From NCBI GenBank assembly GCA_013289855.1, contig JABCZD010000012.1:62001-126000 (forward strand): a stretch of DNA of 64,000 nucleotides, read 5' to 3'. A program made the translations under genes and the position numbers. The notes below the pieces were generated by a model. The model was given only the letters and a program-made list of their open reading frames with translations, made no database searches and was not told where the DNA came from. Source of the stretch: Acidobacteriota bacterium (GTDB taxonomy: Bacteria; Acidobacteriota; Terriglobia; Acidiferrales; UBA7541). Below are positions 1-64,000 of the stretch, piece by piece. Within the stretch, counting starts at the first letter, position 1. Every line of letters begins with the position of its first letter.

Positions 1-2158
1 TCGGGATAATCCACGTGGATTTGTCTTCATTCACGCTAGCAAAGTGGAAAGAAGGCAGGATGTGAATCGCCCTGAGCCCACTCTGCGCCAGCGAGCGAAG
101 GTGCTTCATACCATTGGAGTCTTGATCTGCAAAAGCTTCGTAGAGCCCGCGATGCGCGGCGGGCACGGTGAGATCGTTGATGCTGAAATCGCGGATATGC
201 AATTCGTACAGGCTCATGTCGCTGAAGCTGTGCAGCGGAGGAGAGGTATCCTCGTCCCAGCCGATGGGCTTGGTTTCGTCGGAGTCGAGATCGGTGAACC
301 TGCTCTTCGCGCCGTTTAGCGCGATATCGATGGAATAGGGATCGCTGGTGACATTCGTGTCTACCGCGGAATCGGCTGGAACCCAGACCTGCACGCTGTA
401 GAGGTAATATTTGTCTTTCCAACTGCGGTCGCCGTGGGCGACCCAGACGCCGTTGTGCTCATGCATCGGCAGAACCGTAGCGGGCGTGGTATCGGACTCA
501 TGGTTGAAGATCTGCAATGAAACGGCCTGAGCCGTCGGTGCCCAAAGCTTTACTTTAACGGCGAAGTTATCGTCGTCCGGCCAGTCGCGCCAATCTCGAT
601 CATCCGGGCGGCGAAAGACCACGCCGAGCTTGCCGGGATAGTAGTAAAGATCATCCAAAACGCCTGCGATTTGTAGGCCGGTGGCATATTGCACGGAGCC
701 ATTCGCGCCGACTGCGGAAAACGCGAGCTGCCCCTGTAGAAAAGTCTGCAAGGTGGAAAGCTGCGTACTCGCTGGTAGTTGCAAGACGATGTAGCCGGCC
801 AGTTGCGGGTAGCGGAACAGCTCGTCCGCCGTTAGGCTTCCGCCAACGGTGAGCGGAATGCTGGTTCCTCCTGTGATGCCCGTGGCGCCAACGGACAGGC
901 CACCCGTCAAGCTGGAGGTAATCGCGTAGGTATCGCCACTCTGCACAAATTGCGGCTGAATGGCCACGCGCTCGCGATCAAGCCAGTAGCCTTGCTGGAC
1001 GTTCAGCAGGCTATCCAGTATCTGGGCCGGAGTGGGCGGCACGGTGAAAACGGTGTCGTTGCCGGAGATGGCCCAGGCTTGCGAGTATGTGCCCACCACC
1101 AGATATTGGTTTGGCCCGGGATCTTTCACGCCGGTAGAAATGTTGTGAATGATGAAACCGAGATTCTGGGCGTTGGGAATGAGGCTGATATCGAAGTACG
1201 CGCCGTAGGAGTCGATGCTGGTCACTCCGGTCAGTCCGTCGTTGTAGTCACCGGTATATTCCGCGGTGTCCTCGAAGGCATAGCAGGTCCAGTTCGAATA
1301 GTCTCCGTCTGGCCGATAGTAGTGGATACGAGCGTATCCGGGGAGGATCGCGTTGGGATTGGTGAGGCTTGGCTGGCTCTTGTACAGCTTTCCGATTCCC
1401 GTATAGCCCCAATACTCGAAGCCTTCCGTTGCCGGATCGACAAACTCGTTCGGACCCGGATCTTTCTGGTCGCCGCCGGGCGCCGAGGGATTGTGAATGA
1501 TTAGCCCAAGATTCTGTGCATCGGCGACTACTGCCACGTCAAAATACACTCCATAGGCGTCAGAATTTGTTGGAGGCACGAGCCCGCTGTTGTAGTCACC
1601 GGTGTATTCCGTGGTGTCGTAGAAGGCATAAATGGTCCAGCCGGAATAGTTGCCGTCTGTGCGATGGTAGTGGACGCGAACGTATCCCGGCAGGAGCGCT
1701 GTGGGAGCGCTCAGGTTGGGCGCAGAGGTATAGAGCTTGGCGATTCCCGAGAATGCCCAATATTCGAAGCCTTGCGTCGCGGGATCGACGAACAAATTGT
1801 TGGGAGTGTCTTTCTGATCCCCACCCGGAGCTGTTGGGTTGTGAATGATGAGGCCGACCTCTTGCGCGCCGGAGGTGACTCCGACGTCAAAATAGACGCC
1901 AAAGCTGTCGGTACCGGTTACCTGAACGGGTCCACCACCGTAGTTGCCGGTATCTTCCGTGGTGTTATCAAAGGCATAGACAGTCCAGCCGGTATAGTTG
2001 CCGTCCGGCCGGTGGTAATGGATGCGAATATCGCCCGATGGAATCGCGGGATCGGACGCGGCAAAGGCTGGGATTGCTGCAAAAACAAATATCAGAAGAA
2101 TGAGGACGTGAGGACCTGCACTGCGCAAAACGTGGGGGGTTCTAATCTTGAATTTCAA
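1..2158 (-). CDS. pulA: Secreted pullulanase-type alpha-1,6-glucosidase, 3' end outside window
   Basis: Debranching enzyme that cuts alpha-1,6 bonds of starch, glycogen or pullulan outside the cytoplasm. The frame is open from 2158 to the window edge (about 719 codons), so the catalytic C-terminus is missing. I chose a TTG start at 2158-2156: AGGAGG lies just upstream and the first 28 residues form a clear signal peptide ending in AFAA. Three tandem copies of a pullulanase-associated (PUD) carbohydrate-binding domain follow, at roughly 1762-2058, 1420-1710 and 1080-1345, each carrying HYHR/HYYRPDG and LIIHN-like motifs. Next come an N2-like domain (around 700-1000), a CBM48-like segment (WAPTAQAVSL, near 520-580) and the start of the GH13 domain with YELHIRDFS near 190. 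The domain order fits the PulA family; exact bond specificity is inferred. Confidence 0.9.
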   Translation of the reverse strand, partial: MKFKIRTPHVLRSAGPHVLILLIFVFAAIPAFAASDPAIPSGDIRIHYHRPDGNYTGWTVYAFDNTTEDTGNYGGGPVQVTGTDSFGVYFDVGVTSGAQEVGLIIHNPTAPGGDQKDTPNNLFVDPATQGFEYWAFSGIAKLYTSAPNLSAPTALLPGYVRVHYHRTDGNYSGWTIYAFYDTTEYTGDYNSGLVPPTNSDAYGVYFDVAVVADAQNLGLIIHNPSAPGGDQKDPGPNEFVDPATEGFEYWGYTGIGKLYKSQPSLTNPNAILPGYARIHYYRPDGDYSNWTCYAFEDTAEYTGDYNDGLTGVTSIDSYGAYFDISLIPNAQNLGFIIHNISTGVKDPGPNQYLVVGTYSQAWAISGNDTVFTVPPTPAQILDSLLNVQQGYWLDRERVAIQPQFVQSGDTYAITSSLTGGLSVGATGITGGTSIPLTVGGSLTADELFRYPQLAGYIVLQLPASTQLSTLQTFLQGQLAFSAVGANGSVQYATGLQIAGVLDDLYYYPGKLGVVFRRPDDRDWRDWPDDDNFAVKVKLWAPTAQAVSLQIFNHESDTTPATVLPMHEHNGVWVAHGDRSWKDKYYLYSVQVWVPADSAVDTNVTSDPYSIDIALNGAKSRFTDLDSDETKPIGWDEDTSPPLHSFSDMSLYELHIRDFSINDLTVPAAHRGLYEAFADQDSNGMKHLRSLAQSGLRAIHILPSFHFASVNEDKSTWIIP

Positions 2159-2220
2159 GGGGGCCCTCCTGAAGACGCTAGGTGATGTCGTTTGGTTCGG
2201 GGGTCGGTGCGGTCGTTCGC

Positions 2221-2283
2221 GTTCATTCAAGAGGCGCGGATGGCAGCGCCGAGACATTAGTTGAATGAAACCGCTGGTGTCAA
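2221..2283 (-). promoter_or_regulatory. Candidate sigma70 promoter of pulA with operator-like inverted repeat
   Basis: Read on the minus strand, TTGACA (2283-2278) and TAATGT (2259-2254) are separated by 18 bp and would start a transcript with a leader of about 90 nt before the TTG start of pulA. GTTCATTCAA at 2221-2230 is the inverse of TTGAATGAAA at 2261-2270 (9 of 10 bases); one arm lies in the promoter spacer and the other downstream of the start site, 40 bp apart centre to centre. I infer a repressor site; no regulator gene is adjacent. The rest of the gap to 2540 shows no gene. Confidence 0.5.
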
Positions 2284-2539
2284 GAGTGATTGCGGCCCCA
2301 TTTATGGGGGGCTTACGCACGGCTCACCATGTGGGCGGCACCAGGAAGGTAAAGGCGGAGCCCGGGCCGCGATCCATCGGTATCTTGCATTGCCGGTGCT
2401 ATGCGGCTGCGCTACACTCGGCGCTTCTGGGTAGGATTTTGGCGATGCGCGGCTCGGCGAAAGTGATTGCGGAAATAAACAAGGCGGATCCGAGGACGCG
2501 CTCGGGGCGAAGAACGAGGCCGGAAAAAGAAAGTCTGAA

Positions 2540-4489
2540 ATGCATACGCACCGTTATCTGCAAATTGTTGTTGCTGGACTGCTGGTGTGTTTTTCCACGG
2601 GCGTGGCCGCGGCGCAGGACATCCTGCAGCACGTGAACTATGTGTGCAGCGACGGGCGCGTGTACATCGAGAACTGCAATATTCGCGATTTGTCGGATGC
2701 GGGGACGTGCTTTGTGGGGCATCCGGACCATATTTTGGCCAACGGGATGATGGCGTATACGACGGAAACGCGGGCGGCGCTGAAGAAACTGCTGCCGACG
2801 TGCAAGCAGCCTTCGGCGGAGGAAGTGGCGCGAGCGAAAGCGTTCGATAAAAAGGTGGCGGACACCTACGCGGCCAACGAAAAGAAAGCCATGGAAGAGA
2901 ACGATGCGATTGAAGCGCGCGCGCAACAGGCGATCACGGGCAAGAAGCCGCTAACGCCGGAGGAGCGGACCATCAACCGGTGCATTACGTCGGGAAGGCT
3001 GCCAGCGTCGTGCACGGGGAATGCGCTGCTGGGGGCGTTTAGCTCGATGGTGGCGCAGGTGCTGCCGTCTGCGGCTAAAGAGACACCGCCTGGGCCAGTG
3101 ATGGCTGGAGTGTTTCAGGGCGCGGGAAACTGGCGGCTAGATTTTATTGATGGAGGCGTGCTGGTCAACTGCGCTTTTCTGTCGCCGGACCAGCACAACT
3201 ACCGCATCGAGTTCGCTGGCGACCGTACGGTTATACATATTGACACCACGCCGAAGGCGCTGGCGCTGACGCTGAGGGCGGATGGAACGATGGTGGGGCC
3301 GGGTCCGCTGACGATAGACGGAGTAGTTGCCGGATACGCGAGCGGAGGCGGCGATGGAAATCCTTATAGCGGGGGATATAAAAACCAATACGGGACACTG
3401 ATAACGAACAGTCAGGCCGCCTCCGGCGGCGGACCGGTATACGATTCGAGCGGTAATCGCATCTATGGTGCAATCAATGCCGACGCCGGGGGCCATACGA
3501 CCTTCTCGCCCAGAACAGCCACCTGCCCCGCGTTAAACCTCTCCTCCAAGGGGGCCGGAGTTGGCGTGCAGACGATGCAGACGGATCTGCTCAAAAGCAT
3601 GTTTGGCGGAGACAAAGGCGCGCCCACGCCGCCAGGGATCCGGATGCACGGGATCTTCGCGGCGTCGACAGGATTTAGTGTGCAGTTCTTTCCGGAGTCG
3701 GCGATTTTGGGCTGCGGGCCGGACGCGGCGCGGGCTTATCCGTACGGCGTGGTAGCGGATGGAAGTAAGGCGGTGATTCAGATTAATGCGCCGGACCATC
3801 CACTGAGCTTGGCGTTCAAGCCGGATGGATCGCTAGAACCGAACGGCACCGGCCCGTATCAGGTGCATGGGCGTGTTGTAACCGGACAAAACGACAACGG
3901 CGATTTTACGTTTGCTCCGCTGGAGCAGACTTGCAACCTTGCGGTGCTCACGCCGAGCAAAGCGATACCCTCGGGAGGCGGTGCCGCGGCGACGATGACG
4001 GCGTCCGCAGGAGCACGAGGAGCGGCGCCGAACAACAACGGCGGAACGCTTTCGACACCGGCGGCGCCGTTGGGCAACGCGATTCTCTCGATCGTATCCG
4101 GATTGCCCGCGCAACCGGGGGCGCCGAACGCGCTGGCCGGAAGGCCTTATGTGATTTTGCGCGACAGTTACGCGGCCGCGCTGGCAAAAGGTGGCGTAGC
4201 CGTGCCGGCAGGAATGTCGCCGTATAAATACGTGGGCGGCATCTGTGTTAGCAGAACGCCGGACTGCCAAAAAATATTGGACGCGATCAACATTAATGCG
4301 GCGTCAGCGGTGAGGGCCGACGTCAACGGTAGCGGAACGCTGCCCGGCGTGCCGCCTGGGACGTATTACCTGATGATCTCGACGCGATACAACAACCAGC
4401 CCGTGATGTGGAACATGCCGGTCACGCTGAAGGCGGGCGCAAACTCTCTTACGCTGGACCTTCACAACGCGGCACCCGCAGTGAACTAA
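2540..4489 (+). CDS. Secreted protein of unknown function with an internal duplication
   Basis: I do not recognise this 649-residue protein. A signal peptide (residues 1 to about 25, ending VAAAQ) indicates export. Residues 25-110 carry several cysteines (VCSDGRVYIENCNIRD, GTCFVGHPDHI) and a short helical stretch rich in Lys and Glu follows. Two related beta-rich units then occur: the first begins GVFQGAGNWRLDFIDGGVLV and includes ALALTLRADGTMVGPGP, the second begins GIFAASTGFSVQFF and includes PLSLAFKPDGSLEPNGTGP. Each ends in a Cys-containing strand (TCPALNL and TCNLAVL). The C-terminus (LPGVPPGTYYLMIS) resembles the carboxypeptidase-regulatory or Cna_B type of beta-sandwich. A purine-rich GGAAAAAGAAAG precedes the start. 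The gene stands alone, divergent from pulA, so context does not give a role. Confidence 0.75.
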   Translation: MHTHRYLQIVVAGLLVCFSTGVAAAQDILQHVNYVCSDGRVYIENCNIRDLSDAGTCFVGHPDHILANGMMAYTTETRAALKKLLPTCKQPSAEEVARAKAFDKKVADTYAANEKKAMEENDAIEARAQQAITGKKPLTPEERTINRCITSGRLPASCTGNALLGAFSSMVAQVLPSAAKETPPGPVMAGVFQGAGNWRLDFIDGGVLVNCAFLSPDQHNYRIEFAGDRTVIHIDTTPKALALTLRADGTMVGPGPLTIDGVVAGYASGGGDGNPYSGGYKNQYGTLITNSQAASGGGPVYDSSGNRIYGAINADAGGHTTFSPRTATCPALNLSSKGAGVGVQTMQTDLLKSMFGGDKGAPTPPGIRMHGIFAASTGFSVQFFPESAILGCGPDAARAYPYGVVADGSKAVIQINAPDHPLSLAFKPDGSLEPNGTGPYQVHGRVVTGQNDNGDFTFAPLEQTCNLAVLTPSKAIPSGGGAAATMTASAGARGAAPNNNGGTLSTPAAPLGNAILSIVSGLPAQPGAPNALAGRPYVILRDSYAAALAKGGVAVPAGMSPYKYVGGICVSRTPDCQKILDAININAASAVRADVNGSGTLPGVPPGTYYLMISTRYNNQPVMWNMPVTLKAGANSLTLDLHNAAPAVN

Positions 4490-4551
4490 ATTCCGAGCGT
4501 CCCACCGATGGAAAAATGACGCGCTCTGTAATGGCGTTGGGCTCCTCACCA

Positions 4552-4590
4552 AAAAAAAAGACGGCGGGACTCACCGAGAGGAGTCCCGCC
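4552..4590 (-). terminator. Rho-independent terminator of htrA
   Basis: On the minus strand a perfect 10-bp stem, GGCGGGACTC with GAGTCCCGCC (4581-4590 and 4563-4572), closes an 8-nt loop and is followed by a run of nine T (A-run at 4552-4559 on the plus strand). It lies 40 bp beyond the htrA stop codon. The plus strand has no T-run after the stem, so it is directional. Confidence 0.9.
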
Positions 4591-4629
4591 GCCGTTACAT
4601 GGAATTGCGATGTTCGCGGTCGCTACCGT

Positions 4630-6123
4630 TTAACGGGGAGCGATGGCGACATACAATCCAGTGCCTTCGCGAACGATGCGCAGCAAAATTGCTTTGGTCT
4701 GGGTGTTGCGCATGGCTTGTTCGAATTCGCTGACCGTGGTTACGGATTGATGGTTGACTTCGGCCACGAGGTCTCCCGCGCGGATTCCGGCGTCAGCGGC
4801 GGCGCTATTCGGATCCACCTGGGAAACGACGACGCCCTGGGCTTCGTCACCAAGATGCAATTGCTGGCGAGCCGCAGGGCTGATCGGCTCAACTTGCAGG
4901 CCTTGCAAACCGTCGTTGTCGGTGCTGCCATCGGCGGTCTTCTCGTGGTCGGCAGGCAATTCGCCGAGTTTAACGTTCAAGTTCAGCGTGTCTGAGCCAC
5001 GACGCACGGTGAGGGGCACGGTGGTGCCGGGGTCGGTTTCGGAGATGTGCAAGCGCAAAGCGGCCGAATCGGCAACCGGTTCTCCGTTTAGCTTGATGAC
5101 CACGTCTCCGGCCTTGAGTCCGGCTTGAGCCGCAGGGCCTTTGGCGGTGACATCACCGATGAGCACGCCGCCGGCTTCGTTCAAACCGAGGGCCTTGGCC
5201 ATGGTGGGAGTCACGTCTTGAATGGTGGCGCCGAGGAAGCCGCGCACGACGTGTCCGTGGTCGACGATTTGGTCCATGACGCGCTTGACGAGATTGATGG
5301 GGATGGCGAAACCAACGCCCTGATTGCCGCCGCTGTGCGACAGGATGGCGGTGTTGATGCCGATGAGCTGGCCGCGGCCGTCGATGAGCGCACCGCCAGA
5401 GTTTCCGGGATTGATGGCGGCGTCGGTCTGAATGAAGTCTTCGTAGTCCTCGATGCCGAGATTGGCGCGGCCGGTGGCACTGACGATGCCCATGGTGACG
5501 GTTTGGCCGATGCCGAAGGGATCGCCGATGGCGAAAGCCAAGTCGCCGACTTGCACTTTGGAAGAGTCTCCCATGGAAATAGCGGGGAGATGATCGGCGT
5601 CAATTTTCAGGACGGCGACGTCGGTCTTGGGGTCGCGTCCGACGACCTTGGCGGTGAACTCCCGCTTGTCGCGCAGAGAGACTTTAATGTCGGTGGCGCC
5701 ATCGACCACGTGATTGTTGGTGATGATGTAGCCGTTGGTGGCGACGATCACTCCCGAACCGAGGCCTTGCTCTTTTTCCTGCGGTTGCTGGGGCTGTTGC
5801 CGTTGCGAATGCGGCTGGCGATCGCCAAAGAACTGGCGGAAGAGTGGATCGTTGAGCATGGGGTTGGAGTCTTCTTCGGAACGCTGAACCATGCGCGAGG
5901 AAGCAATGTTCACAACTTCTGGCAGCGCTTCCTTGATGAGCGGCGAGTAGGTCATGGCGGGTGAGGCGGCCATGGCGGTGTTGTTCGATGCAGGAGCAAA
6001 GATGGGCGCCTCGAGCTTCGCACTGGAGTGCGAAGTTTCGGCAATACCGACGCCGGCGACGAACATCGCGCCGGTCAGTATGGCGGCCAAGCTCCAGATT
6101 CTAATTTTTTTTGTGCTGTGCAT
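4630..6123 (-). CDS. htrA: Periplasmic serine protease, DegP/HtrA family
   Basis: Envelope quality-control protease, 497 residues, of the trypsin-like HtrA type. The N-terminal hydrophobic segment (about 8-28) is a signal peptide or anchor. The catalytic triad is readable: His138 in NNHVV, Asp168 in TDVAVL and Ser242 in PGNSGGAL. Two PDZ domains follow (about 290-385 and 400-490), the layout of DegP/DegQ. A Gln-rich stretch at about 103-117 corresponds to the LA-loop region. AAGGAG sits 10 nt before the ATG. It is a single-gene unit with its own terminator; a two-component pair lies upstream on the same strand (stop 6337), which would fit stress control, but no stress-sigma promoter could be identified. 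Confidence 0.95.
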   Translation of the reverse strand: MHSTKKIRIWSLAAILTGAMFVAGVGIAETSHSSAKLEAPIFAPASNNTAMAASPAMTYSPLIKEALPEVVNIASSRMVQRSEEDSNPMLNDPLFRQFFGDRQPHSQRQQPQQPQEKEQGLGSGVIVATNGYIITNNHVVDGATDIKVSLRDKREFTAKVVGRDPKTDVAVLKIDADHLPAISMGDSSKVQVGDLAFAIGDPFGIGQTVTMGIVSATGRANLGIEDYEDFIQTDAAINPGNSGGALIDGRGQLIGINTAILSHSGGNQGVGFAIPINLVKRVMDQIVDHGHVVRGFLGATIQDVTPTMAKALGLNEAGGVLIGDVTAKGPAAQAGLKAGDVVIKLNGEPVADSAALRLHISETDPGTTVPLTVRRGSDTLNLNVKLGELPADHEKTADGSTDNDGLQGLQVEPISPAARQQLHLGDEAQGVVVSQVDPNSAAADAGIRAGDLVAEVNHQSVTTVSEFEQAMRNTQTKAILLRIVREGTGLYVAIAPR

Positions 6124-6336
6124 GACTGCTATTTTCTCCTTGTGATCGAGGGATTCTTCCGAGATTCGGATAGTTCATCGAATGTCTCCCTGGAGCGTTC
6201 AGGTTGCGCCTAGGACGCAAGGGGAGCGAGCAAGGAAAGGGTAAGTGGGCAGGCTGAAATGAACATGAAATGAATCTAATTTCTGCTTAATGAAGAGGGG
6301 TTTGAATAAGCCACGTACTTTCAATGCGTTGCAGCC

Positions 6337-7755
6337 TTACGGGCGGGCTTCAGTGGTGTACAGCGGGAGCCAGACCGTAAAACGCGTTCCCTGCCCTGGG
6401 GTGCTTTCGACGGTGATGCGGCCGCGGTGTTTTTCGACGATCCATCGTGCGAGCGCCAAGCCAAGACCTACGCCGGGGATGCGTTTCGAACGAGAGGGCT
6501 CGGCGCGGTAAAAGCGCTCGAAGACGTGCGGGAGGGCCTCCGGAGGAATGCCGATGCCTTGATCGGCGACGAGCAACTTCGCGCTGCTGCTTTCCGAAGT
6601 GACGGTCATCTGAATGCGGCCGCCGTTGGGCGAAAATTTGATGGCGTTGTCCAGCAAGTTGAGAATGACGCGCTCGAGCCAGGCGGCGTCGCCGCGCGCG
6701 TGAACGTGGGACTCGGCGACGGTCTCGAGACGAATATTTCTAGCAGCGGCGACGGGCTCGAGTTGTTCGGCGAGACTGACCGCCAACTGCGCGAGGTCGA
6801 CGTTTTGTTCCGACCAGCGGATTTCGCCGGCCTCCGCGCTGGCGAGAACCAAAAGATCGTTGATCATGCGCGTGAGGCTGTCGAATTCCTCCAGTTGGCT
6901 CACGAGAAGGCGACGATAGTCTTCGACGGAATGGCCTTCGAGCAGAGCCACTTCGGTTTCGCCGCGCAATACGGTGAGGGGGGTGCGCAGCTCGTGCGAG
7001 ATGCTGGCGGTGAACTGGCGCATCTCGCCGACGGAATTTTCCAGACGCGCCAAGGTTTCGTTGAAGGATTGCGCGAGTTCGTCGACTTCGTCGCCGGTGC
7101 CGCGCAGGGGCAGGCGTTGTTGCAGCTTGTCGACATCGATTTGGCGCGCGGCTATTGCCAATTCCTTCATCGGGCGGAGGGCCCGGTGGGCCATCTGCCA
7201 ACCCAGTAAAGCGGAAGCGAAGACGCCGAGCGGCGCCATCAGCAGGACGGCGTGCAGAAAGACCTTGCGCGCATCATCCGCTGGTGCGAGAGGAATGCCC
7301 ACACGAATCAAAAAAGAGTTGGCGTCTGTGCCAGAGAGGACCGCGTTGTGAAAGCGAAAGCGTTCCTGATTCAGCTGCTGATCGGTGAATTCTCCGGACG
7401 CCGAGAGAGAGCGGACTTGATCGGGAGTTAGACGAAGCCCCAACATGGCCAATTCCTCAGACTGCACTACTAAGTCGCCACCGGGAAGACGAAAGATCTG
7501 GTAGTAGCGGGCCGCGGAGTGGACCAGATAGGCTTCATCAGGATTGTTGGGGTCGACGGCTAGCTGCATGGTGCCGCCGGAAACGCGCTCGTGACTGTTC
7601 AGGAGAACTACGCGTTGCCGCAATTCCTGCGTCAAATTTCGGTCTTCGATGAGATTCAGGGAGTGATAAAAGACCGCGCCAAAAACGCACAGCATGGCGG
7701 TGAGCATCAGCGAATAGAACAGCGTGAGCCGAGCGCGGAGGCTGAGTTTGCTCAT
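6337..7755 (-). CDS. Membrane sensor histidine kinase
   Basis: Sensor half of a two-component system, 472 residues. Two membrane segments (about 9-30 and 167-188) bracket a periplasmic sensor region of roughly 135 residues. A HAMP linker (190-243) leads to the HisKA dimerisation helix with phospho-acceptor His254 in SISHELRTPLT. The ATPase domain shows an N-box (LLDNAIKFSPNGG), a G1 box (VADQGIGIPPE), an F-box (FERFYR) and a G2 box (GVGLGLAL). Its ATG overlaps the stop of the response regulator gene (ATGA), indicating translational coupling. The architecture resembles CusS/QseC-type kinases; the signal is not evident from sequence. Confidence 0.93.
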   Translation of the reverse strand: MSKLSLRARLTLFYSLMLTAMLCVFGAVFYHSLNLIEDRNLTQELRQRVVLLNSHERVSGGTMQLAVDPNNPDEAYLVHSAARYYQIFRLPGGDLVVQSEELAMLGLRLTPDQVRSLSASGEFTDQQLNQERFRFHNAVLSGTDANSFLIRVGIPLAPADDARKVFLHAVLLMAPLGVFASALLGWQMAHRALRPMKELAIAARQIDVDKLQQRLPLRGTGDEVDELAQSFNETLARLENSVGEMRQFTASISHELRTPLTVLRGETEVALLEGHSVEDYRRLLVSQLEEFDSLTRMINDLLVLASAEAGEIRWSEQNVDLAQLAVSLAEQLEPVAAARNIRLETVAESHVHARGDAAWLERVILNLLDNAIKFSPNGGRIQMTVTSESSSAKLLVADQGIGIPPEALPHVFERFYRAEPSRSKRIPGVGLGLALARWIVEKHRGRITVESTPGQGTRFTVWLPLYTTEARP

Positions 7756-8426
7756 GATGGTTCGTCGGTCAGCATATAACCGACACCTCGAACGGTGTGG
7801 ATGAGTTGCGTGGGGAATTCGCGATCAATCTTGTTGCGCAGGGTATTGATGTGAACGTCCACAACGTTGCTGACGGAATCGAAATGAATGTCCCACACGT
7901 GCTCGATGATCATGGTGCGCGTGACGGTGCGGCGGGCATTGCGCAGCAGAAACTCCAGCAGGGAAAATTCTTTGAGTTTCAGATCGATCTTGCGTCCGGC
8001 GCGCGTGACGGTGCGCGTGGCGGTATTCATTTCCAGGTCCGCCAAACGTAGAGTGGTGCTTTCCTGTGCGCCGCGACGCAGCAGTACCCGGATGCGCGCG
8101 GAAAGCTCGGCGAAGGCGAACGGCTTGACGAGGTAATCGTTCGCGCCGCCATCGAGACCCGCTACTTTATCTTCCACGGCGCCACGGGCGGTCAAAATCA
8201 GAACGGGCAAGCGCAGGTCGCGCGCGCGAATTTTTTTCAAAATCTCCAAGCCGGGCATTTTGGGAAGCATTAGATCGACGATGACGGCATCGTAGTCAAA
8301 GTTCTCAGCCTGGTAGGCGCCTTCTTCGCCGTCGTGCGCTACGTCAACGGCGTAGCCTTCCTGGGAAAGTCCCTTTTGGATAAAAGCGGCGACTTTTTGT
8401 TCGTCTTCAATGATGAGGATGCGCAT
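7752..8426 (-). CDS. OmpR/PhoB-family response regulator
   Basis: Transcription factor partner of the adjacent kinase, 224 residues. The receiver domain has the acidic pair Glu8-Asp9, phospho-acceptor Asp51 (VIVDLMLPKMPG), the Thr in LTARG and the Lys in YLVKPF. The winged-helix output domain covers about 125-220 (KEFSLLEFLLRN, VVDVHINTLRNKID, RGVGYML). The open frame extends upstream, but I start at the ATG of MRILIIEDE at 8426 because the receiver fold begins there; no strong ribosome site is visible. The targets are unknown; htrA downstream is a plausible one. Confidence 0.93.
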   Translation of the reverse strand: MRILIIEDEQKVAAFIQKGLSQEGYAVDVAHDGEEGAYQAENFDYDAVIVDLMLPKMPGLEILKKIRARDLRLPVLILTARGAVEDKVAGLDGGANDYLVKPFAFAELSARIRVLLRRGAQESTTLRLADLEMNTATRTVTRAGRKIDLKLKEFSLLEFLLRNARRTVTRTMIIEHVWDIHFDSVSNVVDVHINTLRNKIDREFPTQLIHTVRGVGYMLTDEPS

Positions 8427-8541
8427 CGGAATATCAATTGGCTGAGACGCAAGCTTGCAGCAACATGCCTTGAGAATACACCCACTCGAAAAAAACGGAG
8501 CACGATTGGGACAAGGGTCCGCCGAAGGGGGCCGTCTAGAT

Positions 8542-9543
8542 TTATGTGGACTTGGCTGGTGTGATCTCAACGGCAGATGCGGGCGGAGATTTCAGGTATT
8601 CGTCGAGCTTGAGGAATTTGCGGCCCAGAGCGGGGCTGAAAATAGACCAGAGGTCCTCGCCGCTGGGGGTGGCCAGGGCGGAGCGGACGGCGGCGAGTTT
8701 GGAATCCATGTCGTCCATGTAATGAAAGACCAGGGCTTCGCGGATCATGGGAAGCTTTGGGGAGCCGAATTCGTATTGGCCGTGGTGGCTGATGAGCAAG
8801 TGCTGGACGACGGCTTTGAGTGGCGGCGGGAAGCCGGGGATGGCGTCCATCGCTTTCGAGATGGTTTCTACTTCCATGACGATGTGGCCGAGGAGCTGGC
8901 CTTCGGTGGTGTAACTTACGGCGCGTTCGTAGCAGAGTTCGTCGAGCTTGCCCACGTCGTGGAGGGCGGCGACGGTCAGGAGAAGATCGACGTTCAGTTC
9001 GGGGTAGTGCGCAGCGATTTGTTTGGCGAGGCCGCAGAGGCCGACGACGTGTTCGAGCAGGCCGCCGATAAAGGCGTGGTGCATCACTTTGGCGGCGGGG
9101 GCGCGCTTGAAACGCGGCGCGACTTGCGGGTCGTTCAGAATGCTCAGGACCAATTTATTCAGCCAGGGACTTTCGATTTCGGCAGCGTAGGTTTTTAAGC
9201 GCTCCCACATCTGATCGACGTTTTCTTTGGTGTGCGGGAGAAAGTCAGCGAGATCGATTTCTTCCGGCGTGGCGCGGCGGACTTGCTGCAGGACCAGCTG
9301 CGGTTTGTTGCGGTAGATTTCGACGCGGGCGGCCACTTTTACGAAGTCATCGCGATTAATGTCTTTGGCGATGGCATCGAAAGCGTCCCAGATGCGGGCT
9401 TCCACCGTACCGCTGCGGTCTCCGAGCTCCATGCGGAGGTATTGCTTGCCTTCGCGGGTATTGCGAATTTCTTTTTCGTGCACCAGGAAGAACGAGGTGA
9501 TGCTTTGTTCGGTGGCGAGTTCGGTGACAAAGGATTTCTTCAT
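8542..9543 (-). CDS. YhaM/Cbf1-like 3'-5' exoribonuclease (OB fold plus HD domain)
   Basis: 333 residues. The N-terminal part (about 12-90) reads as an OB-fold nucleic-acid-binding domain (KQYLRMELGDRSGTVEARIW). The second half is an HD phosphohydrolase domain with His155-His156 (VMHHAFIGGLLEH), the His195-Asp196 dyad in ALHDVGK and a later LLISHH motif. This OB-HD arrangement is that of YhaM, a metal-dependent enzyme degrading RNA and single-stranded DNA from the 3' end. It is the last gene of a minus-strand series with mfd, separated from the isomerase gene by 78 bp. Enzyme activity is inferred from the family. Confidence 0.85.
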   Translation of the reverse strand: MKKSFVTELATEQSITSFFLVHEKEIRNTREGKQYLRMELGDRSGTVEARIWDAFDAIAKDINRDDFVKVAARVEIYRNKPQLVLQQVRRATPEEIDLADFLPHTKENVDQMWERLKTYAAEIESPWLNKLVLSILNDPQVAPRFKRAPAAKVMHHAFIGGLLEHVVGLCGLAKQIAAHYPELNVDLLLTVAALHDVGKLDELCYERAVSYTTEGQLLGHIVMEVETISKAMDAIPGFPPPLKAVVQHLLISHHGQYEFGSPKLPMIREALVFHYMDDMDSKLAAVRSALATPSGEDLWSIFSPALGRKFLKLDEYLKSPPASAVEITPAKST

Positions 9544-9621
9544 TTGTAATTTTTCAAGTGGTGCATTTCAGTGGGGTTTCCGCTGGGCCTTCTTCATTTG
9601 GCCGTTCTTCACTAGCTTTTT

Positions 9622-10986
9622 TTATTTGGCCGGCGGCGTGGCCGGAGGCGGAGTCGTCGCCGGTGGCGTGGTCGCTGCCGCGGGAGTCGGGTCCGGCGTG
9701 GAAGTGTCACCTGACTTTTTGCCGAAGAGGCCGTACTTCTTATGGCCCTTCTTGGATTTCGTGACTTCCGGCGTGGCGCTGACTTCCTGAATTTCCGAGT
9801 TGCCGCCGCCGGCGATGTCTTGATAACCGGGCTTGATGACCACGTAGCTTTGCTGGCGCAGGGTCTTCAGGTACTCGCGGACGGCAGGCTCAAGGCGCTC
9901 GTTGTAAAGTTTTTCGGAAATTTCGTTTTGTACCTTGTCCAGCGATTGCTGGCCTTCGTCGTAGTGCTCAAGGACCTGCAGGATTAGAAACCCTTGCTTG
10001 GTTTCCATGACGTCGGTAAGTTGGTTGCGCTTCATGGTGAAGACTTTGTCTTCAAGAACTTTGGAAAGCTCGCCGCGCTTGTAGACGCCCAGGAAGCCTC
10101 CGTCCTTGGCGGTACTGCCATCGGATAGGCGCTTGGCGATTTCGGCGAAGTCCTCGCCGTCTTGCACGCGCTTCAGGGCGGTATCGGCTTTCTTCTTGAG
10201 GTCGGGAATTTCGTCGGGCTTCTTCCCCTCCGTGCTGATCTCAATTTCGCGCAGCGCGACTTCTTCAGGGCGGACGTACTCGGTCTTGTGCGCTTCGTAA
10301 TACTTTTGCACGTCCTGGGCGCTAATGGTGATGTGCGAGCCGACTTCGCTGCCGATGACCTGCTGGGTGAGCAAGCCATTGCGAATGTTGTTCTTGAAAT
10401 CTTCCCAGTTGATGCCTTGCGCGGTGACGGCTTTTTCCAGATCTTCCATACTGCCCAGTTTGTTCTGGATACGGATCTGGTCCAGTTTCTTGATGACGCC
10501 CGGCTCAACGCTGGTGCCCAGGTCTTTGGCGCGCTGCACGAGTAAGGATTGATCGATCAAATCACGTAAGGCGTGCTTGCGGCGATCCTCGATTTCGACA
10601 CTCAATTGTTCGGCGGTGCAGTGAGTCTGGCAGTCATTCTTGGAGTCCTCTTCCGCACTGGCCAAAGCTTTTTCGTACTCAGACTTGGTAATAATCTCGT
10701 TGTTTACGCGGGCGATGATCTCTTCGACGGTGGTGGCGTTGCTTAGATCCGTAGACTTGGCGCCGGGTTTCGCTGCCGGCTTCGGCGGAATTGTCTTTGC
10801 GGTACCCGAAGAAGCGGGGGGAGTTTTGGCGGCGGGCTCCGGCTCGGGTTCAGCCATGCCAGGCTTTTCAAGCGTAGGGGCTTGGGACGCGGGCGGGGTG
10901 GCCGGCGGCGGGGTAGCGGGGGGAGTTTGTTGCGCCATCAAAGGCAGGGCAAAGCAGAGACCGATCAGCAATACGAGGTTACGCAT
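9622..10986 (-). CDS. Exported SurA/PrsA-like peptidyl-prolyl isomerase
   Basis: Envelope folding factor, 454 residues. A signal peptide (1-19, ending LPLMAQ) is followed by a long Pro/Ala/Thr-rich linker to about residue 80. A SurA_N-like chaperone region (about 85-225) starts with TVEEIIARVNNEIITKSEYEKAL. A parvulin-type rotamase domain (about 230-335) carries GEDFAEIAKRLSDGSTAKDGG and the later ETKQGFLILQV. The C-terminus is a second low-complexity tail rich in Thr, Pro and Ala. The gene begins 22 bp after the mfd stop codon, so co-transcription is likely. Confidence 0.9.
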   Translation of the reverse strand: MRNLVLLIGLCFALPLMAQQTPPATPPPATPPASQAPTLEKPGMAEPEPEPAAKTPPASSGTAKTIPPKPAAKPGAKSTDLSNATTVEEIIARVNNEIITKSEYEKALASAEEDSKNDCQTHCTAEQLSVEIEDRRKHALRDLIDQSLLVQRAKDLGTSVEPGVIKKLDQIRIQNKLGSMEDLEKAVTAQGINWEDFKNNIRNGLLTQQVIGSEVGSHITISAQDVQKYYEAHKTEYVRPEEVALREIEISTEGKKPDEIPDLKKKADTALKRVQDGEDFAEIAKRLSDGSTAKDGGFLGVYKRGELSKVLEDKVFTMKRNQLTDVMETKQGFLILQVLEHYDEGQQSLDKVQNEISEKLYNERLEPAVREYLKTLRQQSYVVIKPGYQDIAGGGNSEIQEVSATPEVTKSKKGHKKYGLFGKKSGDTSTPDPTPAAATTPPATTPPPATPPAK

Positions 10987-11008
10987 GAATCTCCTTGATA
11001 CCTCAAGT

Positions 11009-14000
11009 TTAGCTCTGGCCTTGCAGGCCTAGCAATACGTTTCTGACGGCGTCGGCGGCAGGTTCGCCACGGCTCACTTCCATCCACAGGACGCCGCTGG
11101 GGTCCAGTTTAATGCCCTTGCGCGAACGAACTACCTTCACCAGCGTGGCGGGGTCTAGTTGCGTTTCCGGGTGGAAGCGGATGGCGATGCGACTGCCCTG
11201 GCGCTCGACCGCGGAAATGCGCAGACGCTCGCACATGGATTTGAGGACGGAATACTGCAAAAGGTTTTCTATGCTGGCAGGGACGGGGCCGAAGCGGTCT
11301 TCGAGTTCACGGCGGACGTCGGCGCGCTCGGCGTCGGTGGCGATGGTGGAGATGCGCTTGTAAGTGCGCAAGCGGAGGTTCTCGCTGGGGATGTAGTCCT
11401 GCGGAATGCGCACGTCGAAGCCCAGGCTTAGCGTGGTGCGGAGTTCGGGCGGAACTTCCTGGCCTTTGAGTTTGCTGACGGCGCGTTCGAGCATTTGGCA
11501 GTACATGTCGAAGCCGACGGCGTCGATGTGGCCGTGCTGCTGGCTGCCGAGCATGTTGCCGGCGCCGCGGAGTTCGAGGTCGAGTGCGGCGATGCGGAAG
11601 CCGGCGCCGAGTTCGCTGAACTCTTTCATGGCGGAGAGGCGCTTTCTGGCGATGTCCGAGAGGACGGTTTCCGGCGGGACCAGGAGATAGACGTAGGCGC
11701 GTTGTGCGGAACGGCCGACGCGGCCGCGGAGTTGGTAGAGTTCGGCTAGGCCTAAGCGATCGGCTCTATTGATTAAAATGGTGTTGGCGCGCGGGATGTC
11801 CAGACCATTTTCGACGATCGTTGTGGCTACTAAAACGTCGGCTTCGTCGCGAATGAATTTGAGCATTACGCTTTCTAATTCTTTTTCGCCCATTTGGCCG
11901 TGGCCGACGACCACGCGGGCTTTCGGAACTAATTTTTGCACCAGCGCGGCGAGGGAGTAGATGGACTCGATACGATTGTGAATGAAGTAGACCTGGCCGT
12001 CGCGAGCTAGCTCGGTTTCGATGGCACGCTGGAGGAGTTCCTCTTGGAACGGCGCGACCACCGTTTGAATGGCCAGGCGGTCGCGTGGGGGAGTTTCGAT
12101 TACCGACATGTCGCGCAGGCCTACGAGCGACATATGCAAGGTGCGTGGGATGGGCGTGGCTGAGAGCGCCAACGCGTCAACATTTTTGCTCATTTCTTTG
12201 AGGCGCTCTTTGTGGGCCACGCCGAAGCGCTGTTCTTCGTCGACAACGAGAAGACCGAGTTCGTGGAATTTTACGTCTTTTGAGAGTAGGCGATGCGTGC
12301 CAATGATGATGTCCACCTTGCCGGATTCCACATCGGCCAGGATTTTCTTTTGCTCGGAGGGAGTGCGGAAGCGGCTGAGCATTTCGATGCGCATCGGAAA
12401 GGCGGCGAAACGCTGCTTGAAAGTTTCGTAATGCTGGAAAGCGAGAATGGTGGTGGGAGAAAGTAACGCCACCTGTTTGCTGTCGGCGACGGCCTTGAAC
12501 GCGGCGCGCATGGCAACTTCGGTCTTGCCATAGCCGACGTCACCACAGAGCAGGCGATCCATCGGCGTGGCCCGCTCCATGTCTTTCTTGATGTCGGCGA
12601 TGGCGCTGTTCTGATCGGCGGTCTCTTCAAATTCGAAGGCGTCTTCAAATTCGCGCTGGAAATTTCCGTCGACGGAAAATGCGAAACCTTCGGCGGTTTT
12701 TCTTTCGGCGTAAAGCGCGAGAAGCTGATCGGCCATATCCTCGACGGATTTTCTGGCGCGAGTTTTACGGGTATTCCATGCGGTGCCGCCGAGTTTGTCG
12801 AGCGGCGGATGGTCGCCTTCGACGACGCGGTAGCTTTGCACCAGGTCCATGCGCTCCAGCGGAACGTACAGGCGCGCATCGTCGGCATATTTCAGCAGCA
12901 TGAATTCGCCGCCACGGCCATCGGAAACAATTTGGCGCAGGCCTTCGAACTGGCCGATGCCGTGGTCTACGTGAACCACAAAGTCGCCGGGTTTTAGGTC
13001 GGCGAAATCGCTGAAGAATCCGGAGGTTCGGATTTTGCGGCTGGGGCGATCGACGGCTGGCGCAACGTCGAAGAGATCGCCTTGGCCGTAAAGCGTGACG
13101 CGCGAATCGGGAAACGCGACGCCTTCGGAAAATGGCGCGCGGATGAGCAGCAATTTCGCGAGTTCGTGCGCGGCTTCGGCGGTAAAGCCAGCGGCGGCGT
13201 CTTCCGATTCACCAAGAACGTAGGGCGCTTCGTATTCGCGGCAGATGTCGGCCAGGCGCTCGAGTTCGCCAGCGCTGGCGGCGGAAAGAAACACGCTGCC
13301 GCCTTCGGCGAGCTGCGACTTTACGGCGGCCATGCAGGCGACTACGTCACCGTGGAAACGCGCGCTGGGCCGGGACGACAGCTCAAACTGCGGCCCGCCA
13401 CTGGTACCGACCGCGAGCTGTTGCAGTTCGATTTGCGAACCTTTTTTGATACAGGCGGAAAATTCCTGTTCGCTCCAGAAAAAATGATGGGCGGCGGGAG
13501 AGTTGGCCTGGCCGTGGCGCTCGTAGTTGGCGGTGGCGGCTTCGAGGTGTTTGCGTGAAACTTCCTGCAGCGTCTGCGGTTCGTCGAGAAAAATAACGGG
13601 GCGCAGCGAACTTTCCGCCAATTCGAAAAGAGAAGAAGTACCGGCGCCGACGGACGGACCGAAGTATGACGGCGTCGCCCACACCGACGGGTCATCATCG
13701 GCGTTGGTAATCGTGGGCGCGAAGGACCATTCCGTCAGCGGAAGAAGCGTGGCGCGGCCCACGGGAGAGATCGAACGCTGCGTGCGGGGATCGAATTCGC
13801 GCACAGATTCGACGCTGTCACCCAATAATTCAATGCGCACGGGACGCACAGCTTCGGGAGAAAATACGTCCACGATGCCGCCACGCACCGCACATTGTCC
13901 GGGCAGTTCGACCATTTCCGTGCGCGTGTACCCGACGGAGCCGAGATGAGTGATCAACTCCTCGTGCGGAACTTCGGCATCTTTGGTAAGCGTGCGCGCG

Positions 14001-14443
14001 AGGGAAAGATAGGTGACGGGATCCTGATAGCGCCACAGCGCGGCCAGTACCGGCGCGATCACCAGAGAAATCTGGCCATCCGCGAGACGGAAGAGCGTGG
14101 CGGCGCGGCGCTCCAGAATATCGGCGTGCGGGCTCTGCGATTCCCACGGCAACGTATCGAATGCGGGAAGCGTGGCGATGCCGCCGGCGGGACCGGGAAA
14201 AATTCCAAAGAAAAAACGCAGGGTATCGGCCAGTGACTCGGCGCGGCGATTGGAATCGGTGACGAAGAATGCGGGGCGGCGCAGTTCGCGCGTGAGGTAG
14301 GCGGCGATCAGCGCCTTGGCTACGTCGTGCAAGCCGGAAAGCGACACGTGGTTGCCGCCCGCGCGAAGCTCCGCCAGCGCTCCGTGCACAGAGGGGTGGC
14401 TCAGCACAGGTTCGAGGCGTTCGCGAACTACGGGGAATATCAT
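11009..14443 (-). CDS. mfd: Transcription-repair coupling factor
   Basis: DNA translocase that removes RNA polymerase stalled at lesions and recruits UvrA. 1144 residues, normal for Mfd. In order it shows the UvrB-like N-terminal module, the polymerase-interacting domain (GDFVVHVDHGIGQFEGL), the helicase core with Walker A in DVGYGKTEVAMRAAFKA, the DEEQ box in VVDEEQRFGV, motif III LSATPIPRTLH and motif VI QLRGRVGRS, and the C-terminal TRCF domain. The frame stays open upstream, but the ATG at 14443 (MIFPVVRERLEP) is preferred because it lies 10 bp after the rfaE2 stop and starts the conserved region. Confidence 0.97.
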   Translation of the reverse strand: MIFPVVRERLEPVLSHPSVHGALAELRAGGNHVSLSGLHDVAKALIAAYLTRELRRPAFFVTDSNRRAESLADTLRFFFGIFPGPAGGIATLPAFDTLPWESQSPHADILERRAATLFRLADGQISLVIAPVLAALWRYQDPVTYLSLARTLTKDAEVPHEELITHLGSVGYTRTEMVELPGQCAVRGGIVDVFSPEAVRPVRIELLGDSVESVREFDPRTQRSISPVGRATLLPLTEWSFAPTITNADDDPSVWATPSYFGPSVGAGTSSLFELAESSLRPVIFLDEPQTLQEVSRKHLEAATANYERHGQANSPAAHHFFWSEQEFSACIKKGSQIELQQLAVGTSGGPQFELSSRPSARFHGDVVACMAAVKSQLAEGGSVFLSAASAGELERLADICREYEAPYVLGESEDAAAGFTAEAAHELAKLLLIRAPFSEGVAFPDSRVTLYGQGDLFDVAPAVDRPSRKIRTSGFFSDFADLKPGDFVVHVDHGIGQFEGLRQIVSDGRGGEFMLLKYADDARLYVPLERMDLVQSYRVVEGDHPPLDKLGGTAWNTRKTRARKSVEDMADQLLALYAERKTAEGFAFSVDGNFQREFEDAFEFEETADQNSAIADIKKDMERATPMDRLLCGDVGYGKTEVAMRAAFKAVADSKQVALLSPTTILAFQHYETFKQRFAAFPMRIEMLSRFRTPSEQKKILADVESGKVDIIIGTHRLLSKDVKFHELGLLVVDEEQRFGVAHKERLKEMSKNVDALALSATPIPRTLHMSLVGLRDMSVIETPPRDRLAIQTVVAPFQEELLQRAIETELARDGQVYFIHNRIESIYSLAALVQKLVPKARVVVGHGQMGEKELESVMLKFIRDEADVLVATTIVENGLDIPRANTILINRADRLGLAELYQLRGRVGRSAQRAYVYLLVPPETVLSDIARKRLSAMKEFSELGAGFRIAALDLELRGAGNMLGSQQHGHIDAVGFDMYCQMLERAVSKLKGQEVPPELRTTLSLGFDVRIPQDYIPSENLRLRTYKRISTIATDAERADVRRELEDRFGPVPASIENLLQYSVLKSMCERLRISAVERQGSRIAIRFHPETQLDPATLVKVVRSRKGIKLDPSGVLWMEVSRGEPAADAVRNVLLGLQGQS

Positions 14444-14453
14444 GCGTGCGTGA

Positions 14454-15008
14454 TCAGGACTCCGCTCGCGCGGCGCCCGAATTCTGCGCGGCCCTGGCGG
14501 ACGTGGCACCGTCGCGAATCTTCTGCAGAATGGCGGTGGTGGAGTAACCCGGCGCTACCGGGATGGACACGACGCGTCCGCCCGCGGCTTCCACCTCTTC
14601 GCGGCCCACGATTTGATCGCCGGCCCAATCGCCGCCCTTGACCAGTACGTCGGGCAGCAACGCGGTGATGATATCGCGCGGCGTTGGTTCGTCGAAAATC
14701 ACCACGGCGTCGACGCATTCCAGCGCCGCCAGGATCTCGGCACGTTCGCGTTCCGGGAGAATTGGCCGGCCCGGGCCTTTCAGTTGCCGCACACCGCGAT
14801 CGCTGTTAAGGCCGACGATCAGTGCGTCACCCAGCTTGCGCGCGGCTTCGAGCGTGCGAATATGTCCGGGATGCAAAAGGTCGAAGCAGCCGTTGGTGAA
14901 TACCACCCGCTGGCGTTCTGAGGCAGCGTTGCGGGTATCATGGTGACCGTGTGTACCACGGCCAAACCGCAGCATCGCTTCTTCAAGCGTAAGAATTCCC
15001 GAATTCAA
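14454..15008 (-). CDS. rfaE2: D-glycero-beta-D-manno-heptose 1-phosphate adenylyltransferase
   Basis: Cytoplasmic nucleotidyltransferase making ADP-heptose for the lipopolysaccharide core. The cytidylyltransferase HxGH motif is in [15 protein letters not shown], followed by [18 protein letters not shown] and VKGGDW. At 184 residues it corresponds to the C-terminal half of the two-domain HldE; the sugar kinase half is not in the window. I chose the TTG at 15008 because GGAG lies 7 nt upstream; another TTG at 15029 is possible but has no ribosome site. It heads the series rfaE2-mfd-isomerase-YhaM and is divergent from the hydrolase gene. Confidence 0.88.
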
Positions 15009-15124
15009 AGGTTCTCCATGGGAGCGCAAGGCGCAGCGGGCAGCATGTATTCAGAAGCATCAGTTTATCACGCGCGCGTCGCTGGCGTTGCACTGGGGCG
15101 GCTTTCGACGGCGCGCCCACGGCG

Positions 15125-16732
15125 ATGACGGAGCGCGGAGGCAATTTGCAGATCGAGCCGCGAGCGAAGACTCGCCTGGTGCGCCGCGCGTTGCTGGGTG
15201 TAGCGCTCATCGTCGGTGGCTTGTTGCTGGTGCTGCCGCGCCCTTATCACGAGCGGACTTTTCGCATTGACGCTGGCGGTTGCCGCATGGATACCACGGT
15301 GATCGAACCGGCCGGTGCGGCGTCGTCTAGCGCTGCATCTTCCGGTACCACGTCGCGCGGCACTGTGGTTTTGTTCCACGGATTGGCCGCCAATCGAAAG
15401 ATTATGTCGTACTTCGCGGAGGGATTCGCGCTGCAAGGACTGCGCGTGTTTGTGCCCGACTTGCCGGGCCACGGCCGCACACCGGGACCATTTTCAGCGG
15501 CACGCGCGGAGGAATGCAGCGAGAATTTGCTACACGAACTGCGTTCGCGCGGCATGGCGCCGCCGGAAAGCACGATTCTTGCGGGACATTCCATGGGCGG
15601 AGCCATCGCCATTCGCATTGCCGCACGCGTGCCGGTGGCCGGCGTGATTGCCTTTTCGCCTGCTCCGATGCGGGCCGCGCACGGCGCGGCGGCGGACGTT
15701 TTGCTGTTCGACAATCCGCCGCCTTTGCCTCCCAACACGGAAATCATCAGCGGAAGTCTTGAGCCGCAGCAAATGACGGCCAATGCTCGGGACTTGCTGC
15801 AACCGGGAATCGACGTAAATTCTCATTTCGAAATTGTGCCGTGGACCACGCACGGAGGATTGCTTTTTCGGCCGGCGGCGCTGCGTCTGGCACAAACCTG
15901 GACAGCAAAAGTGTTGCGGCTAGATGACGCTGCGGCTTTTCCGGCTGTCGCATGGAAAGTTCCTTCGCGATGGCCGTTCCTCGGCTGCGTGCTGGGCCTG
16001 ACCGGGATCCTTTTGCTAGCTGGCCCGTTTTTGCGCGAAGCCGCCGGAAAAAATGCTCTCGATCCAGGGGACGCGCCCGCAGATGCGGATTCGCGAATTC
16101 CGTGGTGGCGCGTAGCGATAGAAATTTTGGTCGTCGGATTGTTCGCGGTGGCGATGCTGCGCTATTGGGAACCGCTGCCCACAGTCCGCGTGTTTGAAGC
16201 CGACTATCTCGCGGGATTTTTGTTGTTCAGCGGACTGCTGCTTATCGCATTGCACTGGCGTCCGTTTACGAACGGCTTCGATTTTCGCAATGTCGCCGCG
16301 CTGCGAGCCATTTTCGCCGCAGTGGTGCTGATGCTGCTCCTGAGCGCGTGGTTCGAACTTTCGCTCACCGAATCGTGGCTTGACAGTGCGCGCTGGCAGC
16401 GCTTCCCGCTGCTCTTTCTTACGGTGCTTCCCGTGCTAATGGCGGAGGAACTTCTGCTCGGCGAGCCCGCGGCAAAGAATAGTTGGAACAGAATATCTCT
16501 GGCGATGTCTTACCGCCTGCTGTTCTGGCTGCCGTTGGTATTCGGCATTGTCACGCTACACAGCGGCGAAATCCTGCTGGTGCTGCTGGCGCCGTATATG
16601 GCCCTGTTCAGCATCGCGCAACGCTGGGGCATGGACGTTGTCCGGGGAGTTACCCGGTCGGCGGCAGCGGCGGCACTCTTCGGTGCTATACTTCTCGCCG
16701 GATTCTTTCTGGTGATCTTCCCGCTGTTGTAA
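15125..16732 (+). CDS. Membrane-anchored alpha/beta hydrolase with multi-pass C-terminal domain
   Basis: 535 residues. One membrane segment (about 22-40) anchors an alpha/beta hydrolase domain: TVVLFHGLAANRK is the oxyanion region, DLPGHGRTPG follows, and the nucleophile elbow is GHSMGG at about residues 157-162. A late His (WTTHGG) can complete the triad. From about residue 275 to the end the protein contains some seven hydrophobic segments, so an enzyme domain is joined to a polytopic membrane domain. I do not recognise the membrane half. Substrate unknown; a lipid or ester is plausible. The next gene starts 97 bp later on the same strand. Confidence 0.8.
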   Translation: MTERGGNLQIEPRAKTRLVRRALLGVALIVGGLLLVLPRPYHERTFRIDAGGCRMDTTVIEPAGAASSSAASSGTTSRGTVVLFHGLAANRKIMSYFAEGFALQGLRVFVPDLPGHGRTPGPFSAARAEECSENLLHELRSRGMAPPESTILAGHSMGGAIAIRIAARVPVAGVIAFSPAPMRAAHGAAADVLLFDNPPPLPPNTEIISGSLEPQQMTANARDLLQPGIDVNSHFEIVPWTTHGGLLFRPAALRLAQTWTAKVLRLDDAAAFPAVAWKVPSRWPFLGCVLGLTGILLLAGPFLREAAGKNALDPGDAPADADSRIPWWRVAIEILVVGLFAVAMLRYWEPLPTVRVFEADYLAGFLLFSGLLLIALHWRPFTNGFDFRNVAALRAIFAAVVLMLLLSAWFELSLTESWLDSARWQRFPLLFLTVLPVLMAEELLLGEPAAKNSWNRISLAMSYRLLFWLPLVFGIVTLHSGEILLVLLAPYMALFSIAQRWGMDVVRGVTRSAAAAALFGAILLAGFFLVIFPLL

Positions 16733-16829
16733 GGCGCTTTTCACCTGTTTGGCCCCGTCCCCCCTGGGCCATCGCAAAATGGGGTTCCGCGCCCAGAACG
16801 GATATCGCGGCTTTTCGCGAGACCACTTT

Positions 16830-18020
16830 ATGGCTGAGATTGCGATTGTCGGCGGCGGACCGTCTGGCGCGATGTGCGGCGAACAACTGGCCCGCGCGGG
16901 ACACGCGGTTAAGATATTCGACGAGCACCTGGCGTGGGAAAAACCCTGCGGCGGTGGACTGACCCATAAAGCGATCCTGCGCTTCCCTTTTCTGCTGGAC
17001 AATCCGTATCCCAAAAAATTAGTGCGCTCGGTAGAGCTGATCGCCAGCGACGAGCAGCGCGTGACCATGAAGATGGCGCATCCCGTGGTGATCTATTCAC
17101 GCACGGTGCTCAACGGCATGTTGCTCGAACGCGCGCAAGAAGCGGGCTGCAGCGTACAGCGCTCGCACGTCATCGGCGTGGATACCGCCAGCGACAAGCC
17201 GCGCTATTGCGTCGAGGGTGAATGGCACCAGGCCGATTATCTAGTGTTGGCCGCGGGTGCGCGCAATCAGTTGCTGCCGGATACGCGCCCATTGAAGCGC
17301 GATGAACTGGAAATGACGCAAGGGTATTTCGTCCCGGAAACCGCCGACGCCATCACCATAAAATTCTTGCCGCACTTTGAGGGATACATCTGGTCATTTC
17401 CGCGGCAGGATCATTTGTCCGTGGGTATTTGCGGCAGCATGTCCGCGCATACCAGTGCGGAGTTGAAGTCGCATCTGGGCACGTTTGTCGATAAGCAAAA
17501 GATTTCGACCGCCGGGGCCAAATTCTACAGCCATGTGCTGCCCTCTCCGCAGGAACACACTTTTTCGCAGCGCACCGTGGTGGGCCGCAACTGGGCCATG
17601 ATCGGCGATGCGGCGGCGTGGGTGGATCCACTTACCGGCGAAGGACTGTTTTACGCGCTGCGCTCTGGCGAACTGCTCGGCCGATCGGTGGCTGAAGGCT
17701 GCCCGGAGAAATATCCGGCGCGGGTGCGCGCGGCGTTCTCCGCCGAGCTGGAATTCGCGGCCCGCATCGTACGGCGCTTTTATCGCGGCTCGTTTCTTGG
17801 CACTTCCGTGCCGACACGCATGGTGCAATTCATGCGCAAGAGCCCGGTGTTCCGTCAGCTGGTGGGGGATCTGTTCAGCGGCGCGCAGGACTACACCACA
17901 CTCAAGCAACGCGTGCTGGGCCATCTGGGCATCTCGCTCAGCCAGTTCGTCTCCAGCGTGCTCAGTTTCGAGCCGTCGGCCATCGCCCGCGTGCCGCGCG
18001 GCAGCAACGCCAGCGATTAA
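16830..18020 (+). CDS. FAD-dependent oxidoreductase, geranylgeranyl reductase family
   Basis: 396-residue flavoprotein. The N-terminal Rossmann motif IVGGGPSGAMCGEQLARAG binds FAD; CGGGLTHKAI after about residue 40 is characteristic of geranylgeranyl reductase-like and related p-hydroxybenzoate-hydroxylase-fold proteins; the second FAD motif GDAAAWVDPLTGEGLFYAL is near 260. Such enzymes reduce isoprenoid chains of lipids or quinones. The start is set at the ATG directly before the Rossmann strand (MAEIAIVGGG); the longer upstream frame overlaps non-conserved sequence. The exact substrate is not evident. Confidence 0.85.
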   Translation: MAEIAIVGGGPSGAMCGEQLARAGHAVKIFDEHLAWEKPCGGGLTHKAILRFPFLLDNPYPKKLVRSVELIASDEQRVTMKMAHPVVIYSRTVLNGMLLERAQEAGCSVQRSHVIGVDTASDKPRYCVEGEWHQADYLVLAAGARNQLLPDTRPLKRDELEMTQGYFVPETADAITIKFLPHFEGYIWSFPRQDHLSVGICGSMSAHTSAELKSHLGTFVDKQKISTAGAKFYSHVLPSPQEHTFSQRTVVGRNWAMIGDAAAWVDPLTGEGLFYALRSGELLGRSVAEGCPEKYPARVRAAFSAELEFAARIVRRFYRGSFLGTSVPTRMVQFMRKSPVFRQLVGDLFSGAQDYTTLKQRVLGHLGISLSQFVSSVLSFEPSAIARVPRGSNASD

Positions 18021-18117
18021 CTGCGGAATGCGCCTCGTGGCCTTTAGTGGCGCAGGAACTCTTGTTTACGCCCGCCAGGGTGCCTGTGCGGTGTGGTGCG
18101 GCGAACGACACAAACCG

Positions 18118-18141
18118 GCACAGGCCAAAGTGCCTGTGCTA
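18118..18141 (-). repeat. Small palindromic intergenic repeat, copy A
   Basis: Arms GCACAGGC (18118-18125) and GCCTGTGC (18132-18139) form an 8-bp hairpin, with TA following at 18140. Read on the minus strand it matches copy B at 20154-20177 over most of its 24 bases (TAGCACAGGCACT then GCCTGTGC). A further GTGCCTGTGC half-copy lies about 40 bp to the left. The two full copies face each other across the exporter gene. The form resembles bacterial REP-type elements. Confidence 0.7.
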
Positions 18142-18230
18142 CTGAGCGCAAGCTGAATGGATCGGACCATATAACGTTGCGAGTTCCAGGACATCAAACC
18201 TCCATCGGTCATCGCCAGCGCACCTCCTCC

Positions 18231-20147
18231 ATGCCCTCGGAAAACGAAAAGTCGCTCACCAAGAAGGAAAAGCGCAAGCAGGCGTGGAAGAGTCTGCCGG
18301 ACGTTTGGGCGCTGATTCATCCGCGCCGCGGATTGCTGATCGCCGGCTTCGCGCTGATGGCGGTGAACCGGCTATCCGGACTCGTGCTCCCGGCTTCCAC
18401 AAAATTTTTCGTCGACAACGTCGTCACCAAAAGACAGATCCACCTGCTCACGCCAATTGTCTTGGGCATCCTCGCCGCCACCATTTTGCAAGGCATCACG
18501 TCTTTCACGCTCACGCAGCTGCTCTCTAAATCCGCGCAAAAAATGATCACCGACCTGCGGCGCCAGGTGCAGGCGCACATCGGGCGGCTACCGGTTTCCT
18601 TTTACGACGCCAACAAAACCGGCGTGCTGGTCTCCCGCATCATGAGCGACGTCGAAGGCGTGCGCAATCTGGTGGGCACCGGCCTGGTGGAGTTTGTCGG
18701 CGGCATCATGACCGCGATCATCGCGCTGGTGTATCTGATTCACACCAGCGTGGTGATGACCGCCGTGGCTTTTTCCGTGCTGTTGGTTTTCGGTTTTGCC
18801 ATCAACAAAGCTTTTGCCACCATTCGCCCGATTTTCCGCGCACGGCCAAAAATCACCGCGGAAGTTACCGGCCGGTTGACCGAGTCGCTGGGCGGCGTTC
18901 GCGTGGTAAAGGGCTACCACGCCGAAGAACGCGAAGAAGGTATTTTCGCCACCGGCGTGCAGAGGCTGCTCGACAATGTTCTTAAAACATTGACCGCCAC
19001 TTCGCTGATGAGTCTTTCCGCGGCGGGTTTGATGGGCGTCGTCAGCGCTTTCATTATGGAAGTTGGCGCGCACAAAATGCTCGGCGGAACGATGACGCTG
19101 GGCGAATTTTTCGCGTTCAACGTTTTTCTCGGCTTGCTCATTGCGCCGGTGTTTCAAATCGTGGCCATCGGCACGCAGATTACCGAGGCCATCACCGGAC
19201 TGGAACGCACGCGCGAAATCTTGAACGAGACCAAGGAAGACGACGACCCGCGCCGCACCGTTACGCTCGGGCGTATCGCTGGCCAAGTGGTTCTCGATGA
19301 CGTCAGCTTCGCTTACGACGTGCGCAAGGAAGTGCTGCACAACATCAGCTTCACCGCCGAGCCCGGCACCGTGACCGCGCTGGTCGGCCCGTCTGGCGCG
19401 GGAAAATCCACCATTATTGGATTGCTGGCGGCATTTTACGTCCCGGCATCCGGCCGCGTGTCCGTCGACAGCATCGATCTTTCTACCGTCAAGCTGGAGT
19501 CTTACCGCACACAACTTGGCGTGGTGCTGCAGGAAACCTTTCTTTTTGACGGCACGATTCGCGAGAACGTGGGTTTCGCCCGACCGGACGCCACCGAAGC
19601 GGAGATTCTAGCGGCCTGCCGCATCGCGCGCGTGGACGAATTTGCGGAGGGCTTCGAGAAGGGTTACGAAACAGTAGTCGGCGAACGCGGCGTGCGACTA
19701 TCCGGCGGACAAAAGCAGCGCGTTTCCATCGCGCGCGCGATTCTCGCGGATCCACGCATTCTGATCCTCGACGAGGCTACCTCCAGCCTGGATTCGGAGT
19801 CGGAGGCCCTAATTCAGGAAGGGTTGCGCTACCTGATGCGCGGACGCACCACGTTTGTGATCGCGCACCGCCTTTCGACCATTCGCCGCGCCGAACAAAT
19901 TTTAGTGGTGGAAGCGGGCCGCATCATCGAACGCGGCACGCACGAATCGCTGTACGCCGCCGGCGGGCGATATTACGACCTGTATACCAAGCAGCACGCC
20001 GTAGCTTCAAACCTATTTCTCGCGCCGGGCGAAAGCAGTTCCGATGGCGACGAATCCGCAACCGCCGACGACAACCGCCGCAGCGGCAACGGCGCAAAAG
20101 AAGCCGGTGTCACCGACGCCATGCGCCTGATCCGCGGGCAGGGTTAG
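18231..20147 (+). CDS. MsbA-like ABC exporter, fused permease and ATPase
   Basis: 638-residue half-transporter acting as a dimer in the inner membrane. Six membrane segments span about 30-310 with the coupling region GRLPVSFYDANKTGVLVSRIMSDVEG. The nucleotide-binding domain has Walker A GPSGAGKST, Q-loop VVLQETFLFDG, signature LSGGQKQR, Walker B ILILDEATSSLDSE and the H-loop IAHRLSTI. A polar tail of about 50 residues follows. The layout fits lipid A or multidrug exporters. The start is the ATG of MPSENEKS at 18231; no clear ribosome site precedes it. The gene is flanked by inverted copies of a palindromic repeat. Confidence 0.92.
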   Translation: MPSENEKSLTKKEKRKQAWKSLPDVWALIHPRRGLLIAGFALMAVNRLSGLVLPASTKFFVDNVVTKRQIHLLTPIVLGILAATILQGITSFTLTQLLSKSAQKMITDLRRQVQAHIGRLPVSFYDANKTGVLVSRIMSDVEGVRNLVGTGLVEFVGGIMTAIIALVYLIHTSVVMTAVAFSVLLVFGFAINKAFATIRPIFRARPKITAEVTGRLTESLGGVRVVKGYHAEEREEGIFATGVQRLLDNVLKTLTATSLMSLSAAGLMGVVSAFIMEVGAHKMLGGTMTLGEFFAFNVFLGLLIAPVFQIVAIGTQITEAITGLERTREILNETKEDDDPRRTVTLGRIAGQVVLDDVSFAYDVRKEVLHNISFTAEPGTVTALVGPSGAGKSTIIGLLAAFYVPASGRVSVDSIDLSTVKLESYRTQLGVVLQETFLFDGTIRENVGFARPDATEAEILAACRIARVDEFAEGFEKGYETVVGERGVRLSGGQKQRVSIARAILADPRILILDEATSSLDSESEALIQEGLRYLMRGRTTFVIAHRLSTIRRAEQILVVEAGRIIERGTHESLYAAGGRYYDLYTKQHAVASNLFLAPGESSSDGDESATADDNRRSGNGAKEAGVTDAMRLIRGQG

Positions 20148-20153
20148 TTTTGG

Positions 20154-20177
20154 TAGCACAGGCACTCTTGCCTGTGC
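20154..20177 (+). repeat. Small palindromic intergenic repeat, copy B
   Basis: Arms GCACAGGCA (20156-20164) and TGCCTGTGC (20169-20177) form a perfect 9-bp stem with loop CTCT, beginning 7 bp after the exporter stop codon. A degenerate inverted half (GCACAGAAGAGTGCCAGCGC) follows near 20205-20224. In addition to being a dispersed repeat it could act as an RNA-stabilising or terminating hairpin for the exporter mRNA; no T-run follows. Confidence 0.7.
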
Positions 20178-20234
20178 GCTTTGCGTACGCGATACAGCCG
20201 CCGCACAGAAGAGTGCCAGCGCTACTCAAACCAT

Positions 20235-20657
20235 CTACGCCGTCAAGCGTCGCGCCACGACAGCCTTTTTTGGCCCCGGCGGCGGCAACATGGTGGCCAT
20301 CTTGCGAATCATGGCGACTACCAGGCGCTTGTCGCCATCCGATAGCGTGTTGCTGTACTTCTTGATCTCCGCCAGAAAGCGAATTTCGTCGGCCGAAAGC
20401 TCTCCAAGCATCTTCTGGGTCTCTTTGTCCCGCGGCGTTTCCGTGCCGGGGAAAAAATCGGCCAGCGAAATGTCCATGGCTTGCGCGATCTTCGCCAGCG
20501 TTTCAAGCGAGGGCACGGTGTGCCCGTTCTCTACGCGCGAAAGATAGCAACGCAGCAATCCGGTGCGCCGCTCGATGTCGCCTTGCGACAATCCGCGCTG
20601 GCTGCGATAGCTCTTGATGACCTCTCCGATGTTTACCCTGGGTTTCTCTTTTGGCAT
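20235..20657 (-). CDS. XRE-family transcriptional regulator
   Basis: 140-residue DNA-binding protein. The helix-turn-helix spans about 10-65: IGEVIKSYRSQRGLSQGDIERRTGLLRCYLSRVENGHTVPSLETLAKIAQAMDI, read here in shorter parts as GLSQGDIERRTG (helix 2), CYLSRVENG (recognition helix) and LETLAKIAQAMDI. The rest (EIRFLAEIKKYSNTLSDGDKRLVVAMIRKMA) is helical and ends in a basic tail. GGAGAT lies 7 nt before the ATG. It stands alone between the exporter and the glycine-zipper gene; its targets are unknown. Confidence 0.88.
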   Translation of the reverse strand: MPKEKPRVNIGEVIKSYRSQRGLSQGDIERRTGLLRCYLSRVENGHTVPSLETLAKIAQAMDISLADFFPGTETPRDKETQKMLGELSADEIRFLAEIKKYSNTLSDGDKRLVVAMIRKMATMLPPPGPKKAVVARRLTA

Positions 20658-20910
20658 GCCGATCTCCTATCCAGGGGGTATCCTATTCACTAACAGCCAG
20701 AGTAGCAAGCGGGAAGTTGGGGGGAATGTTTCCAATTTGATAACGGGAGTGGCGGGAAGCCAACTGTCCCGAAATGGAACAGCCGGGCGCTCGCTGGTTG
20801 ACCCAAAACGGAACGGGCGGCTATCCGCCTGCCCTGTTCGTCTTGCTCGCTTATCCGTCGTCCCGATTTCTACCCCGACAAGACCGGGGCGCCCGGCCGA
20901 CCGCCGACCG

Positions 20911-21906
20911 TCAGTGCGCCGCCGGGCTGGTGGTCGCGTTTACTGTGACCGGCTGCTGTAACTTGAATTCCAGCAGCGTCTCGCTGGGCACCTTCACTTC
21001 TTTGCCCCGAGTAAGCACCTGCGCGCCCGCGCCTGCCGCCGAGCCGACACCCGCGCCGATCGCCGCGCCAGCGCCGCCCCCGGCGATGCCGCCGATGAGC
21101 GCGCCGAGGACCGCACCGCCACCGACCTTCTTGGCGGTATCGCCGCCACGCCCCTTGCCCTTCAGGGTGTAATCGTCGCTGACCAGGGGATAATCCGTGC
21201 CGTCGACCACCATGCGCGTTAGCTCCAGTTCCAATTCGGAACTCCCGCTAAAGTGTCCGGCTTCCTTGGCATACGCGAGTTTTCCATACACGTCAGCACC
21301 CCTGCGCGCCACCAAAACACCATTCACCGTCAAATCGGTTTCGAGGCTGGCATGAAATACGTCGCCTACATTGTTCTTCTTCGAATCCACGCCATCAATC
21401 ATGCGAATCAACAGACTTTGATCCACTGGGAGAGTAATTGGACTACCCGGCGCGACGGGAGCCGGAGCGCTGGCAGCCAGAGCCGGCGCACGCGGTGGCG
21501 GGTTCGTGGGAGGAGGCGTCGCAGACGGAGTCGGCGCATCAGGAACGTTCGCTGTCGGTGGATCGGCGGGAACTGGCGGAGCCGCGTTGTCCTGTGCCTG
21601 AGGCGACGGTTCACTGTTGTTCGGTGCCGGAGGGGGAGCGCTATTGTCTTGAGGGGTAGGAGGCGCGGAAGGCGGCGCGTTATTCTGATCGTGATAAACG
21701 GTGGTAAACGTCAGCGCCACGATGTCGTTCACGCTGAAAGTGCGAACCTCGCCATTCCACTCAAATCGCAGTACTGCCTGCGTGCCGCCGAGGAATCGCC
21801 CCTGCAGCACGCGCCCATCTTTCAACTCTAGCGTGTCCGCCGAAGCTGCACCAGCCAGCAGCAATCCCAGCGCTGAAGCGGAAGCCAGTGTCTGCCAAAT
21901 TTTCAA
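20911..21906 (-). CDS. Exported glycine-zipper protein of unknown function
   Basis: 331 residues from a TTG start at 21906, chosen because AGAGGTG lies just upstream and the N-terminus then reads as a signal peptide ending GAASA. A first domain (about 22-70: LELKDGRVLQGRFLGGTQAVLRFEWNG and so on) looks like a small beta-barrel. A Pro/Ala/Asn-rich linker spans about 75-160. A beta-rich domain (about 165-260: LIRMIDGVDSKKNNVGDVFHASLE) follows. A glycine-zipper membrane segment (ALIGGIAGGGAGAAIGAGVGSAAGAG) lies near 275-305. The whole suggests an envelope protein. A longer GTG-initiated frame from 21966 would spoil the signal peptide. Confidence 0.75.
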   Translation of the reverse strand: MKIWQTLASASALGLLLAGAASADTLELKDGRVLQGRFLGGTQAVLRFEWNGEVRTFSVNDIVALTFTTVYHDQNNAPPSAPPTPQDNSAPPPAPNNSEPSPQAQDNAAPPVPADPPTANVPDAPTPSATPPPTNPPPRAPALAASAPAPVAPGSPITLPVDQSLLIRMIDGVDSKKNNVGDVFHASLETDLTVNGVLVARRGADVYGKLAYAKEAGHFSGSSELELELTRMVVDGTDYPLVSDDYTLKGKGRGGDTAKKVGGGAVLGALIGGIAGGGAGAAIGAGVGSAAGAGAQVLTRGKEVKVPSETLLEFKLQQPVTVNATTSPAAH

Positions 21907-22113
21907 GCTGCACCTCTCGCGGGACGCTAGCTCGTAGTTTCTCCCGGTGATTGAGAACCGAGCCACCCGGGCACGGTTACGTCACCAAGCGACGCCGATG
22001 CCCGATTATAAACGACCCACCTGCATCCGATTGGATGAATCACAGACCGCGATTGGTTGTGCTCCAATCGCCGACGCGGACGAGCCTTTTTTGCATTGCG
22101 GGGGCTTGAATCA

Positions 22114-24813
22114 CTACGGCCGAACCGTAATCGGCGTCACATTAAACCCGTCCACGCTGACGACCGGCACCTGGCCGCCGACACCCGCAATCGGCGCACC
22201 CACATAACGCATGGACACTACCCGTGATTCCCCGGGCAGCAACGAAAAGTAGTTGTCTTCCCAGAGCACGGGCACGATATCCGCGCCACCCGGCCCTTGC
22301 GTCAATCGCAGGTGCACCATAAACGCCACGCTGGCACTCGGATTTTTCACAGCGATGCGCGCGGGTTGCGGCCCCAGTCCTGCGTCGCCCTTCGACACAA
22401 TCGTGGCTTCCACCTTCACTTGCGGCAAGCTCTGCAATCCGGTCAAATCGCCAAACTCTTTCTGCGGCGTATAGACCGTATCCTGTTTGTGCGACCAATC
22501 CAGCGTGTCGGCCTTGGTCGAGAGCCAGTAAAAATTGTCGCTCACCAACGCACCCGCCGCGTCATGAAGCTGCAAGCGCAGAAAATACGTTGTGCTGATC
22601 CCTGGGACCGCCGGCAGCGCGAACGCCTTGTTGCTGCTGTCCGGCCCCAGATCGAGCGTCGCGTCCTTGGCCGCTTTTTCCACGGCGTTGATGTCGTAAA
22701 TTTTTGCGCTGGCCTTCAGGCCTTTCAGCGACGCAAACGTCCCGTTGATCACCGCCACAGAATTGTCGTCGTACGAATATTGGATATGCACCGGCTCGCA
22801 GGCCTTCTTGGTGCCAGAGTAGCCGCCCGCTGGAACCAGATAATAGTCGTAGAGGTGCCAGATCAGCGATGGCCAGGCGTTGTCCAACATCCACTGAATC
22901 ACGCCGGTGGATACATATTTATTGCGCGCGTAGGCTTCAAACATCGCGCGTTGCCCGTCATACGTAACCGCCTGTGCTTTGCGCAAATAATCGTCCAGCG
23001 TGTTGGCTTGCCCGTAGCGGCGATTCAGGCCGTCGGTAAACACATTCACCGTGGTAAACCGTTCTTTGCCCGCGTGATAGTTCCAGAAATCGTCGATGGG
23101 CCACAAATGCTCTTTGGGAATAAAGCGCTCCAAGCTTTCGCGCGGGGGAATTGCCGGACCCGGACTGGTCTCCGTGTTGTAGCTATACGCCCCGCCGGCC
23201 TTGGTATCCGTCAACCAATAAACCGGAGGCACGTACTCATATGGCCCGGTCATCTTCACGCCGGATGGCCCCGTTACCGTCGTCGCCGTCTCCGAAGCGG
23301 AGGACACCGAAGGATTCTGCCAATCCAGTTCCTTCAATATCGCCAGGTAGTTTTTTTCAACATCGGCCGGCGGCGGACCATCGCTGCCGTTCAGCCACAC
23401 AAACACGCTGGGATGCTGTCGCAAAACGCGTATCTGGCTCTTGAGCGATTCGCCGGAAATTGCATGCTGCTCAGCCTTCCAGTTCGACCATTTTTCCCAC
23501 GCATCGCAGCACGTCCAGCCCGGCATCACCAAAATTCCCAGGCGGTCGGTCTTCGTGTAAAACTCTTCGCGATCCAGCCGCCCTTCCAGGCGAATCGTGT
23601 TCATGCCCATGTCGCGAACGTACGCCAGGTCAGTGTCGAGCTTTGCGGACGACCAGCGGAATAACAGATCGGGCGCCCACGCCGCGCCGCGAATTAATAC
23701 GTTATGGCCGTTTATCTTGAAAAGCCGCCCGCCCTGTGGAGTCAGCTCGGAAGTAACTTCACGGATTCCAAAGGTGGTGCTGGCGGAATCGCTGATGCCC
23801 TGCCCGGCAAGATCGAACGTCAGCGTCGCCTTATACAAGCTTGGCTCGCCCATGGTGTACGGCCACCACAAACGGGGATGCGCCAACTGCAATTGCGCAA
23901 ATTGCTCGGGCGTAAATCTCACAGTCTTCGTTTCGCCCGCCGCCAGCGACACCGCCTGATTCAGCTCCACACCTTCCATTTCAAAGTGCAAGTTGCCTTG
24001 CACAGGGTGATCCGCGGCATTGTGCAAGTCCGCGCTGGCCGTGAGCGCCGAAGTGGTATAACCATCTCCAAGTTTTGACGCCACGTAAGGATTGCGCACC
24101 GTCACGTCGCCGCTGGACGTCAAAAACACTTCCTTCCAGATGCCCATGTTTTTATCGGGCGGCGTGGGGTTCCAGTCCACCCAGGTGATTCCTAAATCGT
24201 TCTTCCCCGGCGCGAACACTTCCACCGCCAGCGCGTTGTTCTTGCCACTTTCCAGGAATTTCGTTACTTCAAACTCAAAGCCGCGATACGTTCCCGCCAC
24301 CTCTTTGTCTCCGGCTAGCTTCTTTCCGTTGATCCAGATATTGGCGCGATAGTTGATGCCCAGAAAATGCAGCCAGTTTTTTGCGTTCTGCCCGGCTGCC
24401 GGCGACGAAAACTCCGTGCGGTACCACCACGAACAGCGGAACGGACTATCCTTCGGCATCTCCTGATTCGCAAAAAAAGTCTTGTCGGAGTAATCCATCC
24501 CCGGAAAGCTCTTCAGATTCTTGCCATAATCCGGATCGGGATAGGTTTTGTCGGTGACCAGCACGCCCACCACGGTGGCCGGAACGTCCGTCTTGTGCCA
24601 GGAGCCGGCATCAAATCCCACCAGCGAAATCTTCTCACCACCCTCTTTGGCGACGCACGAAGACTGCACTTCCCATCCCTGATGTAAAAATACCTTCCCC
24701 GGTGCCGCGCTAGAATCTGAACTCTGGGCGCGCAGGCTGCCCGCCACACCCAAATTCATCAGCAGCACAGTCACGGCAAGAATCGCTTTGCACCACCACG
24801 GCGAACGCAGCAT
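22114..24813 (-). CDS. Exo-beta-D-glucosaminidase-like glycoside hydrolase (GH2)
   Basis: 899 residues with a signal peptide (1-30, ending SLRAQ). A jelly-roll sugar-binding domain (about 40-240: FRCSWWYRTEF, NYRANIWINGKKL), an immunoglobulin-like domain (240-355) and a TIM barrel (about 360-650) follow. The putative acid/base Asp478 is in WLNGSDGPP and the nucleophile Glu548 is in YSYNTETSPGP, the pattern of chitosan-degrading exo-beta-D-glucosaminidase (CsxA type) more than of beta-galactosidase or mannosidase. C-terminal beta domains complete the protein. The likely role is removal of glucosamine from chito-oligosaccharides; beta-mannosidase-like activity cannot be excluded. GAGGAG precedes the ATG. 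Confidence 0.87.
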   Translation of the reverse strand: MLRSPWWCKAILAVTVLLMNLGVAGSLRAQSSDSSAAPGKVFLHQGWEVQSSCVAKEGGEKISLVGFDAGSWHKTDVPATVVGVLVTDKTYPDPDYGKNLKSFPGMDYSDKTFFANQEMPKDSPFRCSWWYRTEFSSPAAGQNAKNWLHFLGINYRANIWINGKKLAGDKEVAGTYRGFEFEVTKFLESGKNNALAVEVFAPGKNDLGITWVDWNPTPPDKNMGIWKEVFLTSSGDVTVRNPYVASKLGDGYTTSALTASADLHNAADHPVQGNLHFEMEGVELNQAVSLAAGETKTVRFTPEQFAQLQLAHPRLWWPYTMGEPSLYKATLTFDLAGQGISDSASTTFGIREVTSELTPQGGRLFKINGHNVLIRGAAWAPDLLFRWSSAKLDTDLAYVRDMGMNTIRLEGRLDREEFYTKTDRLGILVMPGWTCCDAWEKWSNWKAEQHAISGESLKSQIRVLRQHPSVFVWLNGSDGPPPADVEKNYLAILKELDWQNPSVSSASETATTVTGPSGVKMTGPYEYVPPVYWLTDTKAGGAYSYNTETSPGPAIPPRESLERFIPKEHLWPIDDFWNYHAGKERFTTVNVFTDGLNRRYGQANTLDDYLRKAQAVTYDGQRAMFEAYARNKYVSTGVIQWMLDNAWPSLIWHLYDYYLVPAGGYSGTKKACEPVHIQYSYDDNSVAVINGTFASLKGLKASAKIYDINAVEKAAKDATLDLGPDSSNKAFALPAVPGISTTYFLRLQLHDAAGALVSDNFYWLSTKADTLDWSHKQDTVYTPQKEFGDLTGLQSLPQVKVEATIVSKGDAGLGPQPARIAVKNPSASVAFMVHLRLTQGPGGADIVPVLWEDNYFSLLPGESRVVSMRYVGAPIAGVGGQVPVVSVDGFNVTPITVRP

Positions 24814-24858
24814 AAGGCTCCTCAGCTAGCAGCAGTTTTGATTTCGAAAGTCGCGACG

Positions 24859-24928
24859 ATTATACAAACGAATATGCGAACGACCGTCATCGCTCAATCG
24901 GGCGGGTCTTATATTAAACCGATTTAAT
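24859..24928 (-). promoter_or_regulatory. Candidate promoter and LacI-like palindrome upstream of the GH2 gene
   Basis: On the minus strand a perfect -10 hexamer TATAAT (24864-24859) lies about 45 bp before the GH2 start; no good -35 is visible. At 24913-24928, about 50 bp further upstream, ATTAAA and TTTAAT flank CCGA, a palindrome with a central CG like sites of LacI-family regulators. Control by such a regulator is an inference; none is encoded nearby. Confidence 0.4.
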
Positions 24929-24974
24929 GAAACCTTTATCGATTATTTTTCGCTGCTGGCAATTTCCCCAACAC

Positions 24975-25364
24975 CTACAGCTCTCCATCGGGAAGAATGC
25001 CCAGCGCTTTTACTACGCAGCTAGCAACGGCACGAATTTGCACTTCCGTCAGCGTCCTGGTTTGTGTTCGCGGCCGCCGTAAGGTCGCTTTCCGAATAGT
25101 AGTGATGCTTTCGGCTTGTAGATCGCAAACCTGATGCAAACCGGTTTCGCCGGGCTGCATAGTTATGTGCGTTGGCCCCGGCCGCACCCTGGTCGAGAAC
25201 GGCACTACCAGCACCGTTTCCGCTTTGGGGTGCTGGTTTCTGCCATTAGGAGAAACGATGACCACCGGCCGGTCCAATTTCCCCGGCAGATCACTCGGGA
25301 AGGGCACGAACCAAATCTCTCCACGCAGCGGTTGCGGCGGAACTCCCGCGGGGGCTTGCGTCAT
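24975..25364 (-). CDS. mazF: MazF/PemK-type endoribonuclease toxin
   Basis: 129 residues. The MazF fold is recognisable from the start: RGEIWFVPFPSDLPGKLDRPVVIVS, then TVLVVPFST, ITMQPGETGL and CDLQAESITTIRK, which matches the conserved active-site region of these mRNA-cutting toxins. Its ATG overlaps the antitoxin stop codon (ATGA at 25361-25364), so both are translated together. The stop is 161 bp from the GH2 start. Target codon specificity cannot be read from sequence. Confidence 0.9.
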   Translation of the reverse strand: MTQAPAGVPPQPLRGEIWFVPFPSDLPGKLDRPVVIVSPNGRNQHPKAETVLVVPFSTRVRPGPTHITMQPGETGLHQVCDLQAESITTIRKATLRRPRTQTRTLTEVQIRAVASCVVKALGILPDGEL

Positions 25365-25678
25365 GATCGCTCCGCTCTTCCCACACGCTGGAATTCTTGC
25401 TCCGCCATTTTACCCCAGGCCATTTCTTCGGCCCGTTCTTCGTCAGAAATTCCATCGTAGTAAGCGCGCGTCTGGCGATTGAGTTCTTCCGCCTCAACCA
25501 TACGGCGGCAGGCGGCCACAACGTCTTCCACGCAGGCGCTCATGGACGCGGCTTGCACCTGATCCTTCCGCCGCCGCAGAAAACGCACCGTCTCTTCTTG
25601 CAGCGATACCGTCATGCGAATCTTGCGCGCGGACTTTTTGCCTGCGCGAACTGTAGAAACGTTACGGGAATGCGGCAT
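25361..25678 (-). CDS. mazE: Antitoxin of the MazEF pair
   Basis: 105 residues from the ATG at 25678, where GGAGGT stands 9 nt upstream; the in-frame extension to 25711 has no ribosome site. The N-terminal third is basic (RAGKKSARKIRMTVSLQEE) and reads as a ribbon-helix-helix DNA-binding segment (VSLQEETVRFLRRRKDQVQAAS); the acidic C-terminus (YDGISDEERAEEMAWGKMAEQE) is a typical toxin-binding tail. Position upstream of, and overlap with, mazF support the call. It probably represses its own promoter. Confidence 0.85.
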   Translation of the reverse strand: MPHSRNVSTVRAGKKSARKIRMTVSLQEETVRFLRRRKDQVQAASMSACVEDVVAACRRMVEAEELNRQTRAYYDGISDEERAEEMAWGKMAEQEFQRVGRAERS

Positions 25679-25691
25679 ATCAGCTACCTCC

Positions 25692-25731
25692 GTATGACGA
25701 ACATCATACAATAATCATACGCACCAGCCAA
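25692..25731 (-). promoter_or_regulatory. mazEF promoter with overlapping operator
   Basis: Minus-strand TTGGCT (25731-25726) and TATGAT (25708-25703) are 17 bp apart. GTATGA (25692-25697) and TCATAC (25704-25709) form an inverted repeat with a 6-bp gap that covers the -10; a second TCATAC lies at 25715-25720 inside the spacer. Binding of the antitoxin here would block the promoter, as is usual for this class. Confidence 0.6.
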
Positions 25732-25851
25732 CGTACCAGAAGCGCGGCCAAACACCCCGCAACTGTTCATGGTGCCAGTCTCGCACCCCGTCCCTCCGTG
25801 CTGGTGCCTCCGTACTATTCTCCCGGCACCTTGCGCAAGCAAGAATCTTTC

Positions 25852-25950
25852 ATGCGACCACCATCAGCCCGCTGGATCTTGCACACCTACCTCAAGCTCA
25901 CCGCCCTGCTCATCCTCCTCGGTGGCGCCGTCCGTCTCCTCGACCGCTAG
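25852..25950 (+). CDS. Possible small membrane protein (32 residues)
   Basis: An ATG-started frame of 32 codons encodes one hydrophobic helix (LKLTALLILLGGAVRLL) between basic ends. The ribosome site is weak. It lies in the 320-nt gap between mazE and higA, opposite to both. It may be a real small protein or chance; a hydrophobic segment alone is weak evidence. Nothing else gene-like is seen in this gap. Confidence 0.25.
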   Translation: MRPPSARWILHTYLKLTALLILLGGAVRLLDR

Positions 25951-25998
25951 CGCCATGCACCGCCCCTGCTACACATGCTCAAAGCAGGACTCCGTCGC

Positions 25999-26322
25999 TT
26001 ACCGCCGTACCCGTTTCGCCCGCGCAAACTTCGCGATACGCACCGTCCCATTCGGCAAGTTTGCGCTAATCTCTAACGTTCCGCCGATCGCCTCGATGTA
26101 CTTTCGCAGCGTGCTCACGAACATATCCGTCTGCTTCTCGATCTTGGAGATGGACGATTGCTTGATGTTCAGGGATGCGGCGAGCCGTTCCTGGGTGAAA
26201 TCCATAGCCTGCCGCAATTCATCAAGCGGAAGCTCCTTGATGATTCTGGCGGCTCGGCGCTTTGCAGCTTTCTGGTCCGCCAGCGGCATCTTGTTCCTCA
26301 GCTCGCTAAATTTTGTCGCCAC
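25999..26322 (-). CDS. higA: HigA-like antitoxin (XRE domain)
   Basis: 107 residues. A helical N-terminus (ADQKAAKRRAARIIKELPLDELRQAM) is followed by a helix-turn-helix (TQERLAASLNIKQSSISKIEKQTD, read as FTQERLAASLN plus SSISKIEKQ) and a short beta C-terminus (GGTLEISANLPNGTVRI) common in HigA-type antitoxins. The start overlaps the toxin frame by 17 nt; the toxin gene comes first, the reverse order found in HigBA systems. Predicted to bind its toxin and its own promoter. Confidence 0.85.
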   Translation of the reverse strand: MATKFSELRNKMPLADQKAAKRRAARIIKELPLDELRQAMDFTQERLAASLNIKQSSISKIEKQTDMFVSTLRKYIEAIGGTLEISANLPNGTVRIAKFARAKRVRR

Positions 26323-26674
26323 GTTTTTCCTCCTTCAAAGCCCTCAGATGGTCTTCGTAAATCCTGTCAGCGACGGGCACGAATTTCTGGTACCAGCGTT
26401 TGTCGCCCGTCTTATTCCCGCCAACTAACAGAATCGCGAAGCTTCTCGGATCAAACGCAAATAGAATCCGGTACGGCTCGCCGGCATGCTGGACTCTCAA
26501 TTCCTTCATATTCGGATACTTCGATCCATGTATCCTCTCGACGTACGGTCTGCCGAGGCTCGGACCGCGGACTTCTAGGACCTCAACGATGGCCGCAATG
26601 GACCGCCGCTCCGCAGCTGCTAGTTCATTCCACCAGACCTTGAACTCGTCGGTGACCTCGACTTCCCATGCCAT
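26306..26674 (-). CDS. higB: HigB/RelE-like toxin
   Basis: 122 residues from the ATG at 26674 (MAWEVEVTDEFKVWW), where the family homology begins; a longer frame to 26743 exists but is not conserved-looking. Motifs of the phage Gp49/HigB family are visible: WWNELAAAERRSI, GPSLGRPYVERIHGSKYPNMKELR, YRILFAFDP and ILLVGGNKTGDKRWY. Such proteins cut mRNA on the ribosome. It is 134 bp from the tRNA-Leu gene and overlaps higA by 17 nt. Confidence 0.87.
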   Translation of the reverse strand: MAWEVEVTDEFKVWWNELAAAERRSIAAIVEVLEVRGPSLGRPYVERIHGSKYPNMKELRVQHAGEPYRILFAFDPRSFAILLVGGNKTGDKRWYQKFVPVADRIYEDHLRALKEEKRGDKI

Positions 26675-26807
26675 CCAATGAATATAGCTCGGAAGGGGTA
26701 TTACGTCAATTCCGTGGCGCAGCCGGCCTGCCGAACTTTTCATTCGTACCCGAATGACTAAAAAGTCGAGTTCTCCGCACTCTAAACTAGTGTTATTCTA
26801 TTGGTTC

Positions 26808-26894
26808 GCCGGGCTGGCGGAACTGGCAGACGCGCCGGACTCAAAATCCGGTGACCGCAAGGTCGTGTAGGTTCGATTCCTATGCCCGGCACCA
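26808..26894 (+). tRNA. tRNA-Leu, anticodon CAA
   Basis: Acceptor stem GCCGGGC (26808-26814) pairs with GCCCGGC (26884-26890); the discriminator is A and CCA is encoded (26892-26894). The anticodon stem CCGGA/TCCGG encloses the loop CTCAAAA with anticodon CAA at 26842-26844. A long variable arm (TGACCGCAAGGTC) marks a class II tRNA, and the T-loop TTCGATT is standard. Reads UUG codons. Confidence 0.96.
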
Positions 26895-28204
26895 TTTCTG
26901 GACTTGCTCCAATAGACCCCCAAAAGCACGAAAATAACGCATCACCAAAGCGCCGCCTCAAAGGCTTCTGGTCCCTCATCCTCGTGCAATTCCAGGGCGC
27001 CTTCAGCGACAACGCCCTCAAATGGCTGGTCAGTTTCCTGGTCCTCGAAGCCGCTTTCTCCAAAGAGCAGCGTGACACCTGGTTCGTCCTGATCGTCCCA
27101 CTCCTCTTCGCCATCCCCTTCCTGCTCTTTTCCATCCCTGGCGGCTACTTCGCCGACAGATTCAGCAAACGCAATGTCACCTTCGCCGTGAAATGCCTCG
27201 AACTCACCACCATGACGTTGGCTACCTATTCCCTAGCCACCGATCAACTCAAACTCTGCGCCGCCTGCCTGTTCCTCATCAGTTCGCAAGCCGCCATTTT
27301 CGGTCCCACCAAGTACGCCTTGCTCCCCGAATTGTTGCCGTTGGAAAAGCTAAGCTGGGGCAACGGCATCATCGAACTCACTACGCTGCTCTCCGCCATC
27401 ATCGCCGCTCTGGCCGGCGGATATCTCGTCCACACTTTTCACGGCCGCCAAATCTGGTCCGGCGTTATCTTCCTGCTGCTCTCCGCTCTCGGCTTGCTCG
27501 CCACCACCGGCATCGACAAACTCCCCCCCGCAGCCCCCAATCGCCGTTTCAAATGGAATTTCGCAGGCGAATTTTTTCGCGAAATCGCGCACATGCGCGA
27601 AGACCGCACCCTTTTCACCGCCGTCATCGCCAATACTTTCTTCTGGTTCCTCGGTTCCCTTTTGCTCTTGAACATCGTTCTCTACGCCACCGACATCCTC
27701 CGCGTCGACGAAATTCACAGCAGTTACCTGCTCGCGGGCCTGAGCCTCGGCATCGGCATCGGCAGCTTTCTCGCCGGGATGGCCTCCGGACGCAAAATCG
27801 AATTCGGCATGCTGCTCCCCGCCATAGCTGTCATGGCTGCCATGGCCGCACTTTTATCCTTGCCCGGACTCAGCTTCACCGCTGTGCTCGTCATCCTGGC
27901 CTTCCTCGGCGGAGCCGGCGGCTTCTTCGTCGTGCCCATCAACGCCGCCATCCAGCACCGCCCGCATCCCGACGAAAAAGGCCGCACCATCGCCGCCGCC
28001 AACCTGCTCTCGTTCATCGGCGTCGCCCTGCAGCCTCTGGCGCAATATGCGATGCTGCACCTTGGGCACCCCAACCCCGCCCGCATCTTTCTGATCTGCG
28101 CGGCCATGAGCTTCGTGATGGCCTTCCTCCTGTTACGCATGCTGCCGGACCTTTGGGCCGCCGCCCTCAACTGGACGCGCCTCCGCCCAAGCGCTACCCT
28201 ATAA
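26882..28204 (+). CDS. LplT-like major facilitator transporter
   Basis: Up to 440 residues with about 12 membrane segments. GFWSLILVQFQGAFSDNALKWL at the start of helix 1 and GGYFADRFSKR between helices 2 and 3 match the lysophospholipid transporter LplT and the permease part of Aas-type proteins; the substrate is inferred. The start is uncertain: the only in-frame ATG (26882) lies within the last 13 nt of tRNA-Leu. Downstream in-frame options are ATT at 26894, ATA, or a GTG that would cut into helix 1. No ribosome site is seen. The CHAD gene follows 71 bp later. Confidence 0.85.
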   Translation: MPGTISGLAPIDPQKHENNASPKRRLKGFWSLILVQFQGAFSDNALKWLVSFLVLEAAFSKEQRDTWFVLIVPLLFAIPFLLFSIPGGYFADRFSKRNVTFAVKCLELTTMTLATYSLATDQLKLCAACLFLISSQAAIFGPTKYALLPELLPLEKLSWGNGIIELTTLLSAIIAALAGGYLVHTFHGRQIWSGVIFLLLSALGLLATTGIDKLPPAAPNRRFKWNFAGEFFREIAHMREDRTLFTAVIANTFFWFLGSLLLLNIVLYATDILRVDEIHSSYLLAGLSLGIGIGSFLAGMASGRKIEFGMLLPAIAVMAAMAALLSLPGLSFTAVLVILAFLGGAGGFFVVPINAAIQHRPHPDEKGRTIAAANLLSFIGVALQPLAQYAMLHLGHPNPARIFLICAAMSFVMAFLLLRMLPDLWAAALNWTRLRPSATL

Positions 28205-28275
28205 CCTCCGCTCGACAGGGGTTCCGGCTTGCCGGGACAATCGGCCGGAAATATCATGTCGTTTCGAAGGAACGC

Positions 28276-30012
28276 ATGGCCACGGTAACCACTTGGGCTG
28301 ACGCACGTTTGTCTCCGCACCAGCCGCCCCGTCCAGCTCCCCAAGCCGGACGTCAAGCAAACGATGAGTACCGCGGTCTGCGCTATTCCATGGACCGTGT
28401 CCTCAAGGAACTGGAAAATCTGCGCCAATTTGCTAAAGAAGCCGCTAAAGAAGCCGCCCGCGATGCCGCGCGAGAAACCGGCCGCGAATCCCCCCGTGAT
28501 CTATCCCGCGAATCCTCCCGCAACTCGCAGAAAAACTCGCAAGACCACGATAACGACGAGTGCGTGCACGATCTTCGCGTCAGCATTCGCCGCTGTCGCT
28601 CCGTCGCCGCCGTCATGGAGGAAGTGGACCCGCATCCCGCGTGGCCGGAAATGCGCCAGGCCGCCAGGAAACTTTTCCGCGGCCTTGGCGGTTTGCGCGA
28701 CGCGCAAGTAATGGAAAACTGGGTCGCGAAGCTAGCGCCCGCCGATGATCCCATCGCCGCGCAGCTGCTCGCCGGATTTGCCGCGCGCGAGTCGCAACTC
28801 CTCCAGGATGCCTTGCGCGCCGCGCGCAAGTTCAACGAGAAAGACTGGCAGTGCCTCGAACGTGTTTTACGCCAGCGCAGCCGCCTCGTTCCCCCGGGCA
28901 GCTTGGCCGCCGAATGCCTGGTCCTGGAACGCTTTGAAGCCGCAAAGGAGTTTCATGCGCGCGCCCTGCGCACCGAAACCTCCAAGCCCTGGCACACCCT
29001 GCGTATCTACATGAAGCGCTTCCGCTACACGGTGGAAAATTTCCTTCCAGAGCACCTCGTCCAGTGGCAAGAAAATCTAAAGCGCGTACAAGACCTGCTC
29101 GGCGACGTTCACGACCTCGACGTTCTCTCCGAAACCGCGAAGTCTGCCACTCCAAAAAATTCTTCCATAGAGGAATTCGAAGCTTCGCGCCGCGTCTGGC
29201 GCGAACGACTGGCCCGCGAACGTTCCGAGCGCATCACCACCTACCGTCAGCTTATGCTCGGCAGCACCAGCCTGTGGAACACCTGGCGTCGCGCTTTGCC
29301 GCACGGCGAAGCCCTGCAAGCCGCGGCCCTGGCTCGCTTGCGCGCCACCGCCCGCGCCTCCGACGCCCGTCAGCATCGCACCATGCGCACCGCGCGCATT
29401 GCCAAATCCCTCTTTCGCGTACTTTCTCGCGCTCTGCGTCGCGGCAAAGCCGACGCCGTGTTCGCCGACCCGCGCGCCCACCAGCTGCTCTTCGTCGCCG
29501 CCATCCTGCAAAACGTCCGCAATGGCCACGCGCGCAAATCGCCGCAGCCAAAATCTTCGCAAAAAGCCGCTTTCAAGTTTCTGCGGCGCCTCCCCATCCC
29601 GCCGGGCTTCACCAGCGGAGAGTGGGCCATCGTGCTGGCCGCCGTGCGCTACCATCGCGGCGCGGAGCCGCAGGAAAAGAATTCCGTATTTTCAAAACTG
29701 TCAGCCGAGCAACAAAATACCGTCCGCGCCCTGGCCGGCGTCCTCCGCCTGGCCCGCGCCGTTCGCAAATCCGGCGTAAACACCTCTTCGCACTTCCGCG
29801 CCGAACGTACCCCCGAAGCGATCGTCCTGCGCATCCCCGGTCTGATCGACTCCGTCGAATCCGCCGCCCGCCTCGCCGCCGCCAAGCACCTCTTAGAAGT
29901 CTACTTAGCCCAACCAATCATCCTCCGCCCCATCCCCGTCTCCAACTCCACCCAAATCCCCATATCCCTCGCCCCTGCGGAAGCCTCCCACCTCGCCGCT
30001 GCATCGGATTAA
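28276..30012 (+). CDS. CHAD protein fused to a degenerate Ppx/GppA-type HD domain
   Basis: 578 residues; ATG at 28276 with AAGGA 5 nt upstream. CHAD domains are helical, binding polyphosphate through conserved His and basic residues: here His98 in HDLRVSIRRCRS and His240 in WHTLRIYMKRFRY. A polar low-complexity insert (KEAAKEAARDAARETGRESPRD, about residues 53-90) precedes it. The C-terminal half (about 400-545) aligns by eye with the HD domain of the Ppx/GppA protein at 31364-32905: LLFVAAILQNVR against LLEAGSLLHDVG, and VLAAVRYH against VAALVRYH. The HD dyad is Gln412-Asn413, so this part is probably not catalytic. The role is likely polyphosphate binding; partners are expected among the neighbours. 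Confidence 0.85.
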   Translation: MATVTTWADARLSPHQPPRPAPQAGRQANDEYRGLRYSMDRVLKELENLRQFAKEAAKEAARDAARETGRESPRDLSRESSRNSQKNSQDHDNDECVHDLRVSIRRCRSVAAVMEEVDPHPAWPEMRQAARKLFRGLGGLRDAQVMENWVAKLAPADDPIAAQLLAGFAARESQLLQDALRAARKFNEKDWQCLERVLRQRSRLVPPGSLAAECLVLERFEAAKEFHARALRTETSKPWHTLRIYMKRFRYTVENFLPEHLVQWQENLKRVQDLLGDVHDLDVLSETAKSATPKNSSIEEFEASRRVWRERLARERSERITTYRQLMLGSTSLWNTWRRALPHGEALQAAALARLRATARASDARQHRTMRTARIAKSLFRVLSRALRRGKADAVFADPRAHQLLFVAAILQNVRNGHARKSPQPKSSQKAAFKFLRRLPIPPGFTSGEWAIVLAAVRYHRGAEPQEKNSVFSKLSAEQQNTVRALAGVLRLARAVRKSGVNTSSHFRAERTPEAIVLRIPGLIDSVESAARLAAAKHLLEVYLAQPIILRPIPVSNSTQIPISLAPAEASHLAAASD

Positions 30013-30083
30013 CATTTCTGTCAATCACTCTATCCATCTATGTTCTATGTTTCCGCGAACTTACAGTCTCGTAAAATTTCCCC

Positions 30084-30113
30084 TTGACAACCGTTAGGTA
30101 CTTCCTGTAATCT
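30084..30113 (+). promoter_or_regulatory. Sigma70-type promoter in a gene-free gap
   Basis: TTGACA (30084-30089) and TAATCT (30108-30113) with an 18-bp spacer lie 72 bp after the CHAD stop codon. No plus-strand gene begins in the next several kilobases, so the promoter would drive a non-coding transcript through the structured segment 30207-30347. Confidence 0.5.
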
Positions 30114-30206
30114 TACTCTTGTAGACAAATACGCCTAGCCATTCTTACCGCTCTAAACTCTCCAAACGACCGCCAAATCCGTGTATACGCATGCCTTACG
30201 CCGTAA

Positions 30207-30347
30207 CTCTAGCGCAGGCTTGCCCTGAGCTTCGAAGGGTCGCTTGCTTCTGAGCCCTGCGGCCTCTGTCCAACCGAGCCCGGACCGCAAAGCAATGGCT
30301 GGAACCTGGTTTGAGAGTCTGGCAGCCTAAGGAAGGGGGCGCTAGAG
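30207..30347 (+). ncRNA. Candidate structured RNA of unknown class
   Basis: CTCTAGCGC (30207-30215) pairs perfectly with GCGCTAGAG (30339-30347), and directly inside it AGGCTTGCC (30216-30224) pairs with GGCAGCCT (30321-30328) with one bulged base, giving a closing helix of about 17 bp around a loop of about 95 nt. TGCGG/CCGCA (30258-30262/30285-30289) forms an internal hairpin. I found no SRP, tmRNA, RNase P or riboswitch core motif. The strand is assigned from the promoter at 30084. The whole gap 30013-30533 contains no convincing protein gene. Confidence 0.4.
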
Positions 30348-30426
30348 CTAATCCGCAGCCGGAGAAACGTAGTAACTATCTAGCCAACAAAATCTCTGCT
30401 TAACCCCAGCAGAATGAACACTCACA

Positions 30427-30477
30427 AAAGGTTGTGAAAACAAAGGCACTTAAAGTCCCTGTGTTTTCACAACCTTT
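30427..30477. repeat. Perfect 16-bp inverted repeat
   Basis: AAAGGTTGTGAAAACA (30427-30442) is exactly inverted at 30462-30477 with a 19-nt spacer. As RNA it would be a stable hairpin ending the candidate transcript, but no T-run follows on the plus strand, so it is not a canonical terminator. It might also be a protein-binding site or the end of a small mobile repeat. Confidence 0.8.
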
Positions 30478-30533
30478 CACAATGCCGCCCCCCTGACCGA
30501 GCCTGTCGGCAGGAAGACAAGTCCAGGTTGATA

Positions 30534-30764
30534 TCAAGGAAAAGGTACGAGCTCGGCGATTTTGCTATTGTCGATGTCCAGCGTGCCGGGCCGCTTCGAG
30601 CGTATGAGTGGAAGTACCACGCGCCGCCCGCGCTTCGACGAGTCTAGACTCGGCTCGACGCGCACGCCGCGGAGGATTAGCTCTGCAACCGAGCATTTTT
30701 CAGCGGCCGCTTTGATCCTCAGTTCGCGGTACAGAGCATCCGGGATGTCGACGGTGATACGCAT
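30534..30764 (-). CDS. vapB: VapB-like ribbon-helix-helix antitoxin without a partner
   Basis: 76 residues. MRITVDIPDALYRELRIKAA followed by CSVAELILRGV is a ribbon-helix-helix DNA-binding domain; RRVVLPLIRSKRPGTLDIDN and the terminal LVPFP match VapB antitoxins that precede a PIN-domain VapC toxin. No PIN protein follows: past the stop codon one frame reads LDINL, faintly like a VapC start, and then the inverted repeat begins. It may be a remnant or a regulator. It lies 39 bp after sixA and could be co-transcribed. No clear ribosome site. Confidence 0.75.
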   Translation of the reverse strand: MRITVDIPDALYRELRIKAAAEKCSVAELILRGVRVEPSLDSSKRGRRVVLPLIRSKRPGTLDIDNSKIAELVPFP

Positions 30765-30803
30765 TTGTGATTGTCACGCTGACCGCTAGGCCGCGAGGTC
30801 AGG

Positions 30804-31304
30804 TTACTTCCCCGCCCCCCGCAACAACTTCGGCGGGGCCATCCAAAGCAACTGCCCGATCGGCGGGCTAACGCGTTTCAACTCGATCACCGCCACCGCT
30901 GACTTCTTCAGCGCGGTGCAGTCGCGCCTCGCGCCCAAAGCCAACGCAATCATGTCGTCCACCTGCGGGCCATGCCCGAACAGATATATCTCCGATGAAT
31001 CCTTCTCTTTCGCCAACTCGCGAAACAACAGCGCTGCATCCGCGCTCGGCAGCAACAAATTCGTCTGCCGGATTTTCTGCTTCCCATACCCCAGCTCGTC
31101 GGCAAAAATCTCCGCCGTCTGCAGCGCGCGCACGTATGGACTGGACATCAGCAAATCCGCTTTCATCCCCATCCGCGCCAAGCCGCGACCTACCTCTCTC
31201 GTCTTATCGATGCCTACCCGCGTCAAATACCGCTCCGCCTCCTTGGGACATTTCGGATCTTCGCGGTCAATCGCCGCTCCGTGACGCACCACATAAATCC
31301 GCAT
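30804..31304 (-). CDS. sixA: SixA-like histidine phosphatase
   Basis: 166 residues of the histidine phosphatase (phosphoglycerate mutase) superfamily. The catalytic RHG motif is at residues 7-9 (YVVRHGAAID), an Arg-containing SSPYVRALQTAEIFA follows, and the second catalytic His is in LFGHGPQVDDM. SixA removes phosphate from phosphohistidine proteins; family members also occur beside CHAD proteins. It is the fourth gene of the run of kinase-like proteins, ppx and sixA, 59 bp after ppx. Confidence 0.9.
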   Translation of the reverse strand: MRIYVVRHGAAIDREDPKCPKEAERYLTRVGIDKTREVGRGLARMGMKADLLMSSPYVRALQTAEIFADELGYGKQKIRQTNLLLPSADAALLFRELAKEKDSSEIYLFGHGPQVDDMIALALGARRDCTALKKSAVAVIELKRVSPPIGQLLWMAPPKLLRGAGK

Positions 31305-31363
31305 ATCTCGAACGCTCCTTGATCGAAACTTGTTTCAAATCCACTGCTGGCAATCCAATTGTC

Positions 31364-32905
31364 TCAAGTCACCGACTGCCGGAAATATAATTTCACGTGA
31401 AATTCTTTCTCAAACAATCCCGCGCTCTGCGTGGCGTCCCGCAAATCCTCGGTCGCATCTCCGCGCGCGTCTACCTGCAAGGCCACTGCGCCGCGCTGGA
31501 ACGACGTATGCAAATTCGTCACGCGCTGCCGGTGCGAGTGGTCCAGCGCCTCGGCCACGCGCAATATCGCCGCCAACCGCCGCGCCACCCGTTTATCCGT
31601 ATTATTCAACGCCGCGTACCCGGGATGGTGACTCGCTGGCACCGACTTGCGGTTGTGGTAACGCACCAACGCCGCCACGATATTCCGGTCGCGGCCCTCG
31701 AGCCCCGGCATGTCCCCAAACAGCGCCAAGTATTCTCCGTGCTTGTGGTGCCCGCGATGGCTCACGCGATGTCCCACATCGTGCAGCAACGATCCAGCCT
31801 CCAGCAGCACCCGCGATTGCGCCGGCAAATGGTGTACCGGCTGCAACTGATCGAACAGCATCACCGCCATTTCACGCACATGCTCCGCGTGCGTTTGGTC
31901 GTACTCCAGCCGCCGCCCAAAACTCCGCGTCGCCACCAGCAGCTGCCGCGCCGCAGAATTGTAGCGATGCGGCTCCTTGCGCGAAAAGGCCTCGCGCGCG
32001 ATCTCTTGCAGCAATCCTTCGCGCAGCCCAACGCTGGGTATCACCAGGCACCGCGCGTTCAAATATCGCCCCAGTGTTATGAACGTGATCGCCGCAATGC
32101 CCATTACGTCCGCGCGATCCCGCCGCACACCATACGCTTTCATCCGTTCGCGCACGTCGCGCTTCAACAGGTCAGGCAGCCGCTCGCGCAATAGCGACAA
32201 TTCAATCGTCGGCAAACCATTCCGTCGCGGCCCGGGAGCTACGTTCGCCAGCGTTTCCGCGTTCCCGCCCAGCGCCACGGCCACGCCATCCCCAACGTTT
32301 GGCGGCAAAGGCAACTTCGATTCGAGCAGCGCGCGCACGTATTTCCGCACCTCTTCGGCCTGCGCCGGCCGCACCACATTAGGAATATCCAACGTGGTCA
32401 TCAACCGCACCGTGCCCACCGGCAGTTGCGCCGATTGCAAGACGCGATGGTCGCGCAACACGCTGACCTCGAGGCTTCCGCCGCCCAGATCAATGATGCA
32501 GCGCGGCGGAGACTCCGGGCCCAGCGCGGAAATCACCGCTTCCCGGCCCAGCCGCGATTCTTCCACCGCCGAGATCACTTCCAGCGCGATCCCGGATTTC
32601 TGTTTCACGCGCCGCACAAACGCGTCGCGGTTGCGCGCTTCCCGTGCGGCGCTCGTGGCCACCGCGCGATAACGCGTCACGCCAAACTCTTCCATGATTT
32701 CTTTAAAATGTGCAAACGCTTTGCCGGTTTTGCGAAGAATTTCTTCGCTGAAGCGGTGCCGCAAGAAAACGCCTTCGCCCAGCCGCAGCGAATATCGTTC
32801 GTTGTGCAGCGGCTCAATATCCATCGCCGAAAACGCCCGCGAAACGCTCAGGCGCACCGCGTTGGAACCCGCGTCAATGGCCGCGATGTGAACCGGCTCG
32901 GACAT
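31364..32905 (-). CDS. ppx: Exopolyphosphatase / guanosine pentaphosphate phosphohydrolase
   Basis: 513 residues. The actin-like (ASKHA) N-terminal part has the P-loop IDAGSNAVRLSV (10-21), the catalytic Glu region ISAVEESRLG (111-120) and the second phosphate loop IDLGGGSLEVSV (138-149). The C-terminal part is an HD domain with His375-Asp376 in SLLHDVGHRVSHRGHHKHGEY. It releases phosphate from polyphosphate and may act on pppGpp. The gene begins 8 nt after the second kinase-like gene, so it is in the same operon; the weak ribosome site suggests coupling. Confidence 0.93.
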   Translation of the reverse strand: MSEPVHIAAIDAGSNAVRLSVSRAFSAMDIEPLHNERYSLRLGEGVFLRHRFSEEILRKTGKAFAHFKEIMEEFGVTRYRAVATSAAREARNRDAFVRRVKQKSGIALEVISAVEESRLGREAVISALGPESPPRCIIDLGGGSLEVSVLRDHRVLQSAQLPVGTVRLMTTLDIPNVVRPAQAEEVRKYVRALLESKLPLPPNVGDGVAVALGGNAETLANVAPGPRRNGLPTIELSLLRERLPDLLKRDVRERMKAYGVRRDRADVMGIAAITFITLGRYLNARCLVIPSVGLREGLLQEIAREAFSRKEPHRYNSAARQLLVATRSFGRRLEYDQTHAEHVREMAVMLFDQLQPVHHLPAQSRVLLEAGSLLHDVGHRVSHRGHHKHGEYLALFGDMPGLEGRDRNIVAALVRYHNRKSVPASHHPGYAALNNTDKRVARRLAAILRVAEALDHSHRQRVTNLHTSFQRGAVALQVDARGDATEDLRDATQSAGLFEKEFHVKLYFRQSVT

Positions 32906-32913
32906 TTAGCTAT

Positions 32914-33750
32914 TTACCGCCAGAGGTGTGCCAGCGCCGCTGAGGGCGTATATTTTGTGGCGCGAATTCCCAAACCTTCGCCAATCTTCAGGCGCAGTTG
33001 CCTGTTCACCTGCGAGACGCTGGCCTCGCCATCCAGCTCGATAAATCCGTTTTTCTTGGCCATCACTTCAAACTCCCGCTTGATCATCGTTTGATAGCGA
33101 ATAAACGACCAGTACAAATCGTGCGAAAGCGACATATCCCGCCCAGCTTCCCAATAACTGATCGCCTGCGCCTTCTTAAACTCCCGCGCGAACGCCGTTT
33201 CCGGACGCACGTTCAGCCAGAACGTCAAATGCGGCCGTAGCGCCATGGCGTACAAGCCGCTCAAATAATCGCGGTTGATCCCGCGCACCACGCCGCGCGC
33301 AATCAACGTAAAGATAAAGCGGTCCGCCAGCACCACCGCGCCGGCGCGCAACGCCGGCAAAATACGATGCTCCACTTGATCGAAGAAGTCCGTGGCATAC
33401 ATCAGCGAAAGCGTCAGCCGCGTCACCGCATTTTTCGCCAAAAGCTCGTCGATGTCCCGCCCCACCAGATTGGAGCGCCGCAGCCCGCTGGTCTGCACGG
33501 AAAATCCTTCCGACTCCAGCCACTCCTGCAGCAGCGCAATTTGCGTCGAGCGGCCCGACCCGTCCATGCCTTCAATCACTACCAGTTGCCCGGTAATCTC
33601 GCTGGGATCGAATCCCACCAGCGGCTCGCCAAAAAAATATTGCGAAGTAGCAGCTTCCTCACCCGCGGCCTTCGTCACCGCGGGCGCGCCCGTCGGAGAT
33701 CCGTCCAACGTCCCACCGCCGCCAATTTTATCTTTTTCCGAATCCGGCAT
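32914..33750 (-). CDS. Thymidylate-kinase-like protein B with altered P-loop
   Basis: 278 residues. After an N-terminal extension of about 55 residues the P-loop reads GMDGSGRST: the invariant Walker A lysine is Arg67. Other thymidylate kinase features remain: LADRFIFTLIARGVVRG with the DR motif, LRPHLTFWLNVRPETAFAR and a mobile-lid-like segment. Loss of the lysine usually abolishes or lowers phosphoryl transfer, so this copy may be regulatory or bind another ligand. Start ATG 33750 follows the stop of copy A by 2 nt, with AGGAG 7 nt upstream. A true Tmk would normally be about 210 residues without the extension. Confidence 0.82.
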   Translation of the reverse strand: MPDSEKDKIGGGGTLDGSPTGAPAVTKAAGEEAATSQYFFGEPLVGFDPSEITGQLVVIEGMDGSGRSTQIALLQEWLESEGFSVQTSGLRRSNLVGRDIDELLAKNAVTRLTLSLMYATDFFDQVEHRILPALRAGAVVLADRFIFTLIARGVVRGINRDYLSGLYAMALRPHLTFWLNVRPETAFAREFKKAQAISYWEAGRDMSLSHDLYWSFIRYQTMIKREFEVMAKKNGFIELDGEASVSQVNRQLRLKIGEGLGIRATKYTPSAALAHLWR

Positions 33751-33752
33751 CG

Positions 33753-34544
33753 CTACTCCTGCTCCGGCGCGTGCGCGCGCGGCGCAAAACGCTTCAAATC
33801 AATCTTTGACGCCACGATATCCCGCATCTGCTTCTGCAATTTATTCACCGGCAGCGTGCCGTCCAGCACCACAAAATTATCCGACTCCACCATCTTGTCG
33901 TACCCTTCCAGAATGCGCGCCTGGAACAATCGGAAACTTTCCGCCCGGTCGTATGACAATCCCAAGTCCATGCCCGCTTCGTAATATTTCAGTTTCGGAC
34001 GCCCGCTCAAGATGCGATGCACCGCCACGTCCAGCGGCGCGCGAAAGTAAAACGTAATATCCGGAATCGGCGCAAAGCGGTAAAGATTTCGCAGCCAGCG
34101 CGGCGGACACCCGCGCGCGGCATCCCGTGCAAACGCCGTGTAAATATAGCGATCCGCCAAAACCAGATAATCGCCTTGCAGCAACGGCATGATTTGCCGT
34201 TCGCAGCGATCCGCAAAATCTGCCGCGTGCAGCAGCGAAAACGTAGTCGGCGTAAGCAGGCGCCGCTGTTTGCCGCGCCGCGTTGCGGATTTCACCAGCG
34301 GCGAAGAGTTCCACTCCGTAAAATGCAGGCGGTAGCCGCCAATCTCCAGCCATCGTTTTAATAGATATAATTGTGTACTTTTCCCGGAGCCGTCCGTGCC
34401 CTCAACCACAATCAGCGCCCCAGGATAAGCCCGACTCGGCACCGGCCGGCCCGGCTGCGGCAACGTAGACTTGCCCGCCTCCAAACGCGCGTCCTTTTTC
34501 CCCGGATCCTTGACCACATCTTTAAACGTGTCTTGATTTTCCAT
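33753..34544 (-). CDS. Thymidylate-kinase-like protein A
   Basis: 263 residues from the ATG at 34544 (a TTG directly before it is also in frame). After about 42 polar residues the P-loop EGTDGSGKST (Lys55) is intact. LADRYIYTAFARDAARG carries the DR motif, and APIPDITFYFRAPLDVAVHR matches the region before the lid in thymidylate kinases. Copy B follows and is clearly homologous, so the pair arose by duplication. Canonical Tmk supplies dTDP, but the long extension and operon with ppx and sixA leave room for a polyphosphate-linked substrate; PPK2 kinases share this P-loop fold. Confidence 0.82.
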   Translation of the reverse strand: MENQDTFKDVVKDPGKKDARLEAGKSTLPQPGRPVPSRAYPGALIVVEGTDGSGKSTQLYLLKRWLEIGGYRLHFTEWNSSPLVKSATRRGKQRRLLTPTTFSLLHAADFADRCERQIMPLLQGDYLVLADRYIYTAFARDAARGCPPRWLRNLYRFAPIPDITFYFRAPLDVAVHRILSGRPKLKYYEAGMDLGLSYDRAESFRLFQARILEGYDKMVESDNFVVLDGTLPVNKLQKQMRDIVASKIDLKRFAPRAHAPEQE

Positions 34545-34758
34545 CAATTCCCAAACTCCACGATTTTCAAAAAATAGTCAGTTTGATTCTTATCGTTCTA
34601 GATGCGCCGCGACGGAGTCAAGACGCACTGCCGACTCAACGCAAGTTACACACTCGTTCCCTATTCTATTATTCTTCCAACAAAGAAACGGAGCAACAAT
34701 CCAGCGTCTGCAAGCTCACACACAAAGTCGCCCGCAACCGAATCGAAACTGTTGCGCA

Positions 34759-35814
34759 CTAAAACAGACTTACCTTAATCCGTAAATACTTCTTCGGGTT
34801 CTGCCGGAAATCTCCAATCAACAGTCTCATATCTCCGGTCAAACCTGCCAAATTGTCATACAGTGCGGGATCGGAAAACAGCTTCCCCGCGGTAGTGGTA
34901 TTGTCATTCAACTTCGCCGTAGCCGTAGCCAGATTCGTGCTCGTATCCTTAAGCTTGCTATACAGCGTATCGTCCGTGATCAGTTTGCCCAAAGTTCCTT
35001 TGCCCGCGCGCGCGTCGTCAATCATTCCATTGCCATTCGCGAGCGCCTGCTTGGCCTGATCGTAGAGCGTCGGATCATTCAGTAGTTTTCCAATCGTTCC
35101 CTTTCCGGCCCGCGCATCCGCCAGCATGCCGTTCACGTCATCCAGACTTTGGTTCACTTTGGTGTACATCTCGTCGGACGCTACCAGCTTGCCCAGTGTG
35201 CCATGTCCCTCTTGCACTCCGGTAATCAGCGAATCGGCCTTGGCCAGCACGCCATTTAAATGGTCGTATGCCGCGGGATCATTCACCAGCTTCCCCAGCG
35301 TACCCTTACCTTCTTTAATTCCATCGAGCAGATTCGCCACGCTGGTAGAAACTTCGCCGAGCTGCGCCATCACGTCCACGCTCTTGGCCGCCGGAATGGT
35401 CTCGCCTTCTTTCAGCGGCATCCCGGTGAATCCGCGCGTCACATTGATGTCTTTGTTTCCCAGCAAGCCTTCGGTAACCAAGGCCGCCGTGGAGTCCGTC
35501 AAAATATATTTCTGATACTTACGTTCCACGCGCAACACTACTTCAATATTGTGCGCTTTCACCGCCTTCTGCCCAGGATCCTGCTGAGCGAACTCAATGG
35601 ACACCACGTTGCCAACCGCTACGCCGTCCACGTTCACGGTAGCGCCATTCGCCAATCCCGCAACATCCGGCAAAAACGTCCTCAAACGGTACTTCGGTCC
35701 CAGCATTTCCGGGCCTGTGACATAAAAAATTCCCGCGCCCAAAACCGACAATCCCACGAGCACAAACAGCCCCACGCGCAATTCGGTCCAGGTCAGCTGT
35801 TTCCGTTGCGCCAT
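34759..35814 (-). CDS. mlaD: MlaD-type MCE lipid-binding protein with C-terminal repeats
   Basis: 351 residues. One N-terminal membrane helix (about 13-31) anchors an MCE domain (about 38-120: YRLRTFLPDVAGLANGATVNVDGVAVGNV). The periplasmic tail has five repeats of a G-T-x-G-K-L pattern at intervals of about 38-40 residues (GTLGKLVNDP, GTLGKLVASD, GTIGKLLNDP, GTLGKLITDD, TTAGKLFSDP). MlaD forms a hexameric ring that carries phospholipids between the membranes. It is the last gene of mlaE-mlaF-mlaD, about 100 bp after mlaF; GGAGG precedes the ATG. Confidence 0.92.
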   Translation of the reverse strand: MAQRKQLTWTELRVGLFVLVGLSVLGAGIFYVTGPEMLGPKYRLRTFLPDVAGLANGATVNVDGVAVGNVVSIEFAQQDPGQKAVKAHNIEVVLRVERKYQKYILTDSTAALVTEGLLGNKDINVTRGFTGMPLKEGETIPAAKSVDVMAQLGEVSTSVANLLDGIKEGKGTLGKLVNDPAAYDHLNGVLAKADSLITGVQEGHGTLGKLVASDEMYTKVNQSLDDVNGMLADARAGKGTIGKLLNDPTLYDQAKQALANGNGMIDDARAGKGTLGKLITDDTLYSKLKDTSTNLATATAKLNDNTTTAGKLFSDPALYDNLAGLTGDMRLLIGDFRQNPKKYLRIKVSLF

Positions 35815-35914
35815 CTCTAGATGCCTCCACGATAAAGCACGAACGATGTACCGCTACTAAGGCTCGACAGCATCAACGCGAAAAATCCAAGCCATCCATT
35901 GCGCATGCAAGAGC

Positions 35915-36811
35915 TCAAGTCAAAAACCGCTTTATATAAGGATCTTTGGAATTCATCACTTCTTGCGGCGTGCCATCGAAATATATTCCGTTGCCGTAGG
36001 AATCGTTCTCGTCCGTATCGGCGCCGGCGGCTCCATTGTCACTCGCGATCTGGCGATAGACCATAAATCGCGTCGCCGTCTCCGACGGCTCACCCTTGGC
36101 AATCCGCACCACACTTTTTTCCGTGGCGTCGAAGCGAAAGTTCGCCAGCGCAAAGCCATCCTGCAAACGGTGCGTGGCCAGCAGCGAGGTCACGCCGTAG
36201 ACATCGCGCAGCCGCAAAATCAGCGTGATGATCGTCTGCGAAGTCACTGGATCCAGTCCCGCGGTCGGCGAATCATACAGCACAATCTCCGGCCGGCTCA
36301 CCAGCGCGCGCGCAATCGAAACGCGCCGCCGCATCCCGCCGGACAATTCAGAGGGCAGCAGATCCAATGTGTCCGACATTTCGACGAACTCCAGCACCTC
36401 GTCCACGCGCGGCGCGATCTCCGCTTCCGGCACTTGATCCTGCCGCAACCGGTACGCCACGTTCTCCTCGACGGTCATGGAGTCAAACAGCGCGCCTTCC
36501 TGAAATACAAATCCGATCTTGCGCCGGAACGCCAGCAATTCCCGTTCACTCATCCCGGAAACATTTTCGCCAAGTACTTCCACGCGACCCGCCGTGGGGC
36601 GCAACAATCCCGCGGCCAACTTCAGCGTCAAGGTCTTCCCCGTCCCGGTTTCGCCCAGCAGCACTAGCGTTTCGCGTTCCGCCACTTCAAAGGAAATCCC
36701 GCGCAGGACTTCGCCTTCGTCGAAACCTATGGCTACATCAGTAAATTTCACCGCAGGTCCGCCGTGCAACTCCGCCCGCGCATACCCTGCCGTTGTGCTC
36801 GCCGTCGCCAT
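35915..36811 (-). CDS. mlaF: MlaF-type ABC ATPase of the lipid transporter
   Basis: 298 residues. Walker A GETGTGKT (Lys59), Q-loop FVFQEGALFDS, signature LSGGMRRR and the H-loop LATHRLQD are present. The Walker B motif reads IVLYDSPTAGLDP: the catalytic glutamate after Asp180 is replaced by Ser181, which is unusual for an active ATPase. A C-terminal extension of about 50 residues (with YFDGTPQEVMNSKDPYIKRFL) ends the protein. It powers MlaE by ATP hydrolysis and lies between mlaE and mlaD on the same strand, 46 bp after mlaE. Confidence 0.9.
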   Translation of the reverse strand: MATASTTAGYARAELHGGPAVKFTDVAIGFDEGEVLRGISFEVAERETLVLLGETGTGKTLTLKLAAGLLRPTAGRVEVLGENVSGMSERELLAFRRKIGFVFQEGALFDSMTVEENVAYRLRQDQVPEAEIAPRVDEVLEFVEMSDTLDLLPSELSGGMRRRVSIARALVSRPEIVLYDSPTAGLDPVTSQTIITLILRLRDVYGVTSLLATHRLQDGFALANFRFDATEKSVVRIAKGEPSETATRFMVYRQIASDNGAAGADTDENDSYGNGIYFDGTPQEVMNSKDPYIKRFLT

Positions 36812-36857
36812 ATTTTCGGTTTCGTCGTTTCCTTATTTTCCTATTTCAGCTTTTTCT

Positions 36858-37700
36858 CTAGAAAATTTTGTTGGACATATACAGCGCGAACTTGGTCAGG
36901 AATAGATCCGCAATAATAATCATCACGGAAGAGACCACCACCGCCTGCGTGGTGGCGCGGCCGACGCCCTGCGTTCCGCCGCGCACCGTCAAACCTTTGT
37001 AGCAACCCACGGTGGCCAGGATAAATCCGTAAACCATCGGCTTGGTCAGACCCTGCATCAAATCGCCGAAATCCAAGGCATTAATGGCCCGCGTCCAAAA
37101 CTCGACGGCGCCCAAACGCAGCGAAAGCATGGCCGCCACGCAGCCGCCCAGCAAGCCCACAAAATCGTTGAGCGCGGTAAGCAACGGCACCATTAGCAGG
37201 GTGGCCACCACGCGCGGCGTCACCAGCTTGCGGTAAGGGTCGGTGCCCATGGCGCGCATGGCATCCACCTGTTCGGTGACTTGCATCGACCCAAGCTCCG
37301 ATGCAATGCCCGACGCGCAGCGCCCAGCCACCAGCAATCCCGTCAAGGTCGGTCCAAGTTCGCGCACCAGCGCGATGGACACCGCGTCGCCAGTCAAGGC
37401 GGTCTGGCCAAAGCGCACGAACTGCGTCGCAGTTTGCAACACCAGCACCGCGCCGATAAAAAAGCCCGCAAGGAGCACGATCGGCAGCGAACCCACGCCG
37501 ATATCGTCCATCTGCGTCAAAGTGTCTGAAAAATAGTGCGGCCCGCTGAAGACGTTCGTGAGCGAGCGCCACGCCAGCAGTGAATAGTCCTGCACGCTCA
37601 AGACGAACGAGCGAAACGCGTCCATCAGCACCACGCGGATGGGAATCTGCGCTTCGGCCTTCACTTCACGTCCGGTAACCTGAAGAGGAGCGTCTGCCAC
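36858..37700 (-). CDS. mlaE: MlaE-type permease of the lipid transporter
   Basis: 280 residues with about five membrane helices. LPIVLLAGFFIGAVLVLQTATQFVRFG, RELGPTLTGLLVAGRCASGIASELGSMQVTEQVDAMRAMG and DPYRKLVTPRVVA are hallmark MlaE sequences. With MlaF and MlaD it forms the inner-membrane complex moving phospholipids to or from the outer membrane. The GTG at 37700 opens the longest frame; no ribosome site is seen, and an internal ATG at 37625 (MDAFRSFVLS), closer to the usual family start, is an alternative. Confidence 0.92.
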   Translation of the reverse strand: MADAPLQVTGREVKAEAQIPIRVVLMDAFRSFVLSVQDYSLLAWRSLTNVFSGPHYFSDTLTQMDDIGVGSLPIVLLAGFFIGAVLVLQTATQFVRFGQTALTGDAVSIALVRELGPTLTGLLVAGRCASGIASELGSMQVTEQVDAMRAMGTDPYRKLVTPRVVATLLMVPLLTALNDFVGLLGGCVAAMLSLRLGAVEFWTRAINALDFGDLMQGLTKPMVYGFILATVGCYKGLTVRGGTQGVGRATTQAVVVSSVMIIIADLFLTKFALYMSNKIF

Positions 37701-38128
37701 GTGATCGTAGTACCGCGAAAAGCGTCGTCGGCCGTACTGTCAAAAGTACCGTCAAAGTACTGCCGAACAGCACACCAAAATCCCCGTCAAAACTACTGGC
37801 AAGCAGCCTAACCGCCAGTCCCCATGGCGTCAAGCAAGGCTTCGCGATGGCTCAAGTTTGGCGGGGCGCGGCGCGAGAAACAAAGCCGCTGTGTGGTGGC
37901 AAACCTTTGGTGGCGGGCACCATCGGACACGTGCGGTGTCTAAAAAATCTGGAGTTAATGCGTGCTATGACCGAACCTCGTGCCGCTGACAATTTTGCGG
38001 TAGTGGCTGAGTTTATGGCTACACAAATTCATCAGGAAACGGAACTGGGGTAAGCATCCGGGCAGCTTTCAACGCACTCCCACGCATCGTATCGGTGGAT
38101 TCTGCAGGTTAAGATAACATTGCAAATT
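37701..38128. other. Intergenic gap without a convincing gene
   Basis: Between divergent mlaE and the NTR-like gene. Near 37733-37760 two imperfect direct repeats (TGTCAAAAGTAC, CGTCAAAGTAC) lie upstream of mlaE. An ATG frame at 37847-38053 encodes 68 residues without recognisable features or a good ribosome site; I do not call it. Base composition is less GC-rich toward 38060-38128. Confidence 0.6.
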
Positions 38129-39322
38129 ATGAGACTGCTTTCTGTATACCGCGGTGCGTGGGGTCTTCTCTTTCTGAGCCTGCTTCAGTGTCCACGTTCG
38201 GTGGGTTGCAGCTGTGTCGCTCATGAGAGTCTTTCCGTATATGAACTCGTTAAGCAGTCGGTCGACCAAGCAGATTCCGTCTTCTTGGGAACCCCAATAC
38301 TTCTGCACGGGGACGGTAAATCGGACGACACGCAAGATTTGGTCGTTTTCGACGTGCTCCAAACCTTCAAAGGTAAGCAGGGTGCGCAGATTAGTGTTCA
38401 CTCAGGTGTTGCGATCAATAGCTGCGGCTATTCATTTAAGGTTGGAAAAACCTACCTAGTCTTCGCCAGTTCGTCCGATGAAAGCCGACTCGTGGTTGCA
38501 GCATGTAGCTACACAGCCCCCGTCGAACGCTGTGGCGCCGCGCTTAGGCTTCTTAGAAAAGATCCCCCACACCCAGGGGATTTGCTGACGCAAGCCCAGT
38601 TGGAACGCAGCTCGAAAGGTAAAATTTTGGGAGCGGTCAGGCGAGCCGACGGTGTGCCCCTCTTTCGTCCCAGAATATATATTTGGAACGATTCGGACAG
38701 TTCTTACGAAAGACCTGGGTGGCCGTCCGACGAAGAGTGGCCAGAGGACAAAGATGGTGTTTTTCAGGCTGCATTACTTGCCCGGTACACCTCGCCCGAC
38801 AAATACGGGTCTTTTGAATCTGATTTTCTCCTCCCAGGGATTTATCGCGTAACCGCGGTTGACTCCAGCTACGGGCCCGCTAGATGGGTTGGCACTTTCT
38901 CCTTACGCGCAAACGACACAAACCCGGCAACAGTGCAAGTCTTCGCCGGGCGCGACTACCGTTGGGTTGACATCGTTTTGCACGAACAAAAAATCTTTAC
39001 CCTTGAAGGCGTCGTCCGAAGCAGCGACGGAAGCCCTCTTCCAAACGTTTCCATCCGAGCCACCATGGCTGCAGGCGAGATGTTTCCACTTCTAGAAGAC
39101 GTTTATCCCAACTCGTTAGGAGAGTTTACCGTTGAAAGAGTTCCCGCTGGGACAGTTCGCTTGGCCATTTCCGTCCTCGACCCCGATTGGGAACCGACCA
39201 CAAAGGACGTGGAAGTGAATGGAGATATAGAGGAAATTGAAATAGTCCTTACCAGAAAAGTGGAACTGCCTGCTCCTGTAAAACCAAAATTAGATGATGA
39301 CGAGGGCTCGACCCCTGATTAG
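38129..39322 (+). CDS. Secreted protein with TIMP/NTR-like domain and carboxypeptidase-regulatory-like domain
   Basis: 397 residues from ATG 38129 (an in-frame TTG 9 nt earlier is less likely). After a hydrophobic signal sequence the chain reads CSCVAHESL, with Cys27 and Cys29. Cleavage before Cys27 would leave a C-x-C N-terminus as in TIMP/netrin-like domains; VFLGTPI, VVFDVLQTFKG, INSCGYSFKVGKTYLVFAS and AACSYT follow in the order of that fold. The C-terminal part (about 300-375: LEGVVRSSDGSPLPNVSI, SLGEFTVERVPAGTVRLAIS) resembles carboxypeptidase-regulatory beta-sandwiches. The codon usage and GC content look lower than in neighbouring genes. Function unknown; protease binding would be speculative. 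Confidence 0.75.
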   Translation: MRLLSVYRGAWGLLFLSLLQCPRSVGCSCVAHESLSVYELVKQSVDQADSVFLGTPILLHGDGKSDDTQDLVVFDVLQTFKGKQGAQISVHSGVAINSCGYSFKVGKTYLVFASSSDESRLVVAACSYTAPVERCGAALRLLRKDPPHPGDLLTQAQLERSSKGKILGAVRRADGVPLFRPRIYIWNDSDSSYERPGWPSDEEWPEDKDGVFQAALLARYTSPDKYGSFESDFLLPGIYRVTAVDSSYGPARWVGTFSLRANDTNPATVQVFAGRDYRWVDIVLHEQKIFTLEGVVRSSDGSPLPNVSIRATMAAGEMFPLLEDVYPNSLGEFTVERVPAGTVRLAISVLDPDWEPTTKDVEVNGDIEEIEIVLTRKVELPAPVKPKLDDDEGSTPD

Positions 39323-39423
39323 TGCGCCTACGGCTCCGCTGGACCTTCGTCATCGCCCCCGCTACACTGCGGTAACGTATTATTTAGCAATAGCAATCGC
39401 GAATCGTTTGAGGCTCTAGCGTA

Positions 39424-40602
39424 ATGCTGCGTTTTTACACCGCCGGTGAATCGCACGGACAAGCACTGCTGGCGTTCGTCTCGGGCCTTCCTGCCGGCCT
39501 GCCTATCGACGTGGGCTTCATCAATCACGAGCTGCATCGACGCCAGCTCGGTTACGGACGCGGCGGCCGGCAGAAAATTGAAAAAGATCGCGCCGACATT
39601 TTCGCGGGAGTCCGTCACGGGCAGACCATCGGCGCGCCCATCGCGCTACGCATCGAGAATCGCGACTGGGCCAACTGGGAAAAGTTCTTGCCGGTAGAAA
39701 ATTCCGCCGAAGCGCAAGCCGCCGCACAAGAGAAAAAGTTAGTGGCGCCGCGCCCCGGCCATGCCGACCTGGCCGGCTCGCAAAAATTTAATTTTCACGA
39801 TGCCCGTTACGTTCTGGAACGCGCTTCGGCGCGCGAAACCGCGGCCCGCGTGGCCGTTGGCGCGTTCGCCAAACTCCTGCTGCGCGAACTTGGCACGGAG
39901 ATCGCCAGCCACACCACACAGGTCGGCCACGTTAAACTGGAACGCGCCGCAGCGTGGGACGAAATCGCAGCGCTTAGCAAAGACCTCGATTCGCCGCTGC
40001 GCTGCGTCGATCCGCAAACGCAAGACCGCATGAAAGCCGAAGTCGACGCCGCTAACAAAGCCGGCGACACCGTCGGCGGCATCTTTGAAGTGGTGGTGCA
40101 CAACGTACCCATCGGCCTGGGCAGCTGCGCGCAGTGGGACGAAAAACTCGATGGCCGCCTGGCGCAAGCGGTGATGAGCATTCAAGCGGTAAAAGGCGTG
40201 GAAATTGGCGCGGGCATTGCAGCGGCGGGTTCTTACGGCAGCGAAGTGCAGGACGAAATCTCCTACGATTCCGCCGCGAAGCGCTTCCAGCGCTCCTCGA
40301 ATCGCGCTGGCGGACTCGAAGGCGGCATCACCAACGGCGAAGACGTAATCGTGCGCGGCTACCTGAAGCCCATTTCCACGCTGAGAAAACCCCTCGGCAC
40401 CGCGGACATGGTCACCAAGCAGCCCATCCAGGCGGCCTACGAGCGTTCCGACTGGTGCGTGGTGCCCGCCGCGGGAGTTGCTGCCGAAGCCATGGTAGCC
40501 CTTGTGTTAGCCGATGCTTTTCTGCAAAAATTTGGAGGAGACTCGCTAACCGAACTGCGCCGGAATTTCGACAACTATGCCCATCAAATCGCCGCGTTTT
40601 AA
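39424..40602 (+). CDS. aroC: Chorismate synthase
   Basis: 392 residues; last step of the shikimate pathway, turning EPSP into chorismate with reduced FMN. The N-terminal signature RFYTAGESHGQALLAFVSGLPAG is followed by RRQLGYGRGGRQKIEKDR, the conserved ERASARETAARVAVGAFAK segment and NRAGGLEGGITNGEDVIVRG, all typical of AroC. It overlaps def by 26 nt at its 3' end, so aroC, def and fmt are probably expressed together. Confidence 0.97.
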   Translation: MLRFYTAGESHGQALLAFVSGLPAGLPIDVGFINHELHRRQLGYGRGGRQKIEKDRADIFAGVRHGQTIGAPIALRIENRDWANWEKFLPVENSAEAQAAAQEKKLVAPRPGHADLAGSQKFNFHDARYVLERASARETAARVAVGAFAKLLLRELGTEIASHTTQVGHVKLERAAAWDEIAALSKDLDSPLRCVDPQTQDRMKAEVDAANKAGDTVGGIFEVVVHNVPIGLGSCAQWDEKLDGRLAQAVMSIQAVKGVEIGAGIAAAGSYGSEVQDEISYDSAAKRFQRSSNRAGGLEGGITNGEDVIVRGYLKPISTLRKPLGTADMVTKQPIQAAYERSDWCVVPAAGVAAEAMVALVLADAFLQKFGGDSLTELRRNFDNYAHQIAAF

Positions 40603-41239
40603 ATCCAGCACCACGGTCGGCGCTCCACCCGTCGGAGAGTCCGCCGCGCCCGCGCCGGAAGCGCAAGCGGAAACGGTGCCCTCAGCTCCGCCCGCCGCAG
40701 CACCGGTGATCCCAGCCGGCCCGCCGCGCAAGATTTACAACATCGTAAAATATGGCGATCCCATTCTCGAGAAAAACACCGTCGCCGTAGCTAAATTTGA
40801 CGCCGAACTCGCCGATCTCGCCGAAGACATGTTCGCCTCCATGTACGCCGCGCAAGGCGTCGGCCTGGCCGCGCCGCAAATCGGTAAAGGTATCCGCATG
40901 GCAGTGGTCGACGTAACCGCCGGAAAAAACTCTGAAGCCAAAATCGTTCTGGTTAACCCCGAGGTCATTCACGCGGAAGGCGAAAAGCGCGAAGAAGAAG
41001 GCTGCTTGAGCATCCCAGGCTTCCGCGGCTATGTGGTGCGGCCGCTATTTGTGACGGTGCGCGCGCAAACCGTCACCGGCGAATCCTTCGAGATCCGCGG
41101 CGAAGATCTGCTGGCGCGGGCCTTCTGCCACGAAATCGATCACCTCAACGGCGTCCTTTTCATCCAACACCTAAGCATGCTCAAGCGCGATCTAATTCGC
41201 CGCAAAATAAAGAAAATGCGCAAACAAGGCGAGTGGTAA
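40577..41239 (+). CDS. def: Peptide deformylase
   Basis: 220 residues; removes the formyl group from new N-termini. The three metal-site motifs are present: GVGLAAPQIG (95-104), EEGCLSIPG with ligand Cys143, and HEIDHLNG with His185, Glu186 and His189. The enzyme core starts only at about residue 52; the first 50 residues are a Pro/Ala-rich extension. If translation starts at the GTG at 40706 this tail would be much shorter, but that codon has no ribosome site. The gene overlaps aroC and is followed by fmt after 1 nt. Confidence 0.95.
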   Translation: MPIKSPRFKSSTTVGAPPVGESAAPAPEAQAETVPSAPPAAAPVIPAGPPRKIYNIVKYGDPILEKNTVAVAKFDAELADLAEDMFASMYAAQGVGLAAPQIGKGIRMAVVDVTAGKNSEAKIVLVNPEVIHAEGEKREEEGCLSIPGFRGYVVRPLFVTVRAQTVTGESFEIRGEDLLARAFCHEIDHLNGVLFIQHLSMLKRDLIRRKIKKMRKQGEW

Positions 41240-41240
41240 T

Positions 41241-42194
41241 TTGCGCCTGGTGTTTTGCGGCACGCCGCAATTCGCGGTTCCTTCCCTGAAACATCTCGTC
41301 GCGCAGCCGGATATCGAAATCGCAGCGGTCATCACGCAGCCGGATCGTCCCAAAGGCCGCGGCAACGAAATCACCTTCTCGCCCGTGAAACAAACGGCGT
41401 TGGACGCGAAGATTCCGATTCACCAGCCGCAGAAGATTCGCGCCCCGGAATTTCAGCCGGTACTCGAAGCGCTCGCACCGGACGCGATCGTCATCATCGC
41501 CTACGGCCAAATCATTCCGGCGCGCCTGCTGACCATTCCGAAACTCGGCTGGATTAATCTGCACGCTTCCCTGCTGCCAAAATATCGCGGCGCCGCGCCG
41601 ATCAACTGGGCGATCGTGAATGGCGAAACCATCTCTGGCTTGACTACCATGCGCATCGACGCCGGCATGGATACCGGCGACATGCTGCTGCAGCAGGAAA
41701 TTCCAATTGACGCAAACGAAACGGCGCCCGAACTCGCAAGCAAAATGTCGGAAGCTGGCGGGCCACTAATGCTCGCCACATTGCGCGGACTTGCGGCAGG
41801 TTCGCTCACCGGACGGGCGCAAAACAACGCGGAAGCAACCATGGCGCCGATATTGAAGAAGGAAGATGGACGAATTGACTGGAGCTTGTCTTCGCAAACG
41901 ATTTTTAATCGCATGCGCGGCTTCGCGCCATGGCCTGGGACTACGACTACGTTTCGCGGCCAAACATGCCATGTTTCGGGCGAACCAATCACTGGAACCA
42001 CAATACCTCTCGGATCTCATCGTCCCGGTGAGTTGATCGTCGATCAAGGGGATGTTACGCAGAATTGGCTGGTAGTCTGCGGGGACGCAACCCTTCTGCG
42101 CCTTCGCACCGTCCAACTGGAAGGACGCAAACAAATTTCCGCATCCGAGTTCGCCAACGGCGCGCGTTTAGTATCTGGAGACCATTTCGTATAG
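41241..42194 (+). CDS. fmt: Methionyl-tRNA formyltransferase
   Basis: 317 residues; formylates initiator Met-tRNA, the step that Def later reverses on proteins. TTG start at 41241, 1 nt after the def stop. N-terminal LVFCGTPQFAVPSL, the folate-site region INLHASLLPKYRGAAPINWAI and the TTMRIDAGMDTGDML motif are conserved; a C-terminal OB-like domain spans about 205-310. The def-fmt pair is a common arrangement. Confidence 0.96.
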   Translation: MRLVFCGTPQFAVPSLKHLVAQPDIEIAAVITQPDRPKGRGNEITFSPVKQTALDAKIPIHQPQKIRAPEFQPVLEALAPDAIVIIAYGQIIPARLLTIPKLGWINLHASLLPKYRGAAPINWAIVNGETISGLTTMRIDAGMDTGDMLLQQEIPIDANETAPELASKMSEAGGPLMLATLRGLAAGSLTGRAQNNAEATMAPILKKEDGRIDWSLSSQTIFNRMRGFAPWPGTTTTFRGQTCHVSGEPITGTTIPLGSHRPGELIVDQGDVTQNWLVVCGDATLLRLRTVQLEGRKQISASEFANGARLVSGDHFV

Positions 42195-42308
42195 TCCATT
42201 TGCTCCAGAAGCATCGCTCAGGCATACTCGCCGTTTGTAGCACCTGCGCCATTCACACTGTACTTTCGCTGTACGCCGCGAGTCCGCGGCCCCGGGAGCC
42301 GAACGTTC

Positions 42309-44132
42309 ATGAGCAGATTTGAAAGATTACCTAGCCGTGCAACAGCCAACGCCGGAGCGCCATGGCTGCGCGCCTCCGCCGCGTGCGCGCTGGCCGCGCA
42401 ACTAGCATTCGCGCCATTTTCGACGGCGGTACCCTTTGGCGCCAACACCGACAAACCGGTGGCGAAAGATACCCCGGCGAACGACGCGGTCCTGAAAGCC
42501 ATGCAGGTGGAGCTCACCCGCGCCAACACCGATCTGACCAAGACTGACCAACCTCCCTACTACCTCAGCTACACCGTTTATGACCAGGATTTCACCGTGC
42601 TCGTCGGCTCTTACGGCAGCCTGCTGCAGGATTTCGCCGCGCACCGCCGCCAAGCCGACGTAACGATGCGCGTCGGCTCCGACACACTCGACAACACCCA
42701 CGGCCAGAGCCGTCCCAGCGGCGTCACGTCCGGCTCTCTGCCCCTCGGCGACGATCAAGACGCGCTGCAACGCACGCTGTGGGAACTTACGGATCGCGAA
42801 TACAAGCGCGCCGTTCCGGCGCTGCTCAACGTGCGCACCAACAATGCCGTGCGCGCCGAAGAAGAAGACAAGTCTCCGGACTTCTCCAAGGAATCACCCA
42901 CCACGCATATCGGCAAAGCCGGCGCGCCTCCAGCCTTTGACCACACCGCATGGTCCGCCGAAATCAAGCGTCTCTCCGCGGAGTTTCGTAAATATCCGGA
43001 AGTATATTTCGGCTCGGTAATCTTGCAGGTGCAGGATTCCAACGCCCGCATGGTTTCCAGTGAAGGCAGCGCCGTGGTCACACCCAGCGCATCCACGCGG
43101 CTGGTGATGGAAGCGCAAACGCGCGCCAACGACGGCATGGAACTGCTGCGCGTCGAAACTTTTCAAGCGCCCAGCGCGGACGGTCTGCCCAGCGAAAAAG
43201 AACTCTATGCCAAGATCGACAAAATGGCCGTGGACCTGAAAGCCCTGCGCGATGCTCCGGTCGCCGAACCTTATGATGGACCCGCGCTGCTGAGCGGACG
43301 CGCCGCCGCGGTTTTCTTCCACGAAGTTCTCGGCCATCGCCTGGAAGGCCACCGGCAAAAGGATGAAGAAGAAGGACAGACCTTCACAAAAAAAATCGGC
43401 CAGGAAGTGCTGCCCACATTCCTCAGCGTCTCTGACGATCCCACGATCAAGGAAATCGGTGGGGTAAAACTCGCCGGCACCTACGCCTTCGATAACGAAG
43501 GCACCCCGTCGCAGCGCGTCGACGTTATTAAGGATGGCGTGCTGAAGAGCTTCCTGATGTCCCGCATGCCTATCAAGGATTTCGCGCAGTCCAACGGACA
43601 CGGCCGCAACCAACCTGGACTGATGCCCACCGGCCGCCAGGGCAACTTAATCGTCACCTCCACGCAAAAAGTTCCCGAAGACCAAATGCGGCAGAAACTC
43701 ATCGACGAAGTGAAAAAACAAGGCAAGCCCTACGGATTGTACTTCGACGACATCCAAGGCGGCTTCACGCTGACGCAGCGTTCACTGCCGCAAGCTTTCC
43801 AGGTGCTGCCGGTAATTGTTTATAAGGTGTACGCCGATGGCCGCCCGGACGAACTGGTGCGCGGCGTCGACATCGTCGGCACGCCGCTCGCCGCGCTGAC
43901 CCGCATCATCACCACCGGTGACCAACAGCACGTCTTCAACGGCGTGTGCGGCGCGGAGAGCGGCAGCGTCCCAGTTTCCGCCGTGGCTCCGGCCATGCTC
44001 TTTTCTGAGATGGAAGTGCAAAAACGCCAGCACGCCCATGAGCGCCAGCCGATTCTCTCGCCGCCCGGCGCACCCGATTCCGCCGCACCTGACGCGCAAA
44101 GCAAGTCCGCCAAGCCCGAGGTGCAACAGTGA
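42309..44132 (+). CDS. tldD: TldD-like metalloprotease, exported
   Basis: 607 residues. The zinc-binding HExxxH motif is His338 to His343 in VFFHEVLGHRLEGH, as in TldD. DFAQSNGHGRNQPGLMPTG and the following LIVTSTQKVP match the family C-terminal region. Unlike cytoplasmic TldD of E. coli, this protein has a hydrophobic N-terminal signal sequence (about 18-40, ending STAVPFG), so it probably acts in the periplasm. TldD works with a non-catalytic partner TldE; the next gene overlaps by 4 nt and is such a homolog. Peptide substrates are unknown. Confidence 0.9.
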   Translation: MSRFERLPSRATANAGAPWLRASAACALAAQLAFAPFSTAVPFGANTDKPVAKDTPANDAVLKAMQVELTRANTDLTKTDQPPYYLSYTVYDQDFTVLVGSYGSLLQDFAAHRRQADVTMRVGSDTLDNTHGQSRPSGVTSGSLPLGDDQDALQRTLWELTDREYKRAVPALLNVRTNNAVRAEEEDKSPDFSKESPTTHIGKAGAPPAFDHTAWSAEIKRLSAEFRKYPEVYFGSVILQVQDSNARMVSSEGSAVVTPSASTRLVMEAQTRANDGMELLRVETFQAPSADGLPSEKELYAKIDKMAVDLKALRDAPVAEPYDGPALLSGRAAAVFFHEVLGHRLEGHRQKDEEEGQTFTKKIGQEVLPTFLSVSDDPTIKEIGGVKLAGTYAFDNEGTPSQRVDVIKDGVLKSFLMSRMPIKDFAQSNGHGRNQPGLMPTGRQGNLIVTSTQKVPEDQMRQKLIDEVKKQGKPYGLYFDDIQGGFTLTQRSLPQAFQVLPVIVYKVYADGRPDELVRGVDIVGTPLAALTRIITTGDQQHVFNGVCGAESGSVPVSAVAPAMLFSEMEVQKRQHAHERQPILSPPGAPDSAAPDAQSKSAKPEVQQ

Positions 44133-45901
44133 GAAGTGCACCAGTGAAATGCGATGTTGTAGTGGCGGGTCTTCAGACCCGTGCTTTTGTCTGGCCCGCC
44201 CGCAATCTTCTCCGCCCGGCACTCGTCGCGCTGGCGGCCATCGCGCTGGCATTTTCTGCGCAAACGCTAACTGCCGCCGCGCGCACCGACGAAACCAAAT
44301 CCGCCAACGCCTCCCCAATGCTCGCTGCCAACGCCGCGGCAAAGGGCGATCCGCTGCTCGAAGCGCTGCTCACCGAACTCGAGCGCTCCAAAGACCATCT
44401 GAAAATGGATCAGGTTGCGGCCCCGTACTACATCGAGTATCGCGTCAACGATGTGCAAGACTTCACCGCTGACGCCATCTTTGGCGCGCTGCGCGACAGC
44501 CAGGAAGCGCACATCCGCATCCTGCGCGTGGTCGTGCGCGTCGGCGATTACAAACAAGATAGCTATTACGGCCAAGGCGTCGGCGAAGCCAACATTCTTC
44601 CGCTGGACAACGATACCCTCGCATTGCGCCACCAAATCTGGATCGTCACCGACGAAGCCTATAAAGCCGCGGGCGAAGAGCTGGCGGAAAAACAAGCCGC
44701 GCTCAAACAATTTTCCGCTGACCCCAATCCCGTCGACGATTTCGCCAAAGCCCCGGTGGTTACTTCCCTACAGCCCACCGTCGCGCTGAAAGTCGACACT
44801 GCTCTATGGAAAACGGGCTTGCAGAATATCACCGCGCTGTACAAACAATATCCCGAAGTACAGAACGTCGCCGCCTCCGCGCACTTTTCCGCCAACAACG
44901 AATATTTCGTCAATTCCGAGGGCACGGTAACGCGCGACGGCAAAACCACCTACAGCGTGCAGTTCTCCGCCTCCGCGCAAGCGGAAGACGGCATGCGCCT
45001 CGGCCGCAGTCCGGCCTGGACGGTCGCCAATGCCAGCGAACTCCCCACGCAAGCGGCGTTGCTCTCCGACGTCAAAAAAACTCTCGACACCATCATCGCG
45101 CTGCGCAAAGCGCCGATCGTTGAAGAGGAATATCGCGGCCCGGTGCTTTTCGCGCCAGACGCCGCGAATGACGTTATCATGTCCCTGCTCGGCACCAACG
45201 TTTTGGGCCGCAAGCCACAGCTTGGCAAGCCCAACCGCACCGTCGGGGCCTTCGCTACCAGCTATAAAACGCGCGTGCTCCCTAATTTCGCCACGCTGGT
45301 GGACGATCCCTCGCTCAAGAATTTTCAGGGTAAGAGCCTCGTCGGCAGCTACGAGATCGATAGCGAAGGCGTGAAAGCGCAAACCGTCGTCCTCGTCGAC
45401 AACGGCTCCCTCACCAACTATTTAATCGGACGCGAACCGATTCGCGATTTCACCACCTCCAACGGTCATGGTCGCGCCGCGCCCGGTGCCGCACCGCAGC
45501 CGAATCCTGGCGTGCTGATTTTCAAGAGCTCCGAGCCGCAATCTCCGGAAGAGCTGAAAAAACGGCTGATCCAGATGGTCACCGAACAAGGCAAACCCTA
45601 CGGCTACCGCGTGGACACGCTGGGCCCGGGCAATTCGCCCCGACTGCTCTACCGCGTCTACGCCGGCGATGGCCACGAAGAATTGGTCCGCGGCGCGGTG
45701 TTTAGCGAATTGGACGTCCGCTCGTTGCGCGCCGACCTGATCGCCGCAGGCAACGATCCCCTGGTGGACAACCGCACCGGCGGCGTCTCCGTCACGGTCA
45801 TCACCCCGTCGCTGCTCTTCGACGAACTCGAAGTCAAGCGCGCCGACACTAGCAAAGACAAGCTTCCCGACTACCCCGCGCCGCCGCTAACCGGCAAATA
45901 A
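44129..45901 (+). CDS. pmbA: TldE/PmbA-like partner lacking the metal motif, exported
   Basis: 590 residues; homologous to the upstream TldD-like protein (FTTSNGHGRAAPGAAPQPNPG against FAQSNGHGRNQPGLMPTG), but the HExxxH position is replaced by DVIMSLLGTNVLG. That matches the TldE (PmbA) half of the heterodimeric protease. A signal sequence lies at about residues 25-50 (LLRPALVALAAIALAFSAQTLTAAA). Start codons are GTG: 44129 overlaps the tldD stop; 44144 is also possible, preceded by GAGAAG. The 5' end contains a palindromic repeat (44159-44184) that is translated as part of the N-terminus. Confidence 0.87.
   Translation: MRSAPVKCDVVVAGLQTRAFVWPARNLLRPALVALAAIALAFSAQTLTAAARTDETKSANASPMLAANAAAKGDPLLEALLTELERSKDHLKMDQVAAPYYIEYRVNDVQDFTADAIFGALRDSQEAHIRILRVVVRVGDYKQDSYYGQGVGEANILPLDNDTLALRHQIWIVTDEAYKAAGEELAEKQAALKQFSADPNPVDDFAKAPVVTSLQPTVALKVDTALWKTGLQNITALYKQYPEVQNVAASAHFSANNEYFVNSEGTVTRDGKTTYSVQFSASAQAEDGMRLGRSPAWTVANASELPTQAALLSDVKKTLDTIIALRKAPIVEEEYRGPVLFAPDAANDVIMSLLGTNVLGRKPQLGKPNRTVGAFATSYKTRVLPNFATLVDDPSLKNFQGKSLVGSYEIDSEGVKAQTVVLVDNGSLTNYLIGREPIRDFTTSNGHGRAAPGAAPQPNPGVLIFKSSEPQSPEELKKRLIQMVTEQGKPYGYRVDTLGPGNSPRLLYRVYAGDGHEELVRGAVFSELDVRSLRADLIAAGNDPLVDNRTGGVSVTVITPSLLFDELEVKRADTSKDKLPDYPAPPLTGK
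44159..44184 (+). repeat. Small palindromic repeat inside a coding start
   Basis: CGGGTCT (44166-44172) and AGACCCG (44175-44181) form a 7-bp stem with a 2-nt gap, preceded by GTAGTGG. The layout (GTAGyrG, GC-rich palindrome, GTGC) resembles the repeats at 18118 and 20154 but with a different stem. It falls within the first 20 codons of the TldE-like gene. Confidence 0.6.
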
Positions 45902-46018
45902 GAGACGCGGAAGCACGACCGGAAAATATTCTTTGAAATTGCCGCATAACTCGCGACAATGAATTGTCACTAGAACGCGCGGCACTGAGCTGTCGTCCAG
46001 AGCGCCACAGAAATCGCC

Positions 46019-46738
46019 ATGACCCTCCGCGAACGTCTCGAATGGCTCGGCCGCGTCGCCCTGCTGGTCTTCATCCTGGCATCCGCCGCGTTCCTCAGCG
46101 CCATCACCGCCATGCGCATCGCCATTCACGGCCGCGAAACCACCATGCCCAATCTAGTGGGCACCAACGTTGCTCAAGCCAGTTCTGTGCTGCGTTCCCG
46201 GGGCTTGGTCTTGAAGGTGGCGGATCATATTTACAGCGACCTGCCGATCAACTCCATCGTGCGCCAAACCCCCACCGCGGGCCTGCTGATGAAGCAATCG
46301 CAACAAGCTCATGTGGTCGTAAGTCTGGGGCAACGGCAACTGGAAATCCCGCTGCTCGAGGGCCGTTCGCTGCGCACCTCGCGCATCGAACTACTGCGCA
46401 ACAGCTTGCAAATTGGAGAAGTCTCCACCACCACGCTGGAGAATGAAGCCCCCGACGAAGTGGTGCTGCAAAATCCGCGGCCCGGCGCGGGCTCCGCAAC
46501 GCCGCGCGTGGACGTCCTGGTGGCGCAAGCTCCCCGAGAACAAAGCTTCGTGATGCCGTACTTGATCGGGCTGGACGAAATCGCCGCGCAGCACCGCCTG
46601 GACGCCGCCGAGCTTCACCGCAAAGTGAATTACGTTGCCGCTCCGCAATGGCCGCACGCCGCGGTCATCGATCAGTCTCCCGCCCCCGGCGCCCGTATAG
46701 CTGCGTCGTCGCAGGTCGAACTGACAGTCGCCAATTGA
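46019..46738 (+). CDS. Membrane-anchored PASTA-domain protein
   Basis: 239 residues. One membrane helix (about 12-34) leads into three PASTA-like domains: MPNLVGTNVAQASSVLRSRGL (about 43-112), IPLLEGRSLRTSRIELLRNSL (about 112-180) and MPYLIGLDEIAAQHRLDAAEL (about 182-238), each ending in a V-V-L/S-type strand. PASTA domains commonly bind peptidoglycan fragments or sit on Ser/Thr kinases and penicillin-binding proteins; here there is no kinase domain. Located 117 bp after the TldE-like gene on the same strand. Confidence 0.88.
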   Translation: MTLRERLEWLGRVALLVFILASAAFLSAITAMRIAIHGRETTMPNLVGTNVAQASSVLRSRGLVLKVADHIYSDLPINSIVRQTPTAGLLMKQSQQAHVVVSLGQRQLEIPLLEGRSLRTSRIELLRNSLQIGEVSTTTLENEAPDEVVLQNPRPGAGSATPRVDVLVAQAPREQSFVMPYLIGLDEIAAQHRLDAAELHRKVNYVAAPQWPHAAVIDQSPAPGARIAASSQVELTVAN

Positions 46739-46796
46739 GCCAGTATCGCGGCCACAGATTCGGAACAAATCCGAGCTATCCTTCGTACCTACTTTC

Positions 46797-47390
46797 ATGA
46801 ACTACCCAAACCGAGTGTTCGCCACCACAAAATCTTTGCTGCTTTTCAGCACCATATTCGCGGCCATGCTGCTAATCTTTGCCGCCAGCAACGCCCGTTC
46901 CCTGCACGCCCAGGACGACCAGCCCAAAAAGTCCGCGGACGTGAACGCCGGCATCAAAATCAGCAGCGAAGCCACCGCCAAAGACCTCGGCCTGCCTCTC
47001 TATCCCGGTGCGAAACCGCAAAAAGACACAAAAGACGATTCCTCCGCCGCGAATCTCGGACTCTGGGGAAACTCTTTCGGTTTTAAATTAGTGGTGTTAA
47101 AACTGGAGACTGCCGACGCGCCCGATAAGGTGGCGGCGTTCTACCGCAAGGCGCTCGCGAAATATGGTCCCGTTCTCGATTGCAGCAACCCGCCCGCGAG
47201 CAAACCGCAGGACAACAACAAGTCCGGAAAGCTGACCTGCGATGAAGATAAACCGGACGCAGGCGGCCAACTCTTCAAGTCCGGCAGCAAAGAAAAACAG
47301 CACATCGTAGCGGTCAAAGGCTCCGCGCCCGGAACCACCTTCCAGCTACTCTACTTGGAAGCGCGCGCCGGCGATCATGAAGCGATGTAG
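46797..47390 (+). CDS. Exported protein of unknown function
   Basis: 197 residues with an N-terminal signal sequence (about 10-38, ending SLHAQ). The mature part contains DLGLPLYPGAKPQKD, LWGNSFGFKLVVLKLETADAPDKVAAFYRKALAKYGPVLDC and a C-terminal FQLLYLEARAG strand. The pattern of a 'YPGA' turn followed by a helix with FYRKAL resembles small exported proteins widespread in Acidobacteriota, to which I cannot assign a role. Polar Lys/Asp-rich loops separate the strands. It is 58 bp after the PASTA gene. Confidence 0.75.
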   Translation: MNYPNRVFATTKSLLLFSTIFAAMLLIFAASNARSLHAQDDQPKKSADVNAGIKISSEATAKDLGLPLYPGAKPQKDTKDDSSAANLGLWGNSFGFKLVVLKLETADAPDKVAAFYRKALAKYGPVLDCSNPPASKPQDNNKSGKLTCDEDKPDAGGQLFKSGSKEKQHIVAVKGSAPGTTFQLLYLEARAGDHEAM

Positions 47391-47442
47391 CATTACCGCC
47401 TGAGAGAAATATCCCGCATTAAGATTGGCGTCAGGGGGAAAC

Positions 47443-47913
47443 CTACGGCTTCTGCCCTTTGCCCAGGTTCGCCACCACTTGCGGCCCGTAAATCTTTGAC
47501 TCTGGACCGCGCGGACTCCAATCCGCCGGTGGAAACGCGATGTGCCAGAAATTCCTCGCTGGCTTTACGAACTCCACCCCCACTTCTGGCATGCCGGTAT
47601 TTCCAGCGCTCCAATCCACCACGCGGCAGGCCAGTTCTTCCATGGTTTTCAAATTCTTCATGCGCAGCAAGTCTCCGATCGAGACCGCCAGGTTCAGCAG
47701 GATCAGCGCCCCGTGCGCGTTTACGATTAGCGTCTTGGTAAGCTCCGAAACTGCTTTTCCTCCGGCGCGCTCCAGGCTAATCTCCACGTCTACGTTCAAA
47801 CACACCCGCTGACTCCTGCGCAGGTTACTGGCCTTGCCAGGATGCACATCGTTGAAGTTGCTGGACAAGCGTAGTTCCCCTGTAGCCCCTATCGACCCAA
47901 TAGCAAATAACAT
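47443..47913 (-). CDS. PilZ-like domain protein
   Basis: 156 residues. A basic LRRSQR motif, then VCLNVDVEISLE, NAHGALILLNLAVSIGDLLRMKN, ACRVVDW and EVGVEFVKPARNFWHIAFPPADW follow the strand order of PilZ domains, which bind cyclic di-GMP via an RxxxR motif and a D/NxSxxG loop; here the loop reads NAHGA, without the usual Ser, so binding is uncertain. I start at ATG 47913; a GTG at 47943 is also in frame. It is convergent with the gene before it. Confidence 0.65.
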   Translation of the reverse strand: MLFAIGSIGATGELRLSSNFNDVHPGKASNLRRSQRVCLNVDVEISLERAGGKAVSELTKTLIVNAHGALILLNLAVSIGDLLRMKNLKTMEELACRVVDWSAGNTGMPEVGVEFVKPARNFWHIAFPPADWSPRGPESKIYGPQVVANLGKGQKP

Positions 47914-48134
47914 GAGCCCAGCGCATTTTGCGAGCGCCCGCACGTCTCCGGAATACCGGGACGCATCCGTGTTGTTCTATCAGCAAGAGCGCTTCCATCC
48001 GCTCGCGTAACACTTATTAACTCTTTCTAATCACCGCGTTGGCATCCAACTTACTCGTTGTACTCTTGCTTAGGCCTCAGCACTTCGCTTGCATCACCTT
48101 ATCCACACAGAACGACCCAAGGAGACCTCGTCCA

Positions 48135-48554
48135 ATGCTCAATCGGAAGCCGAACCTGTTCGCTCTCGTCGCGGTTGCGCTCTTGCTGACGCTCTGTTCC
48201 GTCGCGCAATCCTCTGCGCAAGAAAAGCATGCTGCGCAAAACGGAGGTGTGGACAACACCAAAATGGGACCCTATCGCGCGCTTGCCCAGTTGGCCTTTT
48301 CCGCCTCGCAAAAAGGCGATAACGCCACCGCCGCTACGTTAGCAAAAGTGCTGGAGCGCACCTGGGACAAGGCCGAGGACTACGGCGGAGACACCGCGCT
48401 ATCCAAGACCAACCACGATCTCTTCGCACAAATCGACAAAACCATGGACCAATTCATCACCCTGCTTCTCGACCATTCAACGTCCGCACCCGACCCAGCC
48501 AAACTCAAATTGGCGTACGGCGCGTACCTCGAAAAACTAAAATTGGGCGACTAG
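48135..48554 (+). CDS. Small exported protein of unknown function
   Basis: 139 residues. ATG 48135 is preceded by AAGGAG and opens a clear signal peptide (NLFALVAVALLLTLCSVAQSSAQ). The mature part is mainly helical: YRALAQLAFSASQKGDNATAATLAKVLERTWDKAEDYGG and IDKTMDQFITLLLDH. I do not recognise the family. It is convergent with the MerR-TPR gene; the 63-bp gap shows no terminator. Confidence 0.75.
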   Translation: MLNRKPNLFALVAVALLLTLCSVAQSSAQEKHAAQNGGVDNTKMGPYRALAQLAFSASQKGDNATAATLAKVLERTWDKAEDYGGDTALSKTNHDLFAQIDKTMDQFITLLLDHSTSAPDPAKLKLAYGAYLEKLKLGD

Positions 48555-48617
48555 ATCCCTGCTGCAAAATGCGCCTGAACCATTCATGCAAATGACGGTG
48601 GAGTTCTTGCGGGAAAC

Positions 48618-49478
48618 TTACAGCCGGTCCGCGCCCAAGCGGTCGCGCGCGTATTCCGATCCGGGACTTGCGGGCTCGAGTCGCAGATACGCCAGCCAAT
48701 GTTCGCGCGCCTCTTCTTCTGATCCCAACTTGTCGCAAACCGTAGCCAGCGTGTAACGCGCGTCGGAGTCTTGCGGATCCAGGCGTACCGCCAGACGCAA
48801 ATGTTGCCGTGCTTCCTGCAAAAGCCCCAGATCCTCCAGGGTGCTGCCCAGATTGAAGCGCGCCACGGAGTTTTGCGGCTCTAGCTCCACGCCGCGCACA
48901 AAATAATCGCGTGCCGCTTCAAGCTGACCATCTTCAAACGCCAGCGTGCCGCGATTGAGCAGCGCATCGATGTGCCCGGGCTTTAGCGCCAGCACGCGGT
49001 CATAGGCCTCGATCGCTTGCTTGCGTGTGGCGGGGTCGGCGTCGTACTCCAGGGCCTCGCGAAACCACGCCTCCGCGTTGCGGTCTGGCATCATGCGCAC
49101 GTTTTCAACCAGCTCGCGCGTCGCAAAATTTAATAGAAATTGCCCGGAGATTGCTTCCAGCTGACCACCCGCCGCGCCCTCCACAATCAAATCTTTGCCG
49201 TTGGAGATAATGCGCAGTTCGGTGAGCGGCGACTTCACTTCGGAAAGTTTTTTTCGCAGGGCTTCGAGGGAATGACGCAGCTTGGTGGGAGAAATACCTT
49301 TCTCAATCAGTTGCTTCGCGGTGCGCAAAGCGATCAGGTCGCGAAAATCATAAAATTCCTTCGCGGCGGGCGCCAGCGGTGCTACAAACTGGAACTCTTC
49401 CCACTGCTTCAGTTGTTTGTCGCTGACGTTCAGAATGCGTTGAATATCCGCTCGCGTGTATTGCTCGCTCGTTCCCAT
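48618..49478 (-). CDS. MerR-type DNA-binding domain joined to TPR repeats
   Basis: 286 residues. The first 70 residues are a MerR-like winged helix (YTRADIQRILNVSDKQLKQWEEF, YDFRDLIALRTAKQLIEKGISPTKLRHSLEAL). After a linker, about residues 145-275 form three to four TPR units with typical positions (AIEAYDRVLALKPGHIDALLNRG, AARDYFVRGVELEPQNSVARFNLG, ARQHLRLAVRLDPQDSDARYTLA). It begins 6 nt after the Ku stop codon, so the two genes form an operon; it may regulate Ku or act as an adaptor in repair. Confidence 0.87.
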   Translation of the reverse strand: MGTSEQYTRADIQRILNVSDKQLKQWEEFQFVAPLAPAAKEFYDFRDLIALRTAKQLIEKGISPTKLRHSLEALRKKLSEVKSPLTELRIISNGKDLIVEGAAGGQLEAISGQFLLNFATRELVENVRMMPDRNAEAWFREALEYDADPATRKQAIEAYDRVLALKPGHIDALLNRGTLAFEDGQLEAARDYFVRGVELEPQNSVARFNLGSTLEDLGLLQEARQHLRLAVRLDPQDSDARYTLATVCDKLGSEEEAREHWLAYLRLEPASPGSEYARDRLGADRL

Positions 49479-49484
49479 GTACCG

Positions 49485-50333
49485 CTAGCTGGCGACCTTC
49501 TTTGCCGATTTTTTTCCATTCTTGACGATGGAAATCGCTCGCACTGGCGGTTTCTTCACCGGCGCCGTGGGCCGTTGCTCCAGGCTCTGCTTCAGCGCTG
49601 CCATCAGATCTACCACTGGCGCGCGTTTGGGGTGCGACACTCCCGCCACCGCTTGCCCCTGTTGCTTGGCCGCGATCAGCGCCATCATGCCTTCGTGATA
49701 TTCGTCGCGATATTTCTGCGGCTCGAAATCCGCGGCAAGATTCTCGATGAGTTGCACCGCCAATTTTTTCTCCGCGTCTTTCACCTCTACGTGGTCATTC
49801 TTCCCGTACTCCGCGACCTCGCGAATCTCATTCTGGTAATACATGGTGTGCAGCGTCAGCCCGTTATCTCGCGGACGAATGATCACGATATGTTCCCGCT
49901 GGTGCATGGTCAGCTTGGCAATCGCGCAGTAGTTCGACTCTTCCAGCGCCTTCAACAACAAATAATAGGCTTTCTTGCCCTCGTCTTCCGGCGTCACATA
50001 GTACGAAGATTCGAAATACAATGGATCTACCTCATCCAGCTTCACAAACTCCTGAATCTCCATGGTGCGCCCGGAGTCCGGCTCGATCTCATCCAGCTCA
50101 TTTTCCGTGAACAGCAGATACTGATCGTCTTCGTATTCGTAGCCCTTCACAATTTCCGAGCGTTCCACCTTGCGGTCGCACACCGGGCAGAACAGCGGCA
50201 TCTTGATGCGCGACTTGCATACCGCGTGCAACTGGTTGAGCGAAATACGCTCCGACCGCGCCGCGCTAAACAGCCGGATGGGAATGGACAACAGTCCGAA
50301 TGAGAGAAAACCCTTCCAAACCGAGGTAGCCAT
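49485..50333 (-). CDS. ku: Ku protein for non-homologous end joining
   Basis: 282 residues, typical of bacterial Ku homodimers that bind DNA ends and recruit ligase LigD. ATSVWKGFLSFGLLSIPIRLFSA is the characteristic N-terminus, followed by the zinc-ribbon-like CPVCDRKV, VKGYEYEDDQYLLF and the AYYLLLKALEESNYCAIAKL core. A basic C-terminal tail (VKNGKKSAKKVAS) suits DNA binding. ATG 50333 has AAGGAG 5 nt upstream. LigD is not within the window. Confidence 0.96.
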   Translation of the reverse strand: MATSVWKGFLSFGLLSIPIRLFSAARSERISLNQLHAVCKSRIKMPLFCPVCDRKVERSEIVKGYEYEDDQYLLFTENELDEIEPDSGRTMEIQEFVKLDEVDPLYFESSYYVTPEDEGKKAYYLLLKALEESNYCAIAKLTMHQREHIVIIRPRDNGLTLHTMYYQNEIREVAEYGKNDHVEVKDAEKKLAVQLIENLAADFEPQKYRDEYHEGMMALIAAKQQGQAVAGVSHPKRAPVVDLMAALKQSLEQRPTAPVKKPPVRAISIVKNGKKSAKKVAS

Positions 50334-50483
50334 AACTCTCCTTAGCGGCGAAACCAAAGCGAAAGCCCACAAAAGCGCCTCGCAAAGCTTCGGGCCGATA
50401 GTCTAACGCCCCTCGGCAAGACTTTAAATCCTGAATTAACGGTATGTGTGTCTAGAAAATCGCCCCGCCGTAGCCACGGAAAC

Positions 50484-51809
50484 TCATTCAAAGCTTCCTG
50501 TTACACCCTGAAATCCATGCATGGCCTGCTTGGCCAGCCACTTCACCACCCGGGCCATGCTGTAGCAATACGCCACGTTATAGCCCAGCGTCGAGAAGCA
50601 GTTCGGCTCGCATCCGTGCTTCATCTCTGCCAGTTGCTGCTTGTTGAATTTCGGGTTCTCCGCCGTTCCCCAATCGTACTTCGCGTTGTACATCGGGAAG
50701 CACGGCGCCAGCGAACCATCCGTCCGCACAATCACCCAATTCTGTCCCGCGCGGCAACCCCAGTGCTCGCCCTTGCCGCGCATGAAGCCCTTCATGTTCT
50801 GCAGCCGCGGAATAGAATCCACCATCTTCCAACCCTGTCGCTGCTTGTCGATCAGCCAATCCAGTAGATCGTCCACCATCGCAAAATTCTCGGGACGAAT
50901 GTACGTGTCATTTTCGTGAAAGTGCTTGAAATGCGTCTGCTCCATCATTGGAGCTTCGTTGATGTGAAATGTGATCGATATTCCGTTGTCGTGCGCCAAT
51001 TGCGCCAGTTGCTTCACATCTTCTATGTTCGTCCGGCAAATGTTGGTGTTGAAAAACATCGTATAGCCGTAGCGATACTGCCGGCGCACCAGATAGTCAA
51101 AATTCTCTCGCACATGCTCCAGCGCCTTCGGCAAGCCGGGCTTCTCATTGATGGCGTCCACCGCGAAATTAATCGTCGCGATCCCCGCATCCGCCAGGCG
51201 ATCCGTTACCTCCGGGCGCAACAAGCGCGCGTTGGTCGCCAGGTACACCCAAAAATCCTTCTTGGCCGCGTAATAAATTGCTTTGTGCACGAAATCCGGC
51301 CGTAGCAGCGGCTCTCCGCCCGTCGGCGCCAGCACGCGACACGGCGTCGCGTGTAGCCAATCGATGGTTCGTCGCGCGGTGTCCTCCGTCATCCCGCGCA
51401 CGCGATTGTCGTACGACCAGCAGTAGTGACAATCCAGATTGCACTTCCACTCCGTAAAAAGATAAGCAATGATCGGCTGAAATTCTCCCGGCAAAACCCG
51501 CGACTTAAAGTACGGCGTCATCCACCCGCGCATGGTCTTAAGGATGCGGTCGGTAGGCCAATGCCGCTTGCCGGTGCGCACCACCGTGTCGTGCGCGGAG
51601 ATATCTTCCGCGTCGAGTTCATGCAGCAGCTCCGGATGCTGTGGAAACACCGGCTCCGGAAGCGCCACCGGTCCCTGCGCCAATGGCGGGAACGGTTCGC
51701 GCGTCGCATGCTGCAATAGTTCGTGGAGTGGCACATCCAGTCGGAAGGGTTGCGTGGGAATCGTAGGAAGTGGAACGTTCCCGCTCGCCGCCACGGGATT
51801 GGTGGACAT
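50484..51809 (-). CDS. Radical SAM protein with C-terminal cysteine cluster
   Basis: 441 residues from ATG 51809, with GGAG 9 nt upstream. The 4Fe-4S/SAM motif is CNLDCHYCWSYD (Cys123, Cys127, Cys130), then GGEPLL, DAGIATINFAVDA and so on through the partial TIM barrel. The C-terminal region (CRAGQNWVIVRTDGSLAPCF, GCEPNCFSTLGYNVAYCYS) holds extra cysteines in a SPASM-like pattern. Such enzymes modify peptides, lipids or cofactors. An HpnH-like or maturase role is possible but not shown; it stands alone with 150 bp to Ku. Confidence 0.88.
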   Translation of the reverse strand: MSTNPVAASGNVPLPTIPTQPFRLDVPLHELLQHATREPFPPLAQGPVALPEPVFPQHPELLHELDAEDISAHDTVVRTGKRHWPTDRILKTMRGWMTPYFKSRVLPGEFQPIIAYLFTEWKCNLDCHYCWSYDNRVRGMTEDTARRTIDWLHATPCRVLAPTGGEPLLRPDFVHKAIYYAAKKDFWVYLATNARLLRPEVTDRLADAGIATINFAVDAINEKPGLPKALEHVRENFDYLVRRQYRYGYTMFFNTNICRTNIEDVKQLAQLAHDNGISITFHINEAPMMEQTHFKHFHENDTYIRPENFAMVDDLLDWLIDKQRQGWKMVDSIPRLQNMKGFMRGKGEHWGCRAGQNWVIVRTDGSLAPCFPMYNAKYDWGTAENPKFNKQQLAEMKHGCEPNCFSTLGYNVAYCYSMARVVKWLAKQAMHGFQGVTGSFE

Positions 51810-52060
51810 CTTCTTCTCTCCTCTCGATGCCAAATCGCGAAGAACCAGCCAGAGCAGTCCGTTACATTCATCCCGCCGCGCGCCGCCTTCGCTCACGCAC
51901 GGGATTGCCGCGAGTCCACGCAAGGCGGAATCGCACCGGAGTGCCTCGCAAGCCTCCGCGCAGGCGTCCGCAGACACATTTCGGATGCACCGCTAACACA
52001 AAAGTTACACAATATTTGGTAGTACCGGCGGGGACGAGTAAACGCTTGCCAGCTCAGGAC

Positions 52061-54619
52061 TTACGGCAACTTCCCGTATTCTGCTTTGGCCTGCTTGAGG
52101 ATCGTAACCTCGGGATCGGCGTCTTTCCACAGGTGGAAAAAATCTTGGTATTGCGCACGCGCTTTCGCGTTGTCGCCAGAAAGCGCATCGGCGCGTGCTA
52201 ACTGCAAGCGCGCCAGCGCACCGATCGGCGCGTTCAGCACCGTCCCACGCTGCGCCAGAATTTTCTGAAACTCGCCGGCCGCAAGGGCTGCTTGCTGATT
52301 CTGCAAATAGGCCTGGCCGCGCACGTAGACCGAATACATATTTCCCAGCGGCGAAGAACTAATCGGAAAAGGGTTCGCCATGTCGTACGGAATCACCGGT
52401 TGCAGCAAGTTCACCGCCTTAGCCGCATCTCCGCGTTCCAGCGCGCTCGCTCCGCGTATCACCGGCAGCCAGTAACTTCGCAACAGCATGTCATTCGGAT
52501 AGTCCTGCTCCAGCTTTCGCGTCAGCGCTTCTGCACGCGCCCCGTCTCCCGCGCGCGCGAATGTTAGCGCTGCCAGAATCCATACTTGTTTTCCTGATGC
52601 GCGGTTCAGTGCGGCGTCAGCTTGTTTTCGCGCCAGGTCGCGATAGCCGAAATCGTTCTGCCGGAGCGCGTCGTTGAGCTGCCAGATCGCCGCCGCTTCC
52701 GGCATATCGCTGGCGGCGGAGGAGTCCACTGCGCGCTGTGAAGTTTCGCGCGCCGAGCGCAGTCGTCCGTAATACGCATTGGTGTCCGATAGCGTGGAAA
52801 GTAATACTCCCTCGCTGCCCGGCAAATGCGCCGCCCACGCCACATTCGCGGCCATTTCCGCTGCGTCGCCGCGAAGAAACGCCAGCTGGTACCGGCTGAC
52901 CCGCAATACCGTGCTGTCCACTTTCTGTTGCGCGGCCTGCGCCACAGTTTCCGTGGCCTGCTCGGTTTGCCCAAGCGCAAGATAAGCCGTCGCCAGATTG
53001 CTGTACACGTGCGCATTGTCCGGTTCCAGGCGCCGCGCCTCTTCAGTCGCCGCGATCGCTTTATCGTATTGCCCCAGCAAGATGTACAGATTCCCCATAT
53101 TTGCGTGCGGCAGATAATCACGTGGATAGTTTTGCGCCCACAGCTCGTATGCCTGAATGGCCTGCGGAACGTCTCCGGTAACGAACGAATAATAAAACGC
53201 CGCGATGCGCAACTTCTCCCGCTCCGTCACGTGCTCCCGCAGATCGAACGCCTTCTGCGCGTTTTCGCTGGCATTTTCTACTTGTCCAAGATTGTTGTAC
53301 GCGGTAGCCAAGCCGGCGTACGCCAGCGCAAACTTCGCATCCAGATCCAGGGCTCGCTTGAAAAAAGAAATCGACGCCGCGTCGCCCTTTTCGCGTTGCG
53401 TCTTCCTGGCGATCGTGTACGCGCTCAGCGCCTCCAGCGACGGCGTGCTGGCCTCCTCAAGCGGAATATCGTATTTGCGAATGGAGCTGAGCGACTCTCC
53501 CAGCTTGCTCCGCACCGTCTTCCCCACTTTGCCAACAACGTCCAGCACCGCGTCTTTACTCGCCGCCCGCGTCTGCTCGTTGGCCAAAGAATCTCCTGAG
53601 GCGCAATTAATCGCGTTGAGGCCAATCACGTATTGATTGCCCAAAGCGGAGATCGACCCTTTCAGCAGCGCCTTGCTCCCGGCGCGCACGCAAACTTGCC
53701 GTTCCATATCTGCGGTCAGATGGTCGCCTTCCGTTTCGCCCATCAGCTGCAAGGTGTCATGCACTTTCTGTTCGGAGAGTGTGTTCAAAAACGGCGACTG
53801 TTCAATCTCTACCGCCAGCGCTTGCCTCAGCGTGTCGTCGAACACGTGGTCGCCCGTTGAATTGTCAAAATCCGCGAGCACGATGGTGTCTTTCTCGCTA
53901 AGCGCGTGGGCACTGCGCGTGGCAAAGAAAAATCCGCCAACCAGCGCCGCAAGCACCACCAAAGCCGCAATCATACTCAGCGAACGCTTTTTCTTCGCTG
54001 CTCCGGACTTGGATTGCGCCGCCGCATTGCGCGCCGCACGCACTTTCCGCGGCATTTCCGGATTCCCAGCCTCTTCGGTGTGCAGGTTGAAGAGGTGCAC
54101 GCGCACGCCGTGCTTCACCTCCGCTTCGCCGAGGTCCTCCAAGCGCGAGTTCCACGAACTCAATTGCTGTAACACGTCCGCCACGACTTCAGACACCAAA
54201 ATGTGTCCCGAATCACCGCAGTCCATCACCCGCTGCGCGATATTGATCCCGCCGCCGGCCACGTTGCGATTCGCGTTGATGTCCGCGATGCGGTACACCG
54301 GGCCCGAGTGAATTCCCATGCGTAATTTAATTTCAGGATAGCTTCGAAGGATTTTTGTGACTTCCAACGCGCACCGTACCGGAGCTTCCGGATCGCGGAA
54401 AAACACCAGCGCCATGCCGTCGCCGGTCGGCAAGCGAATCAATTGGTCGTCGGCTTGCGCGCGCGTAAATTCCGCCGTCGCGCGCACCGCTTCCTGCAAT
54501 CCGTTGATGACCCTCTGCTGCTCATCCATGGGCAAGCGCGAGTACGCCACGATGTCCATGAACAGCACGTGCGCGATCTCTAGCGCGGGCGCCGATTTGC
54601 TCTCGTGAACCTCAATCAT
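52061..54619 (-). CDS. Class III cyclase-domain protein with TolB-like and TPR regions
   Basis: 852 residues. An N-terminal class III nucleotide cyclase homology domain (about 15-180) has metal-site Asp22 in VLFMDIVAYS and Asp67 in TGDGMALVF. A membrane helix follows (about 208-230). The next region (about 240-385: TIVLADFDNSTGDHVFDDTLRQALAVEIEQSPFLN) matches the TolB-like domain of adenylate-cyclase/CadC proteins. The rest, to the end, is a long array of TPR repeats (for example AIAATEEARRLEPDNAHVYSNLATAYLALGQ). Cyclase activity depends on substrate-binding residues I could not confirm. Confidence 0.88.
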   Translation of the reverse strand: MIEVHESKSAPALEIAHVLFMDIVAYSRLPMDEQQRVINGLQEAVRATAEFTRAQADDQLIRLPTGDGMALVFFRDPEAPVRCALEVTKILRSYPEIKLRMGIHSGPVYRIADINANRNVAGGGINIAQRVMDCGDSGHILVSEVVADVLQQLSSWNSRLEDLGEAEVKHGVRVHLFNLHTEEAGNPEMPRKVRAARNAAAQSKSGAAKKKRSLSMIAALVVLAALVGGFFFATRSAHALSEKDTIVLADFDNSTGDHVFDDTLRQALAVEIEQSPFLNTLSEQKVHDTLQLMGETEGDHLTADMERQVCVRAGSKALLKGSISALGNQYVIGLNAINCASGDSLANEQTRAASKDAVLDVVGKVGKTVRSKLGESLSSIRKYDIPLEEASTPSLEALSAYTIARKTQREKGDAASISFFKRALDLDAKFALAYAGLATAYNNLGQVENASENAQKAFDLREHVTEREKLRIAAFYYSFVTGDVPQAIQAYELWAQNYPRDYLPHANMGNLYILLGQYDKAIAATEEARRLEPDNAHVYSNLATAYLALGQTEQATETVAQAAQQKVDSTVLRVSRYQLAFLRGDAAEMAANVAWAAHLPGSEGVLLSTLSDTNAYYGRLRSARETSQRAVDSSAASDMPEAAAIWQLNDALRQNDFGYRDLARKQADAALNRASGKQVWILAALTFARAGDGARAEALTRKLEQDYPNDMLLRSYWLPVIRGASALERGDAAKAVNLLQPVIPYDMANPFPISSSPLGNMYSVYVRGQAYLQNQQAALAAGEFQKILAQRGTVLNAPIGALARLQLARADALSGDNAKARAQYQDFFHLWKDADPEVTILKQAKAEYGKLP

Positions 54620-54750
54620 CGGGATAGCAGCCTCAGACCTTGAGCCTAGGTGCCACCCGCGAACCCGTCAATGAAACCAAGGTAATTTTGTGTCACGCCC
54701 GCCAATACTGTTTTCGGGATGTCCTCGCCTGTCCTATCGGTCAGGTCCCG

Positions 54751-55131
54751 TCACTCTCCGTGCGGCACAAAAATTCCCGCCAAGTGCTGTTTGTTGCGCA
54801 CCGCAAGAATCGCCCACAGCACCGTCACCACCAATGCCAACGGCAGACCAGCCGGCGCCATCAGGATGTGGAACGTCAAGATGTTTACGATCACCGCCCC
54901 CAGCAGCACCAGCGCCAGTACCACGTAACGGCCCACCAAAAGAAGCACCCCACCGAGCAACTGCACTCCAAAAATCACCCACGTGTAGTGCGAGGCGAAC
55001 AGCACCGTCACGAATTGCCCCGCCAGTCCGGTCGGCATCGGTGCCAGAATAAAGTGCAAGAAACCGTTCAAGCCAAAAACCACAAAAACAATGCCCAGCA
55101 GAATCCGCGCGATCAACGCCGTAATTTTCAT
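54751..55131 (-). CDS. DoxX-like membrane protein
   Basis: 126 residues with four hydrophobic helices. LIARILLGIVFVVFGLNGFLHF at the start and VIFGVQLLGGVLLLVGRYVVLALVLLGAVIVNIL in the middle match DoxX/YphA-type small membrane proteins, whose function is poorly defined (some take part in thiol or sulfur oxidation complexes). GAGGAG lies 7 nt before ATG 55131. It is a single gene. Confidence 0.85.
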   Translation of the reverse strand: MKITALIARILLGIVFVVFGLNGFLHFILAPMPTGLAGQFVTVLFASHYTWVIFGVQLLGGVLLLVGRYVVLALVLLGAVIVNILTFHILMAPAGLPLALVVTVLWAILAVRNKQHLAGIFVPHGE

Positions 55132-55245
55132 ATCGCTCCTCTAGTTTCCGTCGTCGTTAACTCCCGATCGTTAATTCGGATGTACCTGCTCTCGACGACG
55201 TTATACGTTATTCGCCGAATCCTTGCCATCCCGCGTTCACCCCCA

Positions 55246-56907
55246 CTACCACGCGCCCTCTTTGCGTCCCCACCACCAAACCAATCCCACCGTCGCCGTG
55301 GTCTGGTGTTTGCTGAGCACTCCGTACGTATCCGTCAAGAACGACGGCTGGTTCGAGAAATCGCGCCGCCATTCATAACGCATCAGAAACCCATCGCCCA
55401 GCTTGTAGTCAAACGTTCCCGTCGTTTCCTTCAGCGCCTGATTCAATCCGCTGAACATTCCGCCGCGGTCCGAGAGATATTCCGCGCGCGCCGCCACGGC
55501 GAATCGCGAGGAAAGTTGATACTGCACATATCCCGCGCCGCCATCCGCATGCGCAGGCGAGTCAGACTCTCCCGGCGACTGGAACCGCCATTCCCGCTGA
55601 ATCACGTAGTCGCCTTCCAGTGCGATGGTCAGCTTCGGCGTTGCCAGCCAGGTAACGTAGGCGTCGAAAATATGCAACCGCCCGTTCGGCGCCGGCACTA
55701 TCGGCTCAAAACTCAATCCCGGCTGCACCGGAATCGGGCTCGTCGGATTCACCTCCACGCGATCCGGATGCTCCTGCCCAAGGTAATAATTCACCACCAC
55801 CGTTACCGACTTCGTGGGTTTCGCCGTGAATCCGAACAATTCATCTTTGAAACCATTGGTCGCCTCCGCTTGATTCGTCCCATTCACCACCCAGTACGTC
55901 AGCGTAAAGCGATCGTTAACCGGATAATTCGCCCGCACGCCCATGTGATAAAACGGCAAAAAATCAAAATAGTACGACCGCGAATAGTTCATCTGATCCT
56001 TCGTATAATTTCCTTCAATCCCGATCGAGCTGCTCCATTTCCCAAAGTCCACCGTCAAACCGTTGCCCACCGGCGCGATATACGTCCCGTAAGCCTGGAA
56101 AATATTGCGATAAATTTCCGGCCGCGGCTCGTTGTTCGGATTCCCTTGCAACGTCTCTGTCGCTTGCCCGAACTGCAAATCCACGCGCCCGCCCCAGCGC
56201 CGGTCCTCCTCCAGATTCGGAGCATGTTCAAAAATAACGCTCGCCTGATTCAAGCTGAAGTTGTTGCTCAAGACGTCGTACGCTCGCAGCAAATTGACGC
56301 GCCCCACCGGAGCATTGAAGTTGTACGCATAGTAGCCATCGATGCCGACATTAATCGTCGTGTCGTGCAGAAAATTCAGCTCCGCGCGGTCCGCCGGACT
56401 AACCTCCGTCGGGTTAACCACCTCCGCGGCATTGCTGGACGATGACGATACATTGCTCGACATCGGCGAAACATTGCTCGCCGCCGTCACACTGCTTCCT
56501 GAAGCCACCGGGCCTACATCACTCGGTACGGCCTCGGAATTTACAAACGCAACTTCCCGCAGCGTCGCGCCATTGCCCCCGTTTTTCCCAGGCGAAATCG
56601 AAACGTTCGCAAGCAGCAATTTCTTCAACTCTGCCACTTCCGCCTCGAGCTTCTCCACACGCGCTTGCAAATCGGGGGCTCCGGGCGCAGCTGCCGGTGC
56701 CACGCCCTTCGCCGCCGCGGAACTCGGCCCGGCTATCGCCGCAGCAGTCGTGACGTTCCCGGTGCCCGCGCCAGATGCGCCAGCCGCCGCGCCATCGTCT
56801 TCAGCCGCTCCATGCTCCTGGCCACGCAACAAACTCGCTCGCCCCAAAAGCAGCGCCGCAATGCACACCCACATCACGCCCCGGCCAATTCCTGTAACTC
56901 TTCGCAT
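55246..56907 (-). CDS. OmpL-like beta-barrel outer-membrane porin
   Basis: 553 residues from ATG 56907, with GGAGGG 9 nt upstream. A signal peptide (about 10-28) precedes an Ala/Gly-rich linker and a short coiled coil (LQARVEKLEAEVAELKKLLLANV). From about residue 180 to the end alternating strands with aromatic girdles (GIDGYYAYNFNAPVGRVNLLR, GGRVDLQFGQATETLQ, SRSYYFDFLPFYHMGVRANYPV, KTVNYYLGQE-like repeats) indicate a beta-barrel of the BBP2 type. The C-terminal strand ends GLVWWWGRKEGAW. The solute is unknown. Confidence 0.85.
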   Translation of the reverse strand: MRRVTGIGRGVMWVCIAALLLGRASLLRGQEHGAAEDDGAAAGASGAGTGNVTTAAAIAGPSSAAAKGVAPAAAPGAPDLQARVEKLEAEVAELKKLLLANVSISPGKNGGNGATLREVAFVNSEAVPSDVGPVASGSSVTAASNVSPMSSNVSSSSSNAAEVVNPTEVSPADRAELNFLHDTTINVGIDGYYAYNFNAPVGRVNLLRAYDVLSNNFSLNQASVIFEHAPNLEEDRRWGGRVDLQFGQATETLQGNPNNEPRPEIYRNIFQAYGTYIAPVGNGLTVDFGKWSSSIGIEGNYTKDQMNYSRSYYFDFLPFYHMGVRANYPVNDRFTLTYWVVNGTNQAEATNGFKDELFGFTAKPTKSVTVVVNYYLGQEHPDRVEVNPTSPIPVQPGLSFEPIVPAPNGRLHIFDAYVTWLATPKLTIALEGDYVIQREWRFQSPGESDSPAHADGGAGYVQYQLSSRFAVAARAEYLSDRGGMFSGLNQALKETTGTFDYKLGDGFLMRYEWRRDFSNQPSFLTDTYGVLSKHQTTATVGLVWWWGRKEGAW

Positions 56908-57113
56908 GGCTGTATGCCCTCCGAACAAGCGTCGTCGCAGCCATGAGTCTAGTATTTTCCCGCCACTCTGCGCACGCAAAGTGCGGTAATCGCCATGCAG
57001 CTTTTTAATCTCGTTCTGGGTAGGTGGTCCGGCGGGGTGAGACAGAAAACGCAGTAATGGCCTTCAACTTCTTTTCAAGACAATAAAATTATCTGCAGAG
57101 ATTATTGCGGAGT

Positions 57114-57374
57114 TCAAATCTTATCGCGCGACCTATTTTGCGCCACGCATCCCATCGCTCCCACCGTTCCAAAAATCATCGCGAACGGTATGGCGGCATT
57201 CGGAACCGATCCCATATTTTTGCTGCCCAAGCCGGCCGCATAGCCAATGCCGAGACCCAATCCCATGCAACCCGCAATGATGACCAAGTTGAGTAATTTC
57301 CACGTCGCACCCTGGGCGCTCACTATCGCGAACGCCGAGCCTAACAACAACGGCGTTAACCAGAGTATGACCAT
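57114..57374 (-). CDS. Small membrane protein of unknown function
   Basis: 86 residues from ATG 57374, preceded by GGAGGA 6 nt upstream. Three hydrophobic segments (VILWLTPLLLGSAFAIV, LNLVIIAGCMGLGLGIGYAAG, AAIPFAMIFGTVGAMGCV) with short loops suggest a polytopic inner-membrane protein. I do not recognise a family. It is isolated between the porin and the large permease genes. Confidence 0.7.
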   Translation of the reverse strand: MVILWLTPLLLGSAFAIVSAQGATWKLLNLVIIAGCMGLGLGIGYAAGLGSKNMGSVPNAAIPFAMIFGTVGAMGCVAQNRSRDKI

Positions 57375-57465
57375 GAGCTCCTCCCGAAGAAAGAACATGA
57401 GGCAAAACGAGCGTTTATACAACTCGCAAGTTCACCTCAGGAGGATTTTTCTGAACAGCGCCGCA

Positions 57466-60024
57466 CTATTCAATCCGCAGCGCGGTCATCGGCGAAATGG
57501 ACGCCGCGCGGTTCGCGGGAATCAGCGCGGCAAAAAACGAACAAATCGCCAGCGCGCCAGCGGCCACACCAAGCGCCAGCGGATCCCATGACGAAACACC
57601 GTAAAGTTGCGCGGAGATCAACCGCCCGGCGCCCACCGCCAGCGGCAGTCCCAGCAGCAGCCCAATCAGCACGCGCTTGAACGCCCCGCGCAGGACCAAC
57701 TGAATCACTTTCGGCCGGTCCGCTCCCAGCGCCATGCGAATGCCGATTTCGTTGGTTCGTTGCGCGACGGAATACGCCGTCACCGCATACAGCCCGATGG
57801 CCGCAAGCAATAGCGCTACGGATCCAAACAGGCCCGCAAGGCTGGCTACCGCGCGCTCCTGATCGAACGAAAGGTCCACTTGCTGCTGCATGGTCCGGAT
57901 GCTGTTGATGGTCAGGTTGGGATCGAGGTCCGCCAACGTCCTGGTAAGCAGCGGCTCCAGCGCGCCGGGAGACAAGTTGGTTACCAGCATGATTCCCCCG
58001 ATAAAGTGCGAGCGCAGCTCCAGTCGCTTCATCAGCGCATCGGGATACTCCACGTTTTGCGTCAGTGGCACATAAAACATTGGACGCGCCGGCTGGTTCA
58101 ATCCCCAGCCCGCAAACTTGGCGTCGCGAACCACGCCGACGATGCGGAACGTGCCGGCATTTTCCGGCATGTCCAGGCCGAAATGCTGCTCGATTGGATC
58201 TTCGTCGCTCTTGAAAAAGCGCTTCACGAACGCTTCGTTGACCAAGGCGACCGGCGCGGTGGTTTCATTGTCGGCAGCTGTAAAATTCCGCCCGCGCAAA
58301 ATAGCCACGCCAAAATTCTGCAGATAGTTGGCGCTGACGCGGTCCCACGACGCGCCTGACTCCTCGCTCAATTTGCCGGGAGGATGCCCAGCTACCATGA
58401 TCAATTCGCCCCAATTGTCGGTGAGCGGGTTATACATTGCCAGCCCAGAACCCTGCACGCCGGGCAGCGCATTGAGCTGCTCCTCCATCTGACGGTACAG
58501 CGCCTCTAACCTGGGCAGCGTATAAGTCGCCGGCGGATTGTTCAAATCCACTTCCACGCGGCCAGCCACTAGATATCCGAAATTTTGATGCTCCAGCTTG
58601 TTCAGGCTGCGCGCCAGCATTGTGGAACCCGCCACCAGCACCACCGATAACGCAGCTTGCACCACCAGGAGCGCTTTGCGCGCGAACGAAGACCGATCGT
58701 TCGTGGCGCGCCCCGCCCCGCGCAGCGCGTCCGCCGGATTCGTGCGCGTGGCAAACCACGCCGGAGCGGCCCCGAAGATAATTCCCGTCAGCAATGACAA
58801 ACCGAAGGCGAACGCCAATACCATGAACGATGGCGCGGTGCTGATGGGAAGAAAATGCGAGCTGTGAAAAGCCAGCGCCAGCAGCAGCCGCGCGGCCGCG
58901 AACGCCACCAACAGTCCCGCGATGCCGCCGCCAATCGCCAAAAGAATGCTTTCTGTCAGCGCTTCGCTAACGATCTGCCGCGGAGACGCACCCAGTGCCA
59001 GTCGCACGGCAGTTTGTCCACGCCGCGCCACCGCCCGCGCCAGCAACAGGTTCGCCACATTTGCGCAGGCGATCAGCAGAACCAAGCCGCACACCGCAAG
59101 CAAGATTTGCAGGCTACGCGCGTAGTCCTCTTTCATCACCGCTACGCCCGCACCGGCAGGCACCACGCTGACCACCTGTTTGGGCAGCAGCCGGATCACG
59201 TCCGGCATCCATTGCGCGGGGTATCCGGAATCGTTCTGCAGCCATTGCCGCAACACTCCCGTCAGGCGTGGCGCCATACCGTCGATGGAAGCTCCCGGCC
59301 GCAAACGCCCAATGATGCGCAGCCATGCAGAGATCGACTGATGCACCAGCCCACCCTGACCTTCCATCATCGGTTCCTGTTGTACCGGAAGCCAGATATC
59401 AGGCGGGTCGCTTTCCAGTGTTTCGCCAAAAAATCCCGGTGGCGCAACTCCAATCACGGTAAACGGATGGCCCTCCAGCACAAAAGTTGCGCCCACCACC
59501 GATGGATCGCTGGCGTAAGTGGTCTGCCAAACGCGGTGGCTAAGCACCGCCACGGGCGCGGAAGCAGGTTTGTCGTCCTCCGGCGTAAATACCCGCCCGC
59601 CAAATGCTCGCACGCCCAGCGTCGAGAAATAGTTGCCGGTCACATACTCCGAGCGCAACGGCCTGGCCGCCGTTTCGACGCCCTCGCGCCGTACTCCCAA
59701 CATCCCGCGCCCGGCCTGGAACGCCGCCACCTCTTCAAATTCCGGCGTCTCCGTCTTAATCCGCTCATACAAATTGAACGAAAACATTCCCCAGTTATCC
59801 TGCGGCCCACCTTCCACGCAGCAATCCCGGCCCTCACCCACGCGATACAGTCTGCCTGGATCGGAAACCGGCAAAGAACGCAGCATCACCGCGTGAATCA
59901 ACGTAAATATCGCCGTGGTCCCGCCGATCCCCAACGCCAGCGTCAGCACCGCCGCCGCGGCAAAAATGGGCGACATCCGGAACTGGCGCAGCGCGTACCG
60001 AACATTCCCCAGCAAAATTTGCAT
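57466..60024 (-). CDS. FtsX/MacB-type permease, acidobacterial duplicated orphan permease family
   Basis: 852 residues from ATG 60024 (GAGGGG upstream); the upstream frame extension is not conserved. The N-terminus (MQILLGNVRYALRQFRMSP, FAAAAVLTLALGIGGTTAIFTLIHAVMLRSLP) and a MacB periplasmic domain lead to the first FtsX unit (GQTAVRLALGASPRQIVSEALTES); a second periplasmic domain and second FtsX unit (TNEIGIRMALGADRPKVIQLVLRGA) follow. Two FtsX units in one chain, without an adjacent ATPase, is the layout of ADOP proteins, which are numerous in Acidobacteriota. The transported substrate is unknown. Confidence 0.92.
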   Translation of the reverse strand: MQILLGNVRYALRQFRMSPIFAAAAVLTLALGIGGTTAIFTLIHAVMLRSLPVSDPGRLYRVGEGRDCCVEGGPQDNWGMFSFNLYERIKTETPEFEEVAAFQAGRGMLGVRREGVETAARPLRSEYVTGNYFSTLGVRAFGGRVFTPEDDKPASAPVAVLSHRVWQTTYASDPSVVGATFVLEGHPFTVIGVAPPGFFGETLESDPPDIWLPVQQEPMMEGQGGLVHQSISAWLRIIGRLRPGASIDGMAPRLTGVLRQWLQNDSGYPAQWMPDVIRLLPKQVVSVVPAGAGVAVMKEDYARSLQILLAVCGLVLLIACANVANLLLARAVARRGQTAVRLALGASPRQIVSEALTESILLAIGGGIAGLLVAFAAARLLLALAFHSSHFLPISTAPSFMVLAFAFGLSLLTGIIFGAAPAWFATRTNPADALRGAGRATNDRSSFARKALLVVQAALSVVLVAGSTMLARSLNKLEHQNFGYLVAGRVEVDLNNPPATYTLPRLEALYRQMEEQLNALPGVQGSGLAMYNPLTDNWGELIMVAGHPPGKLSEESGASWDRVSANYLQNFGVAILRGRNFTAADNETTAPVALVNEAFVKRFFKSDEDPIEQHFGLDMPENAGTFRIVGVVRDAKFAGWGLNQPARPMFYVPLTQNVEYPDALMKRLELRSHFIGGIMLVTNLSPGALEPLLTRTLADLDPNLTINSIRTMQQQVDLSFDQERAVASLAGLFGSVALLLAAIGLYAVTAYSVAQRTNEIGIRMALGADRPKVIQLVLRGAFKRVLIGLLLGLPLAVGAGRLISAQLYGVSSWDPLALGVAAGALAICSFFAALIPANRAASISPMTALRIE

Positions 60025-60268
60025 AACAAGGCCCCTCAGTACTGTACGCACCGCCCCCGCCGCAGGTTCCCGAATTCCGCAGCCCTGCGAACGCCGCAAC
60101 CCACAGCCCAGCGCGATTCGGCCTCGGCCTGCTCTATAGACGATTCAGAGAGTGATTCGTCACGAGACCGGAGTGTCCGCAGCTCTGAATCTTGCGATTT
60201 TGCAGACGCGTACTCTTGTTTTCCGCTTCTCGCTGCTGTTTAATGGAGAAGCACTGAGAGGGGTTTTT

Positions 60269-60487
60269 GTGCCAATAACGTCAAACAAGGCTAAGGCTGT
60301 GCGGCGTGCCGCCGCCATTCTGGAAGAGCATTTCAAAACCCTTCCGAAAGACGAAGAAACCAAGGCCCGGAAGGAACTCGATAAACTCGCTACGACCGTT
60401 TCCCGCCGTGGTCGCGGAAAAGCTTCACGATCTGCGCGAAACGCGGCGAATCGTCCGGCAATCCGTTCTCGCGCAAGAATCGCGTGA
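60269..60487 (+). CDS. Small basic protein of unknown function
   Basis: 72 residues. GTG 60269 is preceded by GAGAGGGG at a good distance, which decides the start over the in-frame ATG at 60152. The sequence is helical and basic: KAKAVRRAAAILEEHFKTLPKDEETKARKELDKLATTV followed by an Arg/Ala-rich tail (SRRGRGKASRSARNAANR). It could bind nucleic acid. Its last 98 nt overlap the convergent gene 60390-60629 on the other strand. Confidence 0.55.
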   Translation: MPITSNKAKAVRRAAAILEEHFKTLPKDEETKARKELDKLATTVSRRGRGKASRSARNAANRPAIRSRARIA

Positions 60488-60629
60488 GCTCCCTCTCGGT
60501 TCCGTTCTCAAATAGCTGCGCAATAGCTATTTCCGTCCGCTTATTCCTGCGCAGCGGTTTGTACTTTCCCGTTTTTTCGGACCGCTTCTCTCCCTGCACC
60601 ACTTCCCGGATCTCTTTCTCATCGGACAT
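60390..60629 (-). CDS. Small charged protein of unknown function
   Basis: 79 residues, ATG 60629. Polar N-terminus (MSDEKEIREVVQGEKRSEKTG), then a helical part (EIAIAQLFENGTERELTRFLRENGLPDDSPRFAQIVKLFRDHG). The ribosome site is weak. It lies tail to tail with the plus-strand gene and they share 98 nt. At least one is likely real; the amino-acid pattern looks protein-like in both. Confidence 0.5.
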   Translation of the reverse strand: MSDEKEIREVVQGEKRSEKTGKYKPLRRNKRTEIAIAQLFENGTERELTRFLRENGLPDDSPRFAQIVKLFRDHGGKRS

Positions 60630-60835
60630 GCTTTTTCGTGCCTTGCTGCAGCAGCGTCAGAGTTCATAGCGATAAAAGCGCTGCGCCTGCCACTTTTTTC
60701 TCAATCATGAGAACCGCGCAATATCGCCGGCCACTATTGGCAATGTTTATAAAGGCGAGACGTAGCGTGCAGCTAGTGAGGAAGCAAACTCAAGTGAAGT
60801 GATCGGGACTCCAAAATGGCTGTGAAAATAAGCCT

Positions 60836-62122
60836 CTACCGCAAGTAACCCCAATTGTGCAGCTTGTCCGAATCTTCACCCCAGCGATCTCCAATATCCG
60901 TGCGGTAATACATGTTCGGAATCATGATGTTTTTGATGCGCGAATAAACCTGCGCTTGCGCCTGCTTCATGGTCTGCCCCAGCCCAATCACAATCAGCAC
61001 CACGCCGGACGTCCCGGCAATCAGCCATTGCCCATTCAACTGCTTTACGTCTTCAATGTGTACGCCGTCTGTGTTTGGTTTCTTGAAAACGATCGCGCCG
61101 TTTTTGGAAAAGGATTCAAACGTAGCCTCATCGTCAAACGGAAACGGCGGCACCACGATGCGCACACCAATCTGAAACCCACTCCGCGTGCGCCACTTCG
61201 GCTCCAGCCCGTTCGCCAGCTCCCAGAAAAAGTCGCTGATCGGCGTCAGCATCGCTTCGTGCTGAATGCTGATCGTCGGATATCCAAACCGCGACGTAAA
61301 TTCCAGAGGATAAATTCCGTTGTTGTTGACGATGCAATTCAAATCGATGTAGCCCACATAGTTCTCCGCCGCCAACATCGATTCCATTTTCACCAGCGTC
61401 TGGTTGAACAGGCGGTTCGGCTCGCTCCAGAACATCGCCGTGCCCATCTCCCCGGTTGGAGGACCAACCTCACCGGGAAAAAGTTTCTTGTGTTCAAAAT
61501 TGATGTTTACTGGCGTGATGAACTTCTTGCCGTTAAAAAATGCTCCGACCGCCACTTCCACGCCGTTGATACGCCGTTGCAGCTGAAAAACTTTTATCTC
61601 GTCCGCAAACGCTTTCTTGTAAGCCTCCAGCATGCGAATCACGTCTTCGCCGTCTTCTTCTTCGCCCACAAAAAGTCGCCGCTTCACGTTTTGCGCTTCC
61701 CCGCTGGGCTTAATGACATAGCGGTCCGGATTTTTTTTCACAAATTCAATCGCCGGATCGAACGAATCAAAATCCTCGTATGGAATAATATTTACGCCAG
61801 CCTTCTTCAACTCTTCCTGGCCAAACGAACGGTCATCTTCGAGTTTGTCGGTGTATTCGCTGCCGCCGATTACCGGCTTCCCTTTTGAGCGCAACGCCTG
61901 CGCCTTAGCTCCCTGCCCCAGCGTGTCATCGAAAACAATGATGTCGGCCCACTCTGCGTCCTTCTCCCAATCCTTGCTCTTCGGCACAAAGCCATCCGCG
62001 ATGTCTCGTTCCTTTAGCGCTTCAATGTAATAGCGAACGTCGTGACCTTCTTTAAGAACTTGCCAGGCGATGTCTCCAATTAGTCCGGAGATCGAAACGA
62101 AGAGAAACTTACGTTTATCCAT
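60836..62122 (-). CDS. PurD-like ATP-grasp protein
   Basis: 428 residues. The N-terminal Rossmann-like domain (FLFVSISGLIGDIAWQVLKEGHDVRYYIE), RYVIKPSGEAQNVKRRLFVGEEEDG and a metal-site region (YVGYIDLNCIVNNNGIYPLEFTSRFGYPT) match ATP-grasp enzymes related to phosphoribosylamine-glycine ligase (PurD). The usual PurD DGLAAGKGV loop is replaced, and the protein ends in HNWGYL, so a different carboxylate-amine ligase substrate is likely. It stands alone on the minus strand. Confidence 0.7.
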   Translation of the reverse strand: MDKRKFLFVSISGLIGDIAWQVLKEGHDVRYYIEALKERDIADGFVPKSKDWEKDAEWADIIVFDDTLGQGAKAQALRSKGKPVIGGSEYTDKLEDDRSFGQEELKKAGVNIIPYEDFDSFDPAIEFVKKNPDRYVIKPSGEAQNVKRRLFVGEEEDGEDVIRMLEAYKKAFADEIKVFQLQRRINGVEVAVGAFFNGKKFITPVNINFEHKKLFPGEVGPPTGEMGTAMFWSEPNRLFNQTLVKMESMLAAENYVGYIDLNCIVNNNGIYPLEFTSRFGYPTISIQHEAMLTPISDFFWELANGLEPKWRTRSGFQIGVRIVVPPFPFDDEATFESFSKNGAIVFKKPNTDGVHIEDVKQLNGQWLIAGTSGVVLIVIGLGQTMKQAQAQVYSRIKNIMIPNMYYRTDIGDRWGEDSDKLHNWGYLR

Positions 62123-62480
62123 TGGGGCGGGGCAAAAACTCCTTCACGAAGAGTCGGACGCAGCAAAAGTGCAACACAACATTGTAGTTAGAACCGGCCG
62201 CCAAAGTGTTACGGAATATTTACAATTGTCGTACCCAGTGTTCCAAGACGAAAGCACCAGACGAATACGCAAGACGAATACGTAGGACAAATGGACAGGA
62301 CAAAGTCCGGTGCGAAAGAACAGTCCAGCCGCAGGGATTCGCAGCGTCGGATGCGCAACAAAGGGGCCCTTGCAACGAGCGGCTTGAATTACCCTGCGCC
62401 AACACGGTAAGGTCAATGGTGTCCCAGCGAGACGGGAAGCTAGGGGAATGCCGGAAGGACGGCAAATCCGCGCTCGCCGT

Positions 62481-62580
62481 GTCGGTCCAAGTCGCTTCGC
62501 GACGGTTCGAGTCGGTTCGAGACAGTTCGTGTCGATTCAAGACGGTCTGAGACGGTTCGTGTCGATTCAAGACGGTTCGA
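62481..62580. repeat. Ten tandem copies of a decamer
   Basis: Ten successive 10-bp units follow the consensus GWCGRTTCGA (for example GACGGTTCGA, GTCGGTTCGA, GACAGTTCGT, GTCGATTCAA); units 5-7 and 8-10 also form a 30-bp higher-order repeat (62521-62550 against 62551-62580). The spacing is exact, with no insertions. It lies 28 bp before the sensor kinase start. The rest of the gap 62123-62480 has an AGACGAATACG duplication (62259-62269, 62272-62282) and no gene. Confidence 0.85.
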
Positions 62581-62607
62581 GTTGCAGCGAAAAAATTGCA
62601 CGCGATC

Positions 62608-64000
62608 ATGACCATCACTTCTGCAAATATCGCTGAGTCGCCTGCGTCCGCCATCGCGGCGCTGGAAGAACTTGCGCGATTAGCCTCGCTGCAAGCCAGC
62701 GTGAGCGTGGCGCTGGTGGAAGCCACGTCCATGTCGGAGATGCTGGCACGCTGCGCGGAAGCCATCGTGCGCGAACTTAGCGTGGCGTTTGCGCGCGTGT
62801 GGACGCTGAGCGACGATCAGACCACGCTCGAATTGCGCGCCAGCGCGGGAGCGGACGCGACAATTAATGGCGCGCAGCAAAACCGCATTCCCGTTGGGCA
62901 ATTCAAGATCGGAAAAATTGCCAAAGAACATGTGCCGTTGCTGACCAATTCGATCGCCGGCGATCCGCAAATCCACGATCAGGAATGGGCCAAGCGCGAA
63001 GGTTTGGTGGCGTTCGCGGGACATCCGTTGCTGGTGGACGATCGCCTGGTCGGCGTATTGGCGGTGTTTTCGCGCAGCGCGTTGCCCGCCGCAACGCTGA
63101 GCACGCTGGGCGCGGTGGCCAATGCGATCGCGCTGGGCATCGAACGAAAAACGTCCGAGCAGTCGCTGCTGCTGCGCAACGAAGAATTGGTGGGCATTCA
63201 GAATCAGCTGGAATCGCGCGTGAGCGAACGCACCGCGCAACTGGAAATGCAAATCCTGGAACGCAAACGTTTTGAAGATAGTTTGCGTGAGTTGACCAGC
63301 CGGCTGCTGCAATTGCAGGACGAAGAACGGCGCCGTATCGCGCGCGAACTGCACGACAGCGCGGGCCAAACGCTGGCGGCGCTGGGGATGAATGTTTCCA
63401 AGCTGCATCGCGTGCTGGCGAAGTCGAATCCGGAATTGCGCGAGACCACCACCGATAGCATGCAGCTGATCGAAGAGTTGTCCACGGAGATTCGCACACT
63501 ATCTTACCTTTTGCATCCGCCGCTGCTGGACGAATCGGGGCTGGCGTCCGCGCTGAGCTGGTACACCGAGGGACTGACGGCGCGCAGCAAAATCGTCGTG
63601 GATCTGCAGGTGTCGCCGGAGATTGGAAGAATGCATCCGGACCTGGAGACGGCGATTTTCCGCATCGTGCAGGAATGCCTGACGAATATTCATCGCCACT
63701 CGGGAAGTCCCACCGCGGAAATTCGTATTCGACGCGAGAATGGTGACGTGCGCGTGGAAGTCGCAGACCAGGGAAAAGGTTTGCAGGTGGCGGAATCCGC
63801 CGGGACCATGAAGTCGCGCGCGGGCGTCGGGTTGCGCGGCATGCAAGAAAGAGTCCGCCAACTGGGCGGCACGCTGGAAATTGTGAGCGCGGGCGCAGAC
63901 ACCCCGTCCGGGTCTTCGCTGGGCGCTTCGGCGGATGCTTCGACAAGCAGCCGGGGCACGCGGGTGATTGCGGTTCTGCCGTTCGCCCCACGGAGTGAAG
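62608..64000 (+). CDS. GAF-domain histidine kinase of the HisKA_3 type, 3' end outside window
   Basis: The frame is open from ATG 62608 to the edge (464 codons visible). An N-terminal GAF domain (about 35-180: LARCAEAIVRELSVAFARVWTLS, GLVAFAGHPLLVDDRLVGVLAVFS) is followed by a coiled linker, then the HisKA_3 motif EERRRIARELHDSAGQTLAALG, with the acceptor His in RELHD. HATPase motifs include VQECLTNIHRHS and VADQGKGL, and GVGLRGMQERV. NarL-family response regulators usually pair with such kinases; none is visible before the edge. A cytoplasmic sensor without membrane segments. Confidence 0.92.
   Translation, partial: MTITSANIAESPASAIAALEELARLASLQASVSVALVEATSMSEMLARCAEAIVRELSVAFARVWTLSDDQTTLELRASAGADATINGAQQNRIPVGQFKIGKIAKEHVPLLTNSIAGDPQIHDQEWAKREGLVAFAGHPLLVDDRLVGVLAVFSRSALPAATLSTLGAVANAIALGIERKTSEQSLLLRNEELVGIQNQLESRVSERTAQLEMQILERKRFEDSLRELTSRLLQLQDEERRRIARELHDSAGQTLAALGMNVSKLHRVLAKSNPELRETTTDSMQLIEELSTEIRTLSYLLHPPLLDESGLASALSWYTEGLTARSKIVVDLQVSPEIGRMHPDLETAIFRIVQECLTNIHRHSGSPTAEIRIRRENGDVRVEVADQGKGLQVAESAGTMKSRAGVGLRGMQERVRQLGGTLEIVSAGADTPSGSSLGASADASTSSRGTRVIAVLPFAPRSE

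Follow-up and report, generated by a model that had tools for sequence, protein, structure and literature searches.

CHAD-PPBD, a CHAD protein fused to a Ppx/GppA-type C-terminal domain

The gene at 28276..30012 (+ strand; ATG at 28276, stop codon ending at 30012) of the window, by which we mean the whole 64,000-nucleotide stretch of DNA analyzed here, encodes a 578-aa protein in which a CHAD domain is followed by a domain homologous to the one at the C terminus of Ppx/GppA exopolyphosphatases. The domain fusion is real and well supported, with both domains recognized by Pfam models in most of the relatives examined. Our best reading of the C-terminal domain has moved from a dead enzyme domain to a polyphosphate (polyP)-binding domain (PPBD) in which the metal site has been replaced, and we call the protein CHAD-PPBD.

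The N-terminal part (residues ~29 to 345; 28360..29310, +) matched PF05235 at 3.7e-28 and 99.5 bits, against a cut-off of 25.6, which places it in the CHAD family by Pfam. In an AlphaFold2 model of the protein (64 sequences; pLDDT 90.5, pTM 0.87), this half (residues ~29 to 350) resembled the solved CHAD structures of PptA (6rn5; Z 19.8) and of the CtCHAD-polyP complex (6qva; Z 18.7) in fold comparisons. The central-site CtCHAD residues known from mutants to affect polyP binding all have counterparts in the alignment, namely H98, R101, R105, R141, R250, and Y251. The motif H98-x2-R101-x3-R105 (28567..28590, +), which corresponds to CtCHAD His253/Arg256/Arg260, is invariant or nearly so in relatives, and R250-Y251 (29023..29028, +), aligned with Arg418/Tyr419, is invariant. 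Mutations of CtCHAD at His253, Arg256, Arg260, Arg296, and Arg418/Tyr419 weaken polyP binding (PMC6537752). Consistent with the preliminary description of this DNA, the family match, the fold, and the contact residues thus identify the partner of the Ppx/GppA-type domain as CHAD. On the other hand, Pfam gave no match of the protein to PF02541, the model for the ASKHA catalytic domains I-II, and we did not class it as a phosphatase. An insert of ~39 residues (52 to 90; 28429..28545, +), rich in (A/S/R)RE, is present in none of the relatives.

The C-terminal part is confirmed as a homologue of the Ppx/GppA C-terminal domain, comprising the HD-fold domain III and an alpha/beta tail. The preliminary description had placed it at 29476-29911; homology was found there, but the stretch is longer, reaching from ~29317 to 29934 (+; residues ~348 to 553). 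The segments that had been matched to Ppx by eye are in place, with LLFVAAILQNVR starting from residue 404, VLAAVRYH at 29632, and AGVLRLARAV at 29734. For the window protein, the match to the Ppx-GppA_III model PF21447 (6.7e-5 to 1.9e-4) fell under the curated cut-off of the model (23.2 versus 27.3 bits), and the model matched 24 of 25 orthologous C-terminal domains, the best at 1.5e-19; the general HD model PF01966 matched 15 of the 25 fused-family members. Aligning the C-terminal part directly with the Ppx of the window by BLASTP gave an E value of 1e-5 for this one pairing (27% identity across 88 residues), and single-sequence phmmer with that Ppx reached the C-terminal domains of the orthologues at E values down to 1.8e-23. 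A profile restricted to the C-terminal domain found the PPX of D. radiodurans at 1.6e-29 and that of E. coli at 1.3e-10, and a profile built from 23 full-length orthologues found D. radiodurans PPX (1.1e-25), CtCHAD (2e-13), and E. coli PPX (1.1e-8). In the AlphaFold2 model, residues 352 to 552 superposed on the whole C-terminal domain of D. radiodurans PPX (DrPPX; residues 324 to 508) with a Z score of 16.8 and an rmsd of 2.6, compared with Z 8.7 or less for unrelated or general HD folds. The claim of a Ppx-like C-terminal half therefore survived the two checks by which it could have been refuted, the profile search and the predicted fold.

Loss of the HD-type ligands and conservation of a basic set

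The window's Ppx keeps the HD-type ligands H339, H375, D376, and D455. In CHAD-PPBD, the first HD-type His (H339) is replaced by R368 (29377..29379, +), the dyad H375-D376 by Q412-N413 (29509..29514, +), and the last HD-type Asp (D455) by R497 (29764..29766, +). The Gln412-Asn413 replacement had been recognized in the preliminary description, and we found the whole HD-type ligand set to be lost with it: none of the eight Ppx residues is kept, and the H...HD...D metal-ligand pattern is absent. All four members of a basic set common to Ppx, in contrast, are present, namely K430 (29563..29565, +; K388 in Ppx), R458 and H460 in the conserved R458-Y459-H460 (29647..29655, +; R415 and H417), and R491 (29746..29748, +; R449).

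We counted these residues in 103 fused domains and 79 Ppx domains from the same phylum. In Ppx, H339, H375, D376, H386, H387, H389, H427, and D455 are conserved at 84 to 100%, whereas the Ppx residue is found in the fused domains at 59% for H339, 83% for H375, 49% for D376, 62% for H386, 46% for H387, 30% for H427, and 56% for D455, and in few of them for H389. The basic set, K388/R415/H417/R449 in Ppx (89 to 100%), is present in the fused domains at 94% for K430, 98% for R458, and 95% for H460, and R491 is invariant, occurring in all 103 fused domains as well as in all 79 Ppx. The basic residues common to both could have a structural role instead.

The positions of H339, D376, and D455 vary jointly, reading HDD in 38 sequences and RGR in 21, with the window protein carrying R, N, and R; in the genus of the window, His/Asp/Asp has jointly become Arg/Gly/Arg. 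A His-Asp dyad is present in 29 of 69 non-redundant fused members, mainly from Acidobacteriaceae, and on a tree combining fused and Ppx domains at least 15 changes between His-Asp and its absence were needed. A dyad loss peculiar to the window protein is ruled out, as His-Asp was lost repeatedly across the family. However, some fused relatives may still bind metal or hydrolyze something, because the full five-ligand set is found in 27 of the 103 fused domains and the dyad Asp is kept in about half.

The net charge of the domain is +23 in the window protein and averages +13.8 in its genus and +5.3 in Ppx, in a comparison that counts one Ppx row among the fused domains. The fused domain is more basic than the Ppx of its own genome in 19 of 19 pairs from the genus and in 24 of 32 pairs overall.

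The consequences of the ligand loss depend on what this domain does in Ppx. The catalytic center and the bound P5 of Ppx sit in the N-terminal ASKHA domains (Dai et al., PMC11234463), and PPX homologues with a degenerate HD site are active through this N-terminal site (PMC11234463). In E. coli PPX, the C-terminal part acts as a PPBD and has served by itself as a polyP probe, whose binding is abolished when eight basic residues are replaced (PMC13061417). In our alignment, the dyad of E. coli PPX reads His-Glu, its first His is Gln, and its last Asp is Asn. Dyad loss therefore says little about function, because E. coli PPX is active with His-Glu and with two further ligands missing; since it also binds polyP without much of the HD-type site, dyad loss alone does not imply a dead domain. 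The preliminary description had called the domain of CHAD-PPBD catalytically dead, a term that does not suit a domain whose counterpart leaves catalysis to the ASKHA part (PMC11234463) and binds polyP by itself (PMC13061417).

Distribution, age, and constraint of the fusion

We found more than 100 relatives of CHAD-PPBD, nearly all of them labeled Acidobacteriota. The fusion occurs in the family of the window, where an orthologue sharing this C-terminal domain was found in about 53 of 89 genomes, as well as in some Acidobacteriaceae and one other family. In the genome scan, the 80 best loci carried Acidobacteriota labels except for one MAG labeled Betaproteobacteria, in which the gene order was the same, and no match to CHAD-PPBD was found in plasmid records. 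In other genera of the family (L059 and L072), a standalone CHAD of 305 to 351 aa with no Ppx-type tail occupies the corresponding locus beside SixA-Ppx.

In a maximum-likelihood tree built from 102 sequences of the domain (quick search, midpoint root), the fused domains formed one supported clade apart from every sampled Acidobacteriota Ppx, the Ppx of their own genomes among them; a single stray row was a gene split by masked sequence (L009). The fusion is therefore old within Acidobacteriota. A recent duplication of the adjoining Ppx domain was also considered and is ruled out by the separate clade of the fused domains, within the limits of a quick, midpoint-rooted tree. In close pairs, dN/dS was mostly about 0.1 to 0.3 for CHAD and the C-terminal domain alike, dyad-less members included, which argues that the C-terminal domain is maintained under constraint and rules out a decaying domain.

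Conserved neighborhood with SixA and Ppx

The convergent neighbor of CHAD-PPBD encodes a SixA-like phosphohistidine phosphatase (30804..31304, -; TIGR00249, 3.5e-21) and is followed by the gene of a Ppx/GppA exopolyphosphatase (31364..32905, -; PF02541, 1.2e-45; PF21447, 1.3e-27), an order that is conserved. Two tandem thymidylate-kinase (TMK)-like genes adjoin Ppx (32914-33750 and 33753-34547, -; PF02223, 1.5e-19 and 3.4e-19). The order MFS> CHAD-PPBD> <SixA <Ppx <TMK <TMK <MlaD is kept across the genus and mostly across the family, and the convergence of the CHAD gene with SixA-Ppx was found in nearly all genus members examined. In Acidobacteriaceae-type contigs, on the other hand, the CHAD-PPBD gene is unlinked to Ppx and lies, for example, beside recR/dnaX or phoU. 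The genome contains PPK1, one CHAD, and one Ppx.

Two minor observations concern this neighborhood. The tandem TMK-like pair (32914-34547, -) is conserved in the family, and a better-matching thymidylate kinase is encoded elsewhere in the genome; the pair could have a role in polyP or nucleotide metabolism. One acidobacterial contig (L127:1008-3320) has a PhoU-domain gene after the gene of CHAD-PPBD, which is another link to phosphate control.

A similar set of genes has been described in archaea. Biomining Sulfolobales have a SixA-PPX-dTMP kinase-CHAD-MFS cluster with the same kinds of genes as the window (PMC10892726); unlike the window protein, no Ppx-type domain is described on its CHAD in the available portion of that report (PMC10892726).

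Possible function of CHAD-PPBD

We propose that CHAD-PPBD is probably a non-catalytic, two-module polyP-binding protein of the phosin type. The N-terminal CHAD would wrap a polyP chain via its central basic pore, and the Ppx-type C-terminal module would hold this chain or granule at a second basic site, raising avidity. The HD fold would be retained as a scaffold with a dispensable metal site, in whose place this genus has arginines; with this replacement, we propose, the module therefore binds phosphate with no hydrolysis. Encoded beside Ppx and SixA, the protein would most likely coat or tether polyP granules and therefore set, as we propose, the amount of chain reachable by the single Ppx, and its co-inheritance with Ppx may reflect an influence on the access of Ppx to its substrate. 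We infer polyP binding by the window copy, its granule location, and its effect on Ppx from homology and gene context. Several points argue against this reading: the basic residues common to Ppx could be structural, many fused relatives retain HD-type ligands, the fused domain is not always the more basic one outside the genus, and the Acidobacteriaceae gene is unlinked to Ppx.

Several other explanations were weighed against this non-catalytic binding protein. In a more elaborate form of it, which is possible if rather unlikely, linked changes of His to Arg, Asp to Gly/Asn, and Asp to Arg have turned the HD metal site into a polyP clamp lined by arginines, CHAD-PPBD hands polyP to the adjoining Ppx or withholds it, possibly by pairing with the enzyme, and the His-Asp relatives in other acidobacteria still act on polyP. 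We consider it unlikely that the protein is instead a regulatory pseudo-subunit, along the lines suggested in the preliminary description, whose Ppx-like tail would pair with Ppx by mimicking its dimer contact so that CHAD could recruit the enzyme to polyP or restrain it. Ppx enzymes are dimeric, with a C-terminal domain that touches other domains (PMC11234463), the entire C-terminal domain is retained in the fusion with its tail included, and the convergent neighborhood with Ppx is conserved in the family; however, the two convergent genes do not form one operon, linkage to Ppx is missing in Acidobacteriaceae, and the adjoining Ppx is not singled out by homology as the closest relative.

The frequency of the intact ligands bears on a different idea, that the family consists of metal-dependent HD phosphohydrolases fused to CHAD, with this genus as a later pseudoenzyme branch that lost an activity still present in its relatives. 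The His-Asp dyads of 29 of 69 non-redundant members, the five-ligand sets of 27 of 103, and the matches of 15 of 25 members to PF01966 are in line with it, but loss of the dyad recurred (15 or more changes on the combined tree) while purifying selection continued, degenerate-site PPX homologues work via their N-terminal site (PMC11234463), and we found no HD-type hydrolysis by a Ppx C-terminal domain in the open-licence literature searched; we therefore regard this idea as quite improbable. A further idea, that the C-terminal domain recognizes a different ligand, for instance (p)ppGpp, and so makes polyP binding responsive to starvation, is highly improbable, even with a PPX/GppA of H. pylori crystallized with ppGpp, according to PDB titles, and a strong fold match of the C-terminal domain to H. 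pylori PPX/GppA chains.

The non-catalytic binding protein that we favor can be compared with known systems. It resembles the PPX C-terminal domain (the E. coli PPBD; DrPPX 8jgo/8jgr, residues 320 to 508) in profile, full-length fold, and the K/R/H/R residues, and differs in having no ASKHA catalytic domains attached and in forming its own clade; compared with Ppx, the HD-type ligands are relaxed in the CHAD-fused family, with none left in the window copy, and the domain is more basic in this genus. Its CHAD half shares the fold (Z 18 to 20) and the polyP-contact residues of stand-alone CHADs and phosins (CtCHAD 6qva, PptA 6rn5, and the Ralstonia granule CHAD), which are likewise located by polyP genes, but the window protein additionally carries a Ppx-type module, some 205 residues long, at its C terminus. 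Like TTM-CHAD proteins (E. coli YgiF), it joins CHAD to another polyP-related module, although its partner is C-terminal and is a Ppx binding domain rather than a tunnel triphosphatase.

We found no paper joining CHAD with a Ppx C-terminal domain in the open-licence literature searched. The family amounts to a natural experiment, in which the domain was cut from its catalytic half and fused to a second polyP binder, its metal ligands varied many times, and four basic residues stayed fixed. It thereby predicts which residues hold polyP, and one small domain suffices for checking this. With CHAD and PPBD joined in one chain, the protein also points the way to a genetically encoded probe for polyP that would be stronger.

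Other genes in the window

Upstream of a PemK/MazF-like toxin gene (24975-25711, -; PF02452, 2.5e-14) lies a gene for a 116-aa partner that has no Pfam match and is a likely antitoxin. At 25999-26743 (-), a Gp49/HigB-like protein is followed by a helix-turn-helix protein, and the two are likely to form a toxin-antitoxin pair.
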